The position numbers and the translations under genes are program-made. This document shows, piece by piece, positions 1-64,000 of a stretch of 64,000 nt of DNA (positions are counted from its first letter, which is position 1; each line of letters starts with the position of its first letter). The notes under the pieces are model-generated. The model had not been told where the DNA came from. It ran no database searches and saw nothing but the letters and a program-made list of their open reading frames with translations. Source of the stretch: an uncultured Clostridia bacterium. GTDB taxonomy: Bacteria; Bacillota; Clostridia; Oscillospirales; Acutalibacteraceae. The stretch lies in assembly GCA_944384855.1 (NCBI GenBank), contig CALWUY010000053.1, positions 1 through 64,000 of the forward strand, written 5' to 3'.

Positions 1-26
1 TATGCTTGTGTTAAATTGGGGGCAAA

Positions 27-944
27 TTATAATAATCCGAACCCCTTTAAATAAAGTAGGTTTTGAATAATCCATTGTCCCTTCCACCAATTTTTGCTTA
101 TCGCCCATTCATCAGGATAATTACCACCCCAAGTCCAGCCAATATTCCAAGAGCCGTCTGCAAGTTGAGTGTTTATAATATACTCACACTCATAATCAGC
201 AATTTCTTTGTTATCTAGATAATACTCACTTTCCTTCGAGTCAATAAAACAAGATGGTTGACATACATAACTGCTCCACTTTGAAGTGTCGGTAACGATA
301 AGCTTATTTATAGAATTGTGTAATTTGCTCTTCAGTTCATCAAAAGGAATATATTCTGTCGCATTTCCTTTTTCAAAAAGCTCCGCCATTCGCATATAGC
401 AGGCACAGGTGTGCATATCTCTTATTTCGTCAGGCGAAAGAGCAGCTATAGCTTCGTTGGCAACACGCACACCCAACTTAAATATATCGCTTCCTTTATC
501 GGCATATCGAGCAATAAAACCAGCTATTTGAGCAGTTCCGTTATAATCAGTATGACAACTACTAACGCTCTCTGTATGCCACCAAGGAGCGTGTGGGTAA
601 TTGTTGTTGCTCTCTACTGTTATTTCCCAAGTTTTACCATTGAAATGTTCCCCGCTCGCATACCACTTTAACAGGCCTTGAATAACTGGGTGCTGATTAT
701 CTTCAAAGCCTATTTCTCTTATAATTTCACTTGCGGTATTAGAGTGTAACGGTATAGAATTTGGATTCCAACAGTCTGCTTCAACAGCGTTACCAAAACC
801 ACCGTCTTCGTTTTGGTAGTAAGACAATACTTTCATAATCGCTTCTTTGCTACCATTTTCAAAATGATACTGAAAACGTGCCAAATCAAGCGGTCGTGCA
901 TTGCGATATATAAATGCTTGCGCTTTTTCAAAAGTCGTATTCAT
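27..944 (-). CDS. alpha/alpha-toroid (prenyltransferase/squalene-oxidase-like) protein
   Basis: About 305 residues. I use the ATG at 944 rather than the TTG two codons upstream, because a GGGG ribosome site lies 10 bases before it. The N-terminal part carries QNEDGGFGN (around residue 45) and the C-terminal part carries LADGSWNIGW. Both resemble the QW/DGGFG repeats of the alpha/alpha-toroid fold shared by prenyltransferases and squalene/terpene cyclases. No DxDD-type cyclase motif, signal peptide or membrane segment is visible, so it is probably a cytosolic protein with a toroid fold and no assignable reaction. It stands alone, with no operon partner inside the window, and repeated GTATGAC motifs lie over its promoter. 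Confidence 0.7.
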   Translation of the reverse strand: MNTTFEKAQAFIYRNARPLDLARFQYHFENGSKEAIMKVLSYYQNEDGGFGNAVEADCWNPNSIPLHSNTASEIIREIGFEDNQHPVIQGLLKWYASGEHFNGKTWEITVESNNNYPHAPWWHTESVSSCHTDYNGTAQIAGFIARYADKGSDIFKLGVRVANEAIAALSPDEIRDMHTCACYMRMAELFEKGNATEYIPFDELKSKLHNSINKLIVTDTSKWSSYVCQPSCFIDSKESEYYLDNKEIADYECEYIINTQLADGSWNIGWTWGGNYPDEWAISKNWWKGQWIIQNLLYLKGFGLL

Positions 945-980
945 TAGCAATAATCCCCTTTTGATTATTTCACTTTATTG

Positions 981-1063
981 GTATGACAAAAGTCATACTT
1001 CTACATAAAAAATCATACCATACTTTTCATTGTTTTACAAGGATACATTAAAGTATGGTATGA
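981..1063 (-). promoter_or_regulatory. GTATGAC inverted-repeat cluster around a likely promoter
   Basis: Two nested symmetries lie just upstream of the toroid-protein gene. GTATGAC-AAAA-GTCATAC is a palindrome at 981-998. A 14-base perfect inverted repeat (TCATACCATACTTT at 1013-1026, its complement at 1050-1063) sits beside it. On the minus strand, TTGTAA and TATGAT lie 17 bases apart inside the larger repeat and could be the -35 and -10 boxes. Four copies of GTATGA around one promoter suggest an operator for a dimeric regulator. The alternative is a fold-back element with no regulatory role. No binding protein can be named. Confidence 0.45.
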
Positions 1064-1169
1064 CAGTTATTCCTGCCTTACCTCATTTGTTTTGATGAAA
1101 TAAGCGAGTTAAGGCGGTATTTGTCCCTATTGTAGCGCAAGCATAGCATAAAAGCGATGCAGCCGCAAT

Positions 1170-1211
1170 AATTATTCATTTAAATATCCGTTCCTATTTT
1201 AATGAATAATT
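1170..1211. repeat. AT-rich inverted repeat
   Basis: An 11-base perfect inverted repeat (AATTATTCATT at 1170-1180, AATGAATAATT at 1201-1211) with a 20-base loop. It lies in the gene-free stretch between the promoter of the toroid gene and the tRNA terminator. Nothing else supported was seen between 1064 and 1224. Confidence 0.4.
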
Positions 1212-1224
1212 AATAGTAAATAAT

Positions 1225-1250
1225 AAAAAACCGCCCTCTTTCGAGAACGG
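1225..1250 (-). terminator. intrinsic terminator after tRNA-Thr
   Basis: On the minus strand CCGTTCTC-GAAA-GAGGGCGG forms an 8-bp stem (two G-U pairs) with a GAAA tetraloop, followed at once by six Ts. It starts 10 bases after the CCA end of the tRNA. Confidence 0.85.
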
Positions 1251-1259
1251 ATTTTCGTG

Positions 1260-1335
<76 letters not shown>

Positions 1336-1338
1336 ATA

Positions 1339-1380
1339 TTTATCTGCGACTTGAATATTATACTTCAAGCCGCAGATAAA
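1339..1380 (-). terminator. hairpin between trpB and tRNA-Thr
   Basis: TTTATCTGCG (1339-1348) pairs with CGCAGATAAA (1371-1380), and an inner TTGAA/TTCAA stem adds five more pairs. There is no clear T-run after the stem on the minus strand beyond the AT-rich stem end. It could be the trpB terminator or a processing hairpin ahead of the tRNA. Confidence 0.55.
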
Positions 1381-1411
1381 GTCAAGTTAATTTTTTATAC
1401 TTTTAAAACAA

Positions 1412-2632
1412 TTACCTTATTCCGTATTTTTCAATCACAAAATCCATATCTTTATCTCCTCTGCCGGAGAGGTTTATAAGCACCGAACCGTGATCCAGAA
1501 CCTTTGCAAGCTTCATACCGTAGGCAACGGCATGGGAACTCTCTATCGCAGGTATTATTCCCTCAAGTCTGGAAAGCTTGAAAAACGCGTCAATGGTTTC
1601 CTCATCGTCTATTACGTCGTATTTTACCCTGCCGATTTCCTTCAAAAAAGCATGCTCCGGTCCGCTTGACGGATAATCAAGCCCGCTTGCAACTGAATAC
1701 ACCGGCGCCGGCTCGCCGTTACCGTCTTTCAGCATTATGCTGTTAAAACCATGCATGATACCCTCTGTTCCGTATTTCAGACTGGCGGCATGATCACCGA
1801 GTTTCGGGCCTCTTCCCAAAGGCTCTATTCCGTATATATCAACAGGATCGTTTAAAAATCCCGCAAACAGACCGGCCGCGTTTGAACCGCCGCCGACACA
1901 CGCCACAATTGCCGTCGGCAAATGCCCGGTCATATCAATAAACTGTTCTCTTGCCTCAATTCCGACCACACTCTGAAAATCACGTACCATCATCGGGAAA
2001 GGATGCGGTCCCAGCACCGAACCTATACAGTAAATCGAATCCTTATATTCTTTGCTGTACGCCTCAAAAGCCGCGTCAACCGCTTCTTTTAAAGTTTTAA
2101 GCCCATGCGTGACCTCAACAACATTCGCGCCTAAAATTTTCATTCTGGCAACATTCGGAGCCTGTTTCTTAATATCGACAGAACCCATGTAAATATCACA
2201 TTCAAGTCCAAAATATGCCGCCGCAGTAGCAAGCGCCACACCGTGCTGACCGGCGCCCGTCTCTGCTATTACTTTTTTCTTGCCCATATATTTTGCAAGC
2301 AATGCCTCGCCCATACAATGATTTAACTTATGCGCTCCCGAATGGTTCAGATCCTCTCTCTTTGCATATAGCTGAACCTTTCCGCCTAAAGCGTCGGATA
2401 ACCTCTCAAGATGTGATACCGGCGTAGGCCTGCCCTGAAATTCGGTTCTGATCCTTCTGAGCTCGGCAATAAACTTTCTTGACTGACATATCGAATAATA
2501 AGCTTCGGTAATTTCAGCCATCGCCGCTTTAAGTTTTTCGTCTACATAAACTCCGCCGTACCTTCCGAAAAATCCGTTTTTATCCGGATAATCGTTAAAA
2601 TATGTATCAAAATCAATCCCGTTAAAATTCAT
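1412..2632 (-). CDS. trpB: tryptophan synthase beta chain
   Basis: PLP enzyme that condenses indole with L-serine to give tryptophan. About 406 residues, normal for the TrpB1 type. Visible motifs are [15 protein letters not shown] (PLP lysine in AHK), [11 protein letters not shown] (catalytic Glu), [28 protein letters not shown] (PLP-phosphate loop) and [10 protein letters not shown]. The ATG at 2632 is preferred over the TTG two codons earlier because AGGAG lies 8 bases before it. No trpA or any other trp gene is nearby. Supplied alone it would suit salvage of free indole, or a trpA located elsewhere; this is inference. A tryptophan T-box precedes it. Confidence 0.95.
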
Positions 2633-2705
2633 AGTCAAATCTCCTCATAATTAAGTTTTATTGAATGAATTGTTTTACCTGACAAAACTTTAGTATTAAA
2701 ATTCA

Positions 2706-2959
2706 ATAAAAAATCGCCCTGCCCCTATTGGGACAAGACGAAAAAATCCTGTTAATGCCACCCAAATTAAATTGAATCAGAACACATCAATGTCCGCCGT
2801 AACGATAACGGATACGGTCCCCGTCGGTTGCTACTCGCTTTTGCTTTCGTCCGCCCTCATAAGTCCATTCGCAAAATTTTCCGTCACAGTATTTTCACCG
2901 GCAACTGCTCTCTGAAGACGCAAAAACAATGTTACTATTCTTAATCACAGGTTTAAGAT
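2706..2959 (-). promoter_or_regulatory. T-box riboswitch, tryptophan specifier (UGG)
   Basis: Leader RNA of trpB that senses uncharged tRNA-Trp. Read on the minus strand, GAA-TGG-ACTTATGAG places a TGG specifier codon at 2867-2865 with the purine that normally follows it. The T-box proper is GGGTGGCA (2763-2756); its UGGC would pair with an NCCA end whose discriminator is G, as in bacterial tRNA-Trp. It ends in a 12-bp terminator (TCGTCTTGTCCC-AATA-GGGGCAGGGCGA, 2741-2714) followed by Ts. The T-box sequence overlaps the antiterminator, as expected. Specifier and discriminator pairing both point to tryptophan. Confidence 0.92.
2714..2741 (-). terminator. T-box-controlled terminator of trpB leader
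   Basis: A 12-bp stem with an AATA loop, then TTTTTTAT on the minus strand. It is the off-state hairpin of the T-box leader and lies 80 bases before the trpB start. Confidence 0.9.
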
Positions 2960-2965
2960 AAAGAT

Positions 2966-2994
2966 ACTATACCACTAATTATCAATTTTGTCAA
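2966..2994 (-). promoter_or_regulatory. SigA promoter of T-box/trpB
   Basis: On the minus strand TTGACA (2994-2989) and TATAGT (2971-2966) are separated by exactly 17 bases. The -35 box lies inside the last codons of maf, so trpB has its own promoter although maf is upstream on the same strand. Confidence 0.88.
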
Positions 2995-3550
2995 GAAATT
3001 TATTTATTTGCCGTTTAAGCTCAGCAACCGGAAGTCCCACAACATTGTAATAATCGCCGTTTATCCGCTTTACAAACAGTCCTCCGTAAGACTGTATACC
3101 GTATCCTCCGGCTTTGTCATAAGGCTCATCAGTATTGATGTATTCGGTGATTTCCTCTTTCGTGAGATTATAAAATTCAACCTCTGTAACACTGCTGAAA
3201 CTGCAGCACCGGTCCCTGTATATTATAGCACACCCCGTAATCACGCTATGAGTTCTGCCCGAAAGCATGCGAAGCATTTCTTCCGCCTGTTTGCAATCTT
3301 TCGGTTTGCCCAAAACACTGCCGTCTAAACAAACCAGCGTATCCGCTCCGATTACAAGCGCATCCGGATATTTCCGGGCTATATCCCTTGCTTTAATTTC
3401 GGCAAGGTACTGCGGTATACCGCTTATCTCCATATCGTCAGGAACAGTTTCCTGAACAGAAGATGCCGCCGTTATGAACCTTTTGAATATAAAACCTAAC
3501 AGTTCTTTCCTTCTCGGCGAAGCCGAAGCAAGAACAATCTCCGCATTCAT
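2975..3550 (-). CDS. maf: Maf-family nucleoside triphosphate pyrophosphatase
   Basis: House-cleaning nucleotide pyrophosphatase of the Maf/Ham1 superfamily, probably acting on dTTP/UTP or modified nucleotides, with links to septum formation in Bacillus. The 191 residues match the family length. Motifs are LASASPRRKELL at the N-terminus, ARDIARKYPDALVIGADTLV (catalytic Asp), LGKPKD, LSGRTHSVITG, and EPYDKAGGYGIQ near the end. It starts 4 bases after the stop of the upstream membrane-protein gene, so the two are probably co-transcribed. Confidence 0.92.
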   Translation of the reverse strand: MNAEIVLASASPRRKELLGFIFKRFITAASSVQETVPDDMEISGIPQYLAEIKARDIARKYPDALVIGADTLVCLDGSVLGKPKDCKQAEEMLRMLSGRTHSVITGCAIIYRDRCCSFSSVTEVEFYNLTKEEITEYINTDEPYDKAGGYGIQSYGGLFVKRINGDYYNVVGLPVAELKRQINKFLDKIDN

Positions 3551-3554
3551 TTGA

Positions 3555-4358
3555 TTATGCTCCTACCGTGAATGAAGGGTATTTATTCTGAATGAATTTT
3601 TCAATATGATTATTATATTCTGTTATAGAAAATCTGATATGCACAACATAAGCGGTTATCATGTACGGAACTGTAAATACCAACGGTAAAGCAAAAAGTG
3701 AAAGCAGTATCCATCCGGCAAAGCTGAAAAACAGGTAAATAAAATCAAGCGTAGATCTTTTGGATATTACCGATGACATGTGCAGCGCTTCCCAGACGTC
3801 AATTTCTTCATCCACTACAAACAGCAGCGGCGAAACATAATACCTTAAGGCGTAAAAAATCAATATTACAGTAGACAGAGTTCGCGTGAATATAATGGCA
3901 TACTGCAGGTTTCTGGTCCACAGCGGTATGGCAAGATCAAAAAACTCGAAAAAATAACTCTGTGAAAGCAGCCAGACGAAAAATGCGGGAAGAAAAACAA
4001 TAATCGCAAACGGCAAAAGCTTTATAAAAAGCGCAAAAACAAATTTTATCGCTTTTAAATAAAGCGTTTTATCCGAATAATAATAAAATATCAATACCGG
4101 CTTGTCGTCACACCCAAAAATCATTCTCCAAAAAAATTTCAAAACTCCTAAAAAAAGCGGAAAAAATACAAAAACAGTCAGTAAAACGTAAAAAATCTCC
4201 GAAAATACCGCTCCTGCAAAAACAGAAATCAAAGAAGATAAGTATGAGTTGATAATCACGCAAAAAATCAAAACGGAACCGCAGATCAAAGCATTCAGCC
4301 ATTTACCTTTCAAAGCTGTCCTGGCAGTAGCTTTAACCGCATTGCTTCCAATAGACAT
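3555..4358 (-). CDS. polytopic membrane protein (DUF975-like)
   Basis: 267 residues with about five or six hydrophobic segments, for example ICGSVLIFCVIINSYLSSLI, VLLTVFVFFPLFLGVLKF and FSFAGWILLSLFALPLVFTV. The start NAVKATARTALKGKW followed by membrane segments, and a stretch containing DVWEALHMSSVISKR, resembles the DUF975 family of membrane proteins of unknown function common in Clostridia. GGTGA precedes the ATG. It lies immediately before maf and downstream of pcrA. No catalytic motif is visible. Confidence 0.65.
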   Translation of the reverse strand: MSIGSNAVKATARTALKGKWLNALICGSVLIFCVIINSYLSSLISVFAGAVFSEIFYVLLTVFVFFPLFLGVLKFFWRMIFGCDDKPVLIFYYYSDKTLYLKAIKFVFALFIKLLPFAIIVFLPAFFVWLLSQSYFFEFFDLAIPLWTRNLQYAIIFTRTLSTVILIFYALRYYVSPLLFVVDEEIDVWEALHMSSVISKRSTLDFIYLFFSFAGWILLSLFALPLVFTVPYMITAYVVHIRFSITEYNNHIEKFIQNKYPSFTVGA

Positions 4359-4417
4359 ATAATCACCTCTAAAATCAACTGTTAATATTTTAGCACCATT
4401 AAATTTCGGATCTGTTT

Positions 4418-6823
4418 CTAAACTGTTAATTTTGCGTAATTTGCCATAATTTTTTTAGTTCCTGCATTTTCAAATGCTATTTCCAGCATCCTGTCGTTTC
4501 CCGCAGGCGTTATCGAAAGTATAATCCCGCTTCCGAACGTTTTATGAGTCACCTGCTGTCCGACGAAATAAATATTTTTATCTGTATTAACAGCTCTGTC
4601 GGTTTTCTCGGCAACTCCCGCATAGGAGCTGCTTGAAATATTATAGGCGGTTTTTTTAACGCGTGACGAAGCATAGGACGATTTGTCATAACCGCCGTAA
4701 TAGGATTCTGCTACACTTCCTGAACCACCGTAATAGGATTCCGCTGCACTTCCTGAACCGCCGAAATCGCAGTATTTTTCAGGCAGTTCTTTTAAAAAAC
4801 GTGACGGTCTGTTGCGGTTTGTGGTACCGAACATCATACGCATAAGACAGTTTGTTATACACAGTTTCTTTTTTGCCCGCGTAATTGCCACATAAGCCAG
4901 CCTGCGTTCCTCTTCAATTTCCTCAGGACCCCCGTATATTGACTGATTTCCCGGGAAAATTCCTTCCTCCATACCAATAATATATACATTATTGAATTCA
5001 AGTCCTTTAGCAGAATGCATTGTCATAAGTACTGTTTTATCCGCATTTGCGTCCAGTGAATCAATATCACTCACAAGCGCTATCTGTTCCAGAAACTCCG
5101 AAAGAGTCGGCTCGTCACTTTCAAGTTCATACTGCGTAATTGTGGACAAAAGTTCTTTTACATTGTTGATTCTGTCCTGCGATTCCTCGCCTTCAGCCTC
5201 AAGCGCCCTGATATATCCTGTTGCATCAAGCATCTCTTCAAATAATTCCGACACAGTAAGTTCAGTTGATTTTTCAGTCAGGTCGTCAATAATCCTGCAA
5301 AACTCACCGGCTCTTGAAGCAGCGCGTGATACCGAAGGATAATCCTCACTGTTTTTGAAAACATCAAAAAGGGATATTCCAAGCTGCGACGCAATTTCAG
5401 CTGCCCGGTTGACAGTCGTATCTCCTATTCCGCGCTTTGGTTCATTAATTATTCGCCTTAGTCTCAGATCATCGTCATTATTATTTATAAGATGCAGATA
5501 CGCCATCACATCTCTGATTTCCTTGCGGTCATAGAACCGGGTGCCCCCGATAACCTTATATGATATTCCGCTGCGCGCAAAAACACTTTCAAGCGCATTT
5601 GCCTGCGCGTTCATTCTGTATAATACAGCGTGATCCGAAAACTTTGCGCCGTTTCTCACATTGTCAAGTATATCATTTGCCACCCAGCGGGCTTCCTCTC
5701 GTTCATCAGGCGCGGTATAAACCGTTATTTTTTCGCCTTCTCCCCTGTCTGTCCACAGGGTTTTCCCTTTTCTGCCTATGTTATGTGAAATTACACTGTT
5801 GGCAGCGTTCAATATGTTGGAAGTTGAGCGGTAGTTCTGCTCAAGACGTATGGTTTTTGCATTGTCATACTCGTCCTCAAAATTCAGGATGTTCTCTATT
5901 GTAGCTCCGCGGAAACGGTAAATACTCTGATCGTCGTCCCCTACTACACAAATATTATTGCGCCCCGAAGCCAGCATTGATATCAAAACATACTGTGCAT
6001 GATTGGTATCCTGATATTCATCCACCATTACATATCGAAACTTGTTTGAATAGAATTCCAGTACGTCGGGATTGTTTTTAAGCAGCATAACCGTATTGTA
6101 AATCATATCATCAAAATCCATGGCATTGCAGGATTTTAATTTTTGCTGATACAGCTTATAAAGTTTGCTGACTGTTTTTTGTCTGAAATCATCTCCGCAG
6201 CTTTTTATATACTCGTCCGCAGAGATAAGACTGTCTTTTGCAGAGGATATCAGCGAAAGTACATATCTGTAAGGAACAAATTTATCGTCTATGTTATTCT
6301 GCTTCATGATTTCCTTCATAATACGCTGCTGATCGTCGGTATCATAAATTGTAAAATGAGATGTATATCCCAGCAAATCAGCGTTTCTGCGAAGTATTTT
6401 TCCGCATACCGAATGAAATGTACCGGCACATATATCGTCAGCCTTATCACCTAATTTCTGAGCAATACGTTCTTTAAGCTCCTGCGCGGCCTTATTGGTA
6501 AAAGTAATTGCGAGTATCTGCCACGGATATGCGGGGCTAACAGAAAACACACCCTCAGGCAGATTATCGGCTGCTCCTTCAATATAAGCTTCAGCCGATT
6601 CCACGTCTTCCGGTGTAAACTCTGGTATATATTCACTTCTATATCCGTCACCGAATTTCACTATATTCAGCACCCGGTTTACAAGCACTGTGGTTTTGCC
6701 GCTGCCGGCTCCTGCCAATACAAGCAGCGGTCCGTTAACGGTGGTAACAGCTTCAAACTGGCGGTCATTCATACTGCTGAAATATTTCTTTATAACCTTT
6801 TTTCTCAATTCTAAAAAATCCAT
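4418..6823 (-). CDS. pcrA: ATP-dependent DNA helicase PcrA/UvrD
   Basis: Superfamily 1A 3'-5' helicase for repair and replication restart. About 801 residues from the ATG at 6823, which has GGAG 7 bases upstream. A longer open frame reaches 6940 but would read through the rpsR terminator, so I reject it. Motifs are VLAGAGSGKTT (Walker A, about residue 35), AITFTNKAA, DEYQDTNHAQYV, VGDDDQSIYRFRGA, LEQNYRST, MTMHSAKGLEF and AYVAITRAKK. The linker before the C-terminal domain holds two tandem copies of GGSGSxAESYY. The tail (VTHKTFGSGIILSI onward) is the small beta-barrel domain typical of PcrA. Confidence 0.95.
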   Translation of the reverse strand: MDFLELRKKVIKKYFSSMNDRQFEAVTTVNGPLLVLAGAGSGKTTVLVNRVLNIVKFGDGYRSEYIPEFTPEDVESAEAYIEGAADNLPEGVFSVSPAYPWQILAITFTNKAAQELKERIAQKLGDKADDICAGTFHSVCGKILRRNADLLGYTSHFTIYDTDDQQRIMKEIMKQNNIDDKFVPYRYVLSLISSAKDSLISADEYIKSCGDDFRQKTVSKLYKLYQQKLKSCNAMDFDDMIYNTVMLLKNNPDVLEFYSNKFRYVMVDEYQDTNHAQYVLISMLASGRNNICVVGDDDQSIYRFRGATIENILNFEDEYDNAKTIRLEQNYRSTSNILNAANSVISHNIGRKGKTLWTDRGEGEKITVYTAPDEREEARWVANDILDNVRNGAKFSDHAVLYRMNAQANALESVFARSGISYKVIGGTRFYDRKEIRDVMAYLHLINNNDDDLRLRRIINEPKRGIGDTTVNRAAEIASQLGISLFDVFKNSEDYPSVSRAASRAGEFCRIIDDLTEKSTELTVSELFEEMLDATGYIRALEAEGEESQDRINNVKELLSTITQYELESDEPTLSEFLEQIALVSDIDSLDANADKTVLMTMHSAKGLEFNNVYIIGMEEGIFPGNQSIYGGPEEIEEERRLAYVAITRAKKKLCITNCLMRMMFGTTNRNRPSRFLKELPEKYCDFGGSGSAAESYYGGSGSVAESYYGGYDKSSYASSRVKKTAYNISSSSYAGVAEKTDRAVNTDKNIYFVGQQVTHKTFGSGIILSITPAGNDRMLEIAFENAGTKKIMANYAKLTV

Positions 6824-6909
6824 AGTCTTCTCCAAAAAAATACTATTACCTATAATACTATTTTGACTGTAAAATGTCAATTGCGTTTTCAGATATCCGC
6901 ATCTGAAAC

Positions 6910-6937
6910 AAAAAAATGCCCCGTAAAAACGGGGCAT
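6910..6937 (-). terminator. terminator of rpsF-ssb-rpsR operon
   Basis: ATGCCCCGT-TTTT-ACGGGGCAT on the minus strand (9-bp stem, 4-base loop) followed by six Ts, starting 11 bases after the rpsR stop. Confidence 0.93.
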
Positions 6938-6947
6938 CAAAATTTAA

Positions 6948-7193
6948 TCAGTCATTCACGTAAGGAAGCAATGCCATTTGACGCGCGCGCTTGATAGCTG
7001 TGGTCAATTCACGCTGATGCGCGGCACATGTGCCGGTAGCACGGCGAGGAAGTATTTTCGCACGCTCGGAAATAAACTTGCGGAGTCTGGCAACATCCTT
7101 ATAATCAATGCTTTCAACACGATCAACGCAGAAATGGCAAACCTTCTTGCGCGGTTTCTTATGCATAGGTCTTTCGTTTCTTTCGTTATCCAT
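6948..7193 (-). CDS. rpsR: 30S ribosomal protein S18
   Basis: Small-subunit protein that forms a heterodimer with S6. 81 residues. Recognisable stretches are [18 protein letters not shown] (the CxxC pair suggests a zinc-binding form), [20 protein letters not shown] and [17 protein letters not shown] lies before the ATG. Third gene of rpsF-ssb-rpsR, the usual order in Firmicutes. Confidence 0.97.
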
Positions 7194-7226
7194 TTCAAAA
7201 GCCTCCTTGTAAATTAATTTTAAAAA

Positions 7227-7646
7227 TCAGAACGGTAAATCATCATCAGATACATCGCCTAAATCGGCAAAATCATTAGCATCGGCATTACTGAAAGATG
7301 CCGGAGCTGTATCCGAAGAGACATTATCCCTCTTGGATTCAACAAACTGAACATTGTTTGCAACTACTTCAAAGGCAGTACGGTTATTGCCGTTTTTATC
7401 CTGATACCTTCTGGTCTGTATAGAACCTTCTATACCGATAAGATTGCCTTTTTTGAAATATTTGGTGATAAATTCCGCCGAAGTCCGCCAGGCGACTATA
7501 TTTATAAAATCAGTCTGGCGTTCCTCACCGGAACGGTAACGGCGGTCAACTGCAATGGAGAAAGTAGTAACCGATATTCCGTTAGGGGTAGTTTTTAATT
7601 CGGGATCAGCCGTAAGCCTTCCTGTCAAAACAACTAAATTAAACAT
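7227..7646 (-). CDS. ssb: single-stranded DNA-binding protein
   Basis: OB-fold protein that coats single-stranded DNA in replication and repair. 139 residues. The start MFNLVVLTGRLTADPELK, the TDFINIVAWRTSAEF strand and GSIQTRRYQDKNGNNRTAFE are characteristic. The acidic tail ends in DDDLPF, the partner-binding tip that recruits repair proteins. Lies between rpsF and rpsR. Confidence 0.96.
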   Translation of the reverse strand: MFNLVVLTGRLTADPELKTTPNGISVTTFSIAVDRRYRSGEERQTDFINIVAWRTSAEFITKYFKKGNLIGIEGSIQTRRYQDKNGNNRTAFEVVANNVQFVESKRDNVSSDTAPASFSNADANDFADLGDVSDDDLPF

Positions 7647-7659
7647 ATCCTGTCCTCCA

Positions 7660-7941
7660 TTACTTCTTGATTACCATGACACGTAATACACCGTCGGTAA
7701 TCTTCACGATACGCTCAAGCTCTGCCGGAAATTCCGGCTCGCTTTCAAAATTAAAGAAAACATAGTAACCTTCCGCCTCATCGTTGATAAGATAAGCTAA
7801 ACGACGCTTTCCCCAATCGTCAACACTCTCGATTGTACCGTTTTTCGCAATAAGATCGTTTATTTTCTCTTTTAACGCTGTGGTAGCTTCCTCACCGTTT
7901 GCAACAGAAAATATAACGCCTGCCTCGTACTTATTGGTCAT
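7660..7941 (-). CDS. rpsF: 30S ribosomal protein S6
   Basis: Small-subunit protein and partner of S18. 93 residues containing the characteristic KRRLAYLINDEAEGYYVFF strand and a start of the form NKYEAGVIFSV. First gene of rpsF-ssb-rpsR. GGGAGG precedes the ATG and a strong SigA promoter lies upstream. A hairpin in its leader could serve S6:S18 autoregulation. Confidence 0.96.
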   Translation of the reverse strand: MTNKYEAGVIFSVANGEEATTALKEKINDLIAKNGTIESVDDWGKRRLAYLINDEAEGYYVFFNFESEPEFPAELERIVKITDGVLRVMVIKK

Positions 7942-7971
7942 TTACTTTGCACCTCCCTTTGGACTATTGGC

Positions 7972-8000
7972 CCGCTAATATGCGAGCAAGGAGCTAACGG
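7972..8000 (-). promoter_or_regulatory. candidate S6:S18 autoregulatory leader hairpin
   Basis: In the rpsF 5' leader CCGTTA (8000-7995) can pair with TAGCGG (7977-7972), giving a hairpin with CCG at its base. Leaders of rpsF operons in many bacteria carry a CCG-containing structure bound by the S6:S18 dimer. The match here is by position and a short motif only. Confidence 0.3.
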
Positions 8001-8029
8001 AAAACATATTTCCCCATATAGCACGAAAT

Positions 8030-8058
8030 ATTATAACAACAAAAAAGTGCTTTGTCAA
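8030..8058 (-). promoter_or_regulatory. SigA promoter of rpsF operon
   Basis: Minus strand TTGACA (8058-8053), 17 bases, TATAAT (8035-8030): a full consensus match, as expected for ribosomal protein genes. Confidence 0.93.
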
Positions 8059-8067
8059 CAAAATTAT

Positions 8068-8095
8068 TGATTTTTTTGGTAATTTATATATAATA
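8068..8095 (+). promoter_or_regulatory. likely promoter of coaX
   Basis: TTGATT (8068-8073), 16 bases, TATAAT (8090-8095), lying 40 bases before coaX. It is divergent from and partly back-to-back with the rpsF promoter. Confidence 0.6.
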
Positions 8096-8134
8096 GTATA
8101 TATAATAAATACTGTTTGATTTGGATGTGTTTGT

Positions 8135-8899
8135 ATGCTGCTGGCTATTGACATTGGAAATACAAATATAACTTTAGGCACTTATGACGGTGACTCTCTT
8201 TTGTTTACCGCAAGACTGGCGACACAGTCTCATAATACAGACGATCAATATGCTGTCGACATTAAGAATCTGCTGTCGCTCTACAATATAGGAATCGAAG
8301 AAATTGAAGACGCTATCATTTCATCGGTTGTGCCGTTAGTTGGCGCCAGCATCAGCAGCGCGGTATCAAAGCTTTTCCATATTGTACCGCTGATTTTGGG
8401 ACCCGGAGTAAAAACCGGACTAAATATAAAGATAGATAATCCCGCACAGCTCGGAGCTGATTTGGTCGCCGGCGCGATTGGCGCTTTAGAATCATATAAC
8501 ATGCCGTGCGTGGTTATAGATATGGGTACCGCATCAACCATAAGCGTACTCGACCGCAACGGAACATTTTTAGGCGGCGCAATTGCCGCAGGTGTTAAGC
8601 TGACCCTGAAGGCATTGACAGAAAACACCGCACAGCTTACTTCGATGCCTATCGAAGCGCCGGATTCAGTTATCGGAACCAACACCATAGAATGCATGCA
8701 ATCCGGTTTGGTATTCGGTACCGCCGCCATGATTGACGGACTTCTTGAAAGAATAGAATACGAGCTTGGCGAGACACCTACGGTAGTGGCTACCGGCGGA
8801 CTCTCCAAACAGATAATAGAGTATTGCAAAACCAGTATAATTTATGACGAAAATCTGTTATTGGAGGGGCTTCGCGCCATATACGAAAAAAACAATTAG
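8135..8899 (+). CDS. coaX: type III pantothenate kinase
   Basis: Phosphorylates pantothenate in the first step of coenzyme A synthesis. This is the ASKHA-fold, acetyl-CoA-insensitive form. 254 residues. Motifs are LLAIDIGNTNITLG (phosphate 1), NPAQLGADLVAGAIGA, CVVIDMGTASTISVLD (phosphate 2), GGAIAAGVKLTLKAL and VVATGGLSKQI. The ribosome site is weak. Followed by an ECF-transporter S component 128 bases away on the same strand, which may supply pantothenate. Confidence 0.94.
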   Translation: MLLAIDIGNTNITLGTYDGDSLLFTARLATQSHNTDDQYAVDIKNLLSLYNIGIEEIEDAIISSVVPLVGASISSAVSKLFHIVPLILGPGVKTGLNIKIDNPAQLGADLVAGAIGALESYNMPCVVIDMGTASTISVLDRNGTFLGGAIAAGVKLTLKALTENTAQLTSMPIEAPDSVIGTNTIECMQSGLVFGTAAMIDGLLERIEYELGETPTVVATGGLSKQIIEYCKTSIIYDENLLLEGLRAIYEKNN

Positions 8900-9027
8900 G
8901 TAATTACCGGATTATTCCGGATTACAAATATTATGAACTGTACCTATAGGCTTTAGAAAAATAAAATTCTGATTTCTGGCAGATACTATTTTAAAAGCAC
9001 TAAGGACAGTATCGGAGGTAAAAAATC

Positions 9028-9618
9028 ATGAAAAACACAGCAACAAAAATCAACACACAAAGACTGGTTTTAGGAGCAATATTCACCGCGCTTGTGATAA
9101 TATTGCAGCTAATGGGATCATTTATAAGGTTCGGTCCATTTTCAATTTCCCTTGTTTTGATTCCCATCGTGATCGGTTCTGCGCTTTGCGGCGCAGGTAT
9201 AGGGACTTGGTTAGGATTTATTTTCGGCTTAACCGTTCTTTTAAGCGGAGACGCGGCAGCATTTCTGGCTATTGACATTCCCGGAACTGTAGTTACCGTA
9301 ATTTTAAAAGGCGCCGTATGCGGTCTGGCTGCCGGTATGACCTACAAGCTTTTTTCAAAATTAAATCGCTATGCGGCAGTAATTGCGGCTGCTGTTGTAT
9401 GTCCGATAGTAAACACCGGTGTATTTTTATTAGGCTGCCGGATTTTCTTTTTTGAAACCATTAAAGAATGGGGCGCCGCCGCAGGTTTTGAAGGAACAGT
9501 ACAGTATATGATTTTAGGGCTTGTAGGAGGAAATTTCATATTTGAGTTGATTTCCAATATGATATTGAGTCCCGTGGTCGTAAGAATACTCGATTTTAAT
9601 AAAAAAGCAGATATATAA
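9028..9618 (+). CDS. ECF transporter S component (substrate-binding membrane subunit)
   Basis: 196 residues, about six membrane segments, with the S-component look: LVLGAIFTALVIILQLMGSF at the start, an alanine/glycine-rich segment (IGSALCGAGIGTWLGFIFG) and GDAAAFLAIDIPGT. Such subunits capture a vitamin and work with a shared energising module (EcfT/EcfA), which is not encoded here. Position after coaX makes pantothenate or a related precursor (PanT-like) a reasonable guess, but the substrate cannot be read from the sequence. GGAGG lies 8 bases before the ATG. Confidence 0.78.
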   Translation: MKNTATKINTQRLVLGAIFTALVIILQLMGSFIRFGPFSISLVLIPIVIGSALCGAGIGTWLGFIFGLTVLLSGDAAAFLAIDIPGTVVTVILKGAVCGLAAGMTYKLFSKLNRYAAVIAAAVVCPIVNTGVFLLGCRIFFFETIKEWGAAAGFEGTVQYMILGLVGGNFIFELISNMILSPVVVRILDFNKKADI

Positions 9619-9653
9619 ATTACCTTTAGATATCCGCAAAAGGAGATAGCATT

Positions 9654-10136
9654 ATGAAATACGAAATATTGAAATTATTGGCAAGAAACGCACGTCTTTC
9701 GTCAGAAGAAATCGGTACAATGCTTGACATAGCGCCGGAAAAAGTTGACGCGGCAATAAAAGAGCTTGAGCATGACGGACTTCTCCGGGGGTACAAAGCG
9801 CTTGTCGACTGGGATAAGCTTGACGGAGCCTATGTTTCTGCCATAATCGAGTTAAATGTTGTACCTAAAGCGGGTCTCGGTTTTGAGGAAGTAGCAAAAA
9901 AAATCATGTCTTACCGTGAAGTAGAATCGGTATATTTAATGTCGGGAGTATATGATCTGAATGTAGTTGTAAAAGGAAAAACACTTCAGGATATAGCATG
10001 GTTTGTTGCAAGAGAGCTTTCAACAATAGATTCTGTCACATCTACTACAACTCATTTTGTCATGAGAAGATATAAAGAAATGGATGTCGAGCTGGTCTCC
10101 TCCGATGAAGACGACAGGGGGCAGCTTTGGATATGA
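9654..10136 (+). CDS. Lrp/AsnC-family transcriptional regulator
   Basis: 160 residues. The N-terminal winged helix-turn-helix is LKLLARNARLSSEEIGTMLD with ELEHDGLLRGYKALVDW. The C-terminal RAM (ligand-binding) domain contains REVESVYLMSGVYDLNVVVKG. Family members are feast/famine regulators sensing amino acids, often controlling a neighbouring enzyme. Its stop overlaps the start of the following aminotransferase by 4 bases (ATGA), so the two form a translationally coupled pair. AGGAG precedes the ATG. Confidence 0.9.
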   Translation: MKYEILKLLARNARLSSEEIGTMLDIAPEKVDAAIKELEHDGLLRGYKALVDWDKLDGAYVSAIIELNVVPKAGLGFEEVAKKIMSYREVESVYLMSGVYDLNVVVKGKTLQDIAWFVARELSTIDSVTSTTTHFVMRRYKEMDVELVSSDEDDRGQLWI

Positions 10137-11302
10137 TCGACTACTCCAAAATATTAAACCCTGTCGTCACGGCAATGAAGCCGTCTGGCATACGCCGCTT
10201 TTTTGACATAGCAAATACGATGGATGGCGTGATTTCCTTAGGAGTGGGCGAACCCGATTTTCAGACACCGTGGCAGATTAGAAAAGCCGGCATAAGCTCG
10301 CTTGAGCAAGGAAAAACAAAATACACCTCAAATACCGGATTATATCAGCTGCTTGAAGAAATCTCAAACTACATGGAGCGTAAATATTCGGTTACATATT
10401 CCCCTAAGGATGAAATAATGGTAACTGTCGGAGGCAGTGAGGCAATAGATGCCTGCATACGCGCTGTGGTGTCTCCGGGAGACGAAGTAATAATACCCCA
10501 GCCAAGTTACGTATGTTATGAACCAATTACCCAGCTTGCAGGAGGAGTGCCGGTAATCATTGACACCAAAGCTGAAGACGATTTCAAGGTCACACCTCAA
10601 TTGCTGCGCTCAGCAATTACCGATAAAACCAAGCTGCTGATTCTCCCCTATCCCTGCAATCCCACCGGGGCTATTATGGAGCGTGAAGACATACAGGCGC
10701 TATCAGATGTGTTAGAGGACACAAATATTCTGGTTTTATCAGACGAAATATATTCCGAGCTTACATTCGGAACCAAACCTCATGCAGCAGTCGCCTCAGT
10801 TGACGGAATGTGGGAGAGGACGGTTACCGTAAACGGTTTTTCGAAGGCTTTTTCAATGACCGGCTGGCGACTGGGGTTCGTATGCGCACCAAAAGAAATA
10901 TTAAAACAAATATTGAAAATACACCAATACGCTATTATGTGCGCTCCTACAACCTCACAGCATGCGGCTATTGAGGCGCTAAAAAGCTGCGATGAAGATG
11001 TAAAAATTATGGTTAACGAATACAATATGCGAAGACGTCTTATGGTAGCCGGATTTAATAAAATAGGACTTTCCTGCCGTGAGCCAAAAGGCGCGTTTTA
11101 CGCGTTTCCTTCAATAAAAAGTACCGGTATGACAAGCGAAGACTTTTGTGAAAAGCTGCTTTATTCAAAAAAAGTAGCTGTCGTACCCGGTACGGCTTTC
11201 GGCAACAGCGGAGAAGGATTTATAAGGGTTTCCTACTGCTACTCAACCGAGCATATTAAGGAAGCGCTCAGCAGAATAGAAGAATTTATAAAAGAAATAT
11301 AA
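10133..11302 (+). CDS. class I/II PLP-dependent aminotransferase
   Basis: About 389 residues, fold type I, PatA/AspC-like. Visible elements are LGVGEPDFQTPWQI, GKTKYTSNTGLYQLLEEI, LPYPCNPTGA, VLSDEIYSELTF, VNGFSKAFSMTGWRLGF (PLP lysine around residue 240) and GFIRVSYCYS. It moves an amino group between an amino acid and a 2-oxo acid; the amino acid is not certain (aromatic, Asp or Ala types are all possible). The ATG at 10133 gives the ATGA overlap with the Lrp gene; a TTG 6 bases upstream is the alternative. Confidence 0.9.
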   Translation: MIDYSKILNPVVTAMKPSGIRRFFDIANTMDGVISLGVGEPDFQTPWQIRKAGISSLEQGKTKYTSNTGLYQLLEEISNYMERKYSVTYSPKDEIMVTVGGSEAIDACIRAVVSPGDEVIIPQPSYVCYEPITQLAGGVPVIIDTKAEDDFKVTPQLLRSAITDKTKLLILPYPCNPTGAIMEREDIQALSDVLEDTNILVLSDEIYSELTFGTKPHAAVASVDGMWERTVTVNGFSKAFSMTGWRLGFVCAPKEILKQILKIHQYAIMCAPTTSQHAAIEALKSCDEDVKIMVNEYNMRRRLMVAGFNKIGLSCREPKGAFYAFPSIKSTGMTSEDFCEKLLYSKKVAVVPGTAFGNSGEGFIRVSYCYSTEHIKEALSRIEEFIKEI

Positions 11303-11328
11303 ATCAATTTTTTTAGGGGGTTTTATAA

Positions 11329-14300
11329 ATGAAAAAATTTTTTCTTAAAATTCTGACATTTGTCACTACGCTTACAATGCTTTTTTGTGTCTTTCCTATA
11401 AGCGCGTTTGCCGAAATGCAATATTCCGGTGATTATACATACAGAATCAAAAGCGACGGTACAATAGCTATCGAAGGTTATTACAGCTGGAACGACGGAA
11501 ATATTACCGATTATATAATACCGCAGCAAATCGACGGCCGTGATGTTACGGAATTATGCGCTTATGCTTTTAACGGTTATGAAGTTGATAATATTGTAAT
11601 TCCTTCCACGGTCACTTTGATACAGCCTAACGCATTTGACGAAATGGCTACTAAAAAATTCACCGTTGATAAAAGTAACAATAATTATAAATCGGTTGAC
11701 GGAGTAATCTTTTCAGCAGACGGAAAAAAACTAGTGCTGTATCCCCGCTCAAGCACAGAAAAAATCTACACTGTTCCTGACGGCGTTACCGAAATTGTCT
11801 CATGGGCCTTTAACAAAAGTATTTTAGAGACAGTTATCTTACCTTCAAGCCTTAAAGTAATCGGCTCATACGCGTTTTGTTATTGCAGCAACCTATACGC
11901 AATTGTTATTCCGGAAGGTATAACCGACATAAACGAAGGTGCTTTTTTAGACTGTGCATCTTTAAACACGCTTTATATTCCTTCCACAGTCTCTCATATA
12001 GGCGATTACGCATTATATGCGGGTGACACTCATTATTTCGCGGCCAGCGATTCATACGCTTTTGAATATATGAACGAATCCGGAATTGATGTAAATGCTG
12101 TACGAAAACCCGATAATATTGATGTTACATTAAGCTATACCGAATGTTTTGAAAACACTAACGGTTATACTAACTCATACAACGATCCAAACGGCGAGTA
12201 TTATGAATATTATATTTATAATGACCCTTATATTGAAAGCATAACCCTTACATACTCAGACGGTACCCAAACTACTTATTCAAACGAACAGTTTTACGAG
12301 GAATTCGGATATTATCCCGATTTATATTCCGATCAAAGTTATTTTAATCAATGGCATGGCGGTGAAACGCACGCATTTTACTTTACATTTTTGAATACCT
12401 TTTGTAAAATTGATTTTAATATTTTACCGCAGCTTGAAATTTCAGATTTCAGCATAAAAATTTCGGATCAAAAATCACAAATATATGAATATACAAACGG
12501 TTACTATAGTACCTATTATGATGAGAACAACATCGGACATGACTTTTGGTATTACTATTTGCATACCAGTGATTTTGAGTACAGCTTTACTTATGACGGT
12601 CATCAGTATATTGATTTGACCGAGTACGAAGTATATGAAATGTTCGGCATTTATCCGGAATTTACTGAGGAAACCCAGCAAAGTTACTTTAATCAATATA
12701 CTGTCGGACTAAACCGTGTGGATATTAGTCTGTTTGGAAGCATTGCAACTTCATACGTTGAAATACTGCCTCAACCCGAAATTCATAACTTTGCCGTAAA
12801 ATACGTAGGTGAAGACATAATAGAAAAAACCCACGGGTATTACGCAACTGATTGGAACGACAGCCGTTACTGGGTTTACAACTTTGATACGTATAATGAT
12901 TTTCTGTTTTCATTTACGGACGATAAAGGAATACAGCATGAAGATTTATACGCGACCGATGTTGAGGAAATATACGGCTTTTCACCTGATTTGATTGAAC
13001 CGGTACAAGATATCGATAATGGACTCAGTATTGGTGAAAATATAATTACATTTAAACTTTTCGGTTCAACTGCGTCTACTGCGGTAAATATCATTAAATC
13101 CCCATATACGAAAATTGAAATTACAGCAAAAGATTACGAATTAGTAGAAAATTTTGACGGCTTCCTGTATACTGATTCAGACAGTAATACATATTTCAAC
13201 TACAATTACGATTATTCGGTATATTTATATAAAAACGATACCGAATATGAATATTTTGAAAGTTACTATGATTTGCAGAACCTGCTTGAAACCGAATGTC
13301 TTAATATCGACGGGCAATCATACGAAACACCGTGGACTGTCGGAGAACATACTGTAAATGTGGATATTATGGGACTGAAAGATCAGGTAAACTATATGAT
13401 TGTGGAAAATCCCGTAAAATCTGTAAAGATACTTTCCGATATAAAAACCGAATATTATACCTATGATGAAGTGTTTGATATTGACGGTCTTACCCTTGAA
13501 ATAGAATTCAAAAACGGGAATATCGTGACCCACACCGTAAACATTGACCCCGACTACTATTATAAAAATTATTATAACACCTCGGACAGCGGATATTTTA
13601 TAGAAGGTTATCCGTTAGAATGCTACATTAGATACTATAATCCTAACGGTGTAGAAACCGCAGTGGTTAATTATTACGGATATGAGATTGAAACGCCGGT
13701 TTATATTGATTACCCTAACATAACGGGTGCAGAGTTTATAACGCCACCGCAGGATAAGAATTTTTCAGGCGCGGTGATACGTGTAACAGAAGGTGACGGG
13801 ACAACAAAAGATTTCACCGTCGAAAAATCCTTTACATTAAATGAATCATCAGATGACGCCGGAGATTTCACATCATATTCTGCATATATATATTTGTTTA
13901 CGGATCAGGGTATTTTTTGTGCAAATACCAAGTATGATGTATCAAAAAATACAGGTGATATTTCAAATTTTGCGCTTACTTTCTTGAATAATGAATTAGT
14001 TATTGAGAATGATACGCTTGAAAATATAACACGCGAAAACACTGCAAGCGCTTATATAGAAAATGTAATCTTTGACGATTATATTTCAAATAATTCCGGT
14101 TTTGATGATGCTGATATGTATTTTGACGGTAAAGTTACCGCAGAAAATATAGATTACCTTATTCAGCATTATGTTAATGATTATTATCTTTCTGACGCTC
14201 AAACCATAAAAGACATTTTAAACAGCAGGTTAAATATTACCGGAGAGATTGACCTGTCGCTTTCAGAGTACTATGACGAGCTAAATGATTATTATAACTG

Positions 14301-14643
14301 TCCTTCCTACTACTATGTTGCCAATACCTGCAAAAATAATTTAATGGTTCAACTGCTTGATAACGGCAACTATAAGTATTATTACGATTATTGGGTATCT
14401 GAATGCGGGGAGTTCAAGCTGATCGCAGAAGTAACGGCTGACGGTAAACTGGTTTCGGTCTCCGGCGCTGAATTACGCGGTGATATTAACGCCGACGGTG
14501 AGGTAAACATACTGGATCTTATTCATCTGAAAAATAATTTGCTTGATCCGGAATTTTATGATTTCTATTCAGATATGAACAGTGATAATTCAATAAACAG
14601 TCTCGACTTTATTGCCGAAAAAAAGTATTTATTTGAAAATTAA
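11329..14643 (+). CDS. secreted LRR / tyrosine-rich repeat / dockerin protein
   Basis: 1104 residues. Signal peptide with predicted cleavage after AFA (about residue 27). Residues about 50-245 are BspA-like leucine-rich repeats (for example VILPSSLKVIGSYAFCYCS and IPEGITDINEGAFLDC). Residues about 261-690 hold four tandem units of roughly 110 residues, rich in Tyr, Asp and Asn, with signatures such as NGYYSTYYD and FGIYPEF. An Ig-like Big_3-type segment follows near 694. The C-terminus (about 1046-1104) is a type I dockerin with two calcium loops, DINADGEVNILD and DMNSDNSINSLD. The dockerin predicts attachment to a cohesin on the cell surface. LRR and Ig parts suggest binding or adhesion; no catalytic domain is recognised. 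Confidence 0.85.
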   Translation: MKKFFLKILTFVTTLTMLFCVFPISAFAEMQYSGDYTYRIKSDGTIAIEGYYSWNDGNITDYIIPQQIDGRDVTELCAYAFNGYEVDNIVIPSTVTLIQPNAFDEMATKKFTVDKSNNNYKSVDGVIFSADGKKLVLYPRSSTEKIYTVPDGVTEIVSWAFNKSILETVILPSSLKVIGSYAFCYCSNLYAIVIPEGITDINEGAFLDCASLNTLYIPSTVSHIGDYALYAGDTHYFAASDSYAFEYMNESGIDVNAVRKPDNIDVTLSYTECFENTNGYTNSYNDPNGEYYEYYIYNDPYIESITLTYSDGTQTTYSNEQFYEEFGYYPDLYSDQSYFNQWHGGETHAFYFTFLNTFCKIDFNILPQLEISDFSIKISDQKSQIYEYTNGYYSTYYDENNIGHDFWYYYLHTSDFEYSFTYDGHQYIDLTEYEVYEMFGIYPEFTEETQQSYFNQYTVGLNRVDISLFGSIATSYVEILPQPEIHNFAVKYVGEDIIEKTHGYYATDWNDSRYWVYNFDTYNDFLFSFTDDKGIQHEDLYATDVEEIYGFSPDLIEPVQDIDNGLSIGENIITFKLFGSTASTAVNIIKSPYTKIEITAKDYELVENFDGFLYTDSDSNTYFNYNYDYSVYLYKNDTEYEYFESYYDLQNLLETECLNIDGQSYETPWTVGEHTVNVDIMGLKDQVNYMIVENPVKSVKILSDIKTEYYTYDEVFDIDGLTLEIEFKNGNIVTHTVNIDPDYYYKNYYNTSDSGYFIEGYPLECYIRYYNPNGVETAVVNYYGYEIETPVYIDYPNITGAEFITPPQDKNFSGAVIRVTEGDGTTKDFTVEKSFTLNESSDDAGDFTSYSAYIYLFTDQGIFCANTKYDVSKNTGDISNFALTFLNNELVIENDTLENITRENTASAYIENVIFDDYISNNSGFDDADMYFDGKVTAENIDYLIQHYVNDYYLSDAQTIKDILNSRLNITGEIDLSLSEYYDELNDYYNCPSYYYVANTCKNNLMVQLLDNGNYKYYYDYWVSECGEFKLIAEVTADGKLVSVSGAELRGDINADGEVNILDLIHLKNNLLDPEFYDFYSDMNSDNSINSLDFIAEKKYLFEN

Positions 14644-14684
14644 CATTTTTTCTAAAACAGTAAATTATTTCTCTTGAAACACAT

Positions 14685-14723
14685 AAAAAGCCGCGGGCAT
14701 TAAAATTTGCCCGCGGCTTTTTT
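14685..14723. terminator. bidirectional intrinsic terminator
   Basis: AAAAAGCCGCGGGCA (14685-14699) and TGCCCGCGGCTTTTT (14708-14722) make a 15-bp stem with an 8-base loop. A-run and T-run flank it, so it can end the + strand dockerin gene. The SPFH gene on the minus strand ends at 14820, close enough for it to serve that side too. Confidence 0.92.
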
Positions 14724-14819
14724 GCATATCAATAGAATCATTACCGAAAAATATTAATAGTTCAAAAGCCCTATATTACTGGAAATAAGAATATCATCGG
14801 ATGAATTCTGCTTGTGGCA

Positions 14820-15767
14820 TTAATCGCAGCATTCATCTTTTTTCACAGGTTTCGGAGGCTTTACTCCCGGTTTTGTTATATCGCCTAAACCGGTTGTTTC
14901 GGTAAATACGGTGTTTTTAGTTACTGTATCAACAACATCTGTAGGTATAATAAGCTTCGCAGCCGTTCCGTCAGATAATTTCACTAATGTTTCAAACTTT
15001 TTAAGCTCTATGACCGCAGCGTCGGCTCCTGCTTCCTTTAAAGCCCTCAATCCGTCCGCTTCCGCCTGCTTTGCCAGTAAAATTGCTTTAGCTTCACCCT
15101 CGGCTCTGGCAATTCTGGCGTCTCTTTCACCTTCAGCCGCCAAAATCATCGCCTGCTTATCTCCCTCGGCGCGGGTTATCGCCGCAGCTTTATGGCCTTC
15201 TGCCTGAAGTAAGGTTTCACGCCTGTCACGCTCAGCTTTCATCTGCTTTTCCATTGCAGACTGTATCTCTTCCGGAGGTATTATATTTTTAAGCTCTACC
15301 CTGTTTACTTTTATACCCCACTGGTCAGTAGCCTCATCAAGAATTGATGTCATTTTGCCGTTGATGGTATCTCTTGAGGTCAGCGTGCCGTCAAGCTCCA
15401 ATTCACCTACAATATTTCTTAATGTTGTCGCTGTTAAATTCTCAAGCGCATTTATGGGGTTTACAACTCCGTAGGTATACATTTTTGCGTCAAATATACG
15501 GAAATACACCACTGTGTCTATACGCATGGTTACGTTATCTTTGGTTATTACAGGCTGCGGCGGTGAATCAAGCACCTGTTCTTTAAGCGTAATCTTTTTG
15601 GATATTCTTTCAAGTACAGGTATCTTTACATGCAAACCTGCTCCCCATGTGGTTTTATACTTACCTAAAAACTCAATCACATATTCCGTTGCCTGCGGTA
15701 CAATACGAACGTTCGGTATGACTATAAGCAAAATTAAAACTATCAGACAAATTATAAATATCTCCAT
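14820..15767 (-). CDS. SPFH/Band 7 (stomatin/prohibitin-like) membrane protein
   Basis: 315 residues. One N-terminal membrane segment (IFIICLIVLILLIVI), then the SPFH/Band 7 domain (GKYKTTWGAGLHVKIPVLER, VTMRIDTVVYFRI, NLTATTLRNIVGELELDGTL), then a long Ala/Glu coiled coil (about residues 165-245). Such proteins form oligomeric scaffolds in membrane microdomains. The tail ends in Pro/Lys-rich sequence and ECCD, with two adjacent cysteines; the meaning is unclear. Co-directional with the unknown gene 19 bases upstream. GGGGTG precedes the ATG. Confidence 0.9.
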   Translation of the reverse strand: MEIFIICLIVLILLIVIPNVRIVPQATEYVIEFLGKYKTTWGAGLHVKIPVLERISKKITLKEQVLDSPPQPVITKDNVTMRIDTVVYFRIFDAKMYTYGVVNPINALENLTATTLRNIVGELELDGTLTSRDTINGKMTSILDEATDQWGIKVNRVELKNIIPPEEIQSAMEKQMKAERDRRETLLQAEGHKAAAITRAEGDKQAMILAAEGERDARIARAEGEAKAILLAKQAEADGLRALKEAGADAAVIELKKFETLVKLSDGTAAKLIIPTDVVDTVTKNTVFTETTGLGDITKPGVKPPKPVKKDECCD

Positions 15768-15786
15768 TATTACACCCCATATTTAT

Positions 15787-16539
15787 TTATTGATTTTTTA
15801 TCAGAATATTGCGCAGCTTACTGTTTTTTTCAAATACCGGCATAAAATTTTCGTATGAAGTCAAAAAATGTTTGTCTTCATACAGAGCTTCCTTTATTCG
15901 TCCGGAAACGTCCGGTTCCTTGTATGACGCCGCACACAAAAGCGCTACTATTAAATTGACGGTTTCTTTGTCGCCTTTTATATAGCTTTCCCGCAAAACA
16001 TCAACAAATTTTTTAATCTGCTTTGAAGTGCCGGTAAGAAAAACTTTTTTGAAATTTCCTACCAAAAACTCACCGTAAAAATTCAGATACAGAAAATTAC
16101 CGTAAACCGATATGTGATTTTTGTACTCAGCTTTAAGCGGAGGAAAAATATCAAGCATTTTTTTTGTAAAACCCGCAACAGTAATATTTCCGGATTTTGA
16201 AGCTGAAGGCAATTCTACATCCTGTACCGCTGAAGCTCTTTTATGCTTTATTCCCAACTCCTTTCTCAGTGTGTCGGTAAAATCAATGCCTACCGACACT
16301 GCGTCCTTTGCATTCTGGGTATCGTCAAAAAGCCAGGCCGAAATTTCCCTGTATTCTCCGAAATTTCCCTCCTCATCCGCATCCGCAACATTCAGTACAT
16401 ACATCTGGCGTGCATCGTCATATTTCACACTGACCGATTTTTTATCATTTTTATACTCGTCACCGATTTTTTTGAAACCGTTCTCTTCTAAAAACGGTTC
16501 CATTTCTTCCAAAACATCATTTAGATACCTGTTATCCAA
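15787..16539 (-). CDS. conserved-looking protein of unknown function
   Basis: 250 residues, soluble, with no signal or membrane segment. The N-terminal part looks like an alpha/beta fold (about residues 1-100). A charged linker follows, then a mostly helical C-terminal part (from FTKKMLDIFPPLKAEYKNHI). The start is a TTG with GGATGTGA upstream, since no ATG lies near. It sits 19 bases before the SPFH gene and probably shares its transcript, so it may partner with that scaffold. I do not recognise the family. Confidence 0.7.
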   Translation of the reverse strand: MDNRYLNDVLEEMEPFLEENGFKKIGDEYKNDKKSVSVKYDDARQMYVLNVADADEEGNFGEYREISAWLFDDTQNAKDAVSVGIDFTDTLRKELGIKHKRASAVQDVELPSASKSGNITVAGFTKKMLDIFPPLKAEYKNHISVYGNFLYLNFYGEFLVGNFKKVFLTGTSKQIKKFVDVLRESYIKGDKETVNLIVALLCAASYKEPDVSGRIKEALYEDKHFLTSYENFMPVFEKNSKLRNILIKNQ

Positions 16540-16609
16540 TTAAATTCACATCCATAATAGTTTTTATTTATTTTACCACAATAACTTTATTTTGTCACCT
16601 AAAATTTTC

Positions 16610-16638
16610 TTGCAGTATAAATTTTATTATTGTATAAT
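16610..16638 (+). promoter_or_regulatory. SigA promoter of rsmA
   Basis: TTGCAG (16610-16615), 17 bases, TATAAT (16633-16638), 26 bases before the chosen rsmA start. Because the promoter lies inside the longer open frame beginning at 16592, that longer start is ruled out. Confidence 0.8.
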
Positions 16639-16663
16639 AAAAAAAATGTTTTTTGGAGTAAAA

Positions 16664-17527
16664 ATGGAACTGTCAAATATTAATAATGTTCAAAATCTGC
16701 TAAAAAAATCCGGACTTTCGCTGAAAAAAAGTCTCGGCCAAAACTTTCTGATTGACGGTACGGTATGTCCTGCGATGGCAAACGCTGCCTGTGACGCCGA
16801 TACAGGCGTATTGGAAATAGGTCCCGGAATAGGTGTACTGACACGTGAACTGTCAAAAAAATCTAAAAAAGTCGTTGCTATTGAAATTGACGAACGGTTA
16901 AAGCAAATCCTTTCTGAAACTCTGAATGAATGCAATAATGTTAAAGTAATTTACGGCGACTGCATGAAATTAGACTTAAATAAAATCATAAAGGATAATT
17001 TCGGCGACTGCCGAAAGATTGCGGTATGTGCAAACCTTCCCTACTATATTACTTCACCTATAATAATGATGTTGCTTGAAAGCCGTCTGCCAATCGACAG
17101 TATTACTGTAATGGTGCAAAAGGAAGCGGCGGAGCGCCTGTGTGCCGACGTCGGAACACGTGAAGCCGGAGTTGTAACTGTAGCAGTAAGCTATTATGCG
17201 CAAAAAGAAATATTATTCGGAGTAGACCGCAGCAGCTTTTTACCGGCTCCTAATGTAGATTCTTCTGTAATACAGCTGAAAATATTGAAAAATCCTCCGG
17301 TAAGTGTAAAGGATGAGGAATGGTTTTTTAAAGTAGCAAAAGCCTGTTTTGCGCAGCGAAGAAAAACACTTGTTAATACAGTTTCCAATAGTTTAGGCAT
17401 TAGCAAGGATTATATAAAAGCAGCGCTGTCGGAAATGAATTTATCCGAAACTATCCGCGGAGAACAGCTTACGCTTAAAGAGTTAGCGAATCTGTCTGAT
17501 ATTTTGTTAAAAAAACAGAATGTTTAA
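16664..17527 (+). CDS. rsmA: 16S rRNA (adenine1518/1519-N6) dimethyltransferase
   Basis: Dimethylates two adjacent adenines in the 3' terminal hairpin of 16S rRNA. 287 residues from the ATG at 16664 (GGAG 5 bases upstream). Motifs are KKSLGQNFLIDGTV, VLEIGPGIGVLTREL (SAM-binding), KVVAIEIDERL, ANLPYYITSPI (NLPY active-site motif) and VDRSSFLPAPNVDSSVI. Length and order are normal for KsgA/RsmA. Confidence 0.96.
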   Translation: MELSNINNVQNLLKKSGLSLKKSLGQNFLIDGTVCPAMANAACDADTGVLEIGPGIGVLTRELSKKSKKVVAIEIDERLKQILSETLNECNNVKVIYGDCMKLDLNKIIKDNFGDCRKIAVCANLPYYITSPIIMMLLESRLPIDSITVMVQKEAAERLCADVGTREAGVVTVAVSYYAQKEILFGVDRSSFLPAPNVDSSVIQLKILKNPPVSVKDEEWFFKVAKACFAQRRKTLVNTVSNSLGISKDYIKAALSEMNLSETIRGEQLTLKELANLSDILLKKQNV

Positions 17528-17592
17528 AGGCTTCGCAAAGAATCAGACTATGCTCTCGCATAACTGATCAAAATTATTTAAGAGGTAAGGCA

Positions 17593-17844
17593 ATGGAGCA
17601 AAAAATCAAAAGAGATTTAAATATGGGCGCAAATCTCCGCGCTTTGAGAAACAAGTCGGGATTATCGCAAGAAAAGTTGTGCGCTGAACTTCAGCTCAGA
17701 GGTTGTGATATAGGCAGAACAACTTATGCTAAATATGAATCGGGTGAACTGAATATAAGAGCAAGTGTGATTATTTTACTTAAAAAGATATATAATTGCT
17801 CTTACGATGTTTTCTTTGCAGGATTAGAAGAAGATATTAAATAA
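17593..17844 (+). CDS. XRE-family helix-turn-helix protein
   Basis: 83 residues, consisting almost entirely of one lambda-Cro/XRE helix-turn-helix (GANLRALRNKSGLSQEKLCA ... GRTTYAKYESGE). No effector domain. GAGG precedes the ATG. It sits alone 65 bases after rsmA with no toxin-like partner beside it. Target unknown. Confidence 0.85.
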   Translation: MEQKIKRDLNMGANLRALRNKSGLSQEKLCAELQLRGCDIGRTTYAKYESGELNIRASVIILLKKIYNCSYDVFFAGLEEDIK

Positions 17845-18063
17845 TTTAAGACGTAGATGGATATTCACCTTTTTTCGCTGATATTCATTAATTTTTTGTT
17901 GGGCTTGTATTACAAAGCTGTCCCTACGTCAAAATCAAAAATTTTGCCGCCTCGGTAAATTAGGCCACTTATGAGTCAGTGTGAATTTTGCGCAAAGTAC
18001 ATAACCCACTGTGACAATTTCAAAATAAAGCGTCAGCCGTTTTTTATGCAATATTATTGTAAA
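17845..18063. other. gene-free stretch
   Basis: Between the XRE gene and the convergent hairpin no open frame with a ribosome site is visible. The only structure noted is a short inverted repeat GACGTAG/CTACGTC around 17850 and 17925. It might be a decayed gene end, but nothing supports a specific call. Confidence 0.4.
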
Positions 18064-18102
18064 AATAAAACCTACCGAAATAATCAATCGGTAGGTTTTA
18101 TT
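18064..18102. terminator. hairpin between convergent genes
   Basis: A perfect 15-bp stem, AATAAAACCTACCGA (18064-18078) with its complement at 18088-18102, and a 9-base loop. The stem base is A/T rich, so it can act for both the + strand XRE gene and the - strand glycosidase gene. Confidence 0.8.
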
Positions 18103-18146
18103 ACTTCTTTCAGTAAATTTCCCATGCAGTCTGTTTTTCTGTCACA

Positions 18147-19421
18147 CTATTCGTTTAAGAACAAAGAATTGGCGATTAAATATTTATCCTTGCAAAGATT
18201 CCAGGACGGATCTTCGGGGCCGCTTGTTGTCCTGACGATTGTTCCCAAAAATCCCTTCTCTTTAAGATAAACCATATGTTCATTTACAATCTTCCAATAA
18301 AGCTCACTCTTTTCTTCAAAGAGCAAATCGTTTGACCCGCAGTATGTGACGCCCTCACCCATAACTAAATCGGCACCGGGAACAATTTTATCGCGAATCT
18401 CTACTATTTTATCGACATTTCTTTTCATTTTTGCAAGATAACTGTCATAATTTTCGCGAAGCTCTGTTTCAAGCAAATTCTCTGCATCTTCAATTTTATC
18501 TTTTTTTATATCGCAGTAAAGTCTCATTCTCGGTATAAAGCTGTAGACTGAGCTGATATATGAAGATTTCATTTCGTCAAGTATATCATCATTGGTTATT
18601 TTCATTTCCAAATATTTTTGTATGCTTTGGGGTATTTCCGGCTCTTTAAGGTTATCTGCTACACAGCCGTGCTCGAACGCCTGATAAACATTCCATAAAT
18701 AATAGTTATGAAAATTCAATACATCAATATTTCGAGGAATCAAATCGGTTCTGATATCCGCATGAGAAACATCATACGCAACCTTGATTCCGGGATGATT
18801 GGTATGCAGCATATCAATCATTTTTTCGTGCAGAAGCCTTATTTTCTCAGCGTATTTATTCGAAGCGAACATAAGACTGAGTATCGGAGGATTATTACAC
18901 GGAATACCGTCCATCTCATTGAAAAGTTCCACGAATGCCACACAATGAGAAAGATTGTTTTCTTCCAACATATAAAGAATTTCATCTAAATCTTTTGCAA
19001 AATGGATTATTTTTTCTTCCATGCTTAACTGAAAAACAGGCTTTGTTACAGATTCTTTGAAAAACCAATATGTATGGATTACAAACCAGCTTGACAGCAC
19101 TATCTTTACATCGTATTTATCGGCGGCTTTAAAAAGTTCCAAAAGCCTTTTTCTGAAATTGATAGTACCGTTTTTCAAAACAGCATTCATCTGACGGCCG
19201 TATTTTGAAAATTTGCCGAAAATAGGATGGATTTCAAGTTCGTCTATAGGATTGCCGTTAACATCATTAAGGAGGCCTTGACCGCTTTCGAGACGGATAC
19301 AGTTGAATCCTCGGTCAACATACTCCTTCATCAAGGAATCCCAATCATGATAATAACTTCCCTCGCCTGTTTCGAAAAGTCCCCATATTGAAAATGACAT
19401 TGTAAGTTTTTGACTGGACAC
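18147..19421 (-). CDS. cytosolic TIM-barrel glycoside hydrolase (cellulase-like)
   Basis: 424 residues without a signal peptide. The layout fits a GH5/clan GH-A type barrel: GFNCIRLESGQG (early strand), VKIVLSSWFVIH, CVAFVELFNEMDG (strand 4, acid/base Glu after Asn), DVLNFHNYYLW, and GADLVMGEGVTYCG (strand 7, nucleophile Glu). The two glutamates are present, so it is probably active, but the sugar is unknown and the family number is uncertain. The start is a GTG with GAGG 8 bases before it. It follows deoD by 31 bases, suggesting a shared transcript. Confidence 0.7.
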   Translation of the reverse strand: MSSQKLTMSFSIWGLFETGEGSYYHDWDSLMKEYVDRGFNCIRLESGQGLLNDVNGNPIDELEIHPIFGKFSKYGRQMNAVLKNGTINFRKRLLELFKAADKYDVKIVLSSWFVIHTYWFFKESVTKPVFQLSMEEKIIHFAKDLDEILYMLEENNLSHCVAFVELFNEMDGIPCNNPPILSLMFASNKYAEKIRLLHEKMIDMLHTNHPGIKVAYDVSHADIRTDLIPRNIDVLNFHNYYLWNVYQAFEHGCVADNLKEPEIPQSIQKYLEMKITNDDILDEMKSSYISSVYSFIPRMRLYCDIKKDKIEDAENLLETELRENYDSYLAKMKRNVDKIVEIRDKIVPGADLVMGEGVTYCGSNDLLFEEKSELYWKIVNEHMVYLKEKGFLGTIVRTTSGPEDPSWNLCKDKYLIANSLFLNE

Positions 19422-19452
19422 AAAAATCGCCTCACTGTTTTTTGTTTATAAA

Positions 19453-20175
19453 TCAAACCGCTGTTTCAAGCGCTGTTTTTATCATATCCGTAAAAGAAAG
19501 CTCCCGCTCTTGCGGACCCAACTCCTCTCCGGTAACCAGCGAATCTGAAACGGTGCATATCGCCAAAGCCTTTTTACCTGCTCTCGCCGCGTTCATATAT
19601 AACGCAGCCGCCTCCATCTCTACCGCCAATACTCCCATTTTCCCCCATAACTTTACAGGCGAAATACCGGACTCGGCATCCGTATAGAAAACATCCGTCG
19701 ATAAAATATTCCCCACATGATAGCGTATATCGGTTTTCTTTATATAATCAACGCATTTTTCAAGCAGTGTGAAATCGGCAATAGGCGCAAAAGTACCGTT
19801 AAGCCCGTACTGTCCCGCAAAGGCTGAATCCGTACAGGCGCCCTGAGCTATGACAATATCCCTGACCTTGACGCTGTCTTTATATGAACCGGCGGAGCCA
19901 ATCCTGATAATGCTGTCAACATCAAAAAAGCTGAAAAGCTCATAAGAATAAATACCCATAGAAGCCATTCCCATACCGCTGGCCATCACCGAAACCGGCA
20001 CGCCTTTATATCTTCCCGTATAGCCCTGTACTCCTCTCACATCATTGACAAGTACGGCATCTGTAAGAAAATTTTCCGCTATAAACTTTGACCGTTTAGG
20101 ATCTCCGGGCATTAATACAGTATTTGCGAAATCTTCAGCCGCCGCGTTTATATGCGGTGTATATCCTTTATTCAT
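19453..20175 (-). CDS. deoD: purine-nucleoside phosphorylase (DeoD type)
   Basis: Splits purine nucleosides with phosphate to give base and (deoxy)ribose-1-phosphate, for salvage. 240 residues. Motifs are TPHINAAAEDFANTVLMPGD, ASGMGMASMGIYSYEL, IIRIGSAGSY, VLAVEMEAAALY (sugar-binding Met-Glu) and TVSDSLVTGEEL (catalytic Asp). The ATG at 20175 has GGAGGG 6 bases upstream; a start 8 codons earlier lacks one. Confidence 0.95.
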   Translation of the reverse strand: MNKGYTPHINAAAEDFANTVLMPGDPKRSKFIAENFLTDAVLVNDVRGVQGYTGRYKGVPVSVMASGMGMASMGIYSYELFSFFDVDSIIRIGSAGSYKDSVKVRDIVIAQGACTDSAFAGQYGLNGTFAPIADFTLLEKCVDYIKKTDIRYHVGNILSTDVFYTDAESGISPVKLWGKMGVLAVEMEAAALYMNAARAGKKALAICTVSDSLVTGEELGPQERELSFTDMIKTALETAV

Positions 20176-20253
20176 AACATACCCTCCAGTATATATCATT
20201 TTTTCAGGTTTTACATATAATAATATTGAAACATATTTTTTGGAGTGTTAACC

Positions 20254-20655
20254 TTGGAATACTTTAAACCTATGCATATTAAGAATGACAATGATTTACA
20301 GATATATGAAAACTACCTTAAAGAAAATTATTCCTCAAATAATACCGCCGAATCCGAAAAATTAACCGAATATCAAAAACCGGAAGTCATTGTTGAACAG
20401 GTTCATGTACCTAAAACACTTTCCAGTCCGGTATTCTCCAACGGATATCTGCGCAAAAACCAGGGAAAGCTTGTGAAAGTAGAGTCTTTAATCGGAAATA
20501 TGCTGGATACAAAAATCGGTATACTGCTTGATGTCGGCGCCGATTATATAGCCATAAAATTATATAAAAGCTGCTGCAGTATGCTGATTCCTACCGGTTC
20601 CGTAAAATATATAACAATAATTCACGATAATGATATCCGCAAAACGGCTACTTAA
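20254..20655 (+). CDS. GerQ-like small protein (possible spore coat component)
   Basis: About 133 residues from a TTG at 20254, which has GGAG 8 bases upstream. The GTG at 20245 overlaps that ribosome site and is less likely. The N-terminal half is polar and probably disordered. The C-terminal half (from LRKNQGKLVKVESLIGNMLD to VKYITIIHD) resembles the C-terminal domain of GerQ/coat proteins, where a short beta-rich domain reports on a crust or coat role. No signal or membrane segment. It diverges from deoD. Assignment is by resemblance only. Confidence 0.5.
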   Translation: MEYFKPMHIKNDNDLQIYENYLKENYSSNNTAESEKLTEYQKPEVIVEQVHVPKTLSSPVFSNGYLRKNQGKLVKVESLIGNMLDTKIGILLDVGADYIAIKLYKSCCSMLIPTGSVKYITIIHDNDIRKTAT

Positions 20656-20671
20656 AATCCGTAGCCGTTTT
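20641..20671 (+). terminator. terminator enclosing the stop codon of the GerQ-like gene
   Basis: AAAACGGCTAC and GTAGCCGTTTT form an 11-bp stem with a 9-base loop. The TAA stop (20653-20655) lies in the loop, so the last codons make the 5' arm. It may also serve the convergent aro operon, although the T-run on that side is only four bases. Confidence 0.82.
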
Positions 20672-20739
20672 ATTATATATAATATACTAATATACTGCAA
20701 TATTGTAAAATTACAAACAAAAATTGTATGCAAAAATTA

Positions 20740-21771
20740 TCATTCTATTGTATCGGCCAATTTTAAAATCAAATTGTGTGTTTTTTCCCACCCCAGACAC
20801 GGGTCGGTAATGGATTTTCCGTAAGTATGTTCGCTTACTTTCTGTGCACCGTCTTCTATATAGCTTTCTATCATAAGACCTTTTACCATATTTTTTATAT
20901 CCCGGTTGTGATTGCAGCTGTATATTACATCCTTTGCTATACGAACCTGCTCAAGATACTGTTTTCCGGAATTCGCGTGATTGGTATCTACAACAACCGA
21001 AGGATTTGCGAGGTTGGTTTCAGCGTACAGGCTGTGCAGTTTTACAAGATCTTCATAATGATAGTTAGAAGCGCTCTTTCCGGCATAATCTATGTAACCT
21101 CTGAGTATCGCATGTGCTAAAGGATTACCCTTGCTCTTTACTTCCCAGCCTCTGTATATAAAAGTATGACCGTGCTGAGCGGCGGTTATCGCGTTCATCA
21201 TAATATGCAGATCACCGCTGGTAGGATTTTTCATCCCTACCGGCACATCAATTCCGCTGGCGGTAAGGCGATGCTGCTGGTTCTCAACAGAACGCGCTCC
21301 CACGGCCACGTAAGCTAACAAGTCAGATAAATATCTGTAATTATCCGGATACAGCATTTCGTCGGCGCAGGTAAATCCGTAATCCCTGAGTGCGCTCATA
21401 TGCAGATCCCTTATCGCAAGTATTCCTTTAAGCATATCCGGATTTTCGTTCGGGTCGGGCTGATGAAGCATACCCTTATATCCGGCGCCTGTCGTTCGGG
21501 GTTTATTAGTGTAAACACGCGGTATGATATAAAATTTATCTTTAACTTCATCCTGCAAATTACGCAGTCTTCCTACATAATCGAGTACAGCCTCGCGGTT
21601 GTCCGCAGAACACGGTCCGATAATAAGCAGCAGCTTATCGCTTCGCCCCATAAAAATATCTTTTATATCACAGTCACGCTGTTCTTTGATTTTTTGCAGT
21701 TGCTCTGTCAACGGATATCTGTTTTTTATTTGTTGCGGAATTTGCAGTTTTCGTAAAAATTCTAAGTTCAT
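20740..21771 (-). CDS. aroF: 3-deoxy-7-phosphoheptulonate synthase (type I DAHP synthase)
   Basis: Condenses phosphoenolpyruvate and erythrose-4-phosphate, the committed step of the shikimate pathway. 343 residues, the E. coli AroF/G/H (type I-alpha) form. Motifs are LLLIIGPCSADNREAVLDYV, IPRVYTNKPRTTGAGYKG, GARSVENQQHR, PVGMKNPTSGD and VVVDTNHANSGKQ. The core ends at the usual length with no fused chorismate mutase. It is the last gene of the nine-gene aromatic operon, 9 bases after tyrA, with GGAG before the ATG. The symbol aroF is a guess among the three paralogue names. Confidence 0.93.
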   Translation of the reverse strand: MNLEFLRKLQIPQQIKNRYPLTEQLQKIKEQRDCDIKDIFMGRSDKLLLIIGPCSADNREAVLDYVGRLRNLQDEVKDKFYIIPRVYTNKPRTTGAGYKGMLHQPDPNENPDMLKGILAIRDLHMSALRDYGFTCADEMLYPDNYRYLSDLLAYVAVGARSVENQQHRLTASGIDVPVGMKNPTSGDLHIMMNAITAAQHGHTFIYRGWEVKSKGNPLAHAILRGYIDYAGKSASNYHYEDLVKLHSLYAETNLANPSVVVDTNHANSGKQYLEQVRIAKDVIYSCNHNRDIKNMVKGLMIESYIEDGAQKVSEHTYGKSITDPCLGWEKTHNLILKLADTIE

Positions 21772-21780
21772 TTTCGTCTC

Positions 21781-22635
21781 CTATTTGTCAAATCTTTTGC
21801 GGCGTTCGGTTGAAACCTTCATCATCTTACGCATACCGTCGCGGTCATCATTTTTTATTTTATCGTACAGTTCGGTAAAAGATGATAAAAATTTATCCAT
21901 TTCATTAAGCAGTGCGGTTTTATTGCTTAAAAACAGCTCGCTCCACATTTCATCGTTTATTCTGGCAATTCTTGTGAGATCCCTGAAAGAATCTCCCGTG
22001 TAATGCTCGAGACCCGGAGTATTATTGCAGCACATAAGCGATACCGCAAGGCAATGTGTCAGCTGAGACAAAAAAGCAATCATATCATCATGTTCTTCCA
22101 CAGTCAGTTCAGCTATAAATTTAAACCCGAGAATTTCACCTATATTTCTGCAAAGCTCAATCGCTTCCGGAGTATTTTTTTCGGTCGGAACCACAATATA
22201 GTTGGCATCAAGAAAAATGCTCTCGTCACTGTTTTCGACTCCGCTTACTTCTCTGCCGGCCATTGGATGAGCCGCGATAAATTCAACATCATCACGTAAC
22301 ATATCCTGTATTTTGTAAACTATCGCTCCCTTCACGCCGGTAACATCGGTAATTACAGCTCCGCTTTTGAAATACTTCTGATTTTCTTTGATCCAATCAA
22401 CAAATATATGGGGATACAGCGCAAAAATAACTATGTCCGCAGACGCTATCATTTCACTGTCAATTTCGGTGGTACCGCGGTCGATAATTCCGTTTTTTAA
22501 TGCATAGTCAACTGATGACTGTTCTTTCGTAATCGCATTTACCTCAAAACCCAATTTTTTAAGTCCCTTGGCATAACTTCCGCCTAACAGTCCCAATCCT
22601 ACAATTAATATATTTACGTTCTTTATAAGTTTCAT
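21781..22635 (-). CDS. tyrA: prephenate dehydrogenase
   Basis: Oxidatively decarboxylates prephenate to 4-hydroxyphenylpyruvate for tyrosine. 284 residues, monofunctional. The N-terminal NAD-binding fold is NILIVGLGLLGGSYAKGLKK. Further motifs are DVTGVKGAIV, AAHPMAGREVSGVENS and FLSQLTHCLAVSL. No ACT domain follows, so feedback control through one is unlikely. It overlaps the aroA stop by 4 bases. Confidence 0.94.
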   Translation of the reverse strand: MKLIKNVNILIVGLGLLGGSYAKGLKKLGFEVNAITKEQSSVDYALKNGIIDRGTTEIDSEMIASADIVIFALYPHIFVDWIKENQKYFKSGAVITDVTGVKGAIVYKIQDMLRDDVEFIAAHPMAGREVSGVENSDESIFLDANYIVVPTEKNTPEAIELCRNIGEILGFKFIAELTVEEHDDMIAFLSQLTHCLAVSLMCCNNTPGLEHYTGDSFRDLTRIARINDEMWSELFLSNKTALLNEMDKFLSSFTELYDKIKNDDRDGMRKMMKVSTERRKRFDK

Positions 22636-23843
22636 TCGTTAATCACCTTGAGCTTTATACCTAATCCGGCTATTTTTTCAAAAAAATCCGGAAAACTTTT
22701 ATTTACCGCCTCGGCGCCCGATATTGTGCCGCCCGTAGCGCTTGCGAGCACAGCGAGTGCCATAACTATCCTATGATCGTTATGACCGTAAAGAATACTG
22801 TTTGGAGCTTTTAATTTGCATTTATTTACAGTAATACGGTTTTCTTCTGTTTTTACACCGCATCCGAATTTCTCAAGTTCCTCTTTCATAGCCTGTCCAC
22901 GGTCGCTTTCCTTGATTTTTAGCCGCCTGATACCCGTAAAAACCGCACCGTTATACAGAGCCGCAACCGCCATCAATACAGGTGCCAAATCCGGACAGTC
23001 CGTCAAATCAATCACCGGACAGCCTGCCTGCAATGCGGAAAAATGCTGTTTGTATATACTGTCTCCCTGAGCAGTATTTTTTGACAATCCCCTGACTGCA
23101 ACATTTCCGCCTGTCAAATTAAAAGCATCCAGAAACGCGGCGTTTGAATAATCACCTTCTACTCTGATAACCCGGTTTTTGCACCGCTGATTACCTTTTA
23201 TATAAATTGTGCGCTCATCTTCGCGGCTTGCCCTCACACCGAACTTACCTAACGCTTTTACCGTCATTGTCAGATACGGCGCACTTTCTATATTTCCGAT
23301 AATTTCTATCCTGCTGTCTCCCTCCGCCTGCGACAACGCAAACATAAGTCCGCTTATAAACTGGCTTGAAATATCTCCCTGTACTTTATAAATTCCGCTT
23401 GAAAGCATACCTTTTACTGTTATACTGTTGCTTTCTTTCTTGAATTTCAATCCCTGCGCGAGACAAATCTGTTCGTATACATAAAGCGATCTTTGAAACA
23501 GACGCTCACTGCCTCTTAAAGTAATATCTGTACCGAACATAAGACAAAGAGGTATTAAAAACCTGAGCGTGCTGCCGCTTTCATTACAATCTATAACCGT
23601 AGAAATCGGATTTCCTGTAAAATCAATTCCTCCGGCTGTGACGGTATCTGCGGTTATTTCAATTTTTGCACCTAATGCCTTCAATCCGTTCAGCGTAGCT
23701 TCTATATCTTTTGAAAAACTTATACCGCCTATTTCGCTCCGCTGTGAAAGCCCCGCGCAAATCAAGTATCTGTGTGACATACTTTTGGACGGCGGTGCGT
23801 TTACTCTGCCGCACGCCGTGCTTTTTTCAATAGTAACTGTCAT
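22632..23843 (-). CDS. aroA: 3-phosphoshikimate 1-carboxyvinyltransferase (EPSP synthase)
   Basis: Transfers enolpyruvyl from PEP to shikimate-3-phosphate. 403 residues. Motifs are NAPPSKSMSHRYLICAGLS (phosphate/PEP binding), CNESGSTLRFLIPLCL, GDISSQFISGLMFALS, GDYSNAAFLDAF and IKESDRGQAMKEEL. It overlaps the aroQ stop by one base and tyrA by 4. Confidence 0.95.
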   Translation of the reverse strand: MTVTIEKSTACGRVNAPPSKSMSHRYLICAGLSQRSEIGGISFSKDIEATLNGLKALGAKIEITADTVTAGGIDFTGNPISTVIDCNESGSTLRFLIPLCLMFGTDITLRGSERLFQRSLYVYEQICLAQGLKFKKESNSITVKGMLSSGIYKVQGDISSQFISGLMFALSQAEGDSRIEIIGNIESAPYLTMTVKALGKFGVRASREDERTIYIKGNQRCKNRVIRVEGDYSNAAFLDAFNLTGGNVAVRGLSKNTAQGDSIYKQHFSALQAGCPVIDLTDCPDLAPVLMAVAALYNGAVFTGIRRLKIKESDRGQAMKEELEKFGCGVKTEENRITVNKCKLKAPNSILYGHNDHRIVMALAVLASATGGTISGAEAVNKSFPDFFEKIAGLGIKLKVINE

Positions 23844-24283
23844 TATTTACTGTCCCCGCAATAATTAATTAAAAAGTCCATCGCTTCGGTGTACCCTTTA
23901 ATACCGTGACCTGAGATCGTCTTTACGCAGGCGGCGCGTATGTAGCTTATCTGTCTGAAATCTTCCCGCTTTGAGACATCCGATATATGTACTTCCACGG
24001 TAGGTACACAAACCGCCTTAACCGCATCAAGCAGGGCTACGCTTGTATGGGTATAGGCTGCCGGATTAATAATTATACCCTCAAACTTATCAATGGCCTG
24101 CTGAATCTTATCAACCAGATCGCCCTCATGATTTGACTGATATATTTCCACCTCAACACCGGCTTTTTCGGCGTGTGATTTTATGCTTTCACACAGGGAT
24201 GAATAATCCTCTCTGCCGTAAATATCAGGTTCTCTTATCCCCAGCATATTTATATTAGGTCCGTTCAACACCAAAAACTTCAT
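23843..24283 (-). CDS. aroQ: type II 3-dehydroquinate dehydratase
   Basis: Dehydrates 3-dehydroquinate in the third shikimate step; the dodecameric, trans-dehydrating form. 146 residues. Start VLNGPNINMLGIREPDIYG (catalytic Tyr after Ile). Also EVEIYQSNHEGDLVDKIQQA, GIIINPAAYTHTSVALLDA (active-site Asn and His) and VEVHISDVSKREDFRQISY. Its N-terminus overlaps the end of the aroE-aroK fusion by 29 bases. Confidence 0.96.
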   Translation of the reverse strand: MKFLVLNGPNINMLGIREPDIYGREDYSSLCESIKSHAEKAGVEVEIYQSNHEGDLVDKIQQAIDKFEGIIINPAAYTHTSVALLDAVKAVCVPTVEVHISDVSKREDFRQISYIRAACVKTISGHGIKGYTEAMDFLINYCGDSK

Positions 24284-25517
24284 TTAAAAATCCCTCTTCG
24301 GCCTTTTTTATATTTGTTTCCAGATCATATTCCGCATTTATTCTTACGTCACAGGCGGAAACATAACGGTCATACCGTTCGTTATATCTCTTTTTCAGCA
24401 ATTCCCTGCTGCTTGAAAGCGGACGATCATCAGTTGAAATCAGCTGCTCTAAAGGCCGATCAATAAAAATCACCGTTCCGTTTTCTTTCAGCAGATGAAT
24501 ATTTTTAGAATTCAAAACCGCTCCGCCGCCCGTGGCAATAACACAGTTTTGCTTAGGCGAAATTTTTGCGATTACCTCGCTTTCAATTTCACGGAATGCG
24601 GACTCTCCGTATTTGTCGAAAAAATCGGATATACTCATATTGATAGCTTTAATGATTTCCTCATCCGTATCGATAAACTCTTTAGAAAGGCTTTCAGAAA
24701 GCGATTTTCCTATGGTAGTTTTTCCGCAGCTGGGCATACCTATAAGCACAGCATTTTTTTTATCTTTTAATATTTTTTTGTAAATTCGGTCTACTTCAGC
24801 CGCCTTAACTTCAGCACCTATAAATTTTTCCACTGCAAATGCAGCCTGGGAAATCAGCATATAAAGTCCTCCGGCAGCTTTTACCGAATTCTCTTTAGCC
24901 GAGACTACAAGCGACGAGTTAATCGGATTATACACAGCGTCTATAACACCGCAAAGCTTCGGAAAACGTATTATATCAACTGCTTCTCCGTCAATGTTCG
25001 GATACATACCGCAGGGAGTGGTATTGATAATTATTTCAGCGTCAGCATATCGGCTGTATGCTTCTTCATAAGTTATAAGTCCCGGAGTTTTTCTTCTCGA
25101 AACCCTCAAAACCTCTGCCGCGTTCATACTTTCAGCTACGGCAAAAGCAGTTTCAGATGTGCCGCCGCTTCCCAAAATCAAAACCTTTTTCCCCGAAAGC
25201 GAAATATTTTCACGGTTTATCAGATCAGACATTCCGAAAAAATCAGTATTATACCCGTAAAGCCTGCCGTTTCTGTTTACTATGGTGTTTACCGCGCCTA
25301 TTTTTTTAGCTATGCCGTCAATTTTATATAAATAAGGTATTACGGCTTTTTTATACGGAATTGTTACGTTTATCGCCTTGAAATCTGCCTTCTGCATAAA
25401 TCCGGGTAAATCTTGGGGCGAAATCTCCAATAACTCGTAATCGTAATCTGCCAATTCATTATGTATGATTTTTGAAAAACTGTGTCCTAATTTTTCGCCT
25501 ATACAACCGTAATCCAT
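24255..25517 (-). CDS. aroE: fused shikimate dehydrogenase - shikimate kinase
   Basis: 420 residues joining two consecutive shikimate-pathway enzymes. Residues 1 to about 250 are AroE: GEKLGHSFSKIIHNEL, INVTIPYKKAVIPYL (catalytic Lys), GAVNTIVNRNGRLYGYNTD (NTD) and KVLILGSGGTSETAFAVAE. From about residue 257 it is AroK: AVLIGMPSCGKTTIGKSL (Walker A), DTDEEI, GESAFREIESEVI, IATGGGAVL and DDRPLSS. The frame is continuous, with no frameshift at the junction, so this is a true fusion. Its start overlaps the aroC stop by one base (TAATG). Confidence 0.93.
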   Translation of the reverse strand: MDYGCIGEKLGHSFSKIIHNELADYDYELLEISPQDLPGFMQKADFKAINVTIPYKKAVIPYLYKIDGIAKKIGAVNTIVNRNGRLYGYNTDFFGMSDLINRENISLSGKKVLILGSGGTSETAFAVAESMNAAEVLRVSRRKTPGLITYEEAYSRYADAEIIINTTPCGMYPNIDGEAVDIIRFPKLCGVIDAVYNPINSSLVVSAKENSVKAAGGLYMLISQAAFAVEKFIGAEVKAAEVDRIYKKILKDKKNAVLIGMPSCGKTTIGKSLSESLSKEFIDTDEEIIKAINMSISDFFDKYGESAFREIESEVIAKISPKQNCVIATGGGAVLNSKNIHLLKENGTVIFIDRPLEQLISTDDRPLSSSRELLKKRYNERYDRYVSACDVRINAEYDLETNIKKAEEGFLNEVFGVERT

Positions 25518-26608
25518 TATCTAACCAACCAATCCGTACCGTATCTTCCTGTCAATATATCGCAAAGCACCAATGCCGTAATGCTGTCAACAACCACGCG
25601 CGCTCTGTGAACAATGGCGGGATCATGTCTGCCTCCTGCAGTAAACTCAATATTTTCATTCGTTTCTATATCAATAGTATGCTGAGATTTATGTATTGTA
25701 GGCGTAGGTTTTACTGCACAGCGGAAAATTATCGGCATACCGTTTGTTATACCGCCGTTTATACCGCCGTTATTATTGGTTTTAGTGCGTACCTTTTGAC
25801 CGTCATAATAAAACTCATCGTTTGCCTGACTGCCGTACATACCGGCGATTGAAAAGCCTGCTCCGAATTCTACTCCTTTAACGGCAGGCACCGAGAATAA
25901 AGCGTGTGAAAGCATGCTCTCTACCGTGTCAAACCACGGTTCACCCACTCCTGCAGGCATACCTATTACTGCTGTCTCAAGAACACCACCTACGCTGTCA
26001 CCGTCGGACTTTGCGGCAACTATCGCCTTTTTCATCTCTTCGGCGGCAGAATCGTTTAATGCCGCAAACTGCTTTGTATTCAGCGCGGCAATATCCTGTT
26101 CGTAATTCTTAAACTCCGAATCACCTATGCCGGCGCACTGCGAAATATGCGTGCCGATTAAAATTCCTTTGCTTTTAAGAGCGGAAACCGCCACTGCTCC
26201 AGCCGCAACCAAAGCGGCAGTAATCCTTCCGCTGAAATGTCCTCCTCCGCGGTAATCGGCAAACCCGTTATATTTTGCTATAGCAGTAAAATCGGCGTGA
26301 CCCGGACGCATTTTATTCTTTATTTCGCTGTAATCCTTAGATTTTGTATCTTCATTCGGTATAATGATGCAAATAGGAGTGCCCGTAGTGAAACCGTTGA
26401 AAACTCCGCTGAGTATTGTAAAATTATCAGACTCTGTCCTCGGAGTAGAAATTTGACCGACCGGCTTGCGCAAATCAAGCTGATAACGGATAAAATCCTC
26501 ATCGACCTTGATTCCCGGCGCCATACCGTCAATTACCGCGCCAATTGCGCTGCCGTGGCTTTCACCGAAAAGCGTTACGGTTACATTGTTCCCTAAAATA
26601 TTTTTCAA
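25517..26608 (-). CDS. aroC: chorismate synthase
   Basis: Makes chorismate from EPSP, with reduced flavin. 363 residues. Motifs are GESHGSAIGAVIDGMAPGI, DFRGGGHFSGR-type segment (read as YRGGGHFSGRITAALVAAGA), MPAGVGEPWFDTVES, KGVEFGAGF, NNNGGINGGITNGMPIIFR and GGRHDPAIVHRARVVVD. Starts inside the last codons of aroB (4-base overlap). Confidence 0.96.
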   Translation of the reverse strand: MKNILGNNVTVTLFGESHGSAIGAVIDGMAPGIKVDEDFIRYQLDLRKPVGQISTPRTESDNFTILSGVFNGFTTGTPICIIIPNEDTKSKDYSEIKNKMRPGHADFTAIAKYNGFADYRGGGHFSGRITAALVAAGAVAVSALKSKGILIGTHISQCAGIGDSEFKNYEQDIAALNTKQFAALNDSAAEEMKKAIVAAKSDGDSVGGVLETAVIGMPAGVGEPWFDTVESMLSHALFSVPAVKGVEFGAGFSIAGMYGSQANDEFYYDGQKVRTKTNNNGGINGGITNGMPIIFRCAVKPTPTIHKSQHTIDIETNENIEFTAGGRHDPAIVHRARVVVDSITALVLCDILTGRYGTDWLVR

Positions 26609-27618
26609 CGGAAAGTCACCTCTTTTAAATACTCGGCCAGTTTTTCGTAAGGTATCGTGCGAAGTATATAACTGCCGGCATCCTCAACGTATACTACCGT
26701 TATATTATCTCCGGCCATTTTCTTGTCATGCTTTACAGCTTCAAGTATATCTGCGATATTAAAATCTATGCGTGTAGGAAGATTTAATTTTTCAAGCACC
26801 TTTATAAGCCGTTCGCGCACCGGTTCAGAGCACATCGGAATCATACCCAGTGCCACACATTCGCCGTGATAAAGATTCTGCATTTTATTTTCACTTTCAA
26901 TCGCATGTGCCAGTGTGTGACCGAAATTCAGAATTTTTCTAAGTCCTGTTTCTTTCTCGTCCTGCTCTACTACATACCGTTTAATTTTCAGTGAACGTTC
27001 TATAATTATATCAATATTGTCGGATACATCTTGATTTTCAAAAAGTGAAAACAATTCACAGTCGCTTGTAAGAGACATTTTTACCGACTCAGCCAGACCG
27101 TTGGAAATCTGTCTTTGCGGCAGTGTTTTAAGCGTATCCGAATCAATGACAACAGCTTTCGGGGGATAAAACGCACCTACTATATTCTTATAACCGGCAA
27201 AATCTATTGCTACCTTTCCTCCGACAGAAGAATCCACCTGCGACAGAACCGTTGTAGGTATATTGTAAAAATCTATTCCTCTCATAAAAGAAGCGGCGGC
27301 AAAACCCGCAAGGTCTCCGACAACCCCGCCCCCTACCGCTATTACCGCATCTGTTCTGGTAAAGTCAAGTTTTACCATTTCTTCAAGCAAATGCCTGTAA
27401 CTGTCAAACGATTTGGAAGCCTCTCCCTCTGGTATCGTCACAATATGAGGGCTCTGACACTGACCAGCAACAGTTTCTGCATAAACGCCGGGTACTCCGC
27501 TGTCTGTAACTATCAGCACCCTCCGGTCAAGAGACATATATTTTCCAAGCTCAGAAATCGCTCCTTTTTCTAACACTATGTTATATTGTCCAGCTGAAGT
27601 CTTTACCGGAATAATCAT
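26605..27618 (-). CDS. aroB: 3-dehydroquinate synthase
   Basis: Cyclises DAHP to 3-dehydroquinate using NAD and a divalent metal. 337 residues. Motifs are IPEGEASKSFDSYRHLLEEM, AVIAVGGGVVGDLAGFAAAS, IPTTVLSQVDSSVGGKVAID, LRKILNFGHTLAHAIE (metal-binding His) and YHGECVALGM. Lies 25 bases after pheA. Confidence 0.95.
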   Translation of the reverse strand: MIIPVKTSAGQYNIVLEKGAISELGKYMSLDRRVLIVTDSGVPGVYAETVAGQCQSPHIVTIPEGEASKSFDSYRHLLEEMVKLDFTRTDAVIAVGGGVVGDLAGFAAASFMRGIDFYNIPTTVLSQVDSSVGGKVAIDFAGYKNIVGAFYPPKAVVIDSDTLKTLPQRQISNGLAESVKMSLTSDCELFSLFENQDVSDNIDIIIERSLKIKRYVVEQDEKETGLRKILNFGHTLAHAIESENKMQNLYHGECVALGMIPMCSEPVRERLIKVLEKLNLPTRIDFNIADILEAVKHDKKMAGDNITVVYVEDAGSYILRTIPYEKLAEYLKEVTFR

Positions 27619-27643
27619 ATAATCAATTTCTCCATTTTAAATA

Positions 27644-28732
27644 CTATAATGAAACTTCTTTTTCGTAAGAGCCTATAACCTTAATTTCACTGCATTTTGT
27701 TTTCAGCTCACTCAGCATTTTCTTTCCCTGCATGCTGTTGATATTTCCCTCTCCCTCAGCAAAAAAGTAATAGCTCCATACAAGCTCTTTTGTAGGCCTG
27801 CTCTTTAATGCTTTAAGATTGAATCCGTTATCGCCTATAATCGAAATCGCCTTACCGAGTGAACCGGCCTCATTTGTAACGGTAAAAAGAAGTATAAAAT
27901 TGTTATCGGTTGCCGAAGGAGTTTTTAAAGTCCTTGAAAATACGGCAAACCGCGTAGTATTGACATTGCTTTCGTTTATATGCGCTTCTATCTTCTGAAG
28001 TCCGAACTTCTCAGCCGCTTCCTCACTTGCGATAGCTGCGATATCTTTTCTGCCGGACTCTGCCACCATTTTGGCGGCAACCGCCGTATTGACAGCCTCA
28101 ATTGTTTCAAAACCGTGCCTTTTTATGTATTCAGCGCACTGACCAAGCGCCTGAGGATGACTGATTACGGTTTTTATATCGTCCATGACAGCGCCTTTGT
28201 TAACCAACAGATTCTGAACAATACCTATATCGTAAATTCCGTTTATATAAAGAGAACCGAAAAAGGCTAAATCCATAACCTGTCCTACATCTCCGTTATA
28301 GCTGTTTTCTATAGGCAAAATCACACAGTCACATTCCCCGCCGGCTACCGAATTATATGCTGCCCTGAAATCGCCGTAAGGCACAGCCACAGCATCCGGG
28401 AATACCTTGTTGGCGGCAATATTGGCAAATGCGCCTTCAACACCGCTGAACGCTACTCTCATGCCTTCTAACAGGCGGTGCTGATAATTTTTTGAAATTT
28501 CCATATTGCTCTGCAAAAAGGTTACGTAATACGATTTAAGCGATTCATCCTCGATAAGTTTGGAGTTTCTCTTTAGATTCTCCGCCTCTCTGACAGAATC
28601 GGTAACCTGAAGACCGTGCAGTCTTTTATACTCGGCTACTTTTTTTACCGCATTCATTCTCTCGGTAAAAAGTCTCGCCATTTCACTGTCAATTTCATTT
28701 ATTTTTTGTCTTGCCTTTTCAAGATCAGTCAT
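27644..28732 (-). CDS. pheA: bifunctional chorismate mutase / prephenate dehydratase
   Basis: P-protein of phenylalanine synthesis, about 362 residues. Residues 1-90 are an AroQ-type chorismate mutase (KINEIDSEMARLFTERM, VKKVAEYKR). About 95-275 is prephenate dehydratase (VAFSGVEGAFANIAA, LPIENSYNGDVGQV, NVNTTRFAVFSR). About 285-355 is an ACT domain (NEAGSLGKAISI, LKSRPTKELVWSYYFF), the usual Phe feedback site. ATG at 28732 lies 4 bases after the aminotransferase stop, with GGTGAG before it. A TTG 7 codons upstream is the alternative. Confidence 0.95.
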   Translation of the reverse strand: MTDLEKARQKINEIDSEMARLFTERMNAVKKVAEYKRLHGLQVTDSVREAENLKRNSKLIEDESLKSYYVTFLQSNMEISKNYQHRLLEGMRVAFSGVEGAFANIAANKVFPDAVAVPYGDFRAAYNSVAGGECDCVILPIENSYNGDVGQVMDLAFFGSLYINGIYDIGIVQNLLVNKGAVMDDIKTVISHPQALGQCAEYIKRHGFETIEAVNTAVAAKMVAESGRKDIAAIASEEAAEKFGLQKIEAHINESNVNTTRFAVFSRTLKTPSATDNNFILLFTVTNEAGSLGKAISIIGDNGFNLKALKSRPTKELVWSYYFFAEGEGNINSMQGKKMLSELKTKCSEIKVIGSYEKEVSL

Positions 28733-28736
28733 TAAC

Positions 28737-29921
28737 TCACCTATATTCTTCAATCAACTTTTTAAATCCGGGAAGCGCCTTTTTTATCATTTCAGTGCTT
28801 ACGCAATAACTTATCCTTACATATCCCTCATACCCGAAATCATCTCCCGGCACTATCAGAATTTCATACTTTTTCGCTCTCTCACAAAAAGCGTTTGCGT
28901 CTTTTTCCGGTGATTTGACAAACAAATAGAACGCGCCGTCCGGTCTTACCGCGGTGTAACCGTATTCTGTCAGTGCGCTGTATAAAAGATTTCTGTTTTT
29001 ATCATATACAGATATATCTGAAGTCTTACCCAATACTTCTTTTATTGTGTACTGCAAAAGACTCGGAGCGCAGACATATCCCAATGCCCTGCCTGCTCCG
29101 CACACTGCCGCATACAAATCTTCACAACCCGACGCATCGGGCGATACAAAAATATAACCTATTCTTTCCCCTGGCAGTGATAGTGATTTGCTGAACGAAT
29201 AACATACCACCGTATTTTTATAAAAATCAGGGATATACGGCACTTCAATTCCGCCGTAAACCAACTCGCGGTAAGGCTCGTCCGCGATAATATAGATTTC
29301 ACTTCCGAATTCCCTCGATTTTTCTGTCAGCAGTTCTGATAACTTAGTTATTGTCTCGGCGCTTAACACCGCGCCGCTGGGATTGTTCGGCGAATTAATA
29401 ATTATTGCTTTTGTCTTGGCGCATATTATACCGCCAAGTGCTTCAAAATCAATCTGAAAATCAGCTTCACGGCATTTCACGGTCTTAACAGCGGCGCCTG
29501 CCTTTTCGGCGAAAACGGTATACTCAGGAAAAAACGGAGCCAACAGTATAACCTCATCACCCTCTACAATAAGTGCATTAAGGGTTATTGCAAGAGAAGC
29601 TGCCGCGCCGCATGTCATATAAATCAGTTCAGGTCTTGCGCCAGCCGAAAAACGCTTGTTTATATCGTCTGCTATGGCTTTTCTTACACCGGCATCACCC
29701 TGAGCCGAAGTATAGCCGTGAAGTTCAACAGAAGGTTTGTTCTTTATAAGTTCAGACATTGTCCTGTTAACTTCGTCAGGCGCCGGAATACTCGGATTTC
29801 CGAGACTGAAATCGAATACATTGTCGGCTCCTATCTGACTTTTGCGAACATTACCGTATTCGAATATCTCCCTTATAACCGAACGTTTTTTCCCCAGACT
29901 TACCATTTTTTCGGAAAACAT
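28737..29921 (-). CDS. class I/II aminotransferase, first gene of aromatic operon
   Basis: About 394 residues, PLP fold type I. Motifs are FSLGNPSIPAPDEV, YMTCGAAASLAITL, INSPNNPSGAVLS, IIADEPYRELVY, CYSFSKSLSLPGERIGY (PLP lysine) and GYVRISYCVS. Leading an operon that makes phenylpyruvate and 4-hydroxyphenylpyruvate, it most likely performs the final transamination to Phe and Tyr; that is inference from context. ATG at 29921 has AAGGA 8 bases before it. A TTG 7 codons upstream is less likely. It is separated from its promoter by the Phe attenuator. Confidence 0.9.
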   Translation of the reverse strand: MFSEKMVSLGKKRSVIREIFEYGNVRKSQIGADNVFDFSLGNPSIPAPDEVNRTMSELIKNKPSVELHGYTSAQGDAGVRKAIADDINKRFSAGARPELIYMTCGAAASLAITLNALIVEGDEVILLAPFFPEYTVFAEKAGAAVKTVKCREADFQIDFEALGGIICAKTKAIIINSPNNPSGAVLSAETITKLSELLTEKSREFGSEIYIIADEPYRELVYGGIEVPYIPDFYKNTVVCYSFSKSLSLPGERIGYIFVSPDASGCEDLYAAVCGAGRALGYVCAPSLLQYTIKEVLGKTSDISVYDKNRNLLYSALTEYGYTAVRPDGAFYLFVKSPEKDANAFCERAKKYEILIVPGDDFGYEGYVRISYCVSTEMIKKALPGFKKLIEEYR

Positions 29922-29954
29922 ACCAAAAATCCTTTCTGTCAATAAGTTTACATC

Positions 29955-29998
29955 AAAAAACCCGCAACTCGTATACTTAAAAGTACGACGAATGCGGG
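29955..29998 (-). terminator. attenuator terminator of aromatic operon
   Basis: On the minus strand CCCGCA (29998-29993) pairs with TGCGGG (29966-29961). Inner TCGT/ACGA and TACT/AGTA segments extend the hairpin, and six Ts follow. It lies between the leader peptide stop (30014) and the first structural gene, so it must be read through for the operon to be expressed. Confidence 0.88.
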
Positions 29999-30048
29999 CT
30001 GACCGTTTATAAGTTAAAACTTAGTTTTAACAGTGTGCGGACAGTCCG
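29995..30048 (-). promoter_or_regulatory. candidate antiterminator and pause hairpin of Phe attenuator
   Basis: CGGACTGTCC (30048-30039, inside the leader ORF just after the Phe run) can pair with GGTCAGCCCG (30004-29995) with 8 pairs out of 10. That pairing would occupy four bases of the terminator 5' arm, so the two structures exclude each other. Between them GTTAAAAC and GTTTTAAC (30031-30024 and 30020-30013) form a perfect 8-bp hairpin that encloses the leader stop codon. These are paper pairings, not folded by program. Confidence 0.55.
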
Positions 30049-30088
30049 TGTTTATAAAGTAAAAAAACTGTATACTGAAATTAAACAT
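30014..30088 (-). CDS. Phe-rich leader peptide of the aromatic operon
   Basis: A 24-codon ORF: ATG at 30088-30086, TAA at 30016-30014, preceded by the strong ribosome site GGGAGGG 8 bases upstream. The peptide begins MFNFSIQFFYFIN. Six of its 24 codons are Phe and one is Tyr, with four of the six Phe codons at positions 4-11 around FFYF. This density in a ribosome-loaded ORF just before a terminator and a Phe/Tyr biosynthetic operon is the hallmark of a leader peptide. Too short for ordinary gene calling. Phe starvation should stall the ribosome at FFYF. Confidence 0.82.
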   Translation of the reverse strand: MFNFSIQFFYFINTDCPHTVKTKF

Positions 30089-30119
30089 ATAAACTGCCCT
30101 CCCATAAAAGTTCTATACT

Positions 30120-30148
30120 ATTTTACTCCTGACGGTATATTTTGTCAA
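30120..30148 (-). promoter_or_regulatory. SigA promoter of attenuator and aromatic operon
   Basis: Minus strand TTGACA (30148-30143), 17 bases, TAAAAT (30125-30120). Transcription would start near 30113, 10 bases before the leader ribosome site. It lies 50 bases after the mreB-like stop, so the aromatic operon is separately transcribed. Confidence 0.85.
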
Positions 30149-30197
30149 CAGTAATTTTACACAAAACTTTAACAGTTTAAAGCACAAAATATGTATT

Positions 30198-31220
30198 TTA
30201 CTGTATCTCGAGCTCTTTTATCGAGCGCAGCTGATAATCTACATTTTTCAGCAGGTTTCTCTTTTTTAGCGCGGCTGCCGCGCCTTTTACAACACTGTAG
30301 GCAGGGTTGTCAAGACAGTGCACCTTAATCCCGAGATAATCCGACATTCTGTCCGCCAGACCCGTAAGCTGAGATCCTCCTCCCGTAAGATACATTCCGT
30401 CGTTTATTATATCTGCCACGAGGTCAGGATTTGTTTTATTAAGTACCATCCTTATACCGTTGCAAATACTGTCAACCGTATCAATGATAGCATCGTAAAC
30501 CTCAGAACTTGATATCTCGAAGCTTTCAGGCAATCCCGTAAATACATTTCTGCCTTTTGCAAGCACCGCAACTTCAATATCCCGCTTTACTGCCGCGCCT
30601 ATTTTTATCTTGACAGACTCGGCAGTCAGCGGACCTATTTCAATATTATACTCTTTCCTCACATATCTGATTATCTGTGCGTCAAAATCAAGCGAAGCCG
30701 TCTTCATTGAATCACATTCGACAATTCCTCCCATAGAAATTACCGCAATATCGGTAGTGCCCGCACCTACGTCTACAATCAAGGTACCGTACGGTACTGA
30801 AAAATCAAGCCCCAAACCAAACGCTATCGCGAGCGGTCCTTCTATTACGGATATATTTCTGCCTCCTGCGGCTTCTACCACATTTGCGAGCGAATGATGC
30901 TGAAGTTCAGTAAGTCCGCACGGCAATGTCGCCATAATTCTCGGGCGCATCAGTTTATTTCCGAACGCCGCCTGCATATAATTTTTCAGCATCGCCTCTG
31001 CGATATCGTAATCCGATATTACTCCGTGTTCAATGGGACTTATACAGGTAAGACTCTCCGGAGTTCTGCCTAATGTCTGCTTTGCCTTTTCACCGAAATA
31101 TTTCGGTTCCCATGTATCTGCATCAACCGTTACAGCGTTAGGCATTTCAAAAACGATTTTCGAACTCGAAAAAATTACTGTCTTTGAAGTGCCCAAATCT
31201 ATTCCAATGTCAGTTGCCAT
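30198..31220 (-). CDS. mreB: MreB/Mbl-family actin-like cell-shape protein
   Basis: 340 residues, about the length of MreB/Mbl. Actin-fold motifs are DIGIDLGTSKTVIF (phosphate 1), LIVDVGAGTTDIAVISMGG (phosphate 2), VIEGPLAIAFGLGLD and YLTGGGSQLTGLADRM (adenosine). It polymerises on the membrane to guide wall synthesis. There is no mreC/mreD beside it, so it may be a second paralogue (Mbl or MreBH-like) rather than the main MreB. Its start overlaps the end of the comF-like gene by 11 bases. GAGG precedes the ATG. Confidence 0.88.
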   Translation of the reverse strand: MATDIGIDLGTSKTVIFSSSKIVFEMPNAVTVDADTWEPKYFGEKAKQTLGRTPESLTCISPIEHGVISDYDIAEAMLKNYMQAAFGNKLMRPRIMATLPCGLTELQHHSLANVVEAAGGRNISVIEGPLAIAFGLGLDFSVPYGTLIVDVGAGTTDIAVISMGGIVECDSMKTASLDFDAQIIRYVRKEYNIEIGPLTAESVKIKIGAAVKRDIEVAVLAKGRNVFTGLPESFEISSSEVYDAIIDTVDSICNGIRMVLNKTNPDLVADIINDGMYLTGGGSQLTGLADRMSDYLGIKVHCLDNPAYSVVKGAAAALKKRNLLKNVDYQLRSIKELEIQ

Positions 31221-31932
31221 TATTCTTTTCCTCTTTCTTTTTGTTATAAGTTATCAGTCCCGCAATACAGCACACCGAGCCGGCACCTGCTGCAAACAAC
31301 TGCTTCGAACACTCGTCAAAAGTAGCACCGGTAGTTTTAATATCATCAACAAGCAGAATATTCTTGCCGTCTAACCTCACGTCACAGAAATATTTGCCTT
31401 TAATGTTTTGAAATCTGTCCTTTCTCGAAAGCTTGTGCTGTGTTTTCCTGCGGTCGCGGCTGCACCCGAGCATACCGACGCCTAACGGGATTTTTAAAAT
31501 TCCTGATAATTCTTTTGCTAAAATATAGCTTTGATTGTAACCTCTGCGCAAAGCTCTGATCCTCGTCATCGGCACATACGCAATGTAATCAAACTTCCTG
31601 TCCGCATAACGCTGACTTACCATCAATGCCATCTGCTCGGCAAAATAACGTGCGAGACGTTCTTTATGCCTGAACTTGAAAGCATACATCGCTTTCTTTG
31701 CAATACCGTCATTTCTGAACGCCGCTGCGCAGGCGTCAAAATGAAATATGTATTTTCCGCATTCACAAAGCTTTTTAGGCAAACCGCATTTGCGGCATAT
31801 CTTATCAGCATGGCAATGTTCAAGCATTTCAAAGCAGTAATCGCAAAAATATTCGTCTCCGTCCAAAACCTGACCGCAACCGGCACAGATGTTAGGAAAA
31901 ATTGCCGATATTACCGCTTTAACAATATTCAC
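31210..31932 (-). CDS. ComF-family phosphoribosyltransferase-like protein
   Basis: 240 residues. The N-terminal zinc-finger-like part has four CxxC-type pairs (CAGCGQ, CDYC, CRKCGLPKKLCEC). The C-terminal phosphoribosyltransferase fold contains YVPMTRIRALRRGYNQSY and the PRPP loop ILLVDDIKTTGATFDECSKQ. In naturally competent bacteria ComF helps DNA uptake; elsewhere its role is less clear. Start is GTG with GAGGAG 6 bases upstream. It overlaps both recD2 and mreB. Confidence 0.9.
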   Translation of the reverse strand: MNIVKAVISAIFPNICAGCGQVLDGDEYFCDYCFEMLEHCHADKICRKCGLPKKLCECGKYIFHFDACAAAFRNDGIAKKAMYAFKFRHKERLARYFAEQMALMVSQRYADRKFDYIAYVPMTRIRALRRGYNQSYILAKELSGILKIPLGVGMLGCSRDRRKTQHKLSRKDRFQNIKGKYFCDVRLDGKNILLVDDIKTTGATFDECSKQLFAAGAGSVCCIAGLITYNKKKEEKNNGN

Positions 31933-34144
31933 TGTTTTCTCCTCGCTTCAAAAATTCCCTGAGCATTGTATATCTGAGCGTCTTGCGGTCATTTTCGGCC
32001 ATTTCATTCCAAATCTTTTCTTTGCCTACAATTATAAGCATTTTTTTAGCCCGGGTTACCGCTGTATACAGCAAATTCCTGTATTTTAGTTTTTCAGGCA
32101 CATCTATTAACGGAATTATAACATACTCATATTCGCTTCCCTGCGATTTATGTACGGTTATGGCATACGCCAGCTCAAGCTGACCGAAATCCTCAGAAAA
32201 ATAGGTCGCTACACGGTCATCGTATCTTACCTTAATAATACCTGCTCGCGTATCTATATCCGTAATAAATCCTACGTCACCGTTGAAAATTCCGTTTCCG
32301 AATTCTCCGTTGTCTTTCCTGTACTGCAAGTCATAATTGTTTTTTATCTGCATCACTTTATCTCCGACGCGAAGATAAAAACCCTTATATGTTAACTGCG
32401 GCATACCTTTTTTATAAGGATTCAGTTTTTCCTGCAAAATATTATTGAGATTGACGGTTCCGGTATCCAGCTTTTTTGACGGACATAATATCTGAATGTC
32501 ATTTACCGAATTTATACCGTATGCCTCCGGAAGCCTTTCCGTCACTAAATCCAATACTGTATTGAGCGCTGAATGCCTGTCCGCTCTGCTCAAAAAGAAA
32601 CAGTCGGAATTCTTATCGCTGAAATCCGCCCGTTCATTATTGATTAAAGCGTGGGCATTTGATACTATTTTGCTCTTGGCGGCCTGTCTGAAAACTTTTT
32701 TCAGCCTTATTGAAGGGAATTTGTCAGAGGCCAGTATATCTCCTAATACGTTTCCGGCCCCTATGCTGGGCAGCTGATCGGAATCTCCCACAAGTATTAT
32801 CCTGCAGGAAAGCTTTAAAGCTTTGAGCAGATCACAGAATAAAAGCGAATCTATCATTGAAGCTTCATCTATAATTATAACATCGCAGGTTAAAGGATTT
32901 TTTTCATTGCGTGAAAAATTTCTTTGTTCTCCTTCGCCCCACTCAACTTCCAGCAGCCTGTGTATCGTTTTTGCCTCCCGGCCGGTAAGCTCGGTCATGC
33001 GTTTAGCAGCCCTTCCCGTAGGCGCGGCAAGTTCAATTTCAAAATCCCTGCCTTCAAAAAGTTTTATTATTGCATTGAGTGTCGTGGTCTTGCCGGTACC
33101 CGGTCCTCCGGTCAAAACCAGAATCCCGCCGGAAAACGCCTCGTAAACCGCGCTGCGCTGAAGCTGCTCGAACTTTATATTAAGTATGTTTTCCACATTC
33201 TCTATTTCCAGCTCGTCCACTGTGACTGTCCTGCCAATATGCTGTTTTACCGAAAGCAGCCTTGAGGCAATATATCTTTCCGCCGCATAATACCGGCTTA
33301 ATGAAATAAATTCATCTTCACCGATTACAGTACTTTCCAGCCTGAAACAATCAATCAGTCTGTCACATGTGTCATTCACCAAATCAATACCGCATCCAAG
33401 CATTTTTGCCGTAACTTCCGTGAGTTTATTTCTGGGAAGACAGGTATGCCCGTTGGATAAGTTTCTCCTCAAAACATATTCTATTCCTGCCGCTATTCGA
33501 TGTTCGCTTTCAGGCGGGAAATTAAGGTCATAAGCCATCTCTTCCGCAGTCTCAAAAGCAAATTCCAAACCTTCTTCACAAAGTATGTATGGATTGGCTC
33601 GTATCAGTTTCAACGCCTGCATCCCCAACCGTTTGTACACTTTAAGACATCTGTCGGGAGATATCCTGTATTTTGACAGCAGCATTATAATTTCCCTGAT
33701 TCCATACTGCTTTTTGTATTCCTCGCTTATCGTAAGGGCCTTTTGCATAGAAATTCCTTTTATGACGGTGAGTTCTTCGGGTTTTTCGGCAATAATATTC
33801 AAAGTTTCCTCTCCGAATCGTTCTACAAGCTTAACCGCCGTTGCCGGGCCTATTCCTTTTATTGCCCCCGCAGATAAATATCTGAGTATGTCGGCAGCGC
33901 TCTCAGGTACACGCTTTTCAAAATGCGTTACCGCAAACTGATTTCCGTACATCTGATGAACCGTATAATTTCCGTAAAAATCAGCTGTTTCACCCTCATT
34001 CAAATAAGGCAGTACTCCCACTATAGTAACGTTTTCTTTATCAGTTTTAACCATGGCTACGGTATATCCGTTAGACTCATTCCTGTAGGTGATAGTATCT
34101 ACCATACCTGTAATCATATCGCTGCCTGCAGCGCTGACTTGCAT
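31919..34144 (-). CDS. recD2: RecD2-type ATP-dependent helicase
   Basis: About 741 residues. Five-prime to three-prime SF1B helicase acting without RecBC. N-terminal OB-like region with YTVHQMYGNQFAV, then helix-hairpin-helix segments (GIGPATAVKLVERFG, ITVIKGIS-like). Helicase motifs: LTGGPGTGKTTTLNAIIK, AAPTGRAAKRMTELTG, VIIDEASMIDSLLF, VGDSDQLPSIGAGNVL, and LAYAITVHKSQGSEYE. ATG at 34144 has GGGAGG 8 bases before it; a GTG 3 codons earlier overlaps that site. Overlaps comF by 14 bases. Confidence 0.94.
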   Translation of the reverse strand: MQVSAAGSDMITGMVDTITYRNESNGYTVAMVKTDKENVTIVGVLPYLNEGETADFYGNYTVHQMYGNQFAVTHFEKRVPESAADILRYLSAGAIKGIGPATAVKLVERFGEETLNIIAEKPEELTVIKGISMQKALTISEEYKKQYGIREIIMLLSKYRISPDRCLKVYKRLGMQALKLIRANPYILCEEGLEFAFETAEEMAYDLNFPPESEHRIAAGIEYVLRRNLSNGHTCLPRNKLTEVTAKMLGCGIDLVNDTCDRLIDCFRLESTVIGEDEFISLSRYYAAERYIASRLLSVKQHIGRTVTVDELEIENVENILNIKFEQLQRSAVYEAFSGGILVLTGGPGTGKTTTLNAIIKLFEGRDFEIELAAPTGRAAKRMTELTGREAKTIHRLLEVEWGEGEQRNFSRNEKNPLTCDVIIIDEASMIDSLLFCDLLKALKLSCRIILVGDSDQLPSIGAGNVLGDILASDKFPSIRLKKVFRQAAKSKIVSNAHALINNERADFSDKNSDCFFLSRADRHSALNTVLDLVTERLPEAYGINSVNDIQILCPSKKLDTGTVNLNNILQEKLNPYKKGMPQLTYKGFYLRVGDKVMQIKNNYDLQYRKDNGEFGNGIFNGDVGFITDIDTRAGIIKVRYDDRVATYFSEDFGQLELAYAITVHKSQGSEYEYVIIPLIDVPEKLKYRNLLYTAVTRAKKMLIIVGKEKIWNEMAENDRKTLRYTMLREFLKRGENSEYC

Positions 34145-34172
34145 ATACCGCACCTCCCGAATTATTGTGTTT

Positions 34173-34505
34173 CTAAATTAAATCTAAGTATTCCTTTAAT
34201 TCCTCTGCCGTACAAAAAATAAAGCCCCTGCTTTCAGCGGCAATTCTGCATTCGGCTGAATTTTCATCGTCCAAAAACGAACTCAAAAAAATCAAATTGG
34301 CACCGCTGCTTTTTCCATGCCATGTATACTTTTCTATTTCATAAAACATCTGGCTTAACGGATTGTCGTTCGTTAGAATAATTGTTTTGTAACATATTAC
34401 CGGATCAGACGGTTTCAATATATACATTTTAAATATATGTAAAAGTTCCGCCAAACCTAACATTGCCGGTATTAAAAACAAAAACGCTAAAATTATCTCA
34501 ACCAT
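34173..34505 (-). CDS. small membrane-anchored protein of unknown function
   Basis: About 110 residues from the ATG at 34505 (GGGAGG 7 bases upstream). One N-terminal membrane segment (IILAFLFLIPAMLGLAELL), then a soluble region with alternating strands and helices, ending in SRGFIFCTAEELKEYLDLI. Located between cdaR and recD2 on the same strand. I do not recognise the family. Confidence 0.65.
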   Translation of the reverse strand: MVEIILAFLFLIPAMLGLAELLHIFKMYILKPSDPVICYKTIILTNDNPLSQMFYEIEKYTWHGKSSGANLIFLSSFLDDENSAECRIAAESRGFIFCTAEELKEYLDLI

Positions 34506-34564
34506 ATACATTCCTCCCATACATTATATGCTTGAAACAGTACATGGTTATATAAATAATGTTC

Positions 34565-34583
34565 GGGCGGCTTTAAGCCGCCC
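34565..34583 (-). terminator. GC-rich hairpin after cdaR
   Basis: GGGCGGC-TTAAA-GCCGCCC on the minus strand, starting 10 bases after the cdaR stop. The tail has only scattered Ts (GAACATTATTT), so termination may be partial. Confidence 0.7.
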
Positions 34584-34593
34584 TCATTTTACT

Positions 34594-35859
34594 CTATTGC
34601 AATGTTACGGTTGTTGTGTATTTACCGATAGCCCATACGTTATCATAATTTTTAAAACTGATATTTACATCTGCCGTAAATACCCCTTCCGCCTTATCTG
34701 TAAGATCAATCTGTGCGTATATGTCTGTATCCTTCAGTTTGTTTACAGAAGCGCGAGGACCGAAAACCGTAACATTTGCTATGGTACTCGGCGCAGAGGC
34801 TTTTAATCCGGTACCGATACCGCTATACCTGATTTCTTTAACTGTAAAGGTCTTTGTAATATATCCATCGGTATTTACAGTAACTTTAAAGTTCTCTATA
34901 TTTTCGAGTATTCGTACTCCTTCCGGCAGTTTCGCGGAAACGTCAAAATTCCCCGAATCAGATGTAACAGTAGTAATATCAATCGCCGAAAGCTCGACCT
35001 CAGATGTTTTATCTACTGTTTCCGGTGTTCCGATAACAGTTACCGTTTTGTGGTCAACGCTCACTGAAACAGAATCAATATTAAATTCCTCAGGTGTGTT
35101 GGAAAAATTGACTTTTACAGGTACAATTTTTTTCTTTGAAATAGGTACTGTAACTTTAACCTTTTTCGCGCTTAATGTCAGATTCTCCTGATCGATCTCG
35201 TTTCCTTCAGCATCATATAAAAGTATGTCCGCATCAAAACTTTCGCTCTCACTGAGAGTTTTATTTACTACCGCTGAAGCCTTTACCGTTTCAATCTGAT
35301 TAATGACTGTACGCGGACCTGTAATAGTTACGGTATCGCTTTCGGTTCCGCTGACCACGCTGGTTTCTGCAATCAGGCCTTTGGCCGCCACCGCACCTTC
35401 AGCGCTTGCAATAATAGTGAATTCCTTTGTATCTACATAATCAAAATCTACCTTCAATACCGTAGGCGTAATACTTAATACCTCATATTCCTGAGAATTA
35501 ACAGCCGCCGTAGTTGCAACAAGCAGATCATAGCTTCCCGGAGCATCAACTTCCGCGGCAGATGCGTAAAGACTGAAATCGGATGCCGTAAGCGAACTTA
35601 CAACATAACTCGGACCTCTTACCGTAACTGTAAAACGCTGCTCGGAAATATCTCCGATAATATTCATATTATTTTCCGCCGCAAATGTATTTTCAAGATT
35701 GACATTTACCGGTATATCTGAAAAGGTACGCTGTATAGTAGGTTTTTGGTTTATTATTATTACCAGCCAAAGCACAAAAGCCATCAGAATTGAAAAGGGA
35801 ATTGTAAACTGTTTATTATAAAGCAGTTTTCTTAATGAAAAATTACTTAAAGATTTCAT
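34594..35859 (-). CDS. cdaR: YbbR-domain protein, regulator of c-di-AMP synthase
   Basis: 421 residues. One N-terminal membrane segment (IPFSILMAFVLWLVIIINQK), then about four YbbR repeats outside the membrane (for example RFTVTVRGPSYVVSSLTA, VTITGPRTVINQIETVKA, VTVIGTPETVDKTSEVELS, VTVFGPRASVNKLKDTDIY). CdaR controls the activity of CdaA in Firmicutes. The start overlaps the cdaA stop by 4 bases. Confidence 0.92.
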   Translation of the reverse strand: MKSLSNFSLRKLLYNKQFTIPFSILMAFVLWLVIIINQKPTIQRTFSDIPVNVNLENTFAAENNMNIIGDISEQRFTVTVRGPSYVVSSLTASDFSLYASAAEVDAPGSYDLLVATTAAVNSQEYEVLSITPTVLKVDFDYVDTKEFTIIASAEGAVAAKGLIAETSVVSGTESDTVTITGPRTVINQIETVKASAVVNKTLSESESFDADILLYDAEGNEIDQENLTLSAKKVKVTVPISKKKIVPVKVNFSNTPEEFNIDSVSVSVDHKTVTVIGTPETVDKTSEVELSAIDITTVTSDSGNFDVSAKLPEGVRILENIENFKVTVNTDGYITKTFTVKEIRYSGIGTGLKASAPSTIANVTVFGPRASVNKLKDTDIYAQIDLTDKAEGVFTADVNISFKNYDNVWAIGKYTTTVTLQ

Positions 35860-36758
35860 TTTTCTTCGTTATCCTCCCCTTTTTTCTTCTTAAGCGCATT
35901 AAAACGTCTTGTAATCACAGAAACAACACCGGTATTCTGAACTTTGTCTGTATTTGCAAGCAGTCTGGTAAGCTCTGCTCCTGCCGACACTCCGCTGTAA
36001 TTGCGTGTTATTTCGCCGTTAACAACAATAGAAATCGTTCCTGTTTCCTCAGATACAACAATCACTACTGCATCCGAGTTTTCAGTCATACCTATTGCCG
36101 CCCTGTGCCGTGTACCGAGCTGTGTACTCAGATCTTCTCGCTGAGTGAGAGGAAGTATGCAGCCCGCGGCATACAGCCTTGAATCCCTGACGATCAAAGC
36201 GCCGTCATGCAGCGGCGATTTTGGGAAAAATATATTATTTATCATAGAAGGCGATGCCTCAGCATCTATAACAGTACCGGTATCTACTATATCTCCCAGC
36301 TGGGTCTTGCGCTCGAAAACAATTAGTGCGCCTATCTTCTTTTCCTGCATGGTAGAAACTGCTTTGCTTACAGCATCTATACATTTTGTCATATCATTTT
36401 CTTCAGTGCCGAGTATCTGACCCCTGCTGAAATTAGTATGACCGACCTTTTCGAGTATTCTGCGCAGTTCCGGCTGAAAAATAACAGCCGCCGCAATTAT
36501 CAACGAATCCATTACTTTTGAAAGCGCCCAATTAAGTGTAGCAAGTTCCCACCAATCAGATATAAAGTATATCACCAACAAAATGAGTATACCTTTAACC
36601 AGCTGTCCTGCACGCGATTCGCGCAGAAAACTTATGCCCTTATAAATGATATAAGCCATAATCAATATATCAATTATATCAAAGGGTATTCTTATACTGG
36701 AAATAGCATATAATATCTGATTCCAAACTGCATAAATTGCGTTAAAAATACTGCTCAC
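35856..36758 (-). CDS. cdaA: diadenylate cyclase CdaA
   Basis: Makes the essential second messenger c-di-AMP from two ATP. About 300 residues. Three membrane segments at the N-terminus (IDILIMAYIIYKGISFL, VKGILILLVIYFI and a third near residue 65), then the DAC domain with SPLHDGALIVRDSRLYAAGC (DGA) and LGTRHRAAIGMTENS (RHR). GTG at 36758 fits AAGGA 9 bases upstream; a TTG two codons earlier is possible. Forms an operon with cdaR. Confidence 0.93.
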   Translation of the reverse strand: MSSIFNAIYAVWNQILYAISSIRIPFDIIDILIMAYIIYKGISFLRESRAGQLVKGILILLVIYFISDWWELATLNWALSKVMDSLIIAAAVIFQPELRRILEKVGHTNFSRGQILGTEENDMTKCIDAVSKAVSTMQEKKIGALIVFERKTQLGDIVDTGTVIDAEASPSMINNIFFPKSPLHDGALIVRDSRLYAAGCILPLTQREDLSTQLGTRHRAAIGMTENSDAVVIVVSEETGTISIVVNGEITRNYSGVSAGAELTRLLANTDKVQNTGVVSVITRRFNALKKKKGEDNEEK

Positions 36759-36833
36759 TTTCAAACTTCCTTCACGTACAGTTTTACATAATATATTCTA
36801 CCACAACTGTTATTTTCATTCAATAGCTATTTT

Positions 36834-37970
36834 CTATTTTTTAAAGTTTTTTTCGTTTTTAAAAAGTCTCAATAACGTGTTGATTTCCTGAGGAGTATTA
36901 AAGGCAGCCGGAGATACTCTTACCGTACCTTTTTCGATAGTTCCCATATATTCGTGGGCTATCGGCGCGCAATGCAATCCTCCCCTGACCGCCACCCCGT
37001 AGTCAGATAATTTTTCAGAAAAACTTATACTGTCTGTACCTGTGTAATTAAAAGACAAAACGGGCGCATAACTTCCGAGCATGGGCTCAGGAGTATAAAG
37101 AATCACGTTTTTATCTTCTTTGAGCGCAGAATACAGCTGCTTTATCAACGTCATTTCATGGCGGTAAATTTTGTTGATGCCTGTATTCTTAACATAATCC
37201 ATCGCCGCTGAAGCGCCTATTATGACCGGCACGTTTATTGTACCGCTTTCATATTTTTCAGGTGAAAATTCCGGCTGCACAAGTTCTCTTGAATTTGTTC
37301 CGGTTCCGCCCTGTATCAAAGTATTGGGAATATTTTTTTCGCTTATAAGTATTCCGCATCCCATAGGGGCGTACAGTCCTTTATGCGGTGCTACGCATAA
37401 AAAATCAATATTCATCTGCTGCATATCAATCGGAATTATACCTGAAATCTGCGCCGCATCAACTCCGAATAGTATTCCCCTTTTTCTGCATAATTTGCCT
37501 ATATCGGCAACCGGAAGCATTTTTCCGAACACATTCGATGCTCCCGTACAAAAAATCATTCTGGTGTTAGGTCTGATTTTGTTTTCAAAATTTTTTACGG
37601 TTTCCGAATCATCATATAAAGATACATCGGCAATATCGTATGATATCCCCGTATTTATAAGCGGACGCATCACCGCGTTATGCTCCATTGAGGATACTAT
37701 TATGTGATCTCCCTTTTTTAATACGCCTTTCAGCACATAATTTATCGCATGGGTGCAGTTTAAAGTAAAAATTACTTTTTCCGGACCGGACGCGCCGAAA
37801 AATTCCGCAGTTTTTTCTCTTACTCTGTAAACCGCATCGGCAGTTTTTACCGAAAGTCTATGTCCGCTTCTGCCGGGATTTGCGCTGTATTCTTTCAAAG
37901 ATTTCGCAACCGCTTCGATAACCGTTGAAGGCTTTTTTCCGGTGGTGGCCGCATTATCAAAATATATCAC
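36834..37970 (-). CDS. class V aminotransferase / cysteine-desulfurase-like enzyme
   Basis: 378 residues, NifS/SufS fold. MIYFDNAATTGKKPSTV at the start, NPGRSGHRLSVKTADAVYR, MEHNAVMRPL, CTGASNVFGK, FLCVAPHKGLYAPMGCGIL (PLP lysine in HKG) and GVAVRGGLHCAPIAHEYMG with the catalytic cysteine. It would take sulfur (or selenium) from cysteine and pass it on as persulfide. The DUF3343 protein just upstream is the likely partner. Start is GTG with AGGAGG 7 bases upstream. Confidence 0.88.
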   Translation of the reverse strand: MIYFDNAATTGKKPSTVIEAVAKSLKEYSANPGRSGHRLSVKTADAVYRVREKTAEFFGASGPEKVIFTLNCTHAINYVLKGVLKKGDHIIVSSMEHNAVMRPLINTGISYDIADVSLYDDSETVKNFENKIRPNTRMIFCTGASNVFGKMLPVADIGKLCRKRGILFGVDAAQISGIIPIDMQQMNIDFLCVAPHKGLYAPMGCGILISEKNIPNTLIQGGTGTNSRELVQPEFSPEKYESGTINVPVIIGASAAMDYVKNTGINKIYRHEMTLIKQLYSALKEDKNVILYTPEPMLGSYAPVLSFNYTGTDSISFSEKLSDYGVAVRGGLHCAPIAHEYMGTIEKGTVRVSPAAFNTPQEINTLLRLFKNEKNFKK

Positions 37971-38001
37971 TGTCTGACCTCCTTAAAAGCTTATTCAGTA
38001 T

Positions 38002-38026
38002 AAAAGGGCGTTTTTACCGCCCTTTT
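38002..38026 (-). terminator. terminator-like hairpin between DUF3343 and class V enzyme
   Basis: AAAAGGGCG and CGCCCTTTT make a 9-bp stem with a 7-base loop directly after the DUF3343 stop. T-rich stem end on the minus strand. The class V gene follows 31 bases later, so its transcript either reads through or starts anew. Confidence 0.7.
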
Positions 38027-38245
38027 TTATTCTTCATTAATTTCAAGTATTTTGATTCCGGCCTTTTTTAACAGTTCCAATGCTCTGTCAATATCATTTT
38101 CAATTATTATCGCATATCCGCAACCCGAACTGCCTTTGCCGGACAAAATTCTGTCAACTTTTGCCTTATAGCCGTTTCTTTTTAATATATCTTTTCCTTT
38201 TATTGCATAGGTCACGGTTCCCGTAGTAATTATATACCTTTTCAT
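38027..38245 (-). CDS. DUF3343 (putative Se/S carrier-like) protein
   Basis: About 72 residues from the ATG at 38245 (GGAG 8 bases upstream; a GTG 3 codons earlier overlaps that site). Ferredoxin-like beta-alpha-beta pattern: RYIITTGTVTYAIKGKDIL, then GKGSSGCGYAIIIENDI, then ELLKKAGIKILEI. The conserved GCGY cysteine is where sulfur or selenium would be carried in this family (PF11823, annotated as Se/S carrier-like). Sits next to a cysteine-desulfurase-like gene, which fits a transfer pair. Confidence 0.8.
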   Translation of the reverse strand: MKRYIITTGTVTYAIKGKDILKRNGYKAKVDRILSGKGSSGCGYAIIIENDIDRALELLKKAGIKILEINEE

Positions 38246-38409
38246 TTGGGTCACTCCGAAGCAAGCAAAGATATACTGATTTTCTTGCTATAGTACATTG
38301 TATGAGAAAAAATAAATTGTGATATTATAAGCGCGGCATGTTCCGAATTCAAATTTTGAATATTTCAGCACATTTATGACATTACCGGTGCATATATATG
38401 CAAAAACAG

Positions 38410-38438
38410 TTGACTTTTGGCTTTTTAAATGATATACT
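38410..38438 (+). promoter_or_regulatory. SigA promoter of amino-acid ABC transporter
   Basis: TTGACT (38410-38415), 17 bases, TATACT (38433-38438), followed by the ABC operon start 54 bases later. A perfect palindrome ATTCAAA-T-TTTGAAT lies upstream around 38347-38361 and may be an operator. Confidence 0.8.
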
Positions 38439-38491
38439 GTTCTAGCAAAAACATTATATTAGGTATTAAAAATATTATTGGGAGTGTTTTT

Positions 38492-39238
38492 ATGAAAACA
38501 ATTAAAAAATTATTTTGCCTATTGACAATAATGTGTCTGGTATTTGCCTGCGCAGCCTGCGGTTCAAGCAGTGACGATACACTTGTAATGGGTACAAATG
38601 CTGCTTTCCCGCCATACGAATTTGTCGACGATGACGGAAATATTGTAGGTATTGACGCTGAAATTGCACAGGCCGTTGCGGATAAACTCGGCAAGAAACT
38701 TGAAATCAAGGATATGGAATTCGACTCACTTCTTACCGCGGTTCAGTCCGGAAGCATTGATTTTGCCCTTGCGGGTATGACTGTAGACGAAGAGCGCAAG
38801 TTGACGGTTGATTTTTCAGACACTTACGCTACCGGAGTTCAGGTTATAATTGTTCCTGAAAATTCCGCCATAGCCACAGTTGATGATCTTACCGGCAAAA
38901 AAATAGGCGTTCAGGCAGGCACTACCGGAGACATCTACTGCACAGATGATTACGGTCAGGATATGGTAAAACAGTTCAATAACGGAGCTCTTGCGGTTGC
39001 CGCTTTGAAAAACGGTCAGGTCGACTGCGTTGTAATCGACAATGAACCCGCTAAAAACTTTGTTAAAGCAAACGAAGGTCTTAAAATTCTTGACACTGAA
39101 TATGCCGTTGAAGATTATGCCGCAGCTATCTCAAAAGAGAATAAAGAGCTTCAGGAAGATTTCAACAAAGCGCTGAACGAACTCAAAGAAGAAGGAAAAA
39201 TTCAGGAAATTATAGATAAATACATTACAGCAGAATAA
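38492..39238 (+). CDS. amino-acid ABC transporter substrate-binding lipoprotein
   Basis: 248 residues. Lipoprotein signal peptide (KKLFCLLTIMCLVFACAACG, with the lipid-modified Cys in AAC or FAC). Bacterial extracellular solute-binding family 3: NAAFPPYEFVDDDGNIVGID, MEFDSLLTAVQSGSIDFAL, GMTVDEERKLTVDFS and GKKIGVQAGTTGD. Captures a polar amino acid outside the membrane. The ATG at 38492 has GGAG 8 bases before it. First gene of the ABC operon. Confidence 0.93.
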   Translation: MKTIKKLFCLLTIMCLVFACAACGSSSDDTLVMGTNAAFPPYEFVDDDGNIVGIDAEIAQAVADKLGKKLEIKDMEFDSLLTAVQSGSIDFALAGMTVDEERKLTVDFSDTYATGVQVIIVPENSAIATVDDLTGKKIGVQAGTTGDIYCTDDYGQDMVKQFNNGALAVAALKNGQVDCVVIDNEPAKNFVKANEGLKILDTEYAVEDYAAAISKENKELQEDFNKALNELKEEGKIQEIIDKYITAE

Positions 39239-39263
39239 TTCAAATTCAAATCGGCTTTCTTGG

Positions 39264-39284
39264 CAGGGCGGCAATGCCGCCCTG
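39264..39284 (+). repeat. GC-rich intergenic hairpin in ABC operon
   Basis: CAGGGCGGC-AAT-GCCGCCCTG, a 9-bp perfect stem between the binding-protein and permease genes, without a T-run. Such hairpins commonly protect the binding-protein mRNA and reduce expression of the downstream permease. Confidence 0.7.
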
Positions 39285-39320
39285 TAAGTATATATATTAA
39301 AAAGTATTGTGGGTGAAACT

Positions 39321-40097
39321 TTGAATATAATTTCTTTTACCGAATGGTTGTCCGGAGCACCCGGCTGGCTGCAAAGCTGTCCTGATTGGATACAAAATTT
39401 TATTTTCCAATGTTATCAAACCTTCATATATGCGGACAGATGGAAATTTTTTCTAAGCGGACTTGAAATTACTTTTATAGTAACCATAGGCGCCCTGCTG
39501 CTTGGTGTAATCATAGGTCTGCTGCTCGCGGTAATAAGAACTTCACATGATTTAAGCGTTCAAAAGCCTAATGTGATTTTAAGAATACTCAACGCCTTTG
39601 CTAATCTGTATCTTACAGTAATACGCGGAACTCCGATGATGGTTCAGCTGCTTATCATGGGCTTCGTAATCATGGTGCCTAAGACCGATACCGGCACTGT
39701 CGTGTGCGGTATAATAACACTCGGTATAAATTCCGGCGCTTATGTTGCCGAAATTGCCAGATCCGGAATAATGTCCATTGACCGCGGTCAGATGGAAGCA
39801 GGGCGTTCACTCGGATTCAATTATGTGCAGACTATGTGGAATTTTATAATACCACAGGCTTTCAAAAACATACTTCCCGCTTTATGCAATGAAATGATTA
39901 CACTGCTGAAAGACACCTCTCTGGTTTCGGTTATAGCGTTGAGAGATGTTACCAAACAGGCACAGAATATCGTCAGCATAACCTATCAGGCTTATGTTCC
40001 CTACATAAGTCTGGCAGTAATATACTTAATAATTGTAATAATCCTCACCAAGTTATTGGGTATCCTGGAAAGGAGGCTTCGTAACAGTGATCACTGA
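39321..40097 (+). CDS. amino-acid ABC transporter permease
   Basis: About 258 residues, HisMQ-type permease with about five membrane segments. Contains [54 protein letters not shown] (EAA loop that touches the ATPase) and [19 protein letters not shown] at 39321 with GGGTG 5 bases before it is my preferred start; a GTG 12 bases earlier lacks a ribosome site. Overlaps the ATPase gene by 11 bases. Confidence 0.92.
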
Positions 40098-40830
40098 TAA
40101 AACACTTATAAAAGTCGACGGTCTTAAGAAAAGCTTTAAGGATATTGAAGTTCTAAAAGGAATAAACCTTGAAATCAAGCAGGGTGAGGTTGTCGTAATC
40201 ATAGGACCTTCAGGCTGCGGAAAATCCACCTTTCTTCGGACGCTTAACCTGCTTGAACGTCCTACTTCCGGCACCATTAACTTTGACGGAGTAAATATTA
40301 CCGATCCGAATACTGATATCAATCTTCACCGTCAGAAAATCGGTATGGTGTTTCAGCATTTTAATCTTTTTCCACATATGACAGTACTTAAAAATATGAC
40401 CATTGCCCCTGTTAAGCTGTCAAAGCTGTCAAAAACAGAAGCCGAAGAACGGGCAATGAAATTACTTGACCGAGTAGGTCTTGCCGACCGTGCCCTTTCT
40501 TACCCCTCTCAGCTGTCAGGCGGACAGAAACAGCGTGTAGCAATAGTTCGTGCTCTCGCTATGCAGCCGGAAGTCATGCTGTTTGACGAACCTACCTCTG
40601 CCTTAGACCCTGAAATGGTAGGAGAGGTTCTTGATGTAATGAAATCTCTCGCAAAAGACGGCATGACAATGGCTATCGTAACTCATGAAATGGGATTTGC
40701 AAAAGAAGTTGCAGACAGAGTGCTTTTTATCGACCAGGGAATAATTATGGAACAGGGGTCTCCTGCGGAAGTATTCGGAAATCCGAAAAGTCCGCGGCTC
40801 AAAGACTTTTTAAGCAAAGTGATTTCCTGA
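40087..40830 (+). CDS. amino-acid ABC transporter ATP-binding protein (GlnQ type)
   Basis: 247 residues. [18 protein letters not shown] (Walker A), [15 protein letters not shown] (Q-loop), [16 protein letters not shown] (signature), [19 protein letters not shown] (Walker B) and [15 protein letters not shown] (switch His). Start is GTG with AGGAGG 10 bases before it. Completes a polar amino-acid importer. Confidence 0.95.
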
Positions 40831-40849
40831 ATAAAACAGATTAAACATA

Positions 40850-40887
40850 AAAAAGCGCTGTACAAAACAAATTGTACGCGCTTTTTT
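40850..40887 (+). terminator. terminator of ABC operon
   Basis: AAAAAGCGC with inner GTACAA/TTGTAC and GCGCTTTTTT, 20 bases after the ATPase stop. Long T-run on the + strand. Confidence 0.88.
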
Positions 40888-40892
40888 ATTTT

Positions 40893-40939
40893 CATAATAC
40901 GTGCCCTTGTTTTTCTATTAAATAAGGGCACGTATTGTG
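40893..40939. repeat. long inverted repeat between convergent genes
   Basis: AATACGTGCCCTT (40896-40908) and its exact complement (40924-40936) form a 13-bp stem with a 15-base loop; three more pairs (one G-U) extend it to 16. It stands between the ABC operon and the YlmC/YmxH gene. No T-run after either arm, so it may be a back-up terminator for the minus strand or a fold-back element. Confidence 0.65.
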
Positions 40940-40993
40940 TTTTATGTAAATTAATTTATATATTAATATATAACCATGAAAGTAGAATCCGGA

Positions 40994-41272
40994 TTATTTA
41001 AATCCCCTGTTTTTCAAATATCCTACATAGATATCGGGATTTGTATCAACCAAAACAGTTTCTTTGCCTATTACAGATATCTCGCTCCACGGGATAACAA
41101 TATCGTCTTCCCTGCCCAGAATTCCGAAAAGTCTGAGTCTGCCCGGGATAACTATCGACTGCAAATTTCCGTTGGAAGTATCGATTTCAACATCTGAAAC
41201 ATAACCGAAAACGCAACCGTTTTTTACACAGACAACCTGCTTGTTTTTTAACTCTGTCATTCTGCAATACAT
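40994..41272 (-). CDS. YlmC/YmxH-family sporulation protein (PRC-barrel)
   Basis: 92 residues. PRC-barrel signature: KNGCVFGYVSDVEIDTSNGN, SIVIPGRLRLFGILGREDDI and VIPWSEISVIGKETVLV. Small proteins of this family are conserved in endospore formers and switched on during sporulation, but their role is unclear. GGTGA precedes the ATG. Confidence 0.85.
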   Translation of the reverse strand: MYCRMTELKNKQVVCVKNGCVFGYVSDVEIDTSNGNLQSIVIPGRLRLFGILGREDDIVIPWSEISVIGKETVLVDTNPDIYVGYLKNRGFK

Positions 41273-41313
41273 ATTATCACCGATATAAATATATGCACAA
41301 TCACCGAATAATA

Positions 41314-42192
41314 TTAATAATTAAAAATAAGTTCATCATCCTCGCCGCTGTCGTCATTGCCGTCATCATCGTCATTATTATCGTCATCATTATTTTCATC
41401 ATCTGACTCTATCTCAATACCGAGATCACGGCGTTTTTGGATGTCCTCATCCGGATGTTCAAGATAATACGGATCTATTATGTATTTTTTGATTGTCGGA
41501 AATGTGAAATACTGTATAAGCAAAAATTTAAAGGACGGATACGTAAGTATATACAGCATAGCAAGTACTGTTGACACCAGAACGAAAGCATTTATAGATA
41601 TATTAAAAGCTAAAATCAAAATAAGAATATTAATTACGTATACAAGCCCAAGACACAGCAGACATAGAAAATTTTTGAACAAGCTTATAAATGCGAATTT
41701 ATAGCTGTTCTTATATATCTGTTTTAAAGAAAATTTGAAGGTTATCATAAGCGTCCAGATATACATATTCATCATTGTGAATATCAGCAGCGCGGAAAGC
41801 GTAATCCCCAAACCGATTGTAGACATAATGCCATCTGAACTGAAATAAAAATAAGCTGCAAACAACAGGCAAATATATATCACCGCGTTTAATATACCTG
41901 CGGGAAGTGCCTGTTTCCAATTCTTTTTGACTGTCTCAAAAAAGTCGCTGAGACCAAAAGAATGCTTATCCCTTGCTGTATTTCTGGTAACATGAGTTAT
42001 ACCCACTGCCGAAAGACCGTTTGTCAAAATCGGAAGTGAAATTAACGTATAAACCAAATTTATAGTGATAAACTTCCAAAAGTTACGGAAAAAGGTTTCA
42101 AAAAAAACAATAAACGCTTTTTTCTTGGGAGCATTTTTATCTATTCCCGGACCTTCTTTTTCAAAATTAAAAAAACCAAATATTCCTGCCAT
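41314..42192 (-). CDS. YesL-like (DUF624) membrane protein with acidic tail
   Basis: 292 residues, about five membrane segments (for example FWKFITINLVYTLISLPIL and AGILNAVIYICLLFAAYFYF). The pattern matches the YesL/DUF624 family. The C-terminal 30 residues are almost all Asp, Asn and Glu and come from a GAT/AAT-rich repeat, probably a slippage product. It follows the membrane gene at 42196 by 3 bases, so the two form a pair. Confidence 0.7.
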   Translation of the reverse strand: MAGIFGFFNFEKEGPGIDKNAPKKKAFIVFFETFFRNFWKFITINLVYTLISLPILTNGLSAVGITHVTRNTARDKHSFGLSDFFETVKKNWKQALPAGILNAVIYICLLFAAYFYFSSDGIMSTIGLGITLSALLIFTMMNMYIWTLMITFKFSLKQIYKNSYKFAFISLFKNFLCLLCLGLVYVINILILILAFNISINAFVLVSTVLAMLYILTYPSFKFLLIQYFTFPTIKKYIIDPYYLEHPDEDIQKRRDLGIEIESDDENNDDDNNDDDDGNDDSGEDDELIFNY

Positions 42193-42195
42193 AAT

Positions 42196-42927
42196 TTACC
42201 TCTGCTTTTTTTCTTTCCTGTATACAAATTTTTCGCCGATTGAAATATTTTTGAACCCCAAAAAGTATGATATAAAAGATACAATAGGAATTACCAGCTG
42301 AACTGCCGCAAGCGCCAAAAAATTCCATGCTGAAAGCTCACCGAAAGCCACAGCGTGACCGTCCGCTATATCAATAAACCCGTACAAAGATGAATTCATC
42401 AGCTTGTAAATAGCAGTCGGAACACCGGACGTTAAACTGTCCTTAGTCACAAAAAGGAACACCAGCAGCAAAACAGCAGGAATAATAGCAAACAATCCTA
42501 TTTTAAGACCTTTCAGCGTATCGGCTTCTTTATGCTTGAATTTTACCAAATTGCTGTCCTTGGTGCCTAACTGCCAATTTATCGGATAAACAAAAGAACA
42601 CAGCAAACAAAATGTCAGAAACTGAGCAACAGCAGTTGAAATAATATTTCCTTTTCTCGAAAGTTCCTTAATAGAATACTCTACAATTTCATAACCCTGC
42701 GCCTCATAATCTGCCCGTTTAGTGTCCTCACCCTCATCATACCTGTATGTATATAACGTCTCGGATTGCTCCTCGCCTTCCTTGACTCCGAGAGCGGTAT
42801 ATCCCACTTCCTCAGCAAACAGTCCGTTTGCCAATATACTGACTGAAAGCACGACAATAGCACACATAAAATTAACTAAAATAAGCTTTAAAAAAAGTGA
42901 AACGGCAGTTTTTATAACCTCTTTCAT
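42196..42927 (-). CDS. membrane protein of unknown function
   Basis: 243 residues with about five hydrophobic segments (LFLKLILVNFMCAIVVLSVS, VAQFLTFCLLCSFVYPI, IGLFAIIPAVLLLVFLFV, FLALAAVQLVIPIVSFISY) and one polar loop of about 50 residues after the first segment. The family is unknown to me. It is paired with the YesL-like gene downstream. Confidence 0.65.
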   Translation of the reverse strand: MKEVIKTAVSLFLKLILVNFMCAIVVLSVSILANGLFAEEVGYTALGVKEGEEQSETLYTYRYDEGEDTKRADYEAQGYEIVEYSIKELSRKGNIISTAVAQFLTFCLLCSFVYPINWQLGTKDSNLVKFKHKEADTLKGLKIGLFAIIPAVLLLVFLFVTKDSLTSGVPTAIYKLMNSSLYGFIDIADGHAVAFGELSAWNFLALAAVQLVIPIVSFISYFLGFKNISIGEKFVYRKEKKQR

Positions 42928-42992
42928 CTACACATAATTCCTCACTAAAACTAAAATACACATATTAATATATATTATATTCTATAATAACA

Positions 42993-43028
42993 AAAAATGC
43001 AAGTCATAAAATTATGACCTGCATTTTT
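42993..43028 (-). terminator. terminator after small membrane protein gene
   Basis: AAAATGCA and TGCATTTT with inner GTCATAA/TTATGAC on the minus strand, directly after the stop at 43031, ending in Ts. Confidence 0.85.
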
Positions 43029-43030
43029 AA

Positions 43031-43294
43031 CTATAAAATTAAAATAAGCGCTGCCGCCGCTGCGATCAAAACCCCTGCGATAAGCAGTATTCTTTTCTTA
43101 CGCAATCGGTAACGTTTTCTCAGTGAGGTTTTGGGAGGAGAACTGTAATTAAATGAAAAAGCACTTGCAGCTTTCCGCAACTGTTTTGCACTCAAATTAC
43201 CGTATTCCGGAGTAACATAAAAAACTATTTTTTCAAATAAGCGGCTGCCTGTATTATTTACCTCGATTACTGTTTTGTTTACACCTTTTACCAT
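43031..43294 (-). CDS. small tail-anchored membrane protein
   Basis: 87 residues. Soluble N-terminus (about 60 residues) followed by a basic stretch (SLRKRYRLRKKRILL) and a single C-terminal membrane segment (LLIAGVLIAAAAALILIL). GGGG is 7 bases before the ATG and a terminator follows, so it is a one-gene unit. Function unknown. Confidence 0.7.
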   Translation of the reverse strand: MVKGVNKTVIEVNNTGSRLFEKIVFYVTPEYGNLSAKQLRKAASAFSFNYSSPPKTSLRKRYRLRKKRILLIAGVLIAAAAALILIL

Positions 43295-43424
43295 TTTTTT
43301 ACCCCTTTGTTTATTTCTGTAAATAGTGTAGACAAAAAAGCAATAAGTTATTCAGTTGACATAAAAATGTGGATAACTCGGTGGAAAACACTGATAAATC
43401 CGCTTTTTATGCAGGTTCAGACTA

Positions 43425-44096
43425 TCAACCGTCTGAATTTATTGTCGAATTATGTAAATTAATGTTAAATAAACTAACATCAGGTTCATAAGAAAATGAC
43501 ATATACTGTCCGTTTTTCGGATGATAAAACCCAACTCTGCAGGACCATAAACATATACTCTTTAAATCGTCACAGGCTCCGTATTTTCTGTCTCCCGCAA
43601 CAGGATGCTTACGGCTCGCAAACTGAACTCGGATTTGATGGGTCCTGCCGGTATGCAACAAAACTTTGACCAATGCATATTCATTACCCGATACATTAAA
43701 AACTTTAAGTACCTCATATTCGAGTACCGCTTCTTTTACACCCCTGCGTTTGCGTTTTACTATATATGATTTATTCACCCTGCCGTCTTTAAATAATAAA
43801 TCTCTCATTTCTCCGCGGTACGGCTCCGGTACAGCATGAACAACAGTCATATATTCCTTTTTAAAACGTCCTTCCGAAATATCACGGCAAAGTGCTGCGG
43901 CAGCGGCGCCGCTTTTTGCGTATACCATTACCCCTGATACTTCCCTGTCAAGCCGGTGCAGCGGATATATTTTACATCCGCAATGCTGTTCAAGCAAAGA
44001 AACCATATTCGGCTTTCCGTCCGCCGATTCCTGAGACAAAATACCGATAGGCTTTATGCATACTATAACAGACTCATCCTCAAATAAATACTTCAT
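43425..44096 (-). CDS. RluA-family RNA pseudouridine synthase
   Basis: About 223 residues from the ATG at 44096, one base after the upstream stop, so probably translationally coupled. A longer frame starting at 44180 overlaps the SGNH gene and lacks a ribosome site. Motifs are IVCIKPIGILSQES, IYPLHRLDREVSGVMVYAKS (catalytic Asp in HRLD), KEYMTVVHAVPEP and LLHTGRTHQIRVQFA. The target uridine is unknown. Confidence 0.9.
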   Translation of the reverse strand: MKYLFEDESVIVCIKPIGILSQESADGKPNMVSLLEQHCGCKIYPLHRLDREVSGVMVYAKSGAAAAALCRDISEGRFKKEYMTVVHAVPEPYRGEMRDLLFKDGRVNKSYIVKRKRRGVKEAVLEYEVLKVFNVSGNEYALVKVLLHTGRTHQIRVQFASRKHPVAGDRKYGACDDLKSICLWSCRVGFYHPKNGQYMSFSYEPDVSLFNINLHNSTINSDG

Positions 44097-44097
44097 A

Positions 44098-44829
44098 CTA
44101 ATTTCTGTACATGGTGCTTTCTTTACTTCCTGCGGCGGCAAAATCCTTACCGAATATTGTCTCGAAAAGCATATCTGCAAACAGATTGTGCATTTCCTTT
44201 GTGGGATGGTTAATGCGGTTTGCCAACAGCATAGTTATATCCTCGCCCGCAGCTTGCAGTTTTTTCCATTCGGAATAACAGTCACATATTGCGACCTTGC
44301 ATTCCTTCGCTGTCTTTACGGCTTCGCTGATATACCTGTCCATTCTTCCGCTGTTCTGCATTTCGGCGGTTATTAAAGAGTATTTTTTGTATTGCTCTTC
44401 GGTATCGTCGGCAGAATAGGTGTTAAGCATATTAGGAGTCATAAATATTACATCTATACCGTTTTGTGTACAGATGTCAAAAATTTTTCTTAATGATTCA
44501 GTGTACTCTTCCAGTCCGCCGTTTACGTCGTTCAGCCCGAAACAGACTATACATAAATCCGGATGATGTGATATCATATCTCTGTCCAGTCTTTGCAGCG
44601 ACTGATTTGCGCTTGTTCCGCCTATTGCGGAATTTATAATATTGACCGGCGTATAATTTCTTACGCTGTAAATTTTATCCTGCAGCTTTTTCCAGTATAC
44701 TGCGTCATAGTCTATTATATCGTGATCAAAACAGCCGTGCGAAACGCTGTCGCCGAAAATGACAATATTTATAGCGCCGTAATTATTTAGCTTTTCAAAA
44801 TCAAAACCCATTTTTTCCTTAATTTTCAT
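44098..44829 (-). CDS. SGNH/GDSL-type hydrolase
   Basis: 243 residues. Block I has IVIFGDSVSHGCF (nucleophile Ser), block II INSAIGGTSANQSL, block III CIVCFGLNDVNGG, and block V NRINHPTKEMHNLFA (catalytic His). No signal peptide, so it acts in the cytosol, perhaps as an esterase on small substrates. Substrate unknown. Confidence 0.85.
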   Translation of the reverse strand: MKIKEKMGFDFEKLNNYGAINIVIFGDSVSHGCFDHDIIDYDAVYWKKLQDKIYSVRNYTPVNIINSAIGGTSANQSLQRLDRDMISHHPDLCIVCFGLNDVNGGLEEYTESLRKIFDICTQNGIDVIFMTPNMLNTYSADDTEEQYKKYSLITAEMQNSGRMDRYISEAVKTAKECKVAICDCYSEWKKLQAAGEDITMLLANRINHPTKEMHNLFADMLFETIFGKDFAAAGSKESTMYRN

Positions 44830-44834
44830 TTTTC

Positions 44835-45962
44835 TTACCTCTGACTTTTAAAATACATATAAAGCTGGCATTTTATCATACCGTTATAAAGCTTTCTGCG
44901 TTTATCAGCAGTTCTGCCGAAAAATTTTTCAAACTCATCGTGCGGGCTTATGATAAAATATTTCTGGCCCTGACCTGTAATAAACCTATTTCCCATGACT
45001 GCATATAATTTTTCCGCTTCTCTTACGTCAAGCAGCCTTTCCCCGTAAGGCGGGTTAGTAACTGTTATACATCTTTCATTTGCCGGCGTAAAATTCCTGA
45101 TATCTTTTACAGACGCCTCAACATACTTCTCCACGCCGGCTTTCCTGGCATTCGCAAGCGTCAGTTCCACACAGTCAGGATCAATATCATACCCGTGCGC
45201 TTTAAAATCTATGTTTTTCCGTATAAGATCCTGCGCTCTGGTACGTTCCTCACGCCAGATTCTGCCGTCTAAAAATCCGAATCTTTCCGCCGCAAAACTG
45301 CGCCTCAGACCCGGAGCAATATTAGCAGCCATAAGCGCCGATTCAATCAGCAATGTACCGCTGCCGCAAAAAGGATCATAAAACACCGTGTCTGGATATA
45401 TTCTCGCCAAATCGCACATTGCCGCGCCGAGCGTTTCCTTAAGGGGAGCCGTATTTGAATTTCTGCGGTATCCCCGCTTGTGAAGTCCCTCTCCGCTTGT
45501 GTCGATCATCATTGTGACTTTATTCTTGTGTATTGAAAACCGTATTTTGTATTCAGGACCGGTTTCGCTGAAATAACTGATTCCGTATTTCTGCTTTAAT
45601 CTTTCCACGATGGCTTTTTTTATTATTGACTGACAATCAGGTATGCTGAACAGCTTAGAGTCAACACTCCAGCCCTTTACCGGAAAAGCGTCTTCCTTAC
45701 CGATATAGTTTTCCCACGGTAATGACTTCACACCGTCAAACAATTCTGTAAATGTAAGCGCTGTAAATTCACCGGCATTTATCATTATTCGCTCACAAAA
45801 TCTTGAACATATATTCGCGCGCGCCAGCATATTGCCGTCACCCGACAGCAATATGCGGCCGTTATCAGCCCTTACATCCTCGAATCCCATTCTCCTGAAT
45901 TCATCAGCCGCCACACCTTCAACACCGAAAAGGCATGTAGCTACCAAATCGTAATTTTCCAT
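44835..45962 (-). CDS. THUMP-domain class I RNA methyltransferase (RlmL/YpsC-like)
   Basis: 375 residues. N-terminal THUMP part (ATCLFGVEGVAADEFRRMGF ...). C-terminal methyltransferase with FYDPFCGSGTLLIESALMA (SAM-binding) and CITVTNPPYGERL (NPPY active site). The family makes N2-methylguanosine in rRNA. Starts 2 bases after the fumarase alpha gene and is co-directional. Confidence 0.9.
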   Translation of the reverse strand: MENYDLVATCLFGVEGVAADEFRRMGFEDVRADNGRILLSGDGNMLARANICSRFCERIMINAGEFTALTFTELFDGVKSLPWENYIGKEDAFPVKGWSVDSKLFSIPDCQSIIKKAIVERLKQKYGISYFSETGPEYKIRFSIHKNKVTMMIDTSGEGLHKRGYRRNSNTAPLKETLGAAMCDLARIYPDTVFYDPFCGSGTLLIESALMAANIAPGLRRSFAAERFGFLDGRIWREERTRAQDLIRKNIDFKAHGYDIDPDCVELTLANARKAGVEKYVEASVKDIRNFTPANERCITVTNPPYGERLLDVREAEKLYAVMGNRFITGQGQKYFIISPHDEFEKFFGRTADKRRKLYNGMIKCQLYMYFKSQR

Positions 45963-45964
45963 TG

Positions 45965-46810
45965 TTATACCTCGCAGGATAAATGTCTTGTAACGTGACA
46001 GCCTATATTCACCGCCACAGGCAATCCGGCGATATGGGTCGGAGCTGTTTCAATATTGACAGCCAGAGCCGTAGTGTTTCCGCCGAAACCCTGAGGGCCT
46101 ATATTAAGTCCGTTTATCTTTTCGAGAAGCTCTTGTTCCATTGCGCTGTAATATTCATCATGATTTCTGATATCGGTTCTCCGGCAAAGCGCTGTTTTTG
46201 AGAGCAGGGCACACTGCTCAAAATCTCCTCCTATGCCTACTCCTACTACTATCGGAGGACACGGATTGTTGGAAGCTTTTTTTACTATCTCAATGACTGC
46301 GTCAATAACTCCCTGCCTTCCGTCAGCAGGTTTCAGCATTTTTATTCCGCTCATATTCTCACTTCCGAAGCCCTTCGGCGCAACTGTAATCTTTACCTTG
46401 TCTCCCGCAACTATCCTCGTATGAATTACAGCAGGAGTATTATCATTGGTATTTTCCCTCTTGAGAGGATCGGAGACTACCGATTTCCTGAGCAGTCCTT
46501 TTTCGTATCCGCTGCGCACACCGGAGTTGACTGCGTCCGCAAGTAATCCTTCTGTGAAATGAACGTCCTGTCCGATTTCCAGAAACACTACCGCCATACC
46601 GGTATCCTGACATATCGGTAAATCATACTCGGCGGCCGCTTCTAAATTCTTTTTTAAATCGCACAATACCGATTTCGCTACCGAATTATTTTCATGACCT
46701 ATTGAATCTGTAATCTTTGATACTATATCTTCCGGAAGCTGCTTATTAGCTTTTATGCAAAGCTCTGCTATAATATCCGAAATTTGTTTGCATGATATTT
46801 CCCTGATCAT
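45965..46810 (-). CDS. class I fumarate hydratase alpha subunit
   Basis: 281 residues. N-terminal part of the two-subunit, iron-sulfur class I fumarase/tartrate dehydratase (TtdA/FumA-N type). It has PICQDTGMAVVFLEIG, PKGFGSENMSGIKMLKP and NPCPPIVVGVGIGGDFE, with Cys residues (PICQ, NPCP, NIGCHV) fit for a 4Fe-4S cluster. ATG at 46810 with GGAG 8 bases upstream. The partner beta subunit is normally the next gene but is absent here: an RNA methyltransferase follows instead. Confidence 0.88.
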   Translation of the reverse strand: MIREISCKQISDIIAELCIKANKQLPEDIVSKITDSIGHENNSVAKSVLCDLKKNLEAAAEYDLPICQDTGMAVVFLEIGQDVHFTEGLLADAVNSGVRSGYEKGLLRKSVVSDPLKRENTNDNTPAVIHTRIVAGDKVKITVAPKGFGSENMSGIKMLKPADGRQGVIDAVIEIVKKASNNPCPPIVVGVGIGGDFEQCALLSKTALCRRTDIRNHDEYYSAMEQELLEKINGLNIGPQGFGGNTTALAVNIETAPTHIAGLPVAVNIGCHVTRHLSCEV

Positions 46811-46831
46811 TTTTATAACTCCGTTCAAAAT

Positions 46832-46865
46832 AAAAAGGCGGAATACCCTTTCGGGCGGCTCCGCC
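46832..46865 (-). terminator. terminator after S1-domain gene
   Basis: On the minus strand GGCGGA pairs with TCCGCC, with an inner CCC-GAAA-GGG hairpin, and TTTTTA follows. It ends the sporulation/division cluster. Confidence 0.88.
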
Positions 46866-46872
46866 GATAAAA

Positions 46873-47322
46873 TTATCTCATTGCTCCACGCTTGGAACGC
46901 TTTACTTCAGGATTCTTGCGTTTTAAGTCGGAAAATTTTTCGTCACTTGTGGCTTTGAAACGGCTCATCATTTCTTCAAAATTGGCCGGTTCTGCCTTTT
47001 TGGGCATCCAGGTGTATGAACCGTCCGGCTTAGGCGGGACTGTAGGTTTCTTATCCCGGCGCTCCCGGCGTTCATCGCCGCTGTCACTGTCAATTGCACC
47101 CCGTATGCTTAAAGATATTTTTCCGTCATCCGAAATGCTTAAAACTTTCATTTTAACCACATCGTTAATTTTGACATATTCATTTATATCATTTACATAA
47201 GAACGCGCGACCTCAGATATATGTACCAAACCTGATTTTCCTTCACCTAAATCAGCAAATACTCCGAAATTCGTTATACCGGTAATCTTACCTTCTACAA
47301 TCTGTCCTACATTTAAGTCCAT
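46873..47322 (-). CDS. S1-domain RNA-binding protein (YabR-like)
   Basis: About 149 residues from the ATG at 47322. One S1 domain in residues 1-75 (NVGQIVEGKITGITNFGVFA, GLVHISEVARSYVNDI, VKMKVLSISDDGKISLSI), then a basic, charged tail. Same place and type as yabR after divIC in Bacillus, a protein of unclear function. Confidence 0.9.
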   Translation of the reverse strand: MDLNVGQIVEGKITGITNFGVFADLGEGKSGLVHISEVARSYVNDINEYVKINDVVKMKVLSISDDGKISLSIRGAIDSDSGDERRERRDKKPTVPPKPDGSYTWMPKKAEPANFEEMMSRFKATSDEKFSDLKRKNPEVKRSKRGAMR

Positions 47323-47372
47323 AAAAAAATGAAATCCTCCTAAACCCATTTGAATATATAAAATTATAATTT

Positions 47373-47663
47373 TTAATTACCTGATATGTCAATGAAAATC
47401 TGCTCATCAGAGTATATATAACCAAGGCGCTCCCTCGCGGCCTTCTCGATTATCTTTTCGTCCGAATCGGATTCAAGCATAGACTTTAGCTCTTCTATAT
47501 CATTGATTTCCTGGTTATACTGTTCTTTTAAAGTATCCCGCTCATTTTTACTGTCTGACAAAACATTCCAAAGGGATCCCAGAGTAACAGTCATATATGC
47601 GCAAACACCTAAAATCAAAAGACGCAGTATGATACTTTTCTGTTTTTTTGGCTTACGTTTCAT
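47373..47663 (-). CDS. divIC: septum formation initiator DivIC/FtsB-like
   Basis: 96 residues. Basic N-terminus, one membrane segment (LRLLILGVCAYMTVTLGSLW) and a leucine-zipper-like coiled coil outside (RDTLKEQYNQEINDIEELKS), then ERLGYIYSDEQIFIDIS. Works in the FtsL-DivIB-DivIC divisome complex. GGAG precedes the ATG. Confidence 0.88.
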   Translation of the reverse strand: MKRKPKKQKSIILRLLILGVCAYMTVTLGSLWNVLSDSKNERDTLKEQYNQEINDIEELKSMLESDSDEKIIEKAARERLGYIYSDEQIFIDISGN

Positions 47664-47733
47664 AAAACTTTAACTCCGTCTATTAATTATAATAAGCCAC
47701 CTGCTTATATATAAATACAGTATACAACAAACA

Positions 47734-48192
47734 TTATTGGTTTTTCAAGAGTTTTTTAAAACAATTTAAACTTTTAACTGAAATTTCTTTGAAAAATAAA
47801 TAAATTTTTCCTGTAAATACAGAAATAAACAAGAAAATTTTATTAATCAATCTTTTCAAAAAGCTGTACACCTTTTTGAATACCGAGAAAATCAATACAA
47901 ATAGTTTTAAAAACAGTTTTGAAACTGAAATTCGTATAACTGTAAAACCTACGGCGATTCCGGCAAAAAAATATGCCCTTAGTTCTCCGTTTGTAAGCGC
48001 CAGCAAAAAACAGAAAGTTATTGGAAGCAATATTATAAAATATAAGATGTCCTGCATAAATACGGCAAAATCGGAATCAAAGCCGCTTCGCCGCAATGCC
48101 CTTAAAAAATCATAAAACACACAAAAACCGCCGCCTAAAATAACAGCACGCAAAAAACCTATTATCTGTAAACTATTACTTATTTCCCACAT
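47734..48192 (-). CDS. yabQ: spore cortex biosynthesis protein YabQ
   Basis: 152 residues. Several membrane segments near the N-terminus (IIGFLRAVILGGGFCVFYDFL, DILYFIILLPITFCFLLAL, LRAYFFAGIAVGFTVIRISV) and a basic tail. Needed for cortex formation in Bacillus. Position between divIC and yabP is conserved. AGGTGAG precedes the ATG inside yabP's last codons. Confidence 0.88.
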   Translation of the reverse strand: MWEISNSLQIIGFLRAVILGGGFCVFYDFLRALRRSGFDSDFAVFMQDILYFIILLPITFCFLLALTNGELRAYFFAGIAVGFTVIRISVSKLFLKLFVLIFSVFKKVYSFLKRLINKIFLFISVFTGKIYLFFKEISVKSLNCFKKLLKNQ

Positions 48193-48195
48193 AAC

Positions 48196-48465
48196 TCACC
48201 TGAACAGCCTGGAAAAAAATCCTCCGTCGGATTCCTGTGATGTATAAATCAGCGCATTTATCTTTCCCTCTCCCGAAAGATCTCCGCTTTCTGCCTCGAA
48301 ACTCAGGATATGAAGCCCTGTACCTTTAACTGCAAGCCGTCCTAACGCAGTATCAAGCATGATTGTTTCTTCATCAAATGATATTACCTGCTTTACACCT
48401 GTCAGCATAAGTTTTTTTCTGTCTTCCATTATTACATTATGATTTTTAAGTATAGTCTCTTCCAA
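48196..48465 (-). CDS. yabP: sporulation protein YabP
   Basis: About 89 residues from a TTG at 48465 (GGAG 8 bases before it). A longer frame to 48492 would place that ribosome site inside the gene. It shows the typical HNVIMEDRKKLMLTGVKQVI and DTALGRLAVKGTGLHIL segments. Forms an operon with yabQ (3-base gap). Confidence 0.9.
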   Translation of the reverse strand: MEETILKNHNVIMEDRKKLMLTGVKQVISFDEETIMLDTALGRLAVKGTGLHILSFEAESGDLSGEGKINALIYTSQESDGGFFSRLFR

Positions 48466-48526
48466 ACCGAACACTCCAAAATATATTCTCAATTAAAATA
48501 TATTTTACAGTTACCGTTCTTATTCT

Positions 48527-48766
48527 TTAAATTATCTTATACATTGCCGAAGCATCGTCTTTTTTTACTGTCTCCGCAACCGAAGTAATCTCAGCTTTAA
48601 AATTCCTTGAACCAAATGCTATCTCTATAATATCGCCTGTTTTTACATCGTATGAAGCTCTGGCGGGTTTTCCGTTTACAATTACTCTCCCTGCGTCACA
48701 AGCCTCGTTCGCGACGGTTCTGCGCTTTATGATACGCGAAACCTTTAAATATTTGTCTAACCTCAT
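48527..48766 (-). CDS. rqcP: S4-domain RNA-binding protein RqcP (YabO/HslR)
   Basis: 79 residues, one S4 domain: MRLDKYLKVSRIIKRRTVAN, DAGRVIVNGKPARASYDVK. In Firmicutes RqcP works with RqcH in tagging nascent chains on stalled 50S subunits. GGAGG precedes the ATG. Start of the yabO-yabP-yabQ-divIC-yabR row. Confidence 0.9.
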   Translation of the reverse strand: MRLDKYLKVSRIIKRRTVANEACDAGRVIVNGKPARASYDVKTGDIIEIAFGSRNFKAEITSVAETVKKDDASAMYKII

Positions 48767-48783
48767 AACTCCTCCAAAATTTA

Positions 48784-48806
48784 AAGCCGCCCTTTAAGGA
48801 CGGCTT
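48784..48806 (-). terminator. hairpin after HU gene
   Basis: AAGCCGTCC and GGGCGGCTT with a short loop on the minus strand, after the HU stop, followed by TTAAATTTT. It separates HU from rqcP. Confidence 0.8.
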
Positions 48807-48818
48807 GTCTATTGCCAA

Positions 48819-49091
48819 TTAATTTACAGAGTCTTTTAAAGCTTTACCTGCTTTGAATACAGGATTCTTAGAAGCAGCAATCTTTATCTTAGCGCCTGTC
48901 TGAGGATTAATGCCCTCTCTTGCAGCGCGCTCACGAATTTCAAAAGTACCGAAACCTACAAGCTGGATTTTTTCGCCTGCTTTAAGTTCTGCAGCTACTG
49001 TGTCAACAAAAGCGGCAAGAGCCTTCTCTGCATCCTTTTTTGCAATACCTGCCTTTTCGGCAATTGCAGCAACTAATTCTGTTTTGTTCAT
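48819..49091 (-). CDS. hup: HU-family DNA-binding protein
   Basis: 90 residues, nucleoid protein that bends [43 protein letters not shown] and [22 protein letters not shown] precedes the ATG. In Clostridia it commonly stands between the SpoVB-like gene and the S4 gene. Confidence 0.96.
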
Positions 49092-49115
49092 TTTTCAAAA
49101 CCCTCCATAATTTTT

Positions 49116-49132
49116 TTAACGGAAACCGTTAA
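49116..49132. repeat. dyad in HU leader
   Basis: TTAACGG-AAA-CCGTTAA, a perfect 7-base inverted repeat about 25 bases before the HU start. Too short a loop to be a strong RNA hairpin; could be an operator. No regulator can be assigned. Confidence 0.35.
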
Positions 49133-49225
49133 TAATAATGCATATTTATAGCTTTATACTATAATCTACCACATTTTTAATAAAAAATCAATAGATTTTA
49201 TAAATTTTTTTAAATATTTAAGAAA

Positions 49226-50926
49226 CTAACGGATTATTTTGATTTTTTTGCATGCCGAAAGCACTTTTTCACCCATCGGCAAAGCCAAAATATCGGTTTC
49301 ATCGAAGCCTTTCAACAAAAACATGCTGATAAAATAAACCGCAGCTGCCAATATTACCGAAATAAATGTCACAGCTCTTGCCTCGGACACAAGACATAAA
49401 ATGTAAGCTGCAGCCGCACATACAGCCGCCGAAATCAGAGGTTTAAATATATTTTGAAACAGTTTTGTTTCTTTTCCTGTTAATTTTACAACACAAAAAC
49501 CGTGCAACAAACATATTACAGCAAAACACGCAATTGTGGAATAAACCGAACCGCATATATTTATTTCAGGTATACGGCAAAGTATTATGTTGAGCATTAC
49601 CTTAACCAATATACCGCAGAATACATTAAATAATGCGGTACGCTGCTTTGATACCGACTGTAAAATACTTGCTAACGGAAAAGAAAATCCGGCAAACACA
49701 GCCGCTATTCCGTAACAGCTTAACATTTTGCCTCCGATTTCCGATGATACTGAGCTTCCATACAGCAGGAACATTATTCTTTGTCCTAAAACAATATATC
49801 CTATTCCGGCGGGGAATGAAACCAACGCTGAAAGTTTAAACGCAGCTCCTATATTGCTTTGGACGGCAGGCTTATCTTTTTTTACATAACTTTGGGTTAT
49901 TGCGGGAATTAATCCCACCCCAATAGCTGCTGTAAGAGTGGGTACCAGATTAAACAACGTATATGCTTTGCTTCTTATTCCGTACAGCACAGTCGGCAAA
50001 GCAGCATCTGAAAGCACACTGCCTGTCTGCATTTGATATTCGCTTATTAACTCTGAATAATAGCTTTTCAACATACCGTAATTTGCTGTCAAAAGGTCAG
50101 AAAGCTGATATCTGACGGTAAGTCCGTCTATCAGAGCAACGACACTGCCGGAAAGCGATGCTGCCACAACCGGAACTGAAATTAAAACCAGCTTTTTTAC
50201 AATTTCTTTTTCCGATGTCAAACCCGCAGATGTAGCAGATGTATCGGAAATTACATAAAGCTTTCTTCTGTCCGTCTTATATTTTATACTCAAATACATT
50301 GCAGAAGCTGCTGTACCTAAAGATATTCCCAGCATCGCAGCAGCCGCCGCGTAGGCAGGATTTCCGTTTAAACGCATTACAGCCAGTGCCAAACCCAAAC
50401 CTAAAACCAGTTTTCCCAACGCTTCTATTATATTTGAAACCGCAGCGGGCCGCATATCCATGATACCTTCATAATAACCGCGGTAGCATGCAGACCACAA
50501 ACAGAAAATAATTGTCGGCGATACTGCAAGAAAAGAATATATGCTGTTTCCCGTCTTATCAGTGAAATCAGCAAACGGAAAAATACAGATAACATAAATA
50601 ATGAAAAATACCGCCGAAAACAGTAAAATTGCTTTTTTTGAAGTTTTTAATGTTTTAAGGGCACCGGAAGTATTGTTTGTTGCAATAAAATTGGAAACAA
50701 TATTTGAAACGGCTACAGGAAAACCCGAAACAGCAACAAAATATATCGGCGTAAAAATATCATTTGCGGATGAAAAGTATCCGAATCCCAAATCTCCCAG
50801 ACAATAGTTCGAGGATAACGGTATCTTAAACAGTGCGCTTATTATTTTTACAAGCACCGTTGAAAAAAGCAGAATCAGCGTTCCGTGCTTCAGTTTTCTG
50901 GTATCTTCTGTATTGCCGTTAATCAT
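49226..50926 (-). CDS. spoVB: SpoVB/YabM-type MOP-superfamily lipid flippase
   Basis: 566 residues, about 14 membrane segments (for example LGFGYFSSANDIFTPIYFVA, AYTLFNLVPTLTAAIGVGLI and SVLINLI-like repeats). Family of wall-lipid and polysaccharide exporters; in Bacillus such proteins (SpoVB, YabM) are involved in cortex and wall precursor movement. Overlaps the end of the nucleosidase gene by 8 bases. Confidence 0.88.
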   Translation of the reverse strand: MINGNTEDTRKLKHGTLILLFSTVLVKIISALFKIPLSSNYCLGDLGFGYFSSANDIFTPIYFVAVSGFPVAVSNIVSNFIATNNTSGALKTLKTSKKAILLFSAVFFIIYVICIFPFADFTDKTGNSIYSFLAVSPTIIFCLWSACYRGYYEGIMDMRPAAVSNIIEALGKLVLGLGLALAVMRLNGNPAYAAAAAMLGISLGTAASAMYLSIKYKTDRRKLYVISDTSATSAGLTSEKEIVKKLVLISVPVVAASLSGSVVALIDGLTVRYQLSDLLTANYGMLKSYYSELISEYQMQTGSVLSDAALPTVLYGIRSKAYTLFNLVPTLTAAIGVGLIPAITQSYVKKDKPAVQSNIGAAFKLSALVSFPAGIGYIVLGQRIMFLLYGSSVSSEIGGKMLSCYGIAAVFAGFSFPLASILQSVSKQRTALFNVFCGILVKVMLNIILCRIPEINICGSVYSTIACFAVICLLHGFCVVKLTGKETKLFQNIFKPLISAAVCAAAAYILCLVSEARAVTFISVILAAAVYFISMFLLKGFDETDILALPMGEKVLSACKKIKIIR

Positions 50927-51641
50927 GACATTCAGGATTTTTACTGCTGATTATACAGCGTATAAAGCTTATTATATAATCAGACAGTAAAGTATCGTCT
51001 GCAGTATTCATATTCTGATAATCACTTACAGCCTCAGAACCGGCATCGTCAGATATGCGTCTTAAAGAAAAAAACGGTATCCCGGAAAAATCGCACACAT
51101 AAGCAATAGCTGCCGTCTCCATATCGCAGGACATAGCCCCGAAATCACGTTTCAGCGAATTTCTTAAATCCGAATCGCATATAAACTTATCCCCTGTAAC
51201 TGCCGTTCCCGATTTAATATCCGTACGTAAACTTTTAAATAAATCAATCAACCCCGCGTCAGCTTGATAAATATATTTCTGCAGCGGTTTTTCACACGGT
51301 TTATACCCGATTACCGTAAGGTCAAAATCATGTTCTATAAATTTGTCGCATGCTACAAGCTCTCCGCGCGATACGTTGCTGATTCCTCCGGAAAGCCCGT
51401 AGTTGAGGATTATATTACATCCTGTATCAACTAAATGCATGGCTGCTGCTGCCGCATTTACCTTTCCGATTCCGCAGAGAACTGAAATAACCTCAGCACT
51501 CTTCTCCCCGCAGTCAATCCGGAACCTATGACCCGTTCTTCCCAAAAAGGTAAATTTATCGTGTTTTCCATTTTCCGCATATTCCCCGAGAGTTTTGTAT
51601 TCATCAACATCTGCTACTATTATACCTATTTTAAAATTCAT
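50919..51641 (-). CDS. 5'-methylthioadenosine/S-adenosylhomocysteine nucleosidase-like
   Basis: About 240 residues. Purine-nucleosidase fold: GIIVADVDEYKTLGEYAE, VISVLCGIGKVNAAAAAM, ILNYGLSGGISNVSRGEL, MSCDMETAAIAYVC (Met-Glu) and RRISDDAGSEA (catalytic Asp). Cleaves SAM-derived nucleosides. ATG at 51641 overlaps the upstream stop (ATGAATTTTAA). Confidence 0.82.
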   Translation of the reverse strand: MNFKIGIIVADVDEYKTLGEYAENGKHDKFTFLGRTGHRFRIDCGEKSAEVISVLCGIGKVNAAAAAMHLVDTGCNIILNYGLSGGISNVSRGELVACDKFIEHDFDLTVIGYKPCEKPLQKYIYQADAGLIDLFKSLRTDIKSGTAVTGDKFICDSDLRNSLKRDFGAMSCDMETAAIAYVCDFSGIPFFSLRRISDDAGSEAVSDYQNMNTADDTLLSDYIISFIRCIISSKNPECHD

Positions 51642-51927
51642 CGCCGTCGTTTTTTGCCGCCTCAATTTCGTCGCGCAGTTCCTTTATTTTTTTATTTTTA
51701 TCTGTGATTTTGTCAATCAAAGACTTGATATCATCTTCGGATACTTCCTCACCGCATTCTTTTTTATAATAAATTTTTCCTAAATTTTCAAAATCAACTT
51801 TACGTTTTTTCTTTAAGGCGGCAATATCAAATTTTTGTTTCTGCTCCGTAACAATTTTGTCCGTCTTACTGCAAGCAATATCAATCGCGTCCTTTGCTTT
51901 ATTTAAAGCATTGTCAAAAAAATCCAT
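51631..51927 (-). CDS. small coiled-coil protein of unknown function
   Basis: 98 residues, helical and highly charged (KKRKVDFENLGKIYYKKECG ... KNKKIKELRDEIEAAKN). No membrane segment. GGAGG precedes the ATG. Placed between the uridine-kinase-like gene and the nucleosidase gene, likely on one transcript. Family not recognised. Confidence 0.65.
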   Translation of the reverse strand: MDFFDNALNKAKDAIDIACSKTDKIVTEQKQKFDIAALKKKRKVDFENLGKIYYKKECGEEVSEDDIKSLIDKITDKNKKIKELRDEIEAAKNDGDEF

Positions 51928-51954
51928 AACAAATCCTCCGTCTTTTTTTAAAAT

Positions 51955-52866
51955 TTAACCTATAAATTCTCTTATCAAAGAGTTTTTAGGTACTAAATCC
52001 GAATCTATTTCAGAAAATTTTTCTATTGCACCCGCAGTTCTGAGAAAGTATTCATACCCGGGGCTGTCGCCTGTAACTTCATCTTTCAGTTTTAAAAATT
52101 CTTTCTTGTAAACACCCGGTTCATACGCCATCAAAGTCTTTATCATGGCATCAGCCGTGCTTTTAAAACAATAAAGATACTTTCGTTCTCCGCTCACTAC
52201 TCCGTTCCAAAGTTCAAGCGTCTCGTTTGCGTTTGTATCTCTGAAAATACGGTCACGCAGCATTCTGCGCACCAGTCTAATCTGACGGCTTGAAAGCAGC
52301 TGCTCACCGTAATCATCTTTAATTGAACAATTAGCGCTTATATAAATTTTGAATATATTCTCACGCGGCGCCAGATCTGTTATCAGCGGATTAAGTGCGT
52401 GCAGTCCCTCAACTATAACAATACCGTTATTATTGATATCAATATTTTTGGCATTTAAAATGCTTTTTTTGCTCGTAAAATCGAATTGAGGCAACACAGT
52501 CTTGCCAGTGCTTATAATTTCATTAAAACATTTTCTTATAAGTTCTATATTAAGAGCGTTAACCGATTCCAAATCCCTTTTTCCGTCAGGTAAAACCGGA
52601 AGATCCTCTGCCGAATAATAAAAATCATCAAGCGATACTACAACCGTAGATTCTCCCAATTCTTCCAGCCTTCCGCAAAGAATATGCGCGGAGGTCGTTT
52701 TCCCTGATGCCGAAGGCCCCGCTATTGCTACGATTTTTATTTTATCATTATTTGATATTTCAGCAGCAACGGAATAAATTTCCGTTAAATACTCACTTTC
52801 CGCGTTTAAAACCAATGTTTTCGGGTCTTTGGCGGCTTTATTTATTTCTCCAACCGTATTCATCAT
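51955..52866 (-). CDS. uridine-kinase-like P-loop nucleoside kinase
   Basis: 303 residues. VAIAGPSASGKTTSAHILCG (Walker A), VSLDDFYYSAEDLPVLPDGK, DFTSKKSI and VIVEGLHALNPLITD. Resembles uridine kinase but lacks the N-terminal TGS domain seen in related longer proteins. It overlaps the HemZ gene by 29 bases. Confidence 0.85.
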   Translation of the reverse strand: MMNTVGEINKAAKDPKTLVLNAESEYLTEIYSVAAEISNNDKIKIVAIAGPSASGKTTSAHILCGRLEELGESTVVVSLDDFYYSAEDLPVLPDGKRDLESVNALNIELIRKCFNEIISTGKTVLPQFDFTSKKSILNAKNIDINNNGIVIVEGLHALNPLITDLAPRENIFKIYISANCSIKDDYGEQLLSSRQIRLVRRMLRDRIFRDTNANETLELWNGVVSGERKYLYCFKSTADAMIKTLMAYEPGVYKKEFLKLKDEVTGDSPGYEYFLRTAGAIEKFSEIDSDLVPKNSLIREFIG

Positions 52867-54310
52867 AAAAAGCTGTTACTCCGTTCTTGCGTAAAATTAT
52901 TTCGTTGAAACGATCTATATATTCATACGGATACTTGAAATTGAATATTCTTTCAATGTAGTTGCCGCATGGCTGCCTGAGTTTTGTGACAGCCGATGCG
53001 CCGCAGGATAAAATCGTATGAGTCTCATCCATAATATATACATTATAAAGGCATTCGTATCCTTTTTTTGCATATCCTACATTCTCAAGGTTTCCCACCG
53101 TTTTACTCTGTCTATACATATAATACGGCAAAATTCCGTTTTGAGATAATTTTTCTTTTGCATAATCCACCATAAAAGAAGCCGTTTCTCCGGTTTCTTT
53201 TTCAGGCAAATCTCCGTTTTGGGTCATATCGGACGACCTCTTTAAAGAAAGTGAATGTACCGTCACGCTTTCCGGATTTAATTCTATAACACGCTCAACC
53301 GTACTTTTAAAACTGTCAGCCGTGTCTGAAGGAAGCCCCGCAATTAAATCCATATTGATATTGTCAAATCCTGTCTGTCTTGCAAGTTTAAAGGCATTCA
53401 CTGTATCATCAGAAGTATGTCGTCTGCCGATTTTTTCAAGTACGCTGTCATTCATGCTTTGGGGATTGATGCTTATTCTGGTAACCGGAAAAGCCTTAAG
53501 CATACTTAAATTATCTGCGTTAATTGTATCCGGCCTGCCGGCTTCCACCGTAAATTCTTTCAGAAACGATAAATCGCAGTATTCACATACAGTGCTCAGA
53601 ACCCTTTTAAGCTGTGCAGTTTCAATACTTGTGGGTGTTCCTCCGCCTATGTATATTGTTTCAAGCCTTAATCCGTTTAAAGCAGCAAGCTCGGATGTTG
53701 CGTGAATTTCATCACATAATTTATCAATATACGCAGGTATAAGACTTTTTGCTCTGTCTACCGAATGAGAAACAAATGAACAATATGCGCATCTTGTAGG
53801 ACAAAAAGGTATGGAAACATATAAACTGTATGATTCGGGACCTGAAAGCGAAATGATTTTTTTCTCTGATTCTACTGTTTCTCTGCAAAGCGAAATCTTT
53901 TTATCGGCAACCCTGAGTTTATCCCTGAAATAACAAATTGCTTTTTCTTCTCCCATAGACTCGCACAATCTCGAAAAAAGCTTTGCGGGACGCACGCCGG
54001 TCAAAATGCCCCATTGCGCTGTATACCCCGTAGCTTTTGTAAAACAGTCGTAAAGAGCTGTCGCAAGCTTAAGTTCGCACTCTTTTTCGTAACCTTCAGA
54101 ATTTTCTTCTATCGGAAGTTTTTTGCTGAAAACCCCGCCGTTGAAATACAATTCACAGCCTGCCTCTTTTGCGTTAATAATCATTGTTACCGCAGAAGGT
54201 TCTTCCCTGACTGCCTCATCCGAAAATTCGATTTTCTCAAACGGCAGGAATATACGTATCAATTTTTCAAGTTCATACCTGAAAGAGTGATTAACTAAAC
54301 ATAACTTCAT
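52838..54310 (-). CDS. hemZ: oxygen-independent coproporphyrinogen III oxidase-like HemZ
   Basis: 490 residues, radical SAM enzyme. The cluster motif is SIPFCPTRCAYCSF (CxxxCxxC). IYIGGGTPTSIETAQLKRVL, VEAGRPDTINADNL, RISINPQSMNDSVLEKIGRR and MDLIAGLPSDTADSF follow. A HemW/HemN relative; the actual reaction in this subgroup is not certain. AGGA precedes the ATG. Confidence 0.88.
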   Translation of the reverse strand: MKLCLVNHSFRYELEKLIRIFLPFEKIEFSDEAVREEPSAVTMIINAKEAGCELYFNGGVFSKKLPIEENSEGYEKECELKLATALYDCFTKATGYTAQWGILTGVRPAKLFSRLCESMGEEKAICYFRDKLRVADKKISLCRETVESEKKIISLSGPESYSLYVSIPFCPTRCAYCSFVSHSVDRAKSLIPAYIDKLCDEIHATSELAALNGLRLETIYIGGGTPTSIETAQLKRVLSTVCEYCDLSFLKEFTVEAGRPDTINADNLSMLKAFPVTRISINPQSMNDSVLEKIGRRHTSDDTVNAFKLARQTGFDNINMDLIAGLPSDTADSFKSTVERVIELNPESVTVHSLSLKRSSDMTQNGDLPEKETGETASFMVDYAKEKLSQNGILPYYMYRQSKTVGNLENVGYAKKGYECLYNVYIMDETHTILSCGASAVTKLRQPCGNYIERIFNFKYPYEYIDRFNEIILRKNGVTAFYDEYGWRNK

Positions 54311-54318
54311 ATTTTTTC

Positions 54319-54930
54319 CTATCTTATATAAGGATTATTGTTTTTTTCCTCTGCTATCGTCGTCTCCGGACCGTGTCCCGAAAGCACGGCCGTATTTCCG
54401 TCCAGTTCATAAAGTTTTTTTACGGTCTTTGACAGCACACCGTAATCCCCGGTAGGAAAATCGGTTCTGCCTATCGAGTGATAAAACAGTGTATCCCCTG
54501 AAAACAGAATATTTCCAATCAAAAAAGATACACCGCCTGAAGTATGTCCGGGTGTATGCATAACCCCTGCGCAAATATCACCGACCTGCAGAGTCTCACC
54601 GTCCTTCAGCAAAATATCTGCAGAAAAAGGATTTAATTTATAACCGAACATTCTGCTTAAATTTACATCCGGATCAGATAAAAATGAATTTTCATATTCC
54701 CCGACAGCGATTTTTACATCTGTCGCTTCACGCAGTCGCTCTGCCGCGCCTATATGGTCATAGTGCGCGTGGGTCAGCAAAATCAGGCGTTCCTTGCCGG
54801 CATTTTCGTTCAAAAACTCCTCAATCTCCGGAGCAAAAAACCCCGGATCGATTAAAAGCGCTCCGCTTTCCCCTGCAACAAGATAACAATTAACCTGTAT
54901 ATCTCCTAACGGTATCCGTTTAATTTCCAT
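54319..54930 (-). CDS. metallo-beta-lactamase-fold hydrolase (glyoxalase II-like)
   Basis: About 203 residues from the ATG at 54930 (GGAGG 4 bases upstream). GDIQVNCYLVAGES, LLIDPGFFAPEIEEFLNE, LTHAHYDHIGAAERLR (HxHxDH), VMHTPGHTSGGVSFLI, FSGDTLFYHSIGRTDFPTGD and VLSGHGPETTI. Two-metal thiolesterase or similar hydrolase; the substrate is not known. Overlaps the dtd gene by 11 bases. Confidence 0.88.
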   Translation of the reverse strand: MEIKRIPLGDIQVNCYLVAGESGALLIDPGFFAPEIEEFLNENAGKERLILLTHAHYDHIGAAERLREATDVKIAVGEYENSFLSDPDVNLSRMFGYKLNPFSADILLKDGETLQVGDICAGVMHTPGHTSGGVSFLIGNILFSGDTLFYHSIGRTDFPTGDYGVLSKTVKKLYELDGNTAVLSGHGPETTIAEEKNNNPYIR

Positions 54931-55384
54931 TTTTCCTCCATATATCTGTGTCATAAAGTATCGTCACCGGACCATCGTTTATCAGTTCTACCTTCATATC
55001 CGCACCGAAAACGCCGGTTTCGACCCTATCTATACCAAGCTGACGCAGTCTGTCACAAAAATAAATATACAGTTCTTCCGCTTTTGCCGGCTCAAGCGCG
55101 TTGATAAACGACGGCCGGTTTCCTTTTCTTACATCGGCGCAAAGGGTGAATTGAGATACTACCAGAATATCTCCGTTAATATCCTTAACAGATAAGTTCA
55201 TCTTGTCATTTTGATCGCTGAAAATACGAAGCGCGGCAATTTTAGAGGCTAAAATATCCGCCTGTTCCCGCGTATCACCCTCTGCCGCTCCTAAAAGCAC
55301 CAGAAATCCGTTATTGCACGAGCCGACAACTTTACCGTCTACTCTTACCGCAGCCGACTCCACACGCTGAACTACCGCTTTCAT
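54920..55384 (-). CDS. dtd: D-aminoacyl-tRNA deacylase
   Basis: 154 residues. Removes D-amino acids (and glycine) from mischarged tRNA. KAVVQRVESAAVRVDGKVVG at the start, ILVVSQFTLCADVRKGNRPS (the SQFTL active site), and INDGPVTILYDT where the usual family motif is SGPVT/NGPVT. Start overlaps the rel stop (TAATG). Confidence 0.93.
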   Translation of the reverse strand: MKAVVQRVESAAVRVDGKVVGSCNNGFLVLLGAAEGDTREQADILASKIAALRIFSDQNDKMNLSVKDINGDILVVSQFTLCADVRKGNRPSFINALEPAKAEELYIYFCDRLRQLGIDRVETGVFGADMKVELINDGPVTILYDTDIWRKNGN

Positions 55385-57576
55385 TACTGATTTATCCTTT
55401 CCACATTAAATACGCCGCTAATTTTTTCAATTTTCGAAATAATGCTTTTCAAATGTTCTACGCTTTTTGTACTTATGGTAAGCACTACGCTGCAATTGCC
55501 GCCTTTGACCTCACATGCAGTTATACTGTGAACCGGAACATGCAGAGCGTTTACCGTGTTCATTACGTCGATAACTATTCCGTCGCGGTTGATAAACATA
55601 GCTTTAAGCGTCGAGGTAAATTCCTCAGATTTCGTACTGTTCCAGTGAGCGCTTACCCACCGCTCAGGCTCTTCAGCTTTGCTTATATCCCGAGGCACAT
55701 TATTGCAGTCCCGCTTATGAATTGAAACTCCGTGTCCTCTCGTAATAAATCCTATAATGTCGTCTCCCGGAAGCGGAGCGCAGCATTTTGAAAGCTTAAT
55801 AAGACAGTTGTCAATTCCGTCTACGACGACTCCGTCCGAAGATTTGACCGATTTATTCTGAATTATCGGAACGATTTCCGGCTGTTTCTGAGCAGAATAT
55901 TTCTTAGAGAAATCCTCTTTTATCCTCGGCATTATTTTGGAAAGCAGTATTCCGCCGTAGCCTATAGCAGCATAAAACTCCTCGCTGTTTGCCTGTCTCG
56001 CCCTTCGGGCCACTTCCTCAATAAACTCCGGATACTCTTCCGGCGGGATGACTATATCGTTTCTCCGAAGATCACGCTCAAACTCAAGTTTACCGGCAGC
56101 GATATTTTCTTCCCGCTTTTCCTTTTTAAACCATGAGCGTATTTTAGCTTTCGCAGAACTTGTAACCGCAATATTCAGCCAGTCTCTCGAAGGACCGTGA
56201 CCCGGCTGGTTTGTTGTAAGTATTTCGATTACTTCCCCGGTTTTTACTTCATGGTTGATAGGTACAATTTTACCGTTGACCTTTGCTCCTACCATTTTAA
56301 TTCCCACAGCCGAATGTATCGCAAACGCAAAATCCACCACAGTCGAACCTACAGGCAGATTGATAACGTCACCCTTAGGGGTTACGGCGAACACATCTTC
56401 CTGTGAAAGATCTACTTTTATGCTTCGCACAATATCGGTAGCGTCTTCCGTAGTAGACTGACTGTCAAGTATCTGCCTTATCCAAGCAAGACGTTCCTCC
56501 ATCTTACTGTCGTTATCTGTGATACCTTCCTTGTATTTCCAGTGAGCCGCTATACCGTACTCAGCCGTATGATGCATCTCAAAAGTACGTATCTGTATTT
56601 CAAAAGGAATTCCTTCCCGGCTTATGACCGTTGTATGCAGGGACTGGTACATATTTGGCTTAGGAGTAGATATATAGTCCTTGAACCTGTTTGGAATCGG
56701 CCGGAACATATCATGCATAATACCTAATATATTATAGCAGTCCGCAACCGTATCAGTAATTATGCGGATAGCATAAATATCATATATTTCATCAAAGTCC
56801 TTCCCCTGAATATACATTTTTCTGTATATACCGTGTATGGATTTGACTCTGCCCTGATAAACAGCCTTTACATTCGGCATTTCTTCAGACAGGCGCTTTT
56901 CAATGCGCGACTTAATATCTTCAAGCACTTCGTTGCGCTCCTGGCTCCTGAGCGAAAGCGAATTCTCGATTTCTTTATAGGCAATAGGATCCAGATGCTT
57001 TATAGCCAAATCCTCGAGTTCCTCTTTGACCGGCCTGATACCGAGCCTGTGCGCGATAGGAGCATATATCTCAAGCGTCTCAACCGATTTGTCTCTTTGC
57101 TTCTGTTCGGGCAAGGAATCAATTGTCCGCATATTATGAAGACGGTCCGCAAGTTTAATTATTATAACTCTGATATCCTGCCCCATGGCTATAAGCATTT
57201 TTCTGAGACTCTCCGCCTGCTGCTGCTCTTTTGTGGAAAAATTAAGCCGGCCTATTTTGGTAACACCGTCAACCAAAAGCGCTACTTCAGAGCCAAACTG
57301 CTGTTTAATTTCGCTGACCGTAACCTGCGTGTCCTCTACAACATCGTGAAGCAGCGCGGCTGCGATTGACTGACTGTCCATCCCCAGGGAAACTATTATT
57401 TTGGCAACATTATACGGATGAATATAATAATCTTCGTTTGACATCCGTTTTTGACCTTCATGAGCAGTAACACAGCATTCAAAAGCTTTTTTCACCATAT
57501 CAAAATCAAAATTTGAACCAACTTTTGTCATACAGTCATAAAGCTCATTGTAATCTTTAAGCTGCTGTTCATTCAT
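55384..57576 (-). CDS. rel: bifunctional (p)ppGpp synthetase/hydrolase
   Basis: 730 residues, long RSH protein. HD hydrolase domain (ALLHDVVEDTQVTVSEIKQQ, IKLADRLHNMRTIDSL) in about residues 40-180; synthetase domain (RVKSIHGIYRKMYIQGKDFD, YQSLHTTVISREGIPFEIQI) at about 230-360; TGS domain (DVFAVTPKGDVINLPVGSTV) near 390; zinc-finger-like CCAPLPGDDIIGFIT region near 590-610; ACT domain at the end. All catalytic regions look intact. AGGAG precedes the ATG. Confidence 0.95.
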   Translation of the reverse strand: MNEQQLKDYNELYDCMTKVGSNFDFDMVKKAFECCVTAHEGQKRMSNEDYYIHPYNVAKIIVSLGMDSQSIAAALLHDVVEDTQVTVSEIKQQFGSEVALLVDGVTKIGRLNFSTKEQQQAESLRKMLIAMGQDIRVIIIKLADRLHNMRTIDSLPEQKQRDKSVETLEIYAPIAHRLGIRPVKEELEDLAIKHLDPIAYKEIENSLSLRSQERNEVLEDIKSRIEKRLSEEMPNVKAVYQGRVKSIHGIYRKMYIQGKDFDEIYDIYAIRIITDTVADCYNILGIMHDMFRPIPNRFKDYISTPKPNMYQSLHTTVISREGIPFEIQIRTFEMHHTAEYGIAAHWKYKEGITDNDSKMEERLAWIRQILDSQSTTEDATDIVRSIKVDLSQEDVFAVTPKGDVINLPVGSTVVDFAFAIHSAVGIKMVGAKVNGKIVPINHEVKTGEVIEILTTNQPGHGPSRDWLNIAVTSSAKAKIRSWFKKEKREENIAAGKLEFERDLRRNDIVIPPEEYPEFIEEVARRARQANSEEFYAAIGYGGILLSKIMPRIKEDFSKKYSAQKQPEIVPIIQNKSVKSSDGVVVDGIDNCLIKLSKCCAPLPGDDIIGFITRGHGVSIHKRDCNNVPRDISKAEEPERWVSAHWNSTKSEEFTSTLKAMFINRDGIVIDVMNTVNALHVPVHSITACEVKGGNCSVVLTISTKSVEHLKSIISKIEKISGVFNVERINQ

Positions 57577-59590
57577 TGATACTGCTCCTTTCCAGTAATT
57601 TTTTATAGGTGGGCGCGTTGCCTAAAACAGTCTTTCCCGCATCTTTTACCGCATATAAACAGCCTTTTTCATCCGAAGCGATAAGTCCCAGTTCATTTAA
57701 TGTGCTTATTGCTATTATGGTTTTCGCATACCCGATTTTATTCATGAAGAGATATTTTACCCTGTCAGGCAAAACTTTTCCGGCATTTATAAACTTGTAA
57801 ATTTCTCCTACCTGTTCACGGGTCGGCAACAGCTCTGATGTGTCGGCTGTAATGCCGGCAAAAAAATCATTCAGCTGACAATGCTGGGAAAAAATAATAT
57901 CGTCATCTGTACCGCTGATTCTTAATGCCCGAATTACCGCTGAAACAGAATATTCTCCCTTATAATAATTCACGTCAACATTCAGCGCCAAATCAAGTAT
58001 ATCACCGGTTTCAAAGCAAAAAGTATCGGCAGAAACCCCGAACAGCAAACACTGAAATGTAGTTGTCCCCTTGGAAAACAAAAGTCTTAAGTGCTTGTTA
58101 TTCCCTATCTGTGTAATTCTCTGTAATTCTGCTCCGGTTACAGCAAAAAGCGGTACCGGATTTCCCTCACCGTAAGGCTCGAGTGTCTTTAACGCAAAAG
58201 CCAAATCCACAGAAAGCGCCGCGGGATTTAAACGGCAGTCAATTCTTATTTCAGGCGGTATATACCCGGTTTCTCTCGCATACTTATTCAGCCTGGAACG
58301 AAGCTCGGGGATATCTTTGGTGTTGAGAGTAATGCCGGCCGCCTGCGAATGCCCTCCGAACCTCAGCAGTATATCACTGCAGGACTCAATAGCACCGTAT
58401 AGCGAAAAACCTTCTATACTTCTCCCCGAACCGCAGGCGGTGTCTCCGTCACGCGACAACAGTATAGCCGGTACACCATACCGCTCGATTATGCGTGAAG
58501 CCACTATTCCTACTACTCCGTGATGCCAGTTCTCACCATCAGCCACTATTATTCGGTCGTACTTTAAAGCACTGTTCTCGATTTCAGCTACCGCTTCTTC
58601 AAAAATTTTCTTTTCAATCTGCTGCCGTCGGCTATTCTCGGCATCGATTTCACCGGCAATATTGAGAGCGTTCATAATGTTATCCGATATAAGCAGCTCA
58701 ACTGCACGGTCGGCTTTTCCCATTCTTCCCGCAGCGTTAATGCGCGGCACCAAACCGTATGAAATTTTTGAGGAAGTCACGGTATCCCGGTCAATACAAG
58801 CCACGTTCAACAGCGCAGTCAGTCCGGTAGATGCATTTGTTTTCAATTTTTCGATTCCGTATCTGACAATCGTACGGTTTTCCAGTGTTACCGGCATAAT
58901 ATCGCCTAAAACTGCCAGAGACAGCAAATCGGCAAAATACGGCAGTAACTCCTCCGGTTCCTTATTTTCCATAACGCATATCAGTCTGAATGCGACCTCC
59001 GCCCCGCATATTTCCTTAAACGTCGACGGACAGTCTTTCCTATGAGGATTTACTACAGCTGCCGCATCGGGCAGGGTGTCTCCCGGCAGATGGTGATCTG
59101 TCACTACCACCGTCATGCCGTATTTATTGGCAAGACTGATTTCCTCAAAGCTTTTTATGCCGTTGTCAACTGTTATTATCAGCTTTATCCCCTGCTGATA
59201 TAAATTACTGACCGCGTCTGTATTCATTCCGTAGCCTTCGGAAAACCTGTCAGGTATATAGTAAATACATTCGGCGCCGCGCGCTTTTAAGTAACTGTAC
59301 ATAAGCGCTGTTGCGGTAACACCGTCGCAGTCATAATCACCGTAAACCGCAATTTTTTCGCCGTCGGCTATCACAGCGTTGACAATATCGGCCGCTTTTA
59401 TTATATCGGCAGTTTCCTGCGGGTCTGAAAAATACGGTTCTTCAGAAATAAACTGCTCAAGATCCGTAGGATCGGTATATCCGCGTGATGACGCAATTAA
59501 CGCTACTATCGGATCAACTTCACATTCTTCGGAAAGCTTTTTCGCCAATTCTTTATCGTACTTAGCAATTTTCCACTTTTTCATCCCCAC
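57569..59590 (-). CDS. recJ: single-stranded-DNA exonuclease RecJ
   Basis: 673 residues. DHH-family 5'-3' nuclease. IAVYGDYDCDGVTATALMYS (motif I), ITVDNGIKSFEEIS, VVVTDHHLPGDTLPDAAAVV (DHH), GLVPRINAAGRMGKADRAVE and the DHHA1 part VVGIVASRIIERYGVPAILL and FGGHSQAAG. The C-terminal ~100 residues are poorly conserved. GTG start at 59590 with AAGGTGG upstream; an ATG two codons in is possible. Overlaps rel by 8 bases. Confidence 0.93.
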   Translation of the reverse strand: MGMKKWKIAKYDKELAKKLSEECEVDPIVALIASSRGYTDPTDLEQFISEEPYFSDPQETADIIKAADIVNAVIADGEKIAVYGDYDCDGVTATALMYSYLKARGAECIYYIPDRFSEGYGMNTDAVSNLYQQGIKLIITVDNGIKSFEEISLANKYGMTVVVTDHHLPGDTLPDAAAVVNPHRKDCPSTFKEICGAEVAFRLICVMENKEPEELLPYFADLLSLAVLGDIMPVTLENRTIVRYGIEKLKTNASTGLTALLNVACIDRDTVTSSKISYGLVPRINAAGRMGKADRAVELLISDNIMNALNIAGEIDAENSRRQQIEKKIFEEAVAEIENSALKYDRIIVADGENWHHGVVGIVASRIIERYGVPAILLSRDGDTACGSGRSIEGFSLYGAIESCSDILLRFGGHSQAAGITLNTKDIPELRSRLNKYARETGYIPPEIRIDCRLNPAALSVDLAFALKTLEPYGEGNPVPLFAVTGAELQRITQIGNNKHLRLLFSKGTTTFQCLLFGVSADTFCFETGDILDLALNVDVNYYKGEYSVSAVIRALRISGTDDDIIFSQHCQLNDFFAGITADTSELLPTREQVGEIYKFINAGKVLPDRVKYLFMNKIGYAKTIIAISTLNELGLIASDEKGCLYAVKDAGKTVLGNAPTYKKLLERSSINE

Positions 59591-59662
59591 ATAACCACCA
59601 CCTTAATATTTATATATTTAATTAATTTTACCACTAAATCCGCTATTTTTCAATATTAAAAT

Positions 59663-59726
59663 AAAAAAAGACAGTTACAGCCAGCCGCATCCAATATGCT
59701 GCTGCGGCCCGTATCTGTCTTTTTTT
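59663..59726 (-). terminator. terminator after transglutaminase-dockerin gene
   Basis: Outer AAAAAAAGACAG/CTGTCTTTTTTT (12 bp) with an inner GCCGCA/TGCGGC stem, ending 14 bases after the stop of the secreted protein gene. T-runs on both sides make it bidirectional in principle. Confidence 0.88.
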
Positions 59727-59739
59727 ACCTGCTGTGATA

Positions 59740-61212
59740 TCAGAATTCATTCCATAAATAACGCTTTAAAGCCGCAATATCCAAACTGTTCATATAACCG
59801 TCAGAATTACAGTCGGGATTTCCGTCAGGAATTTCATCCAGCATTATCCGCTTTAATGCAATCAAATCAAATATATTGCACTCAGAATCCCTGTTGACAT
59901 CATAAACAGCCGCTCTGCAGTATGTACAGTATCCGTCTTCAAGCGTACATATATGGCTCACCGTAGAATTATAGGTGACCTTTGACAGCAGCGGCTCGTT
60001 TAAAAACGGAATTTCGTTATTCATTACAATATTTAAAACTATATGTGTGTATTTGAATTTTATACCGTCAATCACTGTTTCGCTTCCGACAAGAAAATAG
60101 TTCTCATTTTCCTTACCGGAAATCTTTCCGTCAGATTCTGTGGCAGGATCGTTCCATGTGGTATCCACCGCATACCAGTTGCCGTCTATTTCCACATAAT
60201 TCCACATATGCAGCTCTCCGAGCGATATTCCGTCAGACAATACGCACGGTATCCCCATTTCATCGCACAAAACCTTAAAAGCTTTTGCATATCCTTCACA
60301 AACAGGAGCATATTTTCCGCTCAGCCCACAGAGCGCGCTTATACTTCGGTGAGCTGTCTGCGAGTAATCTCCGCTTTCAACATACTTATTGTAACAGTTG
60401 TTTTTAATTATATAATCATTCAAATACTTTAATTTACCGTAAACATCCTCTGAATAAGTCCCGTTTACTATTTTGTCAACCGCGGAATCCCTTTCAATGA
60501 TTGCCTGATTTATGATTTCGGATGTAGCGTATTCCGGCATGCGTATATCAAAACTTTCATCAGATAAATAAAAATAAATATTTTGTGTATACCGTATCGT
60601 TCCCATACCAGTGTAATTATTATACGTCAGATCATAACTCAAGGTGTAACCCGAAGCAATACTTCCCGACATCCAAAATACTTCCGGATGATCACGGTCA
60701 AATGCCGAAACTGTTACACTGATCCAGTTTACCGCGTTAATGAAATTTTCATATACTTCTTCACTTATTGAATTAAGCGCGGCCTCTTCTATTTCATATT
60801 CCGGTATATCGCGCGTGAAAACAAAAACTTTACTGTCCTGAATAGCATGGACATTATGTACACTCGTGTTTCCGATATACTCGTCAATACCGGTGATAAG
60901 CGCTCCGTTATTTTTACTGTTTTCTATAAGCCAATTGTAAAAATTCACAGCATAATCCGGTTTGTTTGATATTCTGTCAATCCAATCAGCTTGACGTGTT
61001 TCCGATATTTGAGGTTCTTGTGAAAATACTTCAGACGCAAATGCCGAAACCTCTGTTTCCGGCAAATACATAGTCTCTTTAAACTCAGACTCTGCCACAT
61101 AAACATATTCATTTCTGCCGCTGTACGCCGTTACATTTATACCTCCGCATAAAATAACAGCAGTCGCAATTATAAATGATAATATTTGTTTTGCCGTCTT
61201 AATTAAAGACAT
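59740..61212 (-). CDS. secreted transglutaminase-like protein with dockerin
   Basis: 490 residues. Signal peptide (LSFIIATAVILCGGINVTAY). The middle (about residues 235-370) is a transglutaminase-core fold with the triad in order: APVCEGYAKAF (Cys), LHMWNYVEIDG (His) and AVDTTWNDP (Asp). The C-terminus is a type I dockerin with two calcium loops (DVNRDSECNIFD, DCNSDGYMNSLD). The fold could be a cysteine protease or peptidoglycan-related enzyme rather than a true cross-linker. It should bind a cohesin scaffold, perhaps that of the gene at the right edge. GGAGG precedes the ATG. Confidence 0.88.
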   Translation of the reverse strand: MSLIKTAKQILSFIIATAVILCGGINVTAYSGRNEYVYVAESEFKETMYLPETEVSAFASEVFSQEPQISETRQADWIDRISNKPDYAVNFYNWLIENSKNNGALITGIDEYIGNTSVHNVHAIQDSKVFVFTRDIPEYEIEEAALNSISEEVYENFINAVNWISVTVSAFDRDHPEVFWMSGSIASGYTLSYDLTYNNYTGMGTIRYTQNIYFYLSDESFDIRMPEYATSEIINQAIIERDSAVDKIVNGTYSEDVYGKLKYLNDYIIKNNCYNKYVESGDYSQTAHRSISALCGLSGKYAPVCEGYAKAFKVLCDEMGIPCVLSDGISLGELHMWNYVEIDGNWYAVDTTWNDPATESDGKISGKENENYFLVGSETVIDGIKFKYTHIVLNIVMNNEIPFLNEPLLSKVTYNSTVSHICTLEDGYCTYCRAAVYDVNRDSECNIFDLIALKRIMLDEIPDGNPDCNSDGYMNSLDIAALKRYLWNEF

Positions 61213-61271
61213 ACATTTACCTCCAAAGTCTTTTTTAATTTATTATACATAAATATAATCATAATTGCAAC

Positions 61272-61302
61272 AAAAAAGCCGTGTATCAGTTTACACGGCT
61301 TT
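61272..61302 (-). terminator. terminator of serC-serA
   Basis: AAAGCCGTGTA and TACACGGCTTT with a 6-base loop on the minus strand and a TTTTTT tail, 13 bases after serA. Confidence 0.9.
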
Positions 61303-61314
61303 ATAACATTATTA

Positions 61315-62475
61315 TTATATAACTCTTACCCTGATTACGCCTTCAATGGATTCAATTTCCGCCGCAACCGCATCGGTATCAGAATCTCCTATATCAAGCA
61401 TGGTATACGCATAGTCTCCACGGGACTTATTTACCATATTCTCGATATTTACTCCGTCTTCCGCGATTATACCTGTAATGGTTGTAATCATATTTGGAAT
61501 GTTTTTATGAATTACGCATACGCGGTGCTCTCCGCTGCGCGGCATTGTTACCTCAGGAAGATTTACCGAATTGACTATATTTCCGTTTTCAATATAATCA
61601 ATCAGCTCATTTGCCGCCATGGACGCACAGTTATCCTCAGATTCAGGTGTCGAGGCACCCAAATGCGGAATCGCAATTACTCCGTCAACATCAAGCACTT
61701 CTTCTGTCGGGAAATCGGTAACATAAGCCGCAACCTTGCCTGATTCCAAAGCTGATTTAATCGCGCTGTTATCAACAAGCCCGCCGCGGGCGAAATTAAG
61801 AATACGCACCCCGTCTTTCATCTTGGCAATGCTTTCGGTATTTATTAATTTATTGGTTGCTTCCGTGAGCGGAACATGAATTGTAATGTAATCACATTTT
61901 GCGAAAATTTCATTAATATCGTTAATATAGATTGCATTGTGATTTAAGTTCCATGCAGATTTAACCGAGAGATAAGGATCGTATCCATACACTTTCATAC
62001 CCAGATGATTGGCAGCATTAGCGACAACAACTCCTATTGCACCCAATCCGATAACACCCAGTGACTTTCCTTTTATCTCAGGACCGGCAAATGCACCTTT
62101 GCCTTTTTCAACGAGCTTTTCTACCGCGTCTCCTTCTCCCTTGAGAGTTTTTGCCCACTCTATGCCTGAAACTACACGGCGAGATGAAATTAAAAGACCT
62201 GCTATTACAAGTTCTTTAACCGCGTTTGCATTGGCACCGGGAGTGTTGAAGACAACTATTCCCTGCTCAGAGCATCTGTCAATCGGTATATTGTTGGTTC
62301 CAGCTCCTGCGCGCGCAATCGCTTTCATTGATGCCGGGAACTCGGTGTCATGCAAGGCCGCAGACCTTACAATCGCACCGTCAGCATTTTCGACCTCATC
62401 GCCTACGGTATATTTTTCATCAAAAACCTCAAGACCTGTCTTCGATATTTTGTTGTATGTTTTTATCTTATACAT
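61315..62475 (-). CDS. serA: D-3-phosphoglycerate dehydrogenase
   Basis: 386 residues. Oxidises 3-phosphoglycerate, the first step to serine. Contains ARAGAGTNNIPID, NTPGANANAVKELVIAGLL, SLGVIGLGAIGVVVANAANH (NAD), LNFARGGLVDNSAIK, PHLGASTPESEDN and a C-terminal ACT domain (MITTITGIIAEDGVNIENMV). Short form with an ACT domain but no ASB domain. Overlaps the serC stop (TAATG). Confidence 0.94.
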   Translation of the reverse strand: MYKIKTYNKISKTGLEVFDEKYTVGDEVENADGAIVRSAALHDTEFPASMKAIARAGAGTNNIPIDRCSEQGIVVFNTPGANANAVKELVIAGLLISSRRVVSGIEWAKTLKGEGDAVEKLVEKGKGAFAGPEIKGKSLGVIGLGAIGVVVANAANHLGMKVYGYDPYLSVKSAWNLNHNAIYINDINEIFAKCDYITIHVPLTEATNKLINTESIAKMKDGVRILNFARGGLVDNSAIKSALESGKVAAYVTDFPTEEVLDVDGVIAIPHLGASTPESEDNCASMAANELIDYIENGNIVNSVNLPEVTMPRSGEHRVCVIHKNIPNMITTITGIIAEDGVNIENMVNKSRGDYAYTMLDIGDSDTDAVAAEIESIEGVIRVRVI

Positions 62476-63557
62476 TACGCGTTTTCCTCCTCGAACTTCT
62501 TCATAAACTCAACCAGTTTCTCGACGCCTTCAACAGGCATAGCATTGTATATTGAAGCACGCATACCGCCTACGCTGCGGTGTCCTTTCAGATTGACAAA
62601 TCCCGCTTTTTTGGCCTCTGCTACAAACTTAGCGTCTAATTCATCACTGCCTGTCACAAAAGGAACATTCATTAAAGAGCGGTCTTCCGGAACAACCGTG
62701 CCCTTAAACAGCTTGCTGCTGTCAAGAAAATCATAAAGTATCCTGGCCTTTTTCTCGTTGATTTCCTTCATAACCTCAAGTCCGCCCATCTTTTTGATCC
62801 ACTTGAATGTAAGTCCGGCAATGTAAATAGCGTAGCATGGCGGTGTATTAAACATCGATCCGTTTTCGCTGTGTGTATCATATTTCAGCATAGTGGGGGT
62901 TATATCCATTGCATTGCCTATGAGATCCTTGCGGATTATTACAATCGTAACACCGGCAGGCGCAACATTTTTCTGGGCACCGGCATACAAAAGTCCGAAC
63001 TTTGATACATCAATGGGTTCTGACAGTATGCAGCTTGATATATCGGCAACGAGCGGAACATCGCCTGTATCCGGCAAAGTATGATACTTTGTACCGTAAA
63101 TAGTATTATTCATGCATATATGAACATAATCTGCTTCCGAATCAAAATCCGCAGCAGTTGTCTTAGGTATATAGCTGAATGTTTTGTCCTTTGATGACGC
63201 AACCTCACGGGCAGCTCCGTAACGTGCCGCCTCTTTATAAGCCTTTGTTGCCCACTGACCGGTAATTATATAATCAGCCTTACCGTTCTTGGTCATAAGA
63301 TTAAGAGGAATCATGGCAAACTGTGTAGAAGCGCCTCCCTGCAGGAAAAGCACCTCGTAGTTTTCGGGTATATTCATAATCTCACGAAGATTTGCCTCTG
63401 TCTCATCGAATATTGCCTGATACTCTTTTGACCTGTGCGACATTTCCATAACCGACTGTCCGGTTTCTCCGTATTCCAACATTTCCGCCGCCGCGGTTTT
63501 CAGCACATCCTCCGGTAACATTGAGGGACCCGCACTGAAATTATATACTCTTGCCAT
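62475..63557 (-). CDS. serC: phosphoserine aminotransferase
   Basis: About 360 residues from the ATG at 63557 (AGGAGG 7 bases upstream); the frame extends 21 codons further but without support. NFSAGPSMLPEDVLKTAAAE, LFLQGGASTQFAMIPLNLM, ADISSCILSEPIDVSKFGLL, YAGAQKNVAPAGVTIVII (PLP lysine) and the C-terminal HRSVGGMRASIYNAMP. Second step of serine synthesis; serB is not in the window. Confidence 0.95.
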   Translation of the reverse strand: MARVYNFSAGPSMLPEDVLKTAAAEMLEYGETGQSVMEMSHRSKEYQAIFDETEANLREIMNIPENYEVLFLQGGASTQFAMIPLNLMTKNGKADYIITGQWATKAYKEAARYGAAREVASSKDKTFSYIPKTTAADFDSEADYVHICMNNTIYGTKYHTLPDTGDVPLVADISSCILSEPIDVSKFGLLYAGAQKNVAPAGVTIVIIRKDLIGNAMDITPTMLKYDTHSENGSMFNTPPCYAIYIAGLTFKWIKKMGGLEVMKEINEKKARILYDFLDSSKLFKGTVVPEDRSLMNVPFVTGSDELDAKFVAEAKKAGFVNLKGHRSVGGMRASIYNAMPVEGVEKLVEFMKKFEEENA

Positions 63558-63648
63558 AATTATACCTCCTATAATATTGGTAGTGAACCGGGCAGATTTT
63601 TGATAAATCCGACCGAACACTATTCTTTTTAATATGACATTGTAATAT

Positions 63649-63677
63649 ATTATATTCCCTCAAATACGATTTGTCAA
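63649..63677 (-). promoter_or_regulatory. SigA promoter of serC-serA
   Basis: Minus strand TTGACA (63677-63672), 17 bases, TATAAT (63654-63649): perfect consensus. Confidence 0.93.
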
Positions 63678-63679
63678 TA

Positions 63680-63703
63680 GTTTGTGAATATTTTCACGAA
63701 CTT
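63680..63703. promoter_or_regulatory. dyad upstream of the serC -35 box
   Basis: GTGAA-TATT-TTCAC with flanks extending the symmetry to about 24 bases (AGTT at one end and AACT at the other), lying just upstream of the serC promoter. Placed where an activator or a repressor of a bent promoter would bind. No regulator can be named. Confidence 0.4.
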
Positions 63704-63787
63704 TTTGTCCGATTTTATAACATTTTAAAAATCTTTGTTAAAAAAATAACATACTTTTGCAATTGCTACGCAGTTTTGTATATTTTA

Positions 63788-63816
63788 TTGACACTTTAAC
63801 GAAAAAATGTTATAGT
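63788..63816 (+). promoter_or_regulatory. SigA promoter of cohesin-like gene
   Basis: TTGACA (63788-63793), 17 bases, TATAGT (63811-63816), 30 bases before the ATG. Confidence 0.9.
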
Positions 63817-63845
63817 ATTAATATCAAATCCAAAGGAGCAATATT

Positions 63846-64000
63846 ATGCGGAAAAAAGCCTTTTCGGTATTATGCTGCGCTTTGTTTACTGTGTGTCTGT
63901 TACTCCAGAAGACATCAGTATCCGCGGCTGTCATCAACGAGGGCATTATAACCGTAGCGTCTGTTACCGGAAATACCGGCGATACGGTAATTGTGCCGAT
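63846..64000 (+). CDS. start of a secreted, probably cohesin-containing protein (partial)
   Basis: Cut by the window end after 51 codons. ATG at 63846 with AGGAG 7 bases before it. Signal peptide of about 28 residues (KKAFSVLCCALFTVCLLLQ, then a cleavage region near VSAA). The mature start contains ITVASVTGNTGDTVIVP, very like the opening strand of type I cohesins (family pattern V-x-V-G-x-V-x-G-x-x-GDTV-x-VPV). If right, this is a scaffold that dockerin proteins, including two in this window, could dock to. Only the first strand is visible, so the call is provisional. Confidence 0.6.
   Translation, partial: MRKKAFSVLCCALFTVCLLLQKTSVSAAVINEGIITVASVTGNTGDTVIVP

Follow-up and report, generated by a model that had tools for sequence, protein, structure and literature searches.

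How is a nine-gene shikimate, phenylalanine and tyrosine operon controlled in an uncultured Clostridia bacterium of the Acutalibacteraceae? Amino-acid operons of Clostridia are more often regarded as T-box controlled, and leader-peptide attenuation is best known from E. coli, not from gut Clostridia. The operon lies within a stretch of 64,000 nucleotides (contig CALWUY010000053.1, positions 1 to 64,000), which is called the window throughout. An earlier note on this DNA, made from the sequence alone, had proposed that a ribosome-mediated attenuator sensing phenylalanine stands in front of the operon. We conclude from comparative sequence analysis, with a probability of about 0.87, that the leader is a ribosome-mediated transcription attenuator which reads the charging of tRNA-Phe as well as tRNA-Tyr and thereby controls the operon.

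The leader and the operon behind it

All elements of the leader are encoded on the minus strand. The consensus promoter, the strong ribosome site, the 24-codon ORF, the two antiterminator arms and the terminator are present as the earlier note had described them. That note missed a third helix, which region 2 forms with the leader's own ribosome-binding site. In the order of transcription the elements are:

30120..30148, minus strand: promoter, with TTGACA as -35 (30148-30143), a 17-base spacer and TAAAAT as -10 (30125-30120); from the sequence
30091..30103, minus strand: leader ribosome-binding site GGGAGGG (30103-30097) and region 1, GGGCAGTTT (30099-30091), the partner of region 2; from the MFE fold and swapped-partner tests
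30014..30088, minus strand: leader peptide ORF MFNFSIQFFYFINTDCPHTVKTKF, 24 codons, from the ATG at 30088 to the TAA at 30014; from the sequence and relatives
30038..30048, minus strand: region 2, CGGACTGTCCG, pairing with region 1 (protector) or region 3 (antiterminator); from covariation and partner swaps
30013..30031, minus strand: small hairpin separating regions 2 and 3, with the leader stop codon in its 3' arm; from folding
29995..30005, minus strand: region 3, CGGTCAGCCCG (30005-29995), with the antiterminator arm GGTCAGCCCG (30004-29995), pairing with region 2 or with region 4 (terminator); from covariation and a partner swap
29955..30000, minus strand: intrinsic terminator formed by regions 3 and 4, hairpin at about 30000-29959 and six-T tract at 29960-29955; from sequence, fold and covariation

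The ORF contains six Phe codons and one Tyr codon, and its densest aromatic stretch comprises codons 8-11 (FFYF, 30067-30056). The antiterminator of the window has two mismatches and a duplex energy of -13.8 kcal/mol. Folding of the leader, which the earlier note had suggested as a check, gave -44.1 kcal/mol for the 161 bases versus a mean of -28.7 kcal/mol for shuffled sequences (z -4.55; none of 200 shuffles equalled it). The MFE fold holds both the terminator and the helix 1:2 between the ribosome-site region and region 2.

A leader as well structured as this could also be one that binds a ligand or a protein, be it a riboswitch, a relative of the T-box or the target of an RNA-binding protein, in which case the ORF would be incidental. 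No Rfam family matches the window leader at gathering score, however, and the matches found there up to E 10 are unconvincing. The T-box model (RF00230) has no match at the site, which bears out the absence of a T-box stated in the earlier note. The Phe_leader model (RF01859) matches weakly at ten other places of the genome, always below its cut-off, and does not match the attenuator locus; leu-phe_leader (RF01743) has two weak ones elsewhere in the genome and none at the locus, and passes its cut-off in one of 14 control genomes. We therefore rejected a T-box or other Rfam family as the element at this site. A binding RNA would moreover leave the frame-specific aromatic codons described below unexplained, and we consider it highly unlikely.

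The terminator is followed by nine genes on the minus strand which are backed by NCBIfam matches:

28737..29921, minus strand: pyridoxal-phosphate aminotransferase, the first gene of the operon (NF005305, above its cut-off)
27644..28753, minus strand: pheA, chorismate mutase/prephenate dehydratase (E 5.5e-59, below curated cut-offs)
26605..27618, minus strand: aroB, 3-dehydroquinate synthase
25517..26608, minus strand: aroC, chorismate synthase
24255..25517, minus strand: aroE-aroK fusion, shikimate dehydrogenase/shikimate kinase (below curated cut-offs)
23843..24283, minus strand: aroQ, type II 3-dehydroquinate dehydratase
22632..23843, minus strand: aroA, 3-phosphoshikimate 1-carboxyvinyltransferase (E 1.5e-77, below the curated cut-off)
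21781..22635, minus strand: tyrA, prephenate dehydrogenase (E 7e-49, below curated cut-offs)
20740..21771, minus strand: DAHP synthase of the aroF/G type

These matches support the nine shikimate, phenylalanine and tyrosine genes of the earlier note, one of them being the aroE-aroK fusion. Four of the assignments (pheA, aroE-aroK, aroA and tyrA) rest on matches that are strong, yet below the curated cut-offs. The aminotransferase probably starts at the ATG at 29921, which has a ribosome site (AGAAAGG) 5' of it, and not at the listed TTG at 29942. The operon should produce both phenylalanine and tyrosine.

Aromatic codons in the leaders of related genomes

The aminotransferase was searched in 99 related genomes, and it or a relative was found in 98; those relatives that carry a name are metagenome-assembled genomes of uncultured Clostridia and Oscillospiraceae from the gut. 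From the first 59 matches 58 were taken, one 3' fragment of G014 being left out. Three loci (L031, L034, L064) that begin at a contig end or close to one, and so lack usable sequence 5' of the gene, were excluded, so that 55 upstream regions were compared. Leaders were called by an aromatic density of at least 4 in 8 residues together with a ribosome-site score. One locus, L063, met the density limit by chance with the layout absent and was removed by hand. Start codons were set by hand in L030, L032 and L060, as were the terminator ends in L015, L017, L037, L040 and L054, for which the script had returned none or the wrong one.

In 40 of the 55 orthologous upstream regions the layout is the one seen in the window: a promoter-like pattern and a ribosome site come first, then an ORF containing a Phe/Tyr cluster, then a terminator. 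The ORFs comprise 17-27 codons, and a loose promoter pattern (TTGAC[ATC], 16-18 bases, TAnnnT) occurs within 90 bases 5' of the start codon in all 40 leaders. Four genomes (G013, G055, G003 and G074) among the 15 lacking this layout at the aminotransferase have the element before pheA. At E 0.05 a model search found no attenuator in 11 of the 55 genomes, some of these 11 being incomplete. None was found at that threshold in G007 (L012) and G021 (L016), despite aminotransferases that are 78% and 75% identical to that of the window. These two genomes are 87% and 96% complete, respectively, and are possible cases of natural attenuator loss that could be used for comparison.

An MreB-like gene lies upstream of the attenuator in the window (30198-31220) and, judged by eye, seems to be a conserved neighbour, also at L012, L016, L022 and L025-L028. 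These loci are all without a leader before the aminotransferase. The genomes of L022, L025 and L027 carry the attenuator before pheA elsewhere.

The codon content of the 40 leaders is biased. Together they contain 155 Phe and 151 Tyr codons (306 of 886), both kinds are present in every one of the leaders, and no Trp codon occurs among the 886. In frame, Phe and Tyr make up 34.5% of the codons, whereas the two alternative frames have 10.4% and 14.8%; 1000 dinucleotide shuffles gave a mean of 19.0% (sd 0.9 percentage points) and a maximum of 21.8%. TTT and TTC are used 138 and 17 times, TAT and TAC 95 and 56 times. The predicted ORFs thus carry clustered codons for products of the pathway encoded behind them. 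At equivalent positions of the leaders Phe and Tyr codons swap for each other, and this mixed, interchangeable use fits selection for the use of the two tRNAs. The Phe sensor of the earlier note therefore stands as far as the clustered Phe codons are concerned; sensing of phenylalanine alone was rejected in view of the nearly equal codon numbers.

The last aromatic codon 5' of region 2 begins 7-13 bases (median 7) before that region in the 40 leaders. A ribosome stalled on earlier codons of the cluster would, at this spacing, leave region 2 largely free.

The window on its own would not carry the argument. Its seven Phe and Tyr codons among 23 are not beyond chance, since 521 of 5000 dinucleotide shuffles of the ORF did equally well, and we rejected this count as proof. 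It is an ordinary number for AT-rich DNA, and the significance rests on the relatives. The count would suit a plain early terminator which is preceded by a Phe-rich ORF merely by chance and has no regulatory role. Such a terminator does not account for conservation in several families, nor for the covarying alternative helices and a codon cluster confined to one frame; its probability is close to negligible.

The same codons could act through the peptide that they encode. In an arrest peptide of the TnaC kind the nascent aromatic chain would stall the ribosome in response to free phenylalanine or tyrosine or to another molecule, and not to uncharged tRNA. Motifs like RFYY or FYYF do recur in many leaders, but the residues around the cluster vary, Phe and Tyr interchange, and the leader of the window reads QFFYF instead of RFYY. 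Stalling in response to an excess of product would furthermore lead to read-through, which would be the wrong sign for a biosynthetic operon. We regard an arrest peptide as improbable, and the codons are better read as a measure of tRNA charging within an attenuator.

Three competing helices and a proposed switch

An alignment of orthologous leaders had been proposed in the earlier note as a check, and it revealed covarying alternative helices in addition to the aromatic codon clusters. The terminator 3:4 is paired in 93.9% of 312 cells of the alignment and has a covariation score of 0.333; five of its pairs, and 24 cells, are changed on both sides. None of 500 shuffles was as high on the percentage, the cells or the covariation score, and six were on the number of pairs. 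For the antiterminator 2:3, 78.6% of 468 cells are paired, the covariation score is 0.214, and six pairs and 20 cells are changed on both sides; again no shuffle of 500 reached the percentage, the cells or the covariation score, while 37 reached the number of pairs changed on both sides. Two antiterminator positions are mostly mismatched (21/39 and 30/39). A shift of the antiterminator by -2 or -3 columns gave 23 and 22 doubly changed cells versus 20 in the unshifted position; only 38% and 23% of the cells were then paired, and the covariation score fell to 0.152 and 0.049 from 0.214.

The helix 1:2 was assessed by partner swaps and not by columns, because the spacing between ribosome site and start codon varies and region 1 is consequently left unaligned by MAFFT. 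In the 40 leaders region 2 pairs with its own region 1 at -11.57 kcal/mol versus -9.56 kcal/mol with swapped partners (0 of 2000 permutations; own partner better in 29/40). For 2:3 the values are -15.72 and -13.41 kcal/mol (0 of 2000; own better in 28/40). The swaps, like the shuffles, leave the relatedness among the leaders in place.

For a second set of leaders we built a covariance model, R1, from 36 of the 40 leaders, four near-duplicates being left out. With E 0.01 as the limit, it matched 42 of the 394 genomes in a draw from the order. In the class draw 9 of 391 genomes have a match at E 0.001, six of them outside the order, and in the phylum draw 2 of 398 do, namely the genome of the window itself and G078 from the same order. 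The three draws overlap, and stricter filters were used in the large searches. The attenuator was found across several families. Elsewhere in the genome of the window R1 has 12 weak matches (E 0.019 and above). Four of these (L092-L095) were viewed by eye, and none resembled a Phe/Tyr attenuator before a gene of the pathway.

The best 30 order-wide matches became loci, six of which repeat leaders among the 40. The remaining 24 were combined with L128-L131 and L134-L136 into an alignment of 31 further copies, with L132, L133 and weaker rows left out. Both Phe and Tyr codons occur in 30 of the 31; L131 has Phe codons only. The gene next 3' is pheA in 16 cases, aroF in 8 and the aminotransferase in 7 (eight were checked with NCBIfam). 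All 31 copies hence precede a gene for making the amino acids presumed to be sensed, which indicates that the switch stayed with the pathway and not with one gene.

In this alignment the antiterminator is paired in 82.9% and the terminator in 97.2% of the cells, and no shuffle of 500 reached the covariation scores; the number of antiterminator pairs changed on both sides was reached by 17 of 500. Partner swaps gave -12.97 kcal/mol for the own and -9.81 for swapped partners of 1:2 (0/2000; own better in 28/31), and -15.11 versus -13.87 for 2:3 (0/2000; own better in 24/31). Since R1 was trained on regions 2 and 3 and not on region 1, the result for 1:2 is the more independent one. A consensus fold of the full leader returns the terminator only, as is expected if the helices exclude each other, and the helices were for that reason counted separately. 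Taken one by one, 1:2, 2:3 and 3:4 each show evidence of co-evolution.

These helices suggest the following switch. With phenylalanine and tyrosine in ample supply the ribosome would clear the codon cluster, and region 2 would be covered by the ribosome or captured by region 1 behind it. With region 2 occupied, region 3 would pair with region 4, and transcription would stop before the first gene. If charged tRNA-Phe or tRNA-Tyr is short, the ribosome would stall within the cluster, between regions 1 and 2, and hold them apart. Region 2 could then pair with region 3 before the polymerase has made region 4, and read-through would result. In an untranslated leader 1:2 would form and bury the ribosome site, so that the default state would be off.

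Folding models agree with this scheme in part. When the leader is masked up to region 2, as by a stalled ribosome, and region 4 is absent, 2:3 has at least 6 expected pairs in 40/40 leaders, and when the full leader is free, 36/40 reach 5 or more for 3:4. As long as region 4 is absent, 33/40 leaders favour 2:3 over 1:2 even if no ribosome is there, which means that the off state must depend either on the ribosome or on an earlier formation of 1:2. Once region 4 has been added to a leader with a stalled ribosome, only 21/40 have more expected pairs in 2:3 than in 3:4, the leader of the window being among the 19 others, so that read-through must depend on timing. A timing-dependent outcome is usual for attenuators. 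Placing the ribosome at the stop codon costs 2:3 more than one pair in just 25/40. Region 2 has the ribosome site as its main partner in 30/40 of the free full leaders, but not in the other 10/40. The antiterminator and the terminator are mutually exclusive helices by alignment, with which equilibrium folding agrees only partly.

Across the 40 leaders the best fold of the interval between regions 2 and 3 ranges from -1.6 to -16.9 kcal/mol. The hairpin formed there may draw regions 2 and 3 close to each other; it includes the stop codon in the leader of the window and, as judged by eye, in several more.

Considering the 40 of 55 layouts, the frame-specific codons, the covarying helices and the partner swaps, the ribosome-mediated attenuation proposed in the earlier note is supported as the best explanation. 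For a more far-reaching interpretation we would give even odds: with the leader's own ribosome-binding site as protector arm, region 2 would decide on transcription of the operon and on renewed translation of the leader at once, making this a self-locking switch, specific for Clostridia and set by the first ribosome, that responds to phenylalanine and tyrosine and was retained while the first gene changed among aminotransferase, pheA and aroF, in a lineage that in the present genome uses a T-box for pheS.

Predicted sensors in one genome and comparison with known systems

The genome of the window is not devoid of T-boxes. Nine matches were found, six of them above the Rfam cut-off. As judged by reading the proteins, they precede pheS, thrS, asnS, trpS, two trpB-like genes, a LeuA/citramalate-synthase-like gene and two acyl-CoA-synthetase-like genes. 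The T-box before pheS (L002) lies at C9:75182-75414. Judging from these predicted elements, the genome seems to have two means of reading tRNA-Phe: the T-box at pheS and, at the operon described here, the leader peptide. A T-box reads a single tRNA. A leader peptide can read two, which would suit an operon that makes both phenylalanine and tyrosine.

Two further observations concern the T-boxes themselves. A match on the minus strand of the window (2726-2957; 79.2 bits, below the Rfam cut-off of 93 and for that reason absent from the Rfam scan of the window) is followed by a TrpB-like gene. Two T-boxes on C2 of the same genome (L005, L006) lie within 3 kb and have unusual targets; by eye, the proteins downstream show an XRE-like start, a cupin-like stretch and an acyl-CoA-synthetase-like part.

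With this element a comparatively well-supported Phe/Tyr attenuator, present in several families, is added to the Clostridia, and one device would sense two amino acids. As a T-box at pheS and the leader peptide occur in one genome, the choice between the two sensors becomes testable. An attenuator of this kind needs a ribosome close behind the RNA polymerase before the terminator forms and therefore offers a way to study how transcription and translation are coupled in Clostridia, a point on which Firmicutes are believed to differ from E. coli.

The sensor working by coupled translation in a Gram-positive lineage, as suggested in the earlier note, is supported, but in the accounts cited here it would not be the first in Firmicutes (PMC2965389, PMC9413887, PMC5794164, PMC8632094, PMC2864571). 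The His-leader attenuators predicted in Firmicutes, including C. difficile, likewise combine a leader peptide with clustered codons, an antiterminator and a terminator; according to the passages concerned, they differ by His codons and by their position at his or hisS/hisZ genes (PMC2965389, PMC9413887). For bacilli the former source predicts that a His leader peptide precedes hisS/hisZ; in its relevant section it knew of no earlier case outside Proteobacteria and Actinobacteria, ermC aside (PMC2965389). The latter predicts His attenuators in the B. cereus group, in Peptostreptococcaceae with Lutispora and in Erysipelotrichales (PMC9413887). A further account covers, in its pertinent part, Actinobacteria (PMC1262725). 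For the ilv-leu operon of S. aureus genetic evidence for a Leu-rich attenuator peptide is described; this too is leader-peptide attenuation in a Firmicute, differing by Leu, a branched-chain operon and its occurrence in Bacilli (PMC5794164).

Two candidates are closer by name or by the amino acid. The leu-phe leader RNA (RF01743), listed for Lactococcus lactis in the relevant part of PMC2864571, is likewise a Firmicute leader named after Leu and Phe, and its model has no match here. The predicted uORFC-13-1 motif before aroF (DAHP synthase) of Acholeplasma shares a short ORF with a Phe-coding U run, a possible promoter and a terminator, and it was suggested that its control depends on how fast Phe is incorporated (PMC8632094). 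As described there, it is set apart by at least one Phe codon and by its occurrence in Acholeplasma and environmental sequences only, and the passages on this motif mention neither a Tyr cluster nor a ribosome-site protector (PMC8632094).

A search of the open-licence literature, which is weak evidence of absence, found no account of a Phe/Tyr element or of a ribosome-site protector. What we consider new, with the function inferred from sequence, is the combination of phenylalanine plus tyrosine, the occurrence in Clostridia, the ribosome-site protector and the three different first genes.

The best known counterpart is pheL-pheA of E. coli (RF01859). It shares the Phe-rich leader peptide, the alternative helices, the intrinsic terminator and the position before phenylalanine biosynthesis. 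PheL is, however, without Tyr codons, whereas the 40 Clostridia leaders carry both kinds. The two also differ in what region 2 pairs with. In the one E. coli K-12 pheL leader analysed, the expected pairs of region 2 (16 bases) number 13.7 for the codons and 0.0 for the initiation region. For region 2 of the Clostridia leaders (13 bases, mean of 40) the corresponding values are 1.67 and 6.05. The protector arm would thus be formed by the control codons in E. coli pheL and by the ribosome-binding site in most of the Clostridia leaders.
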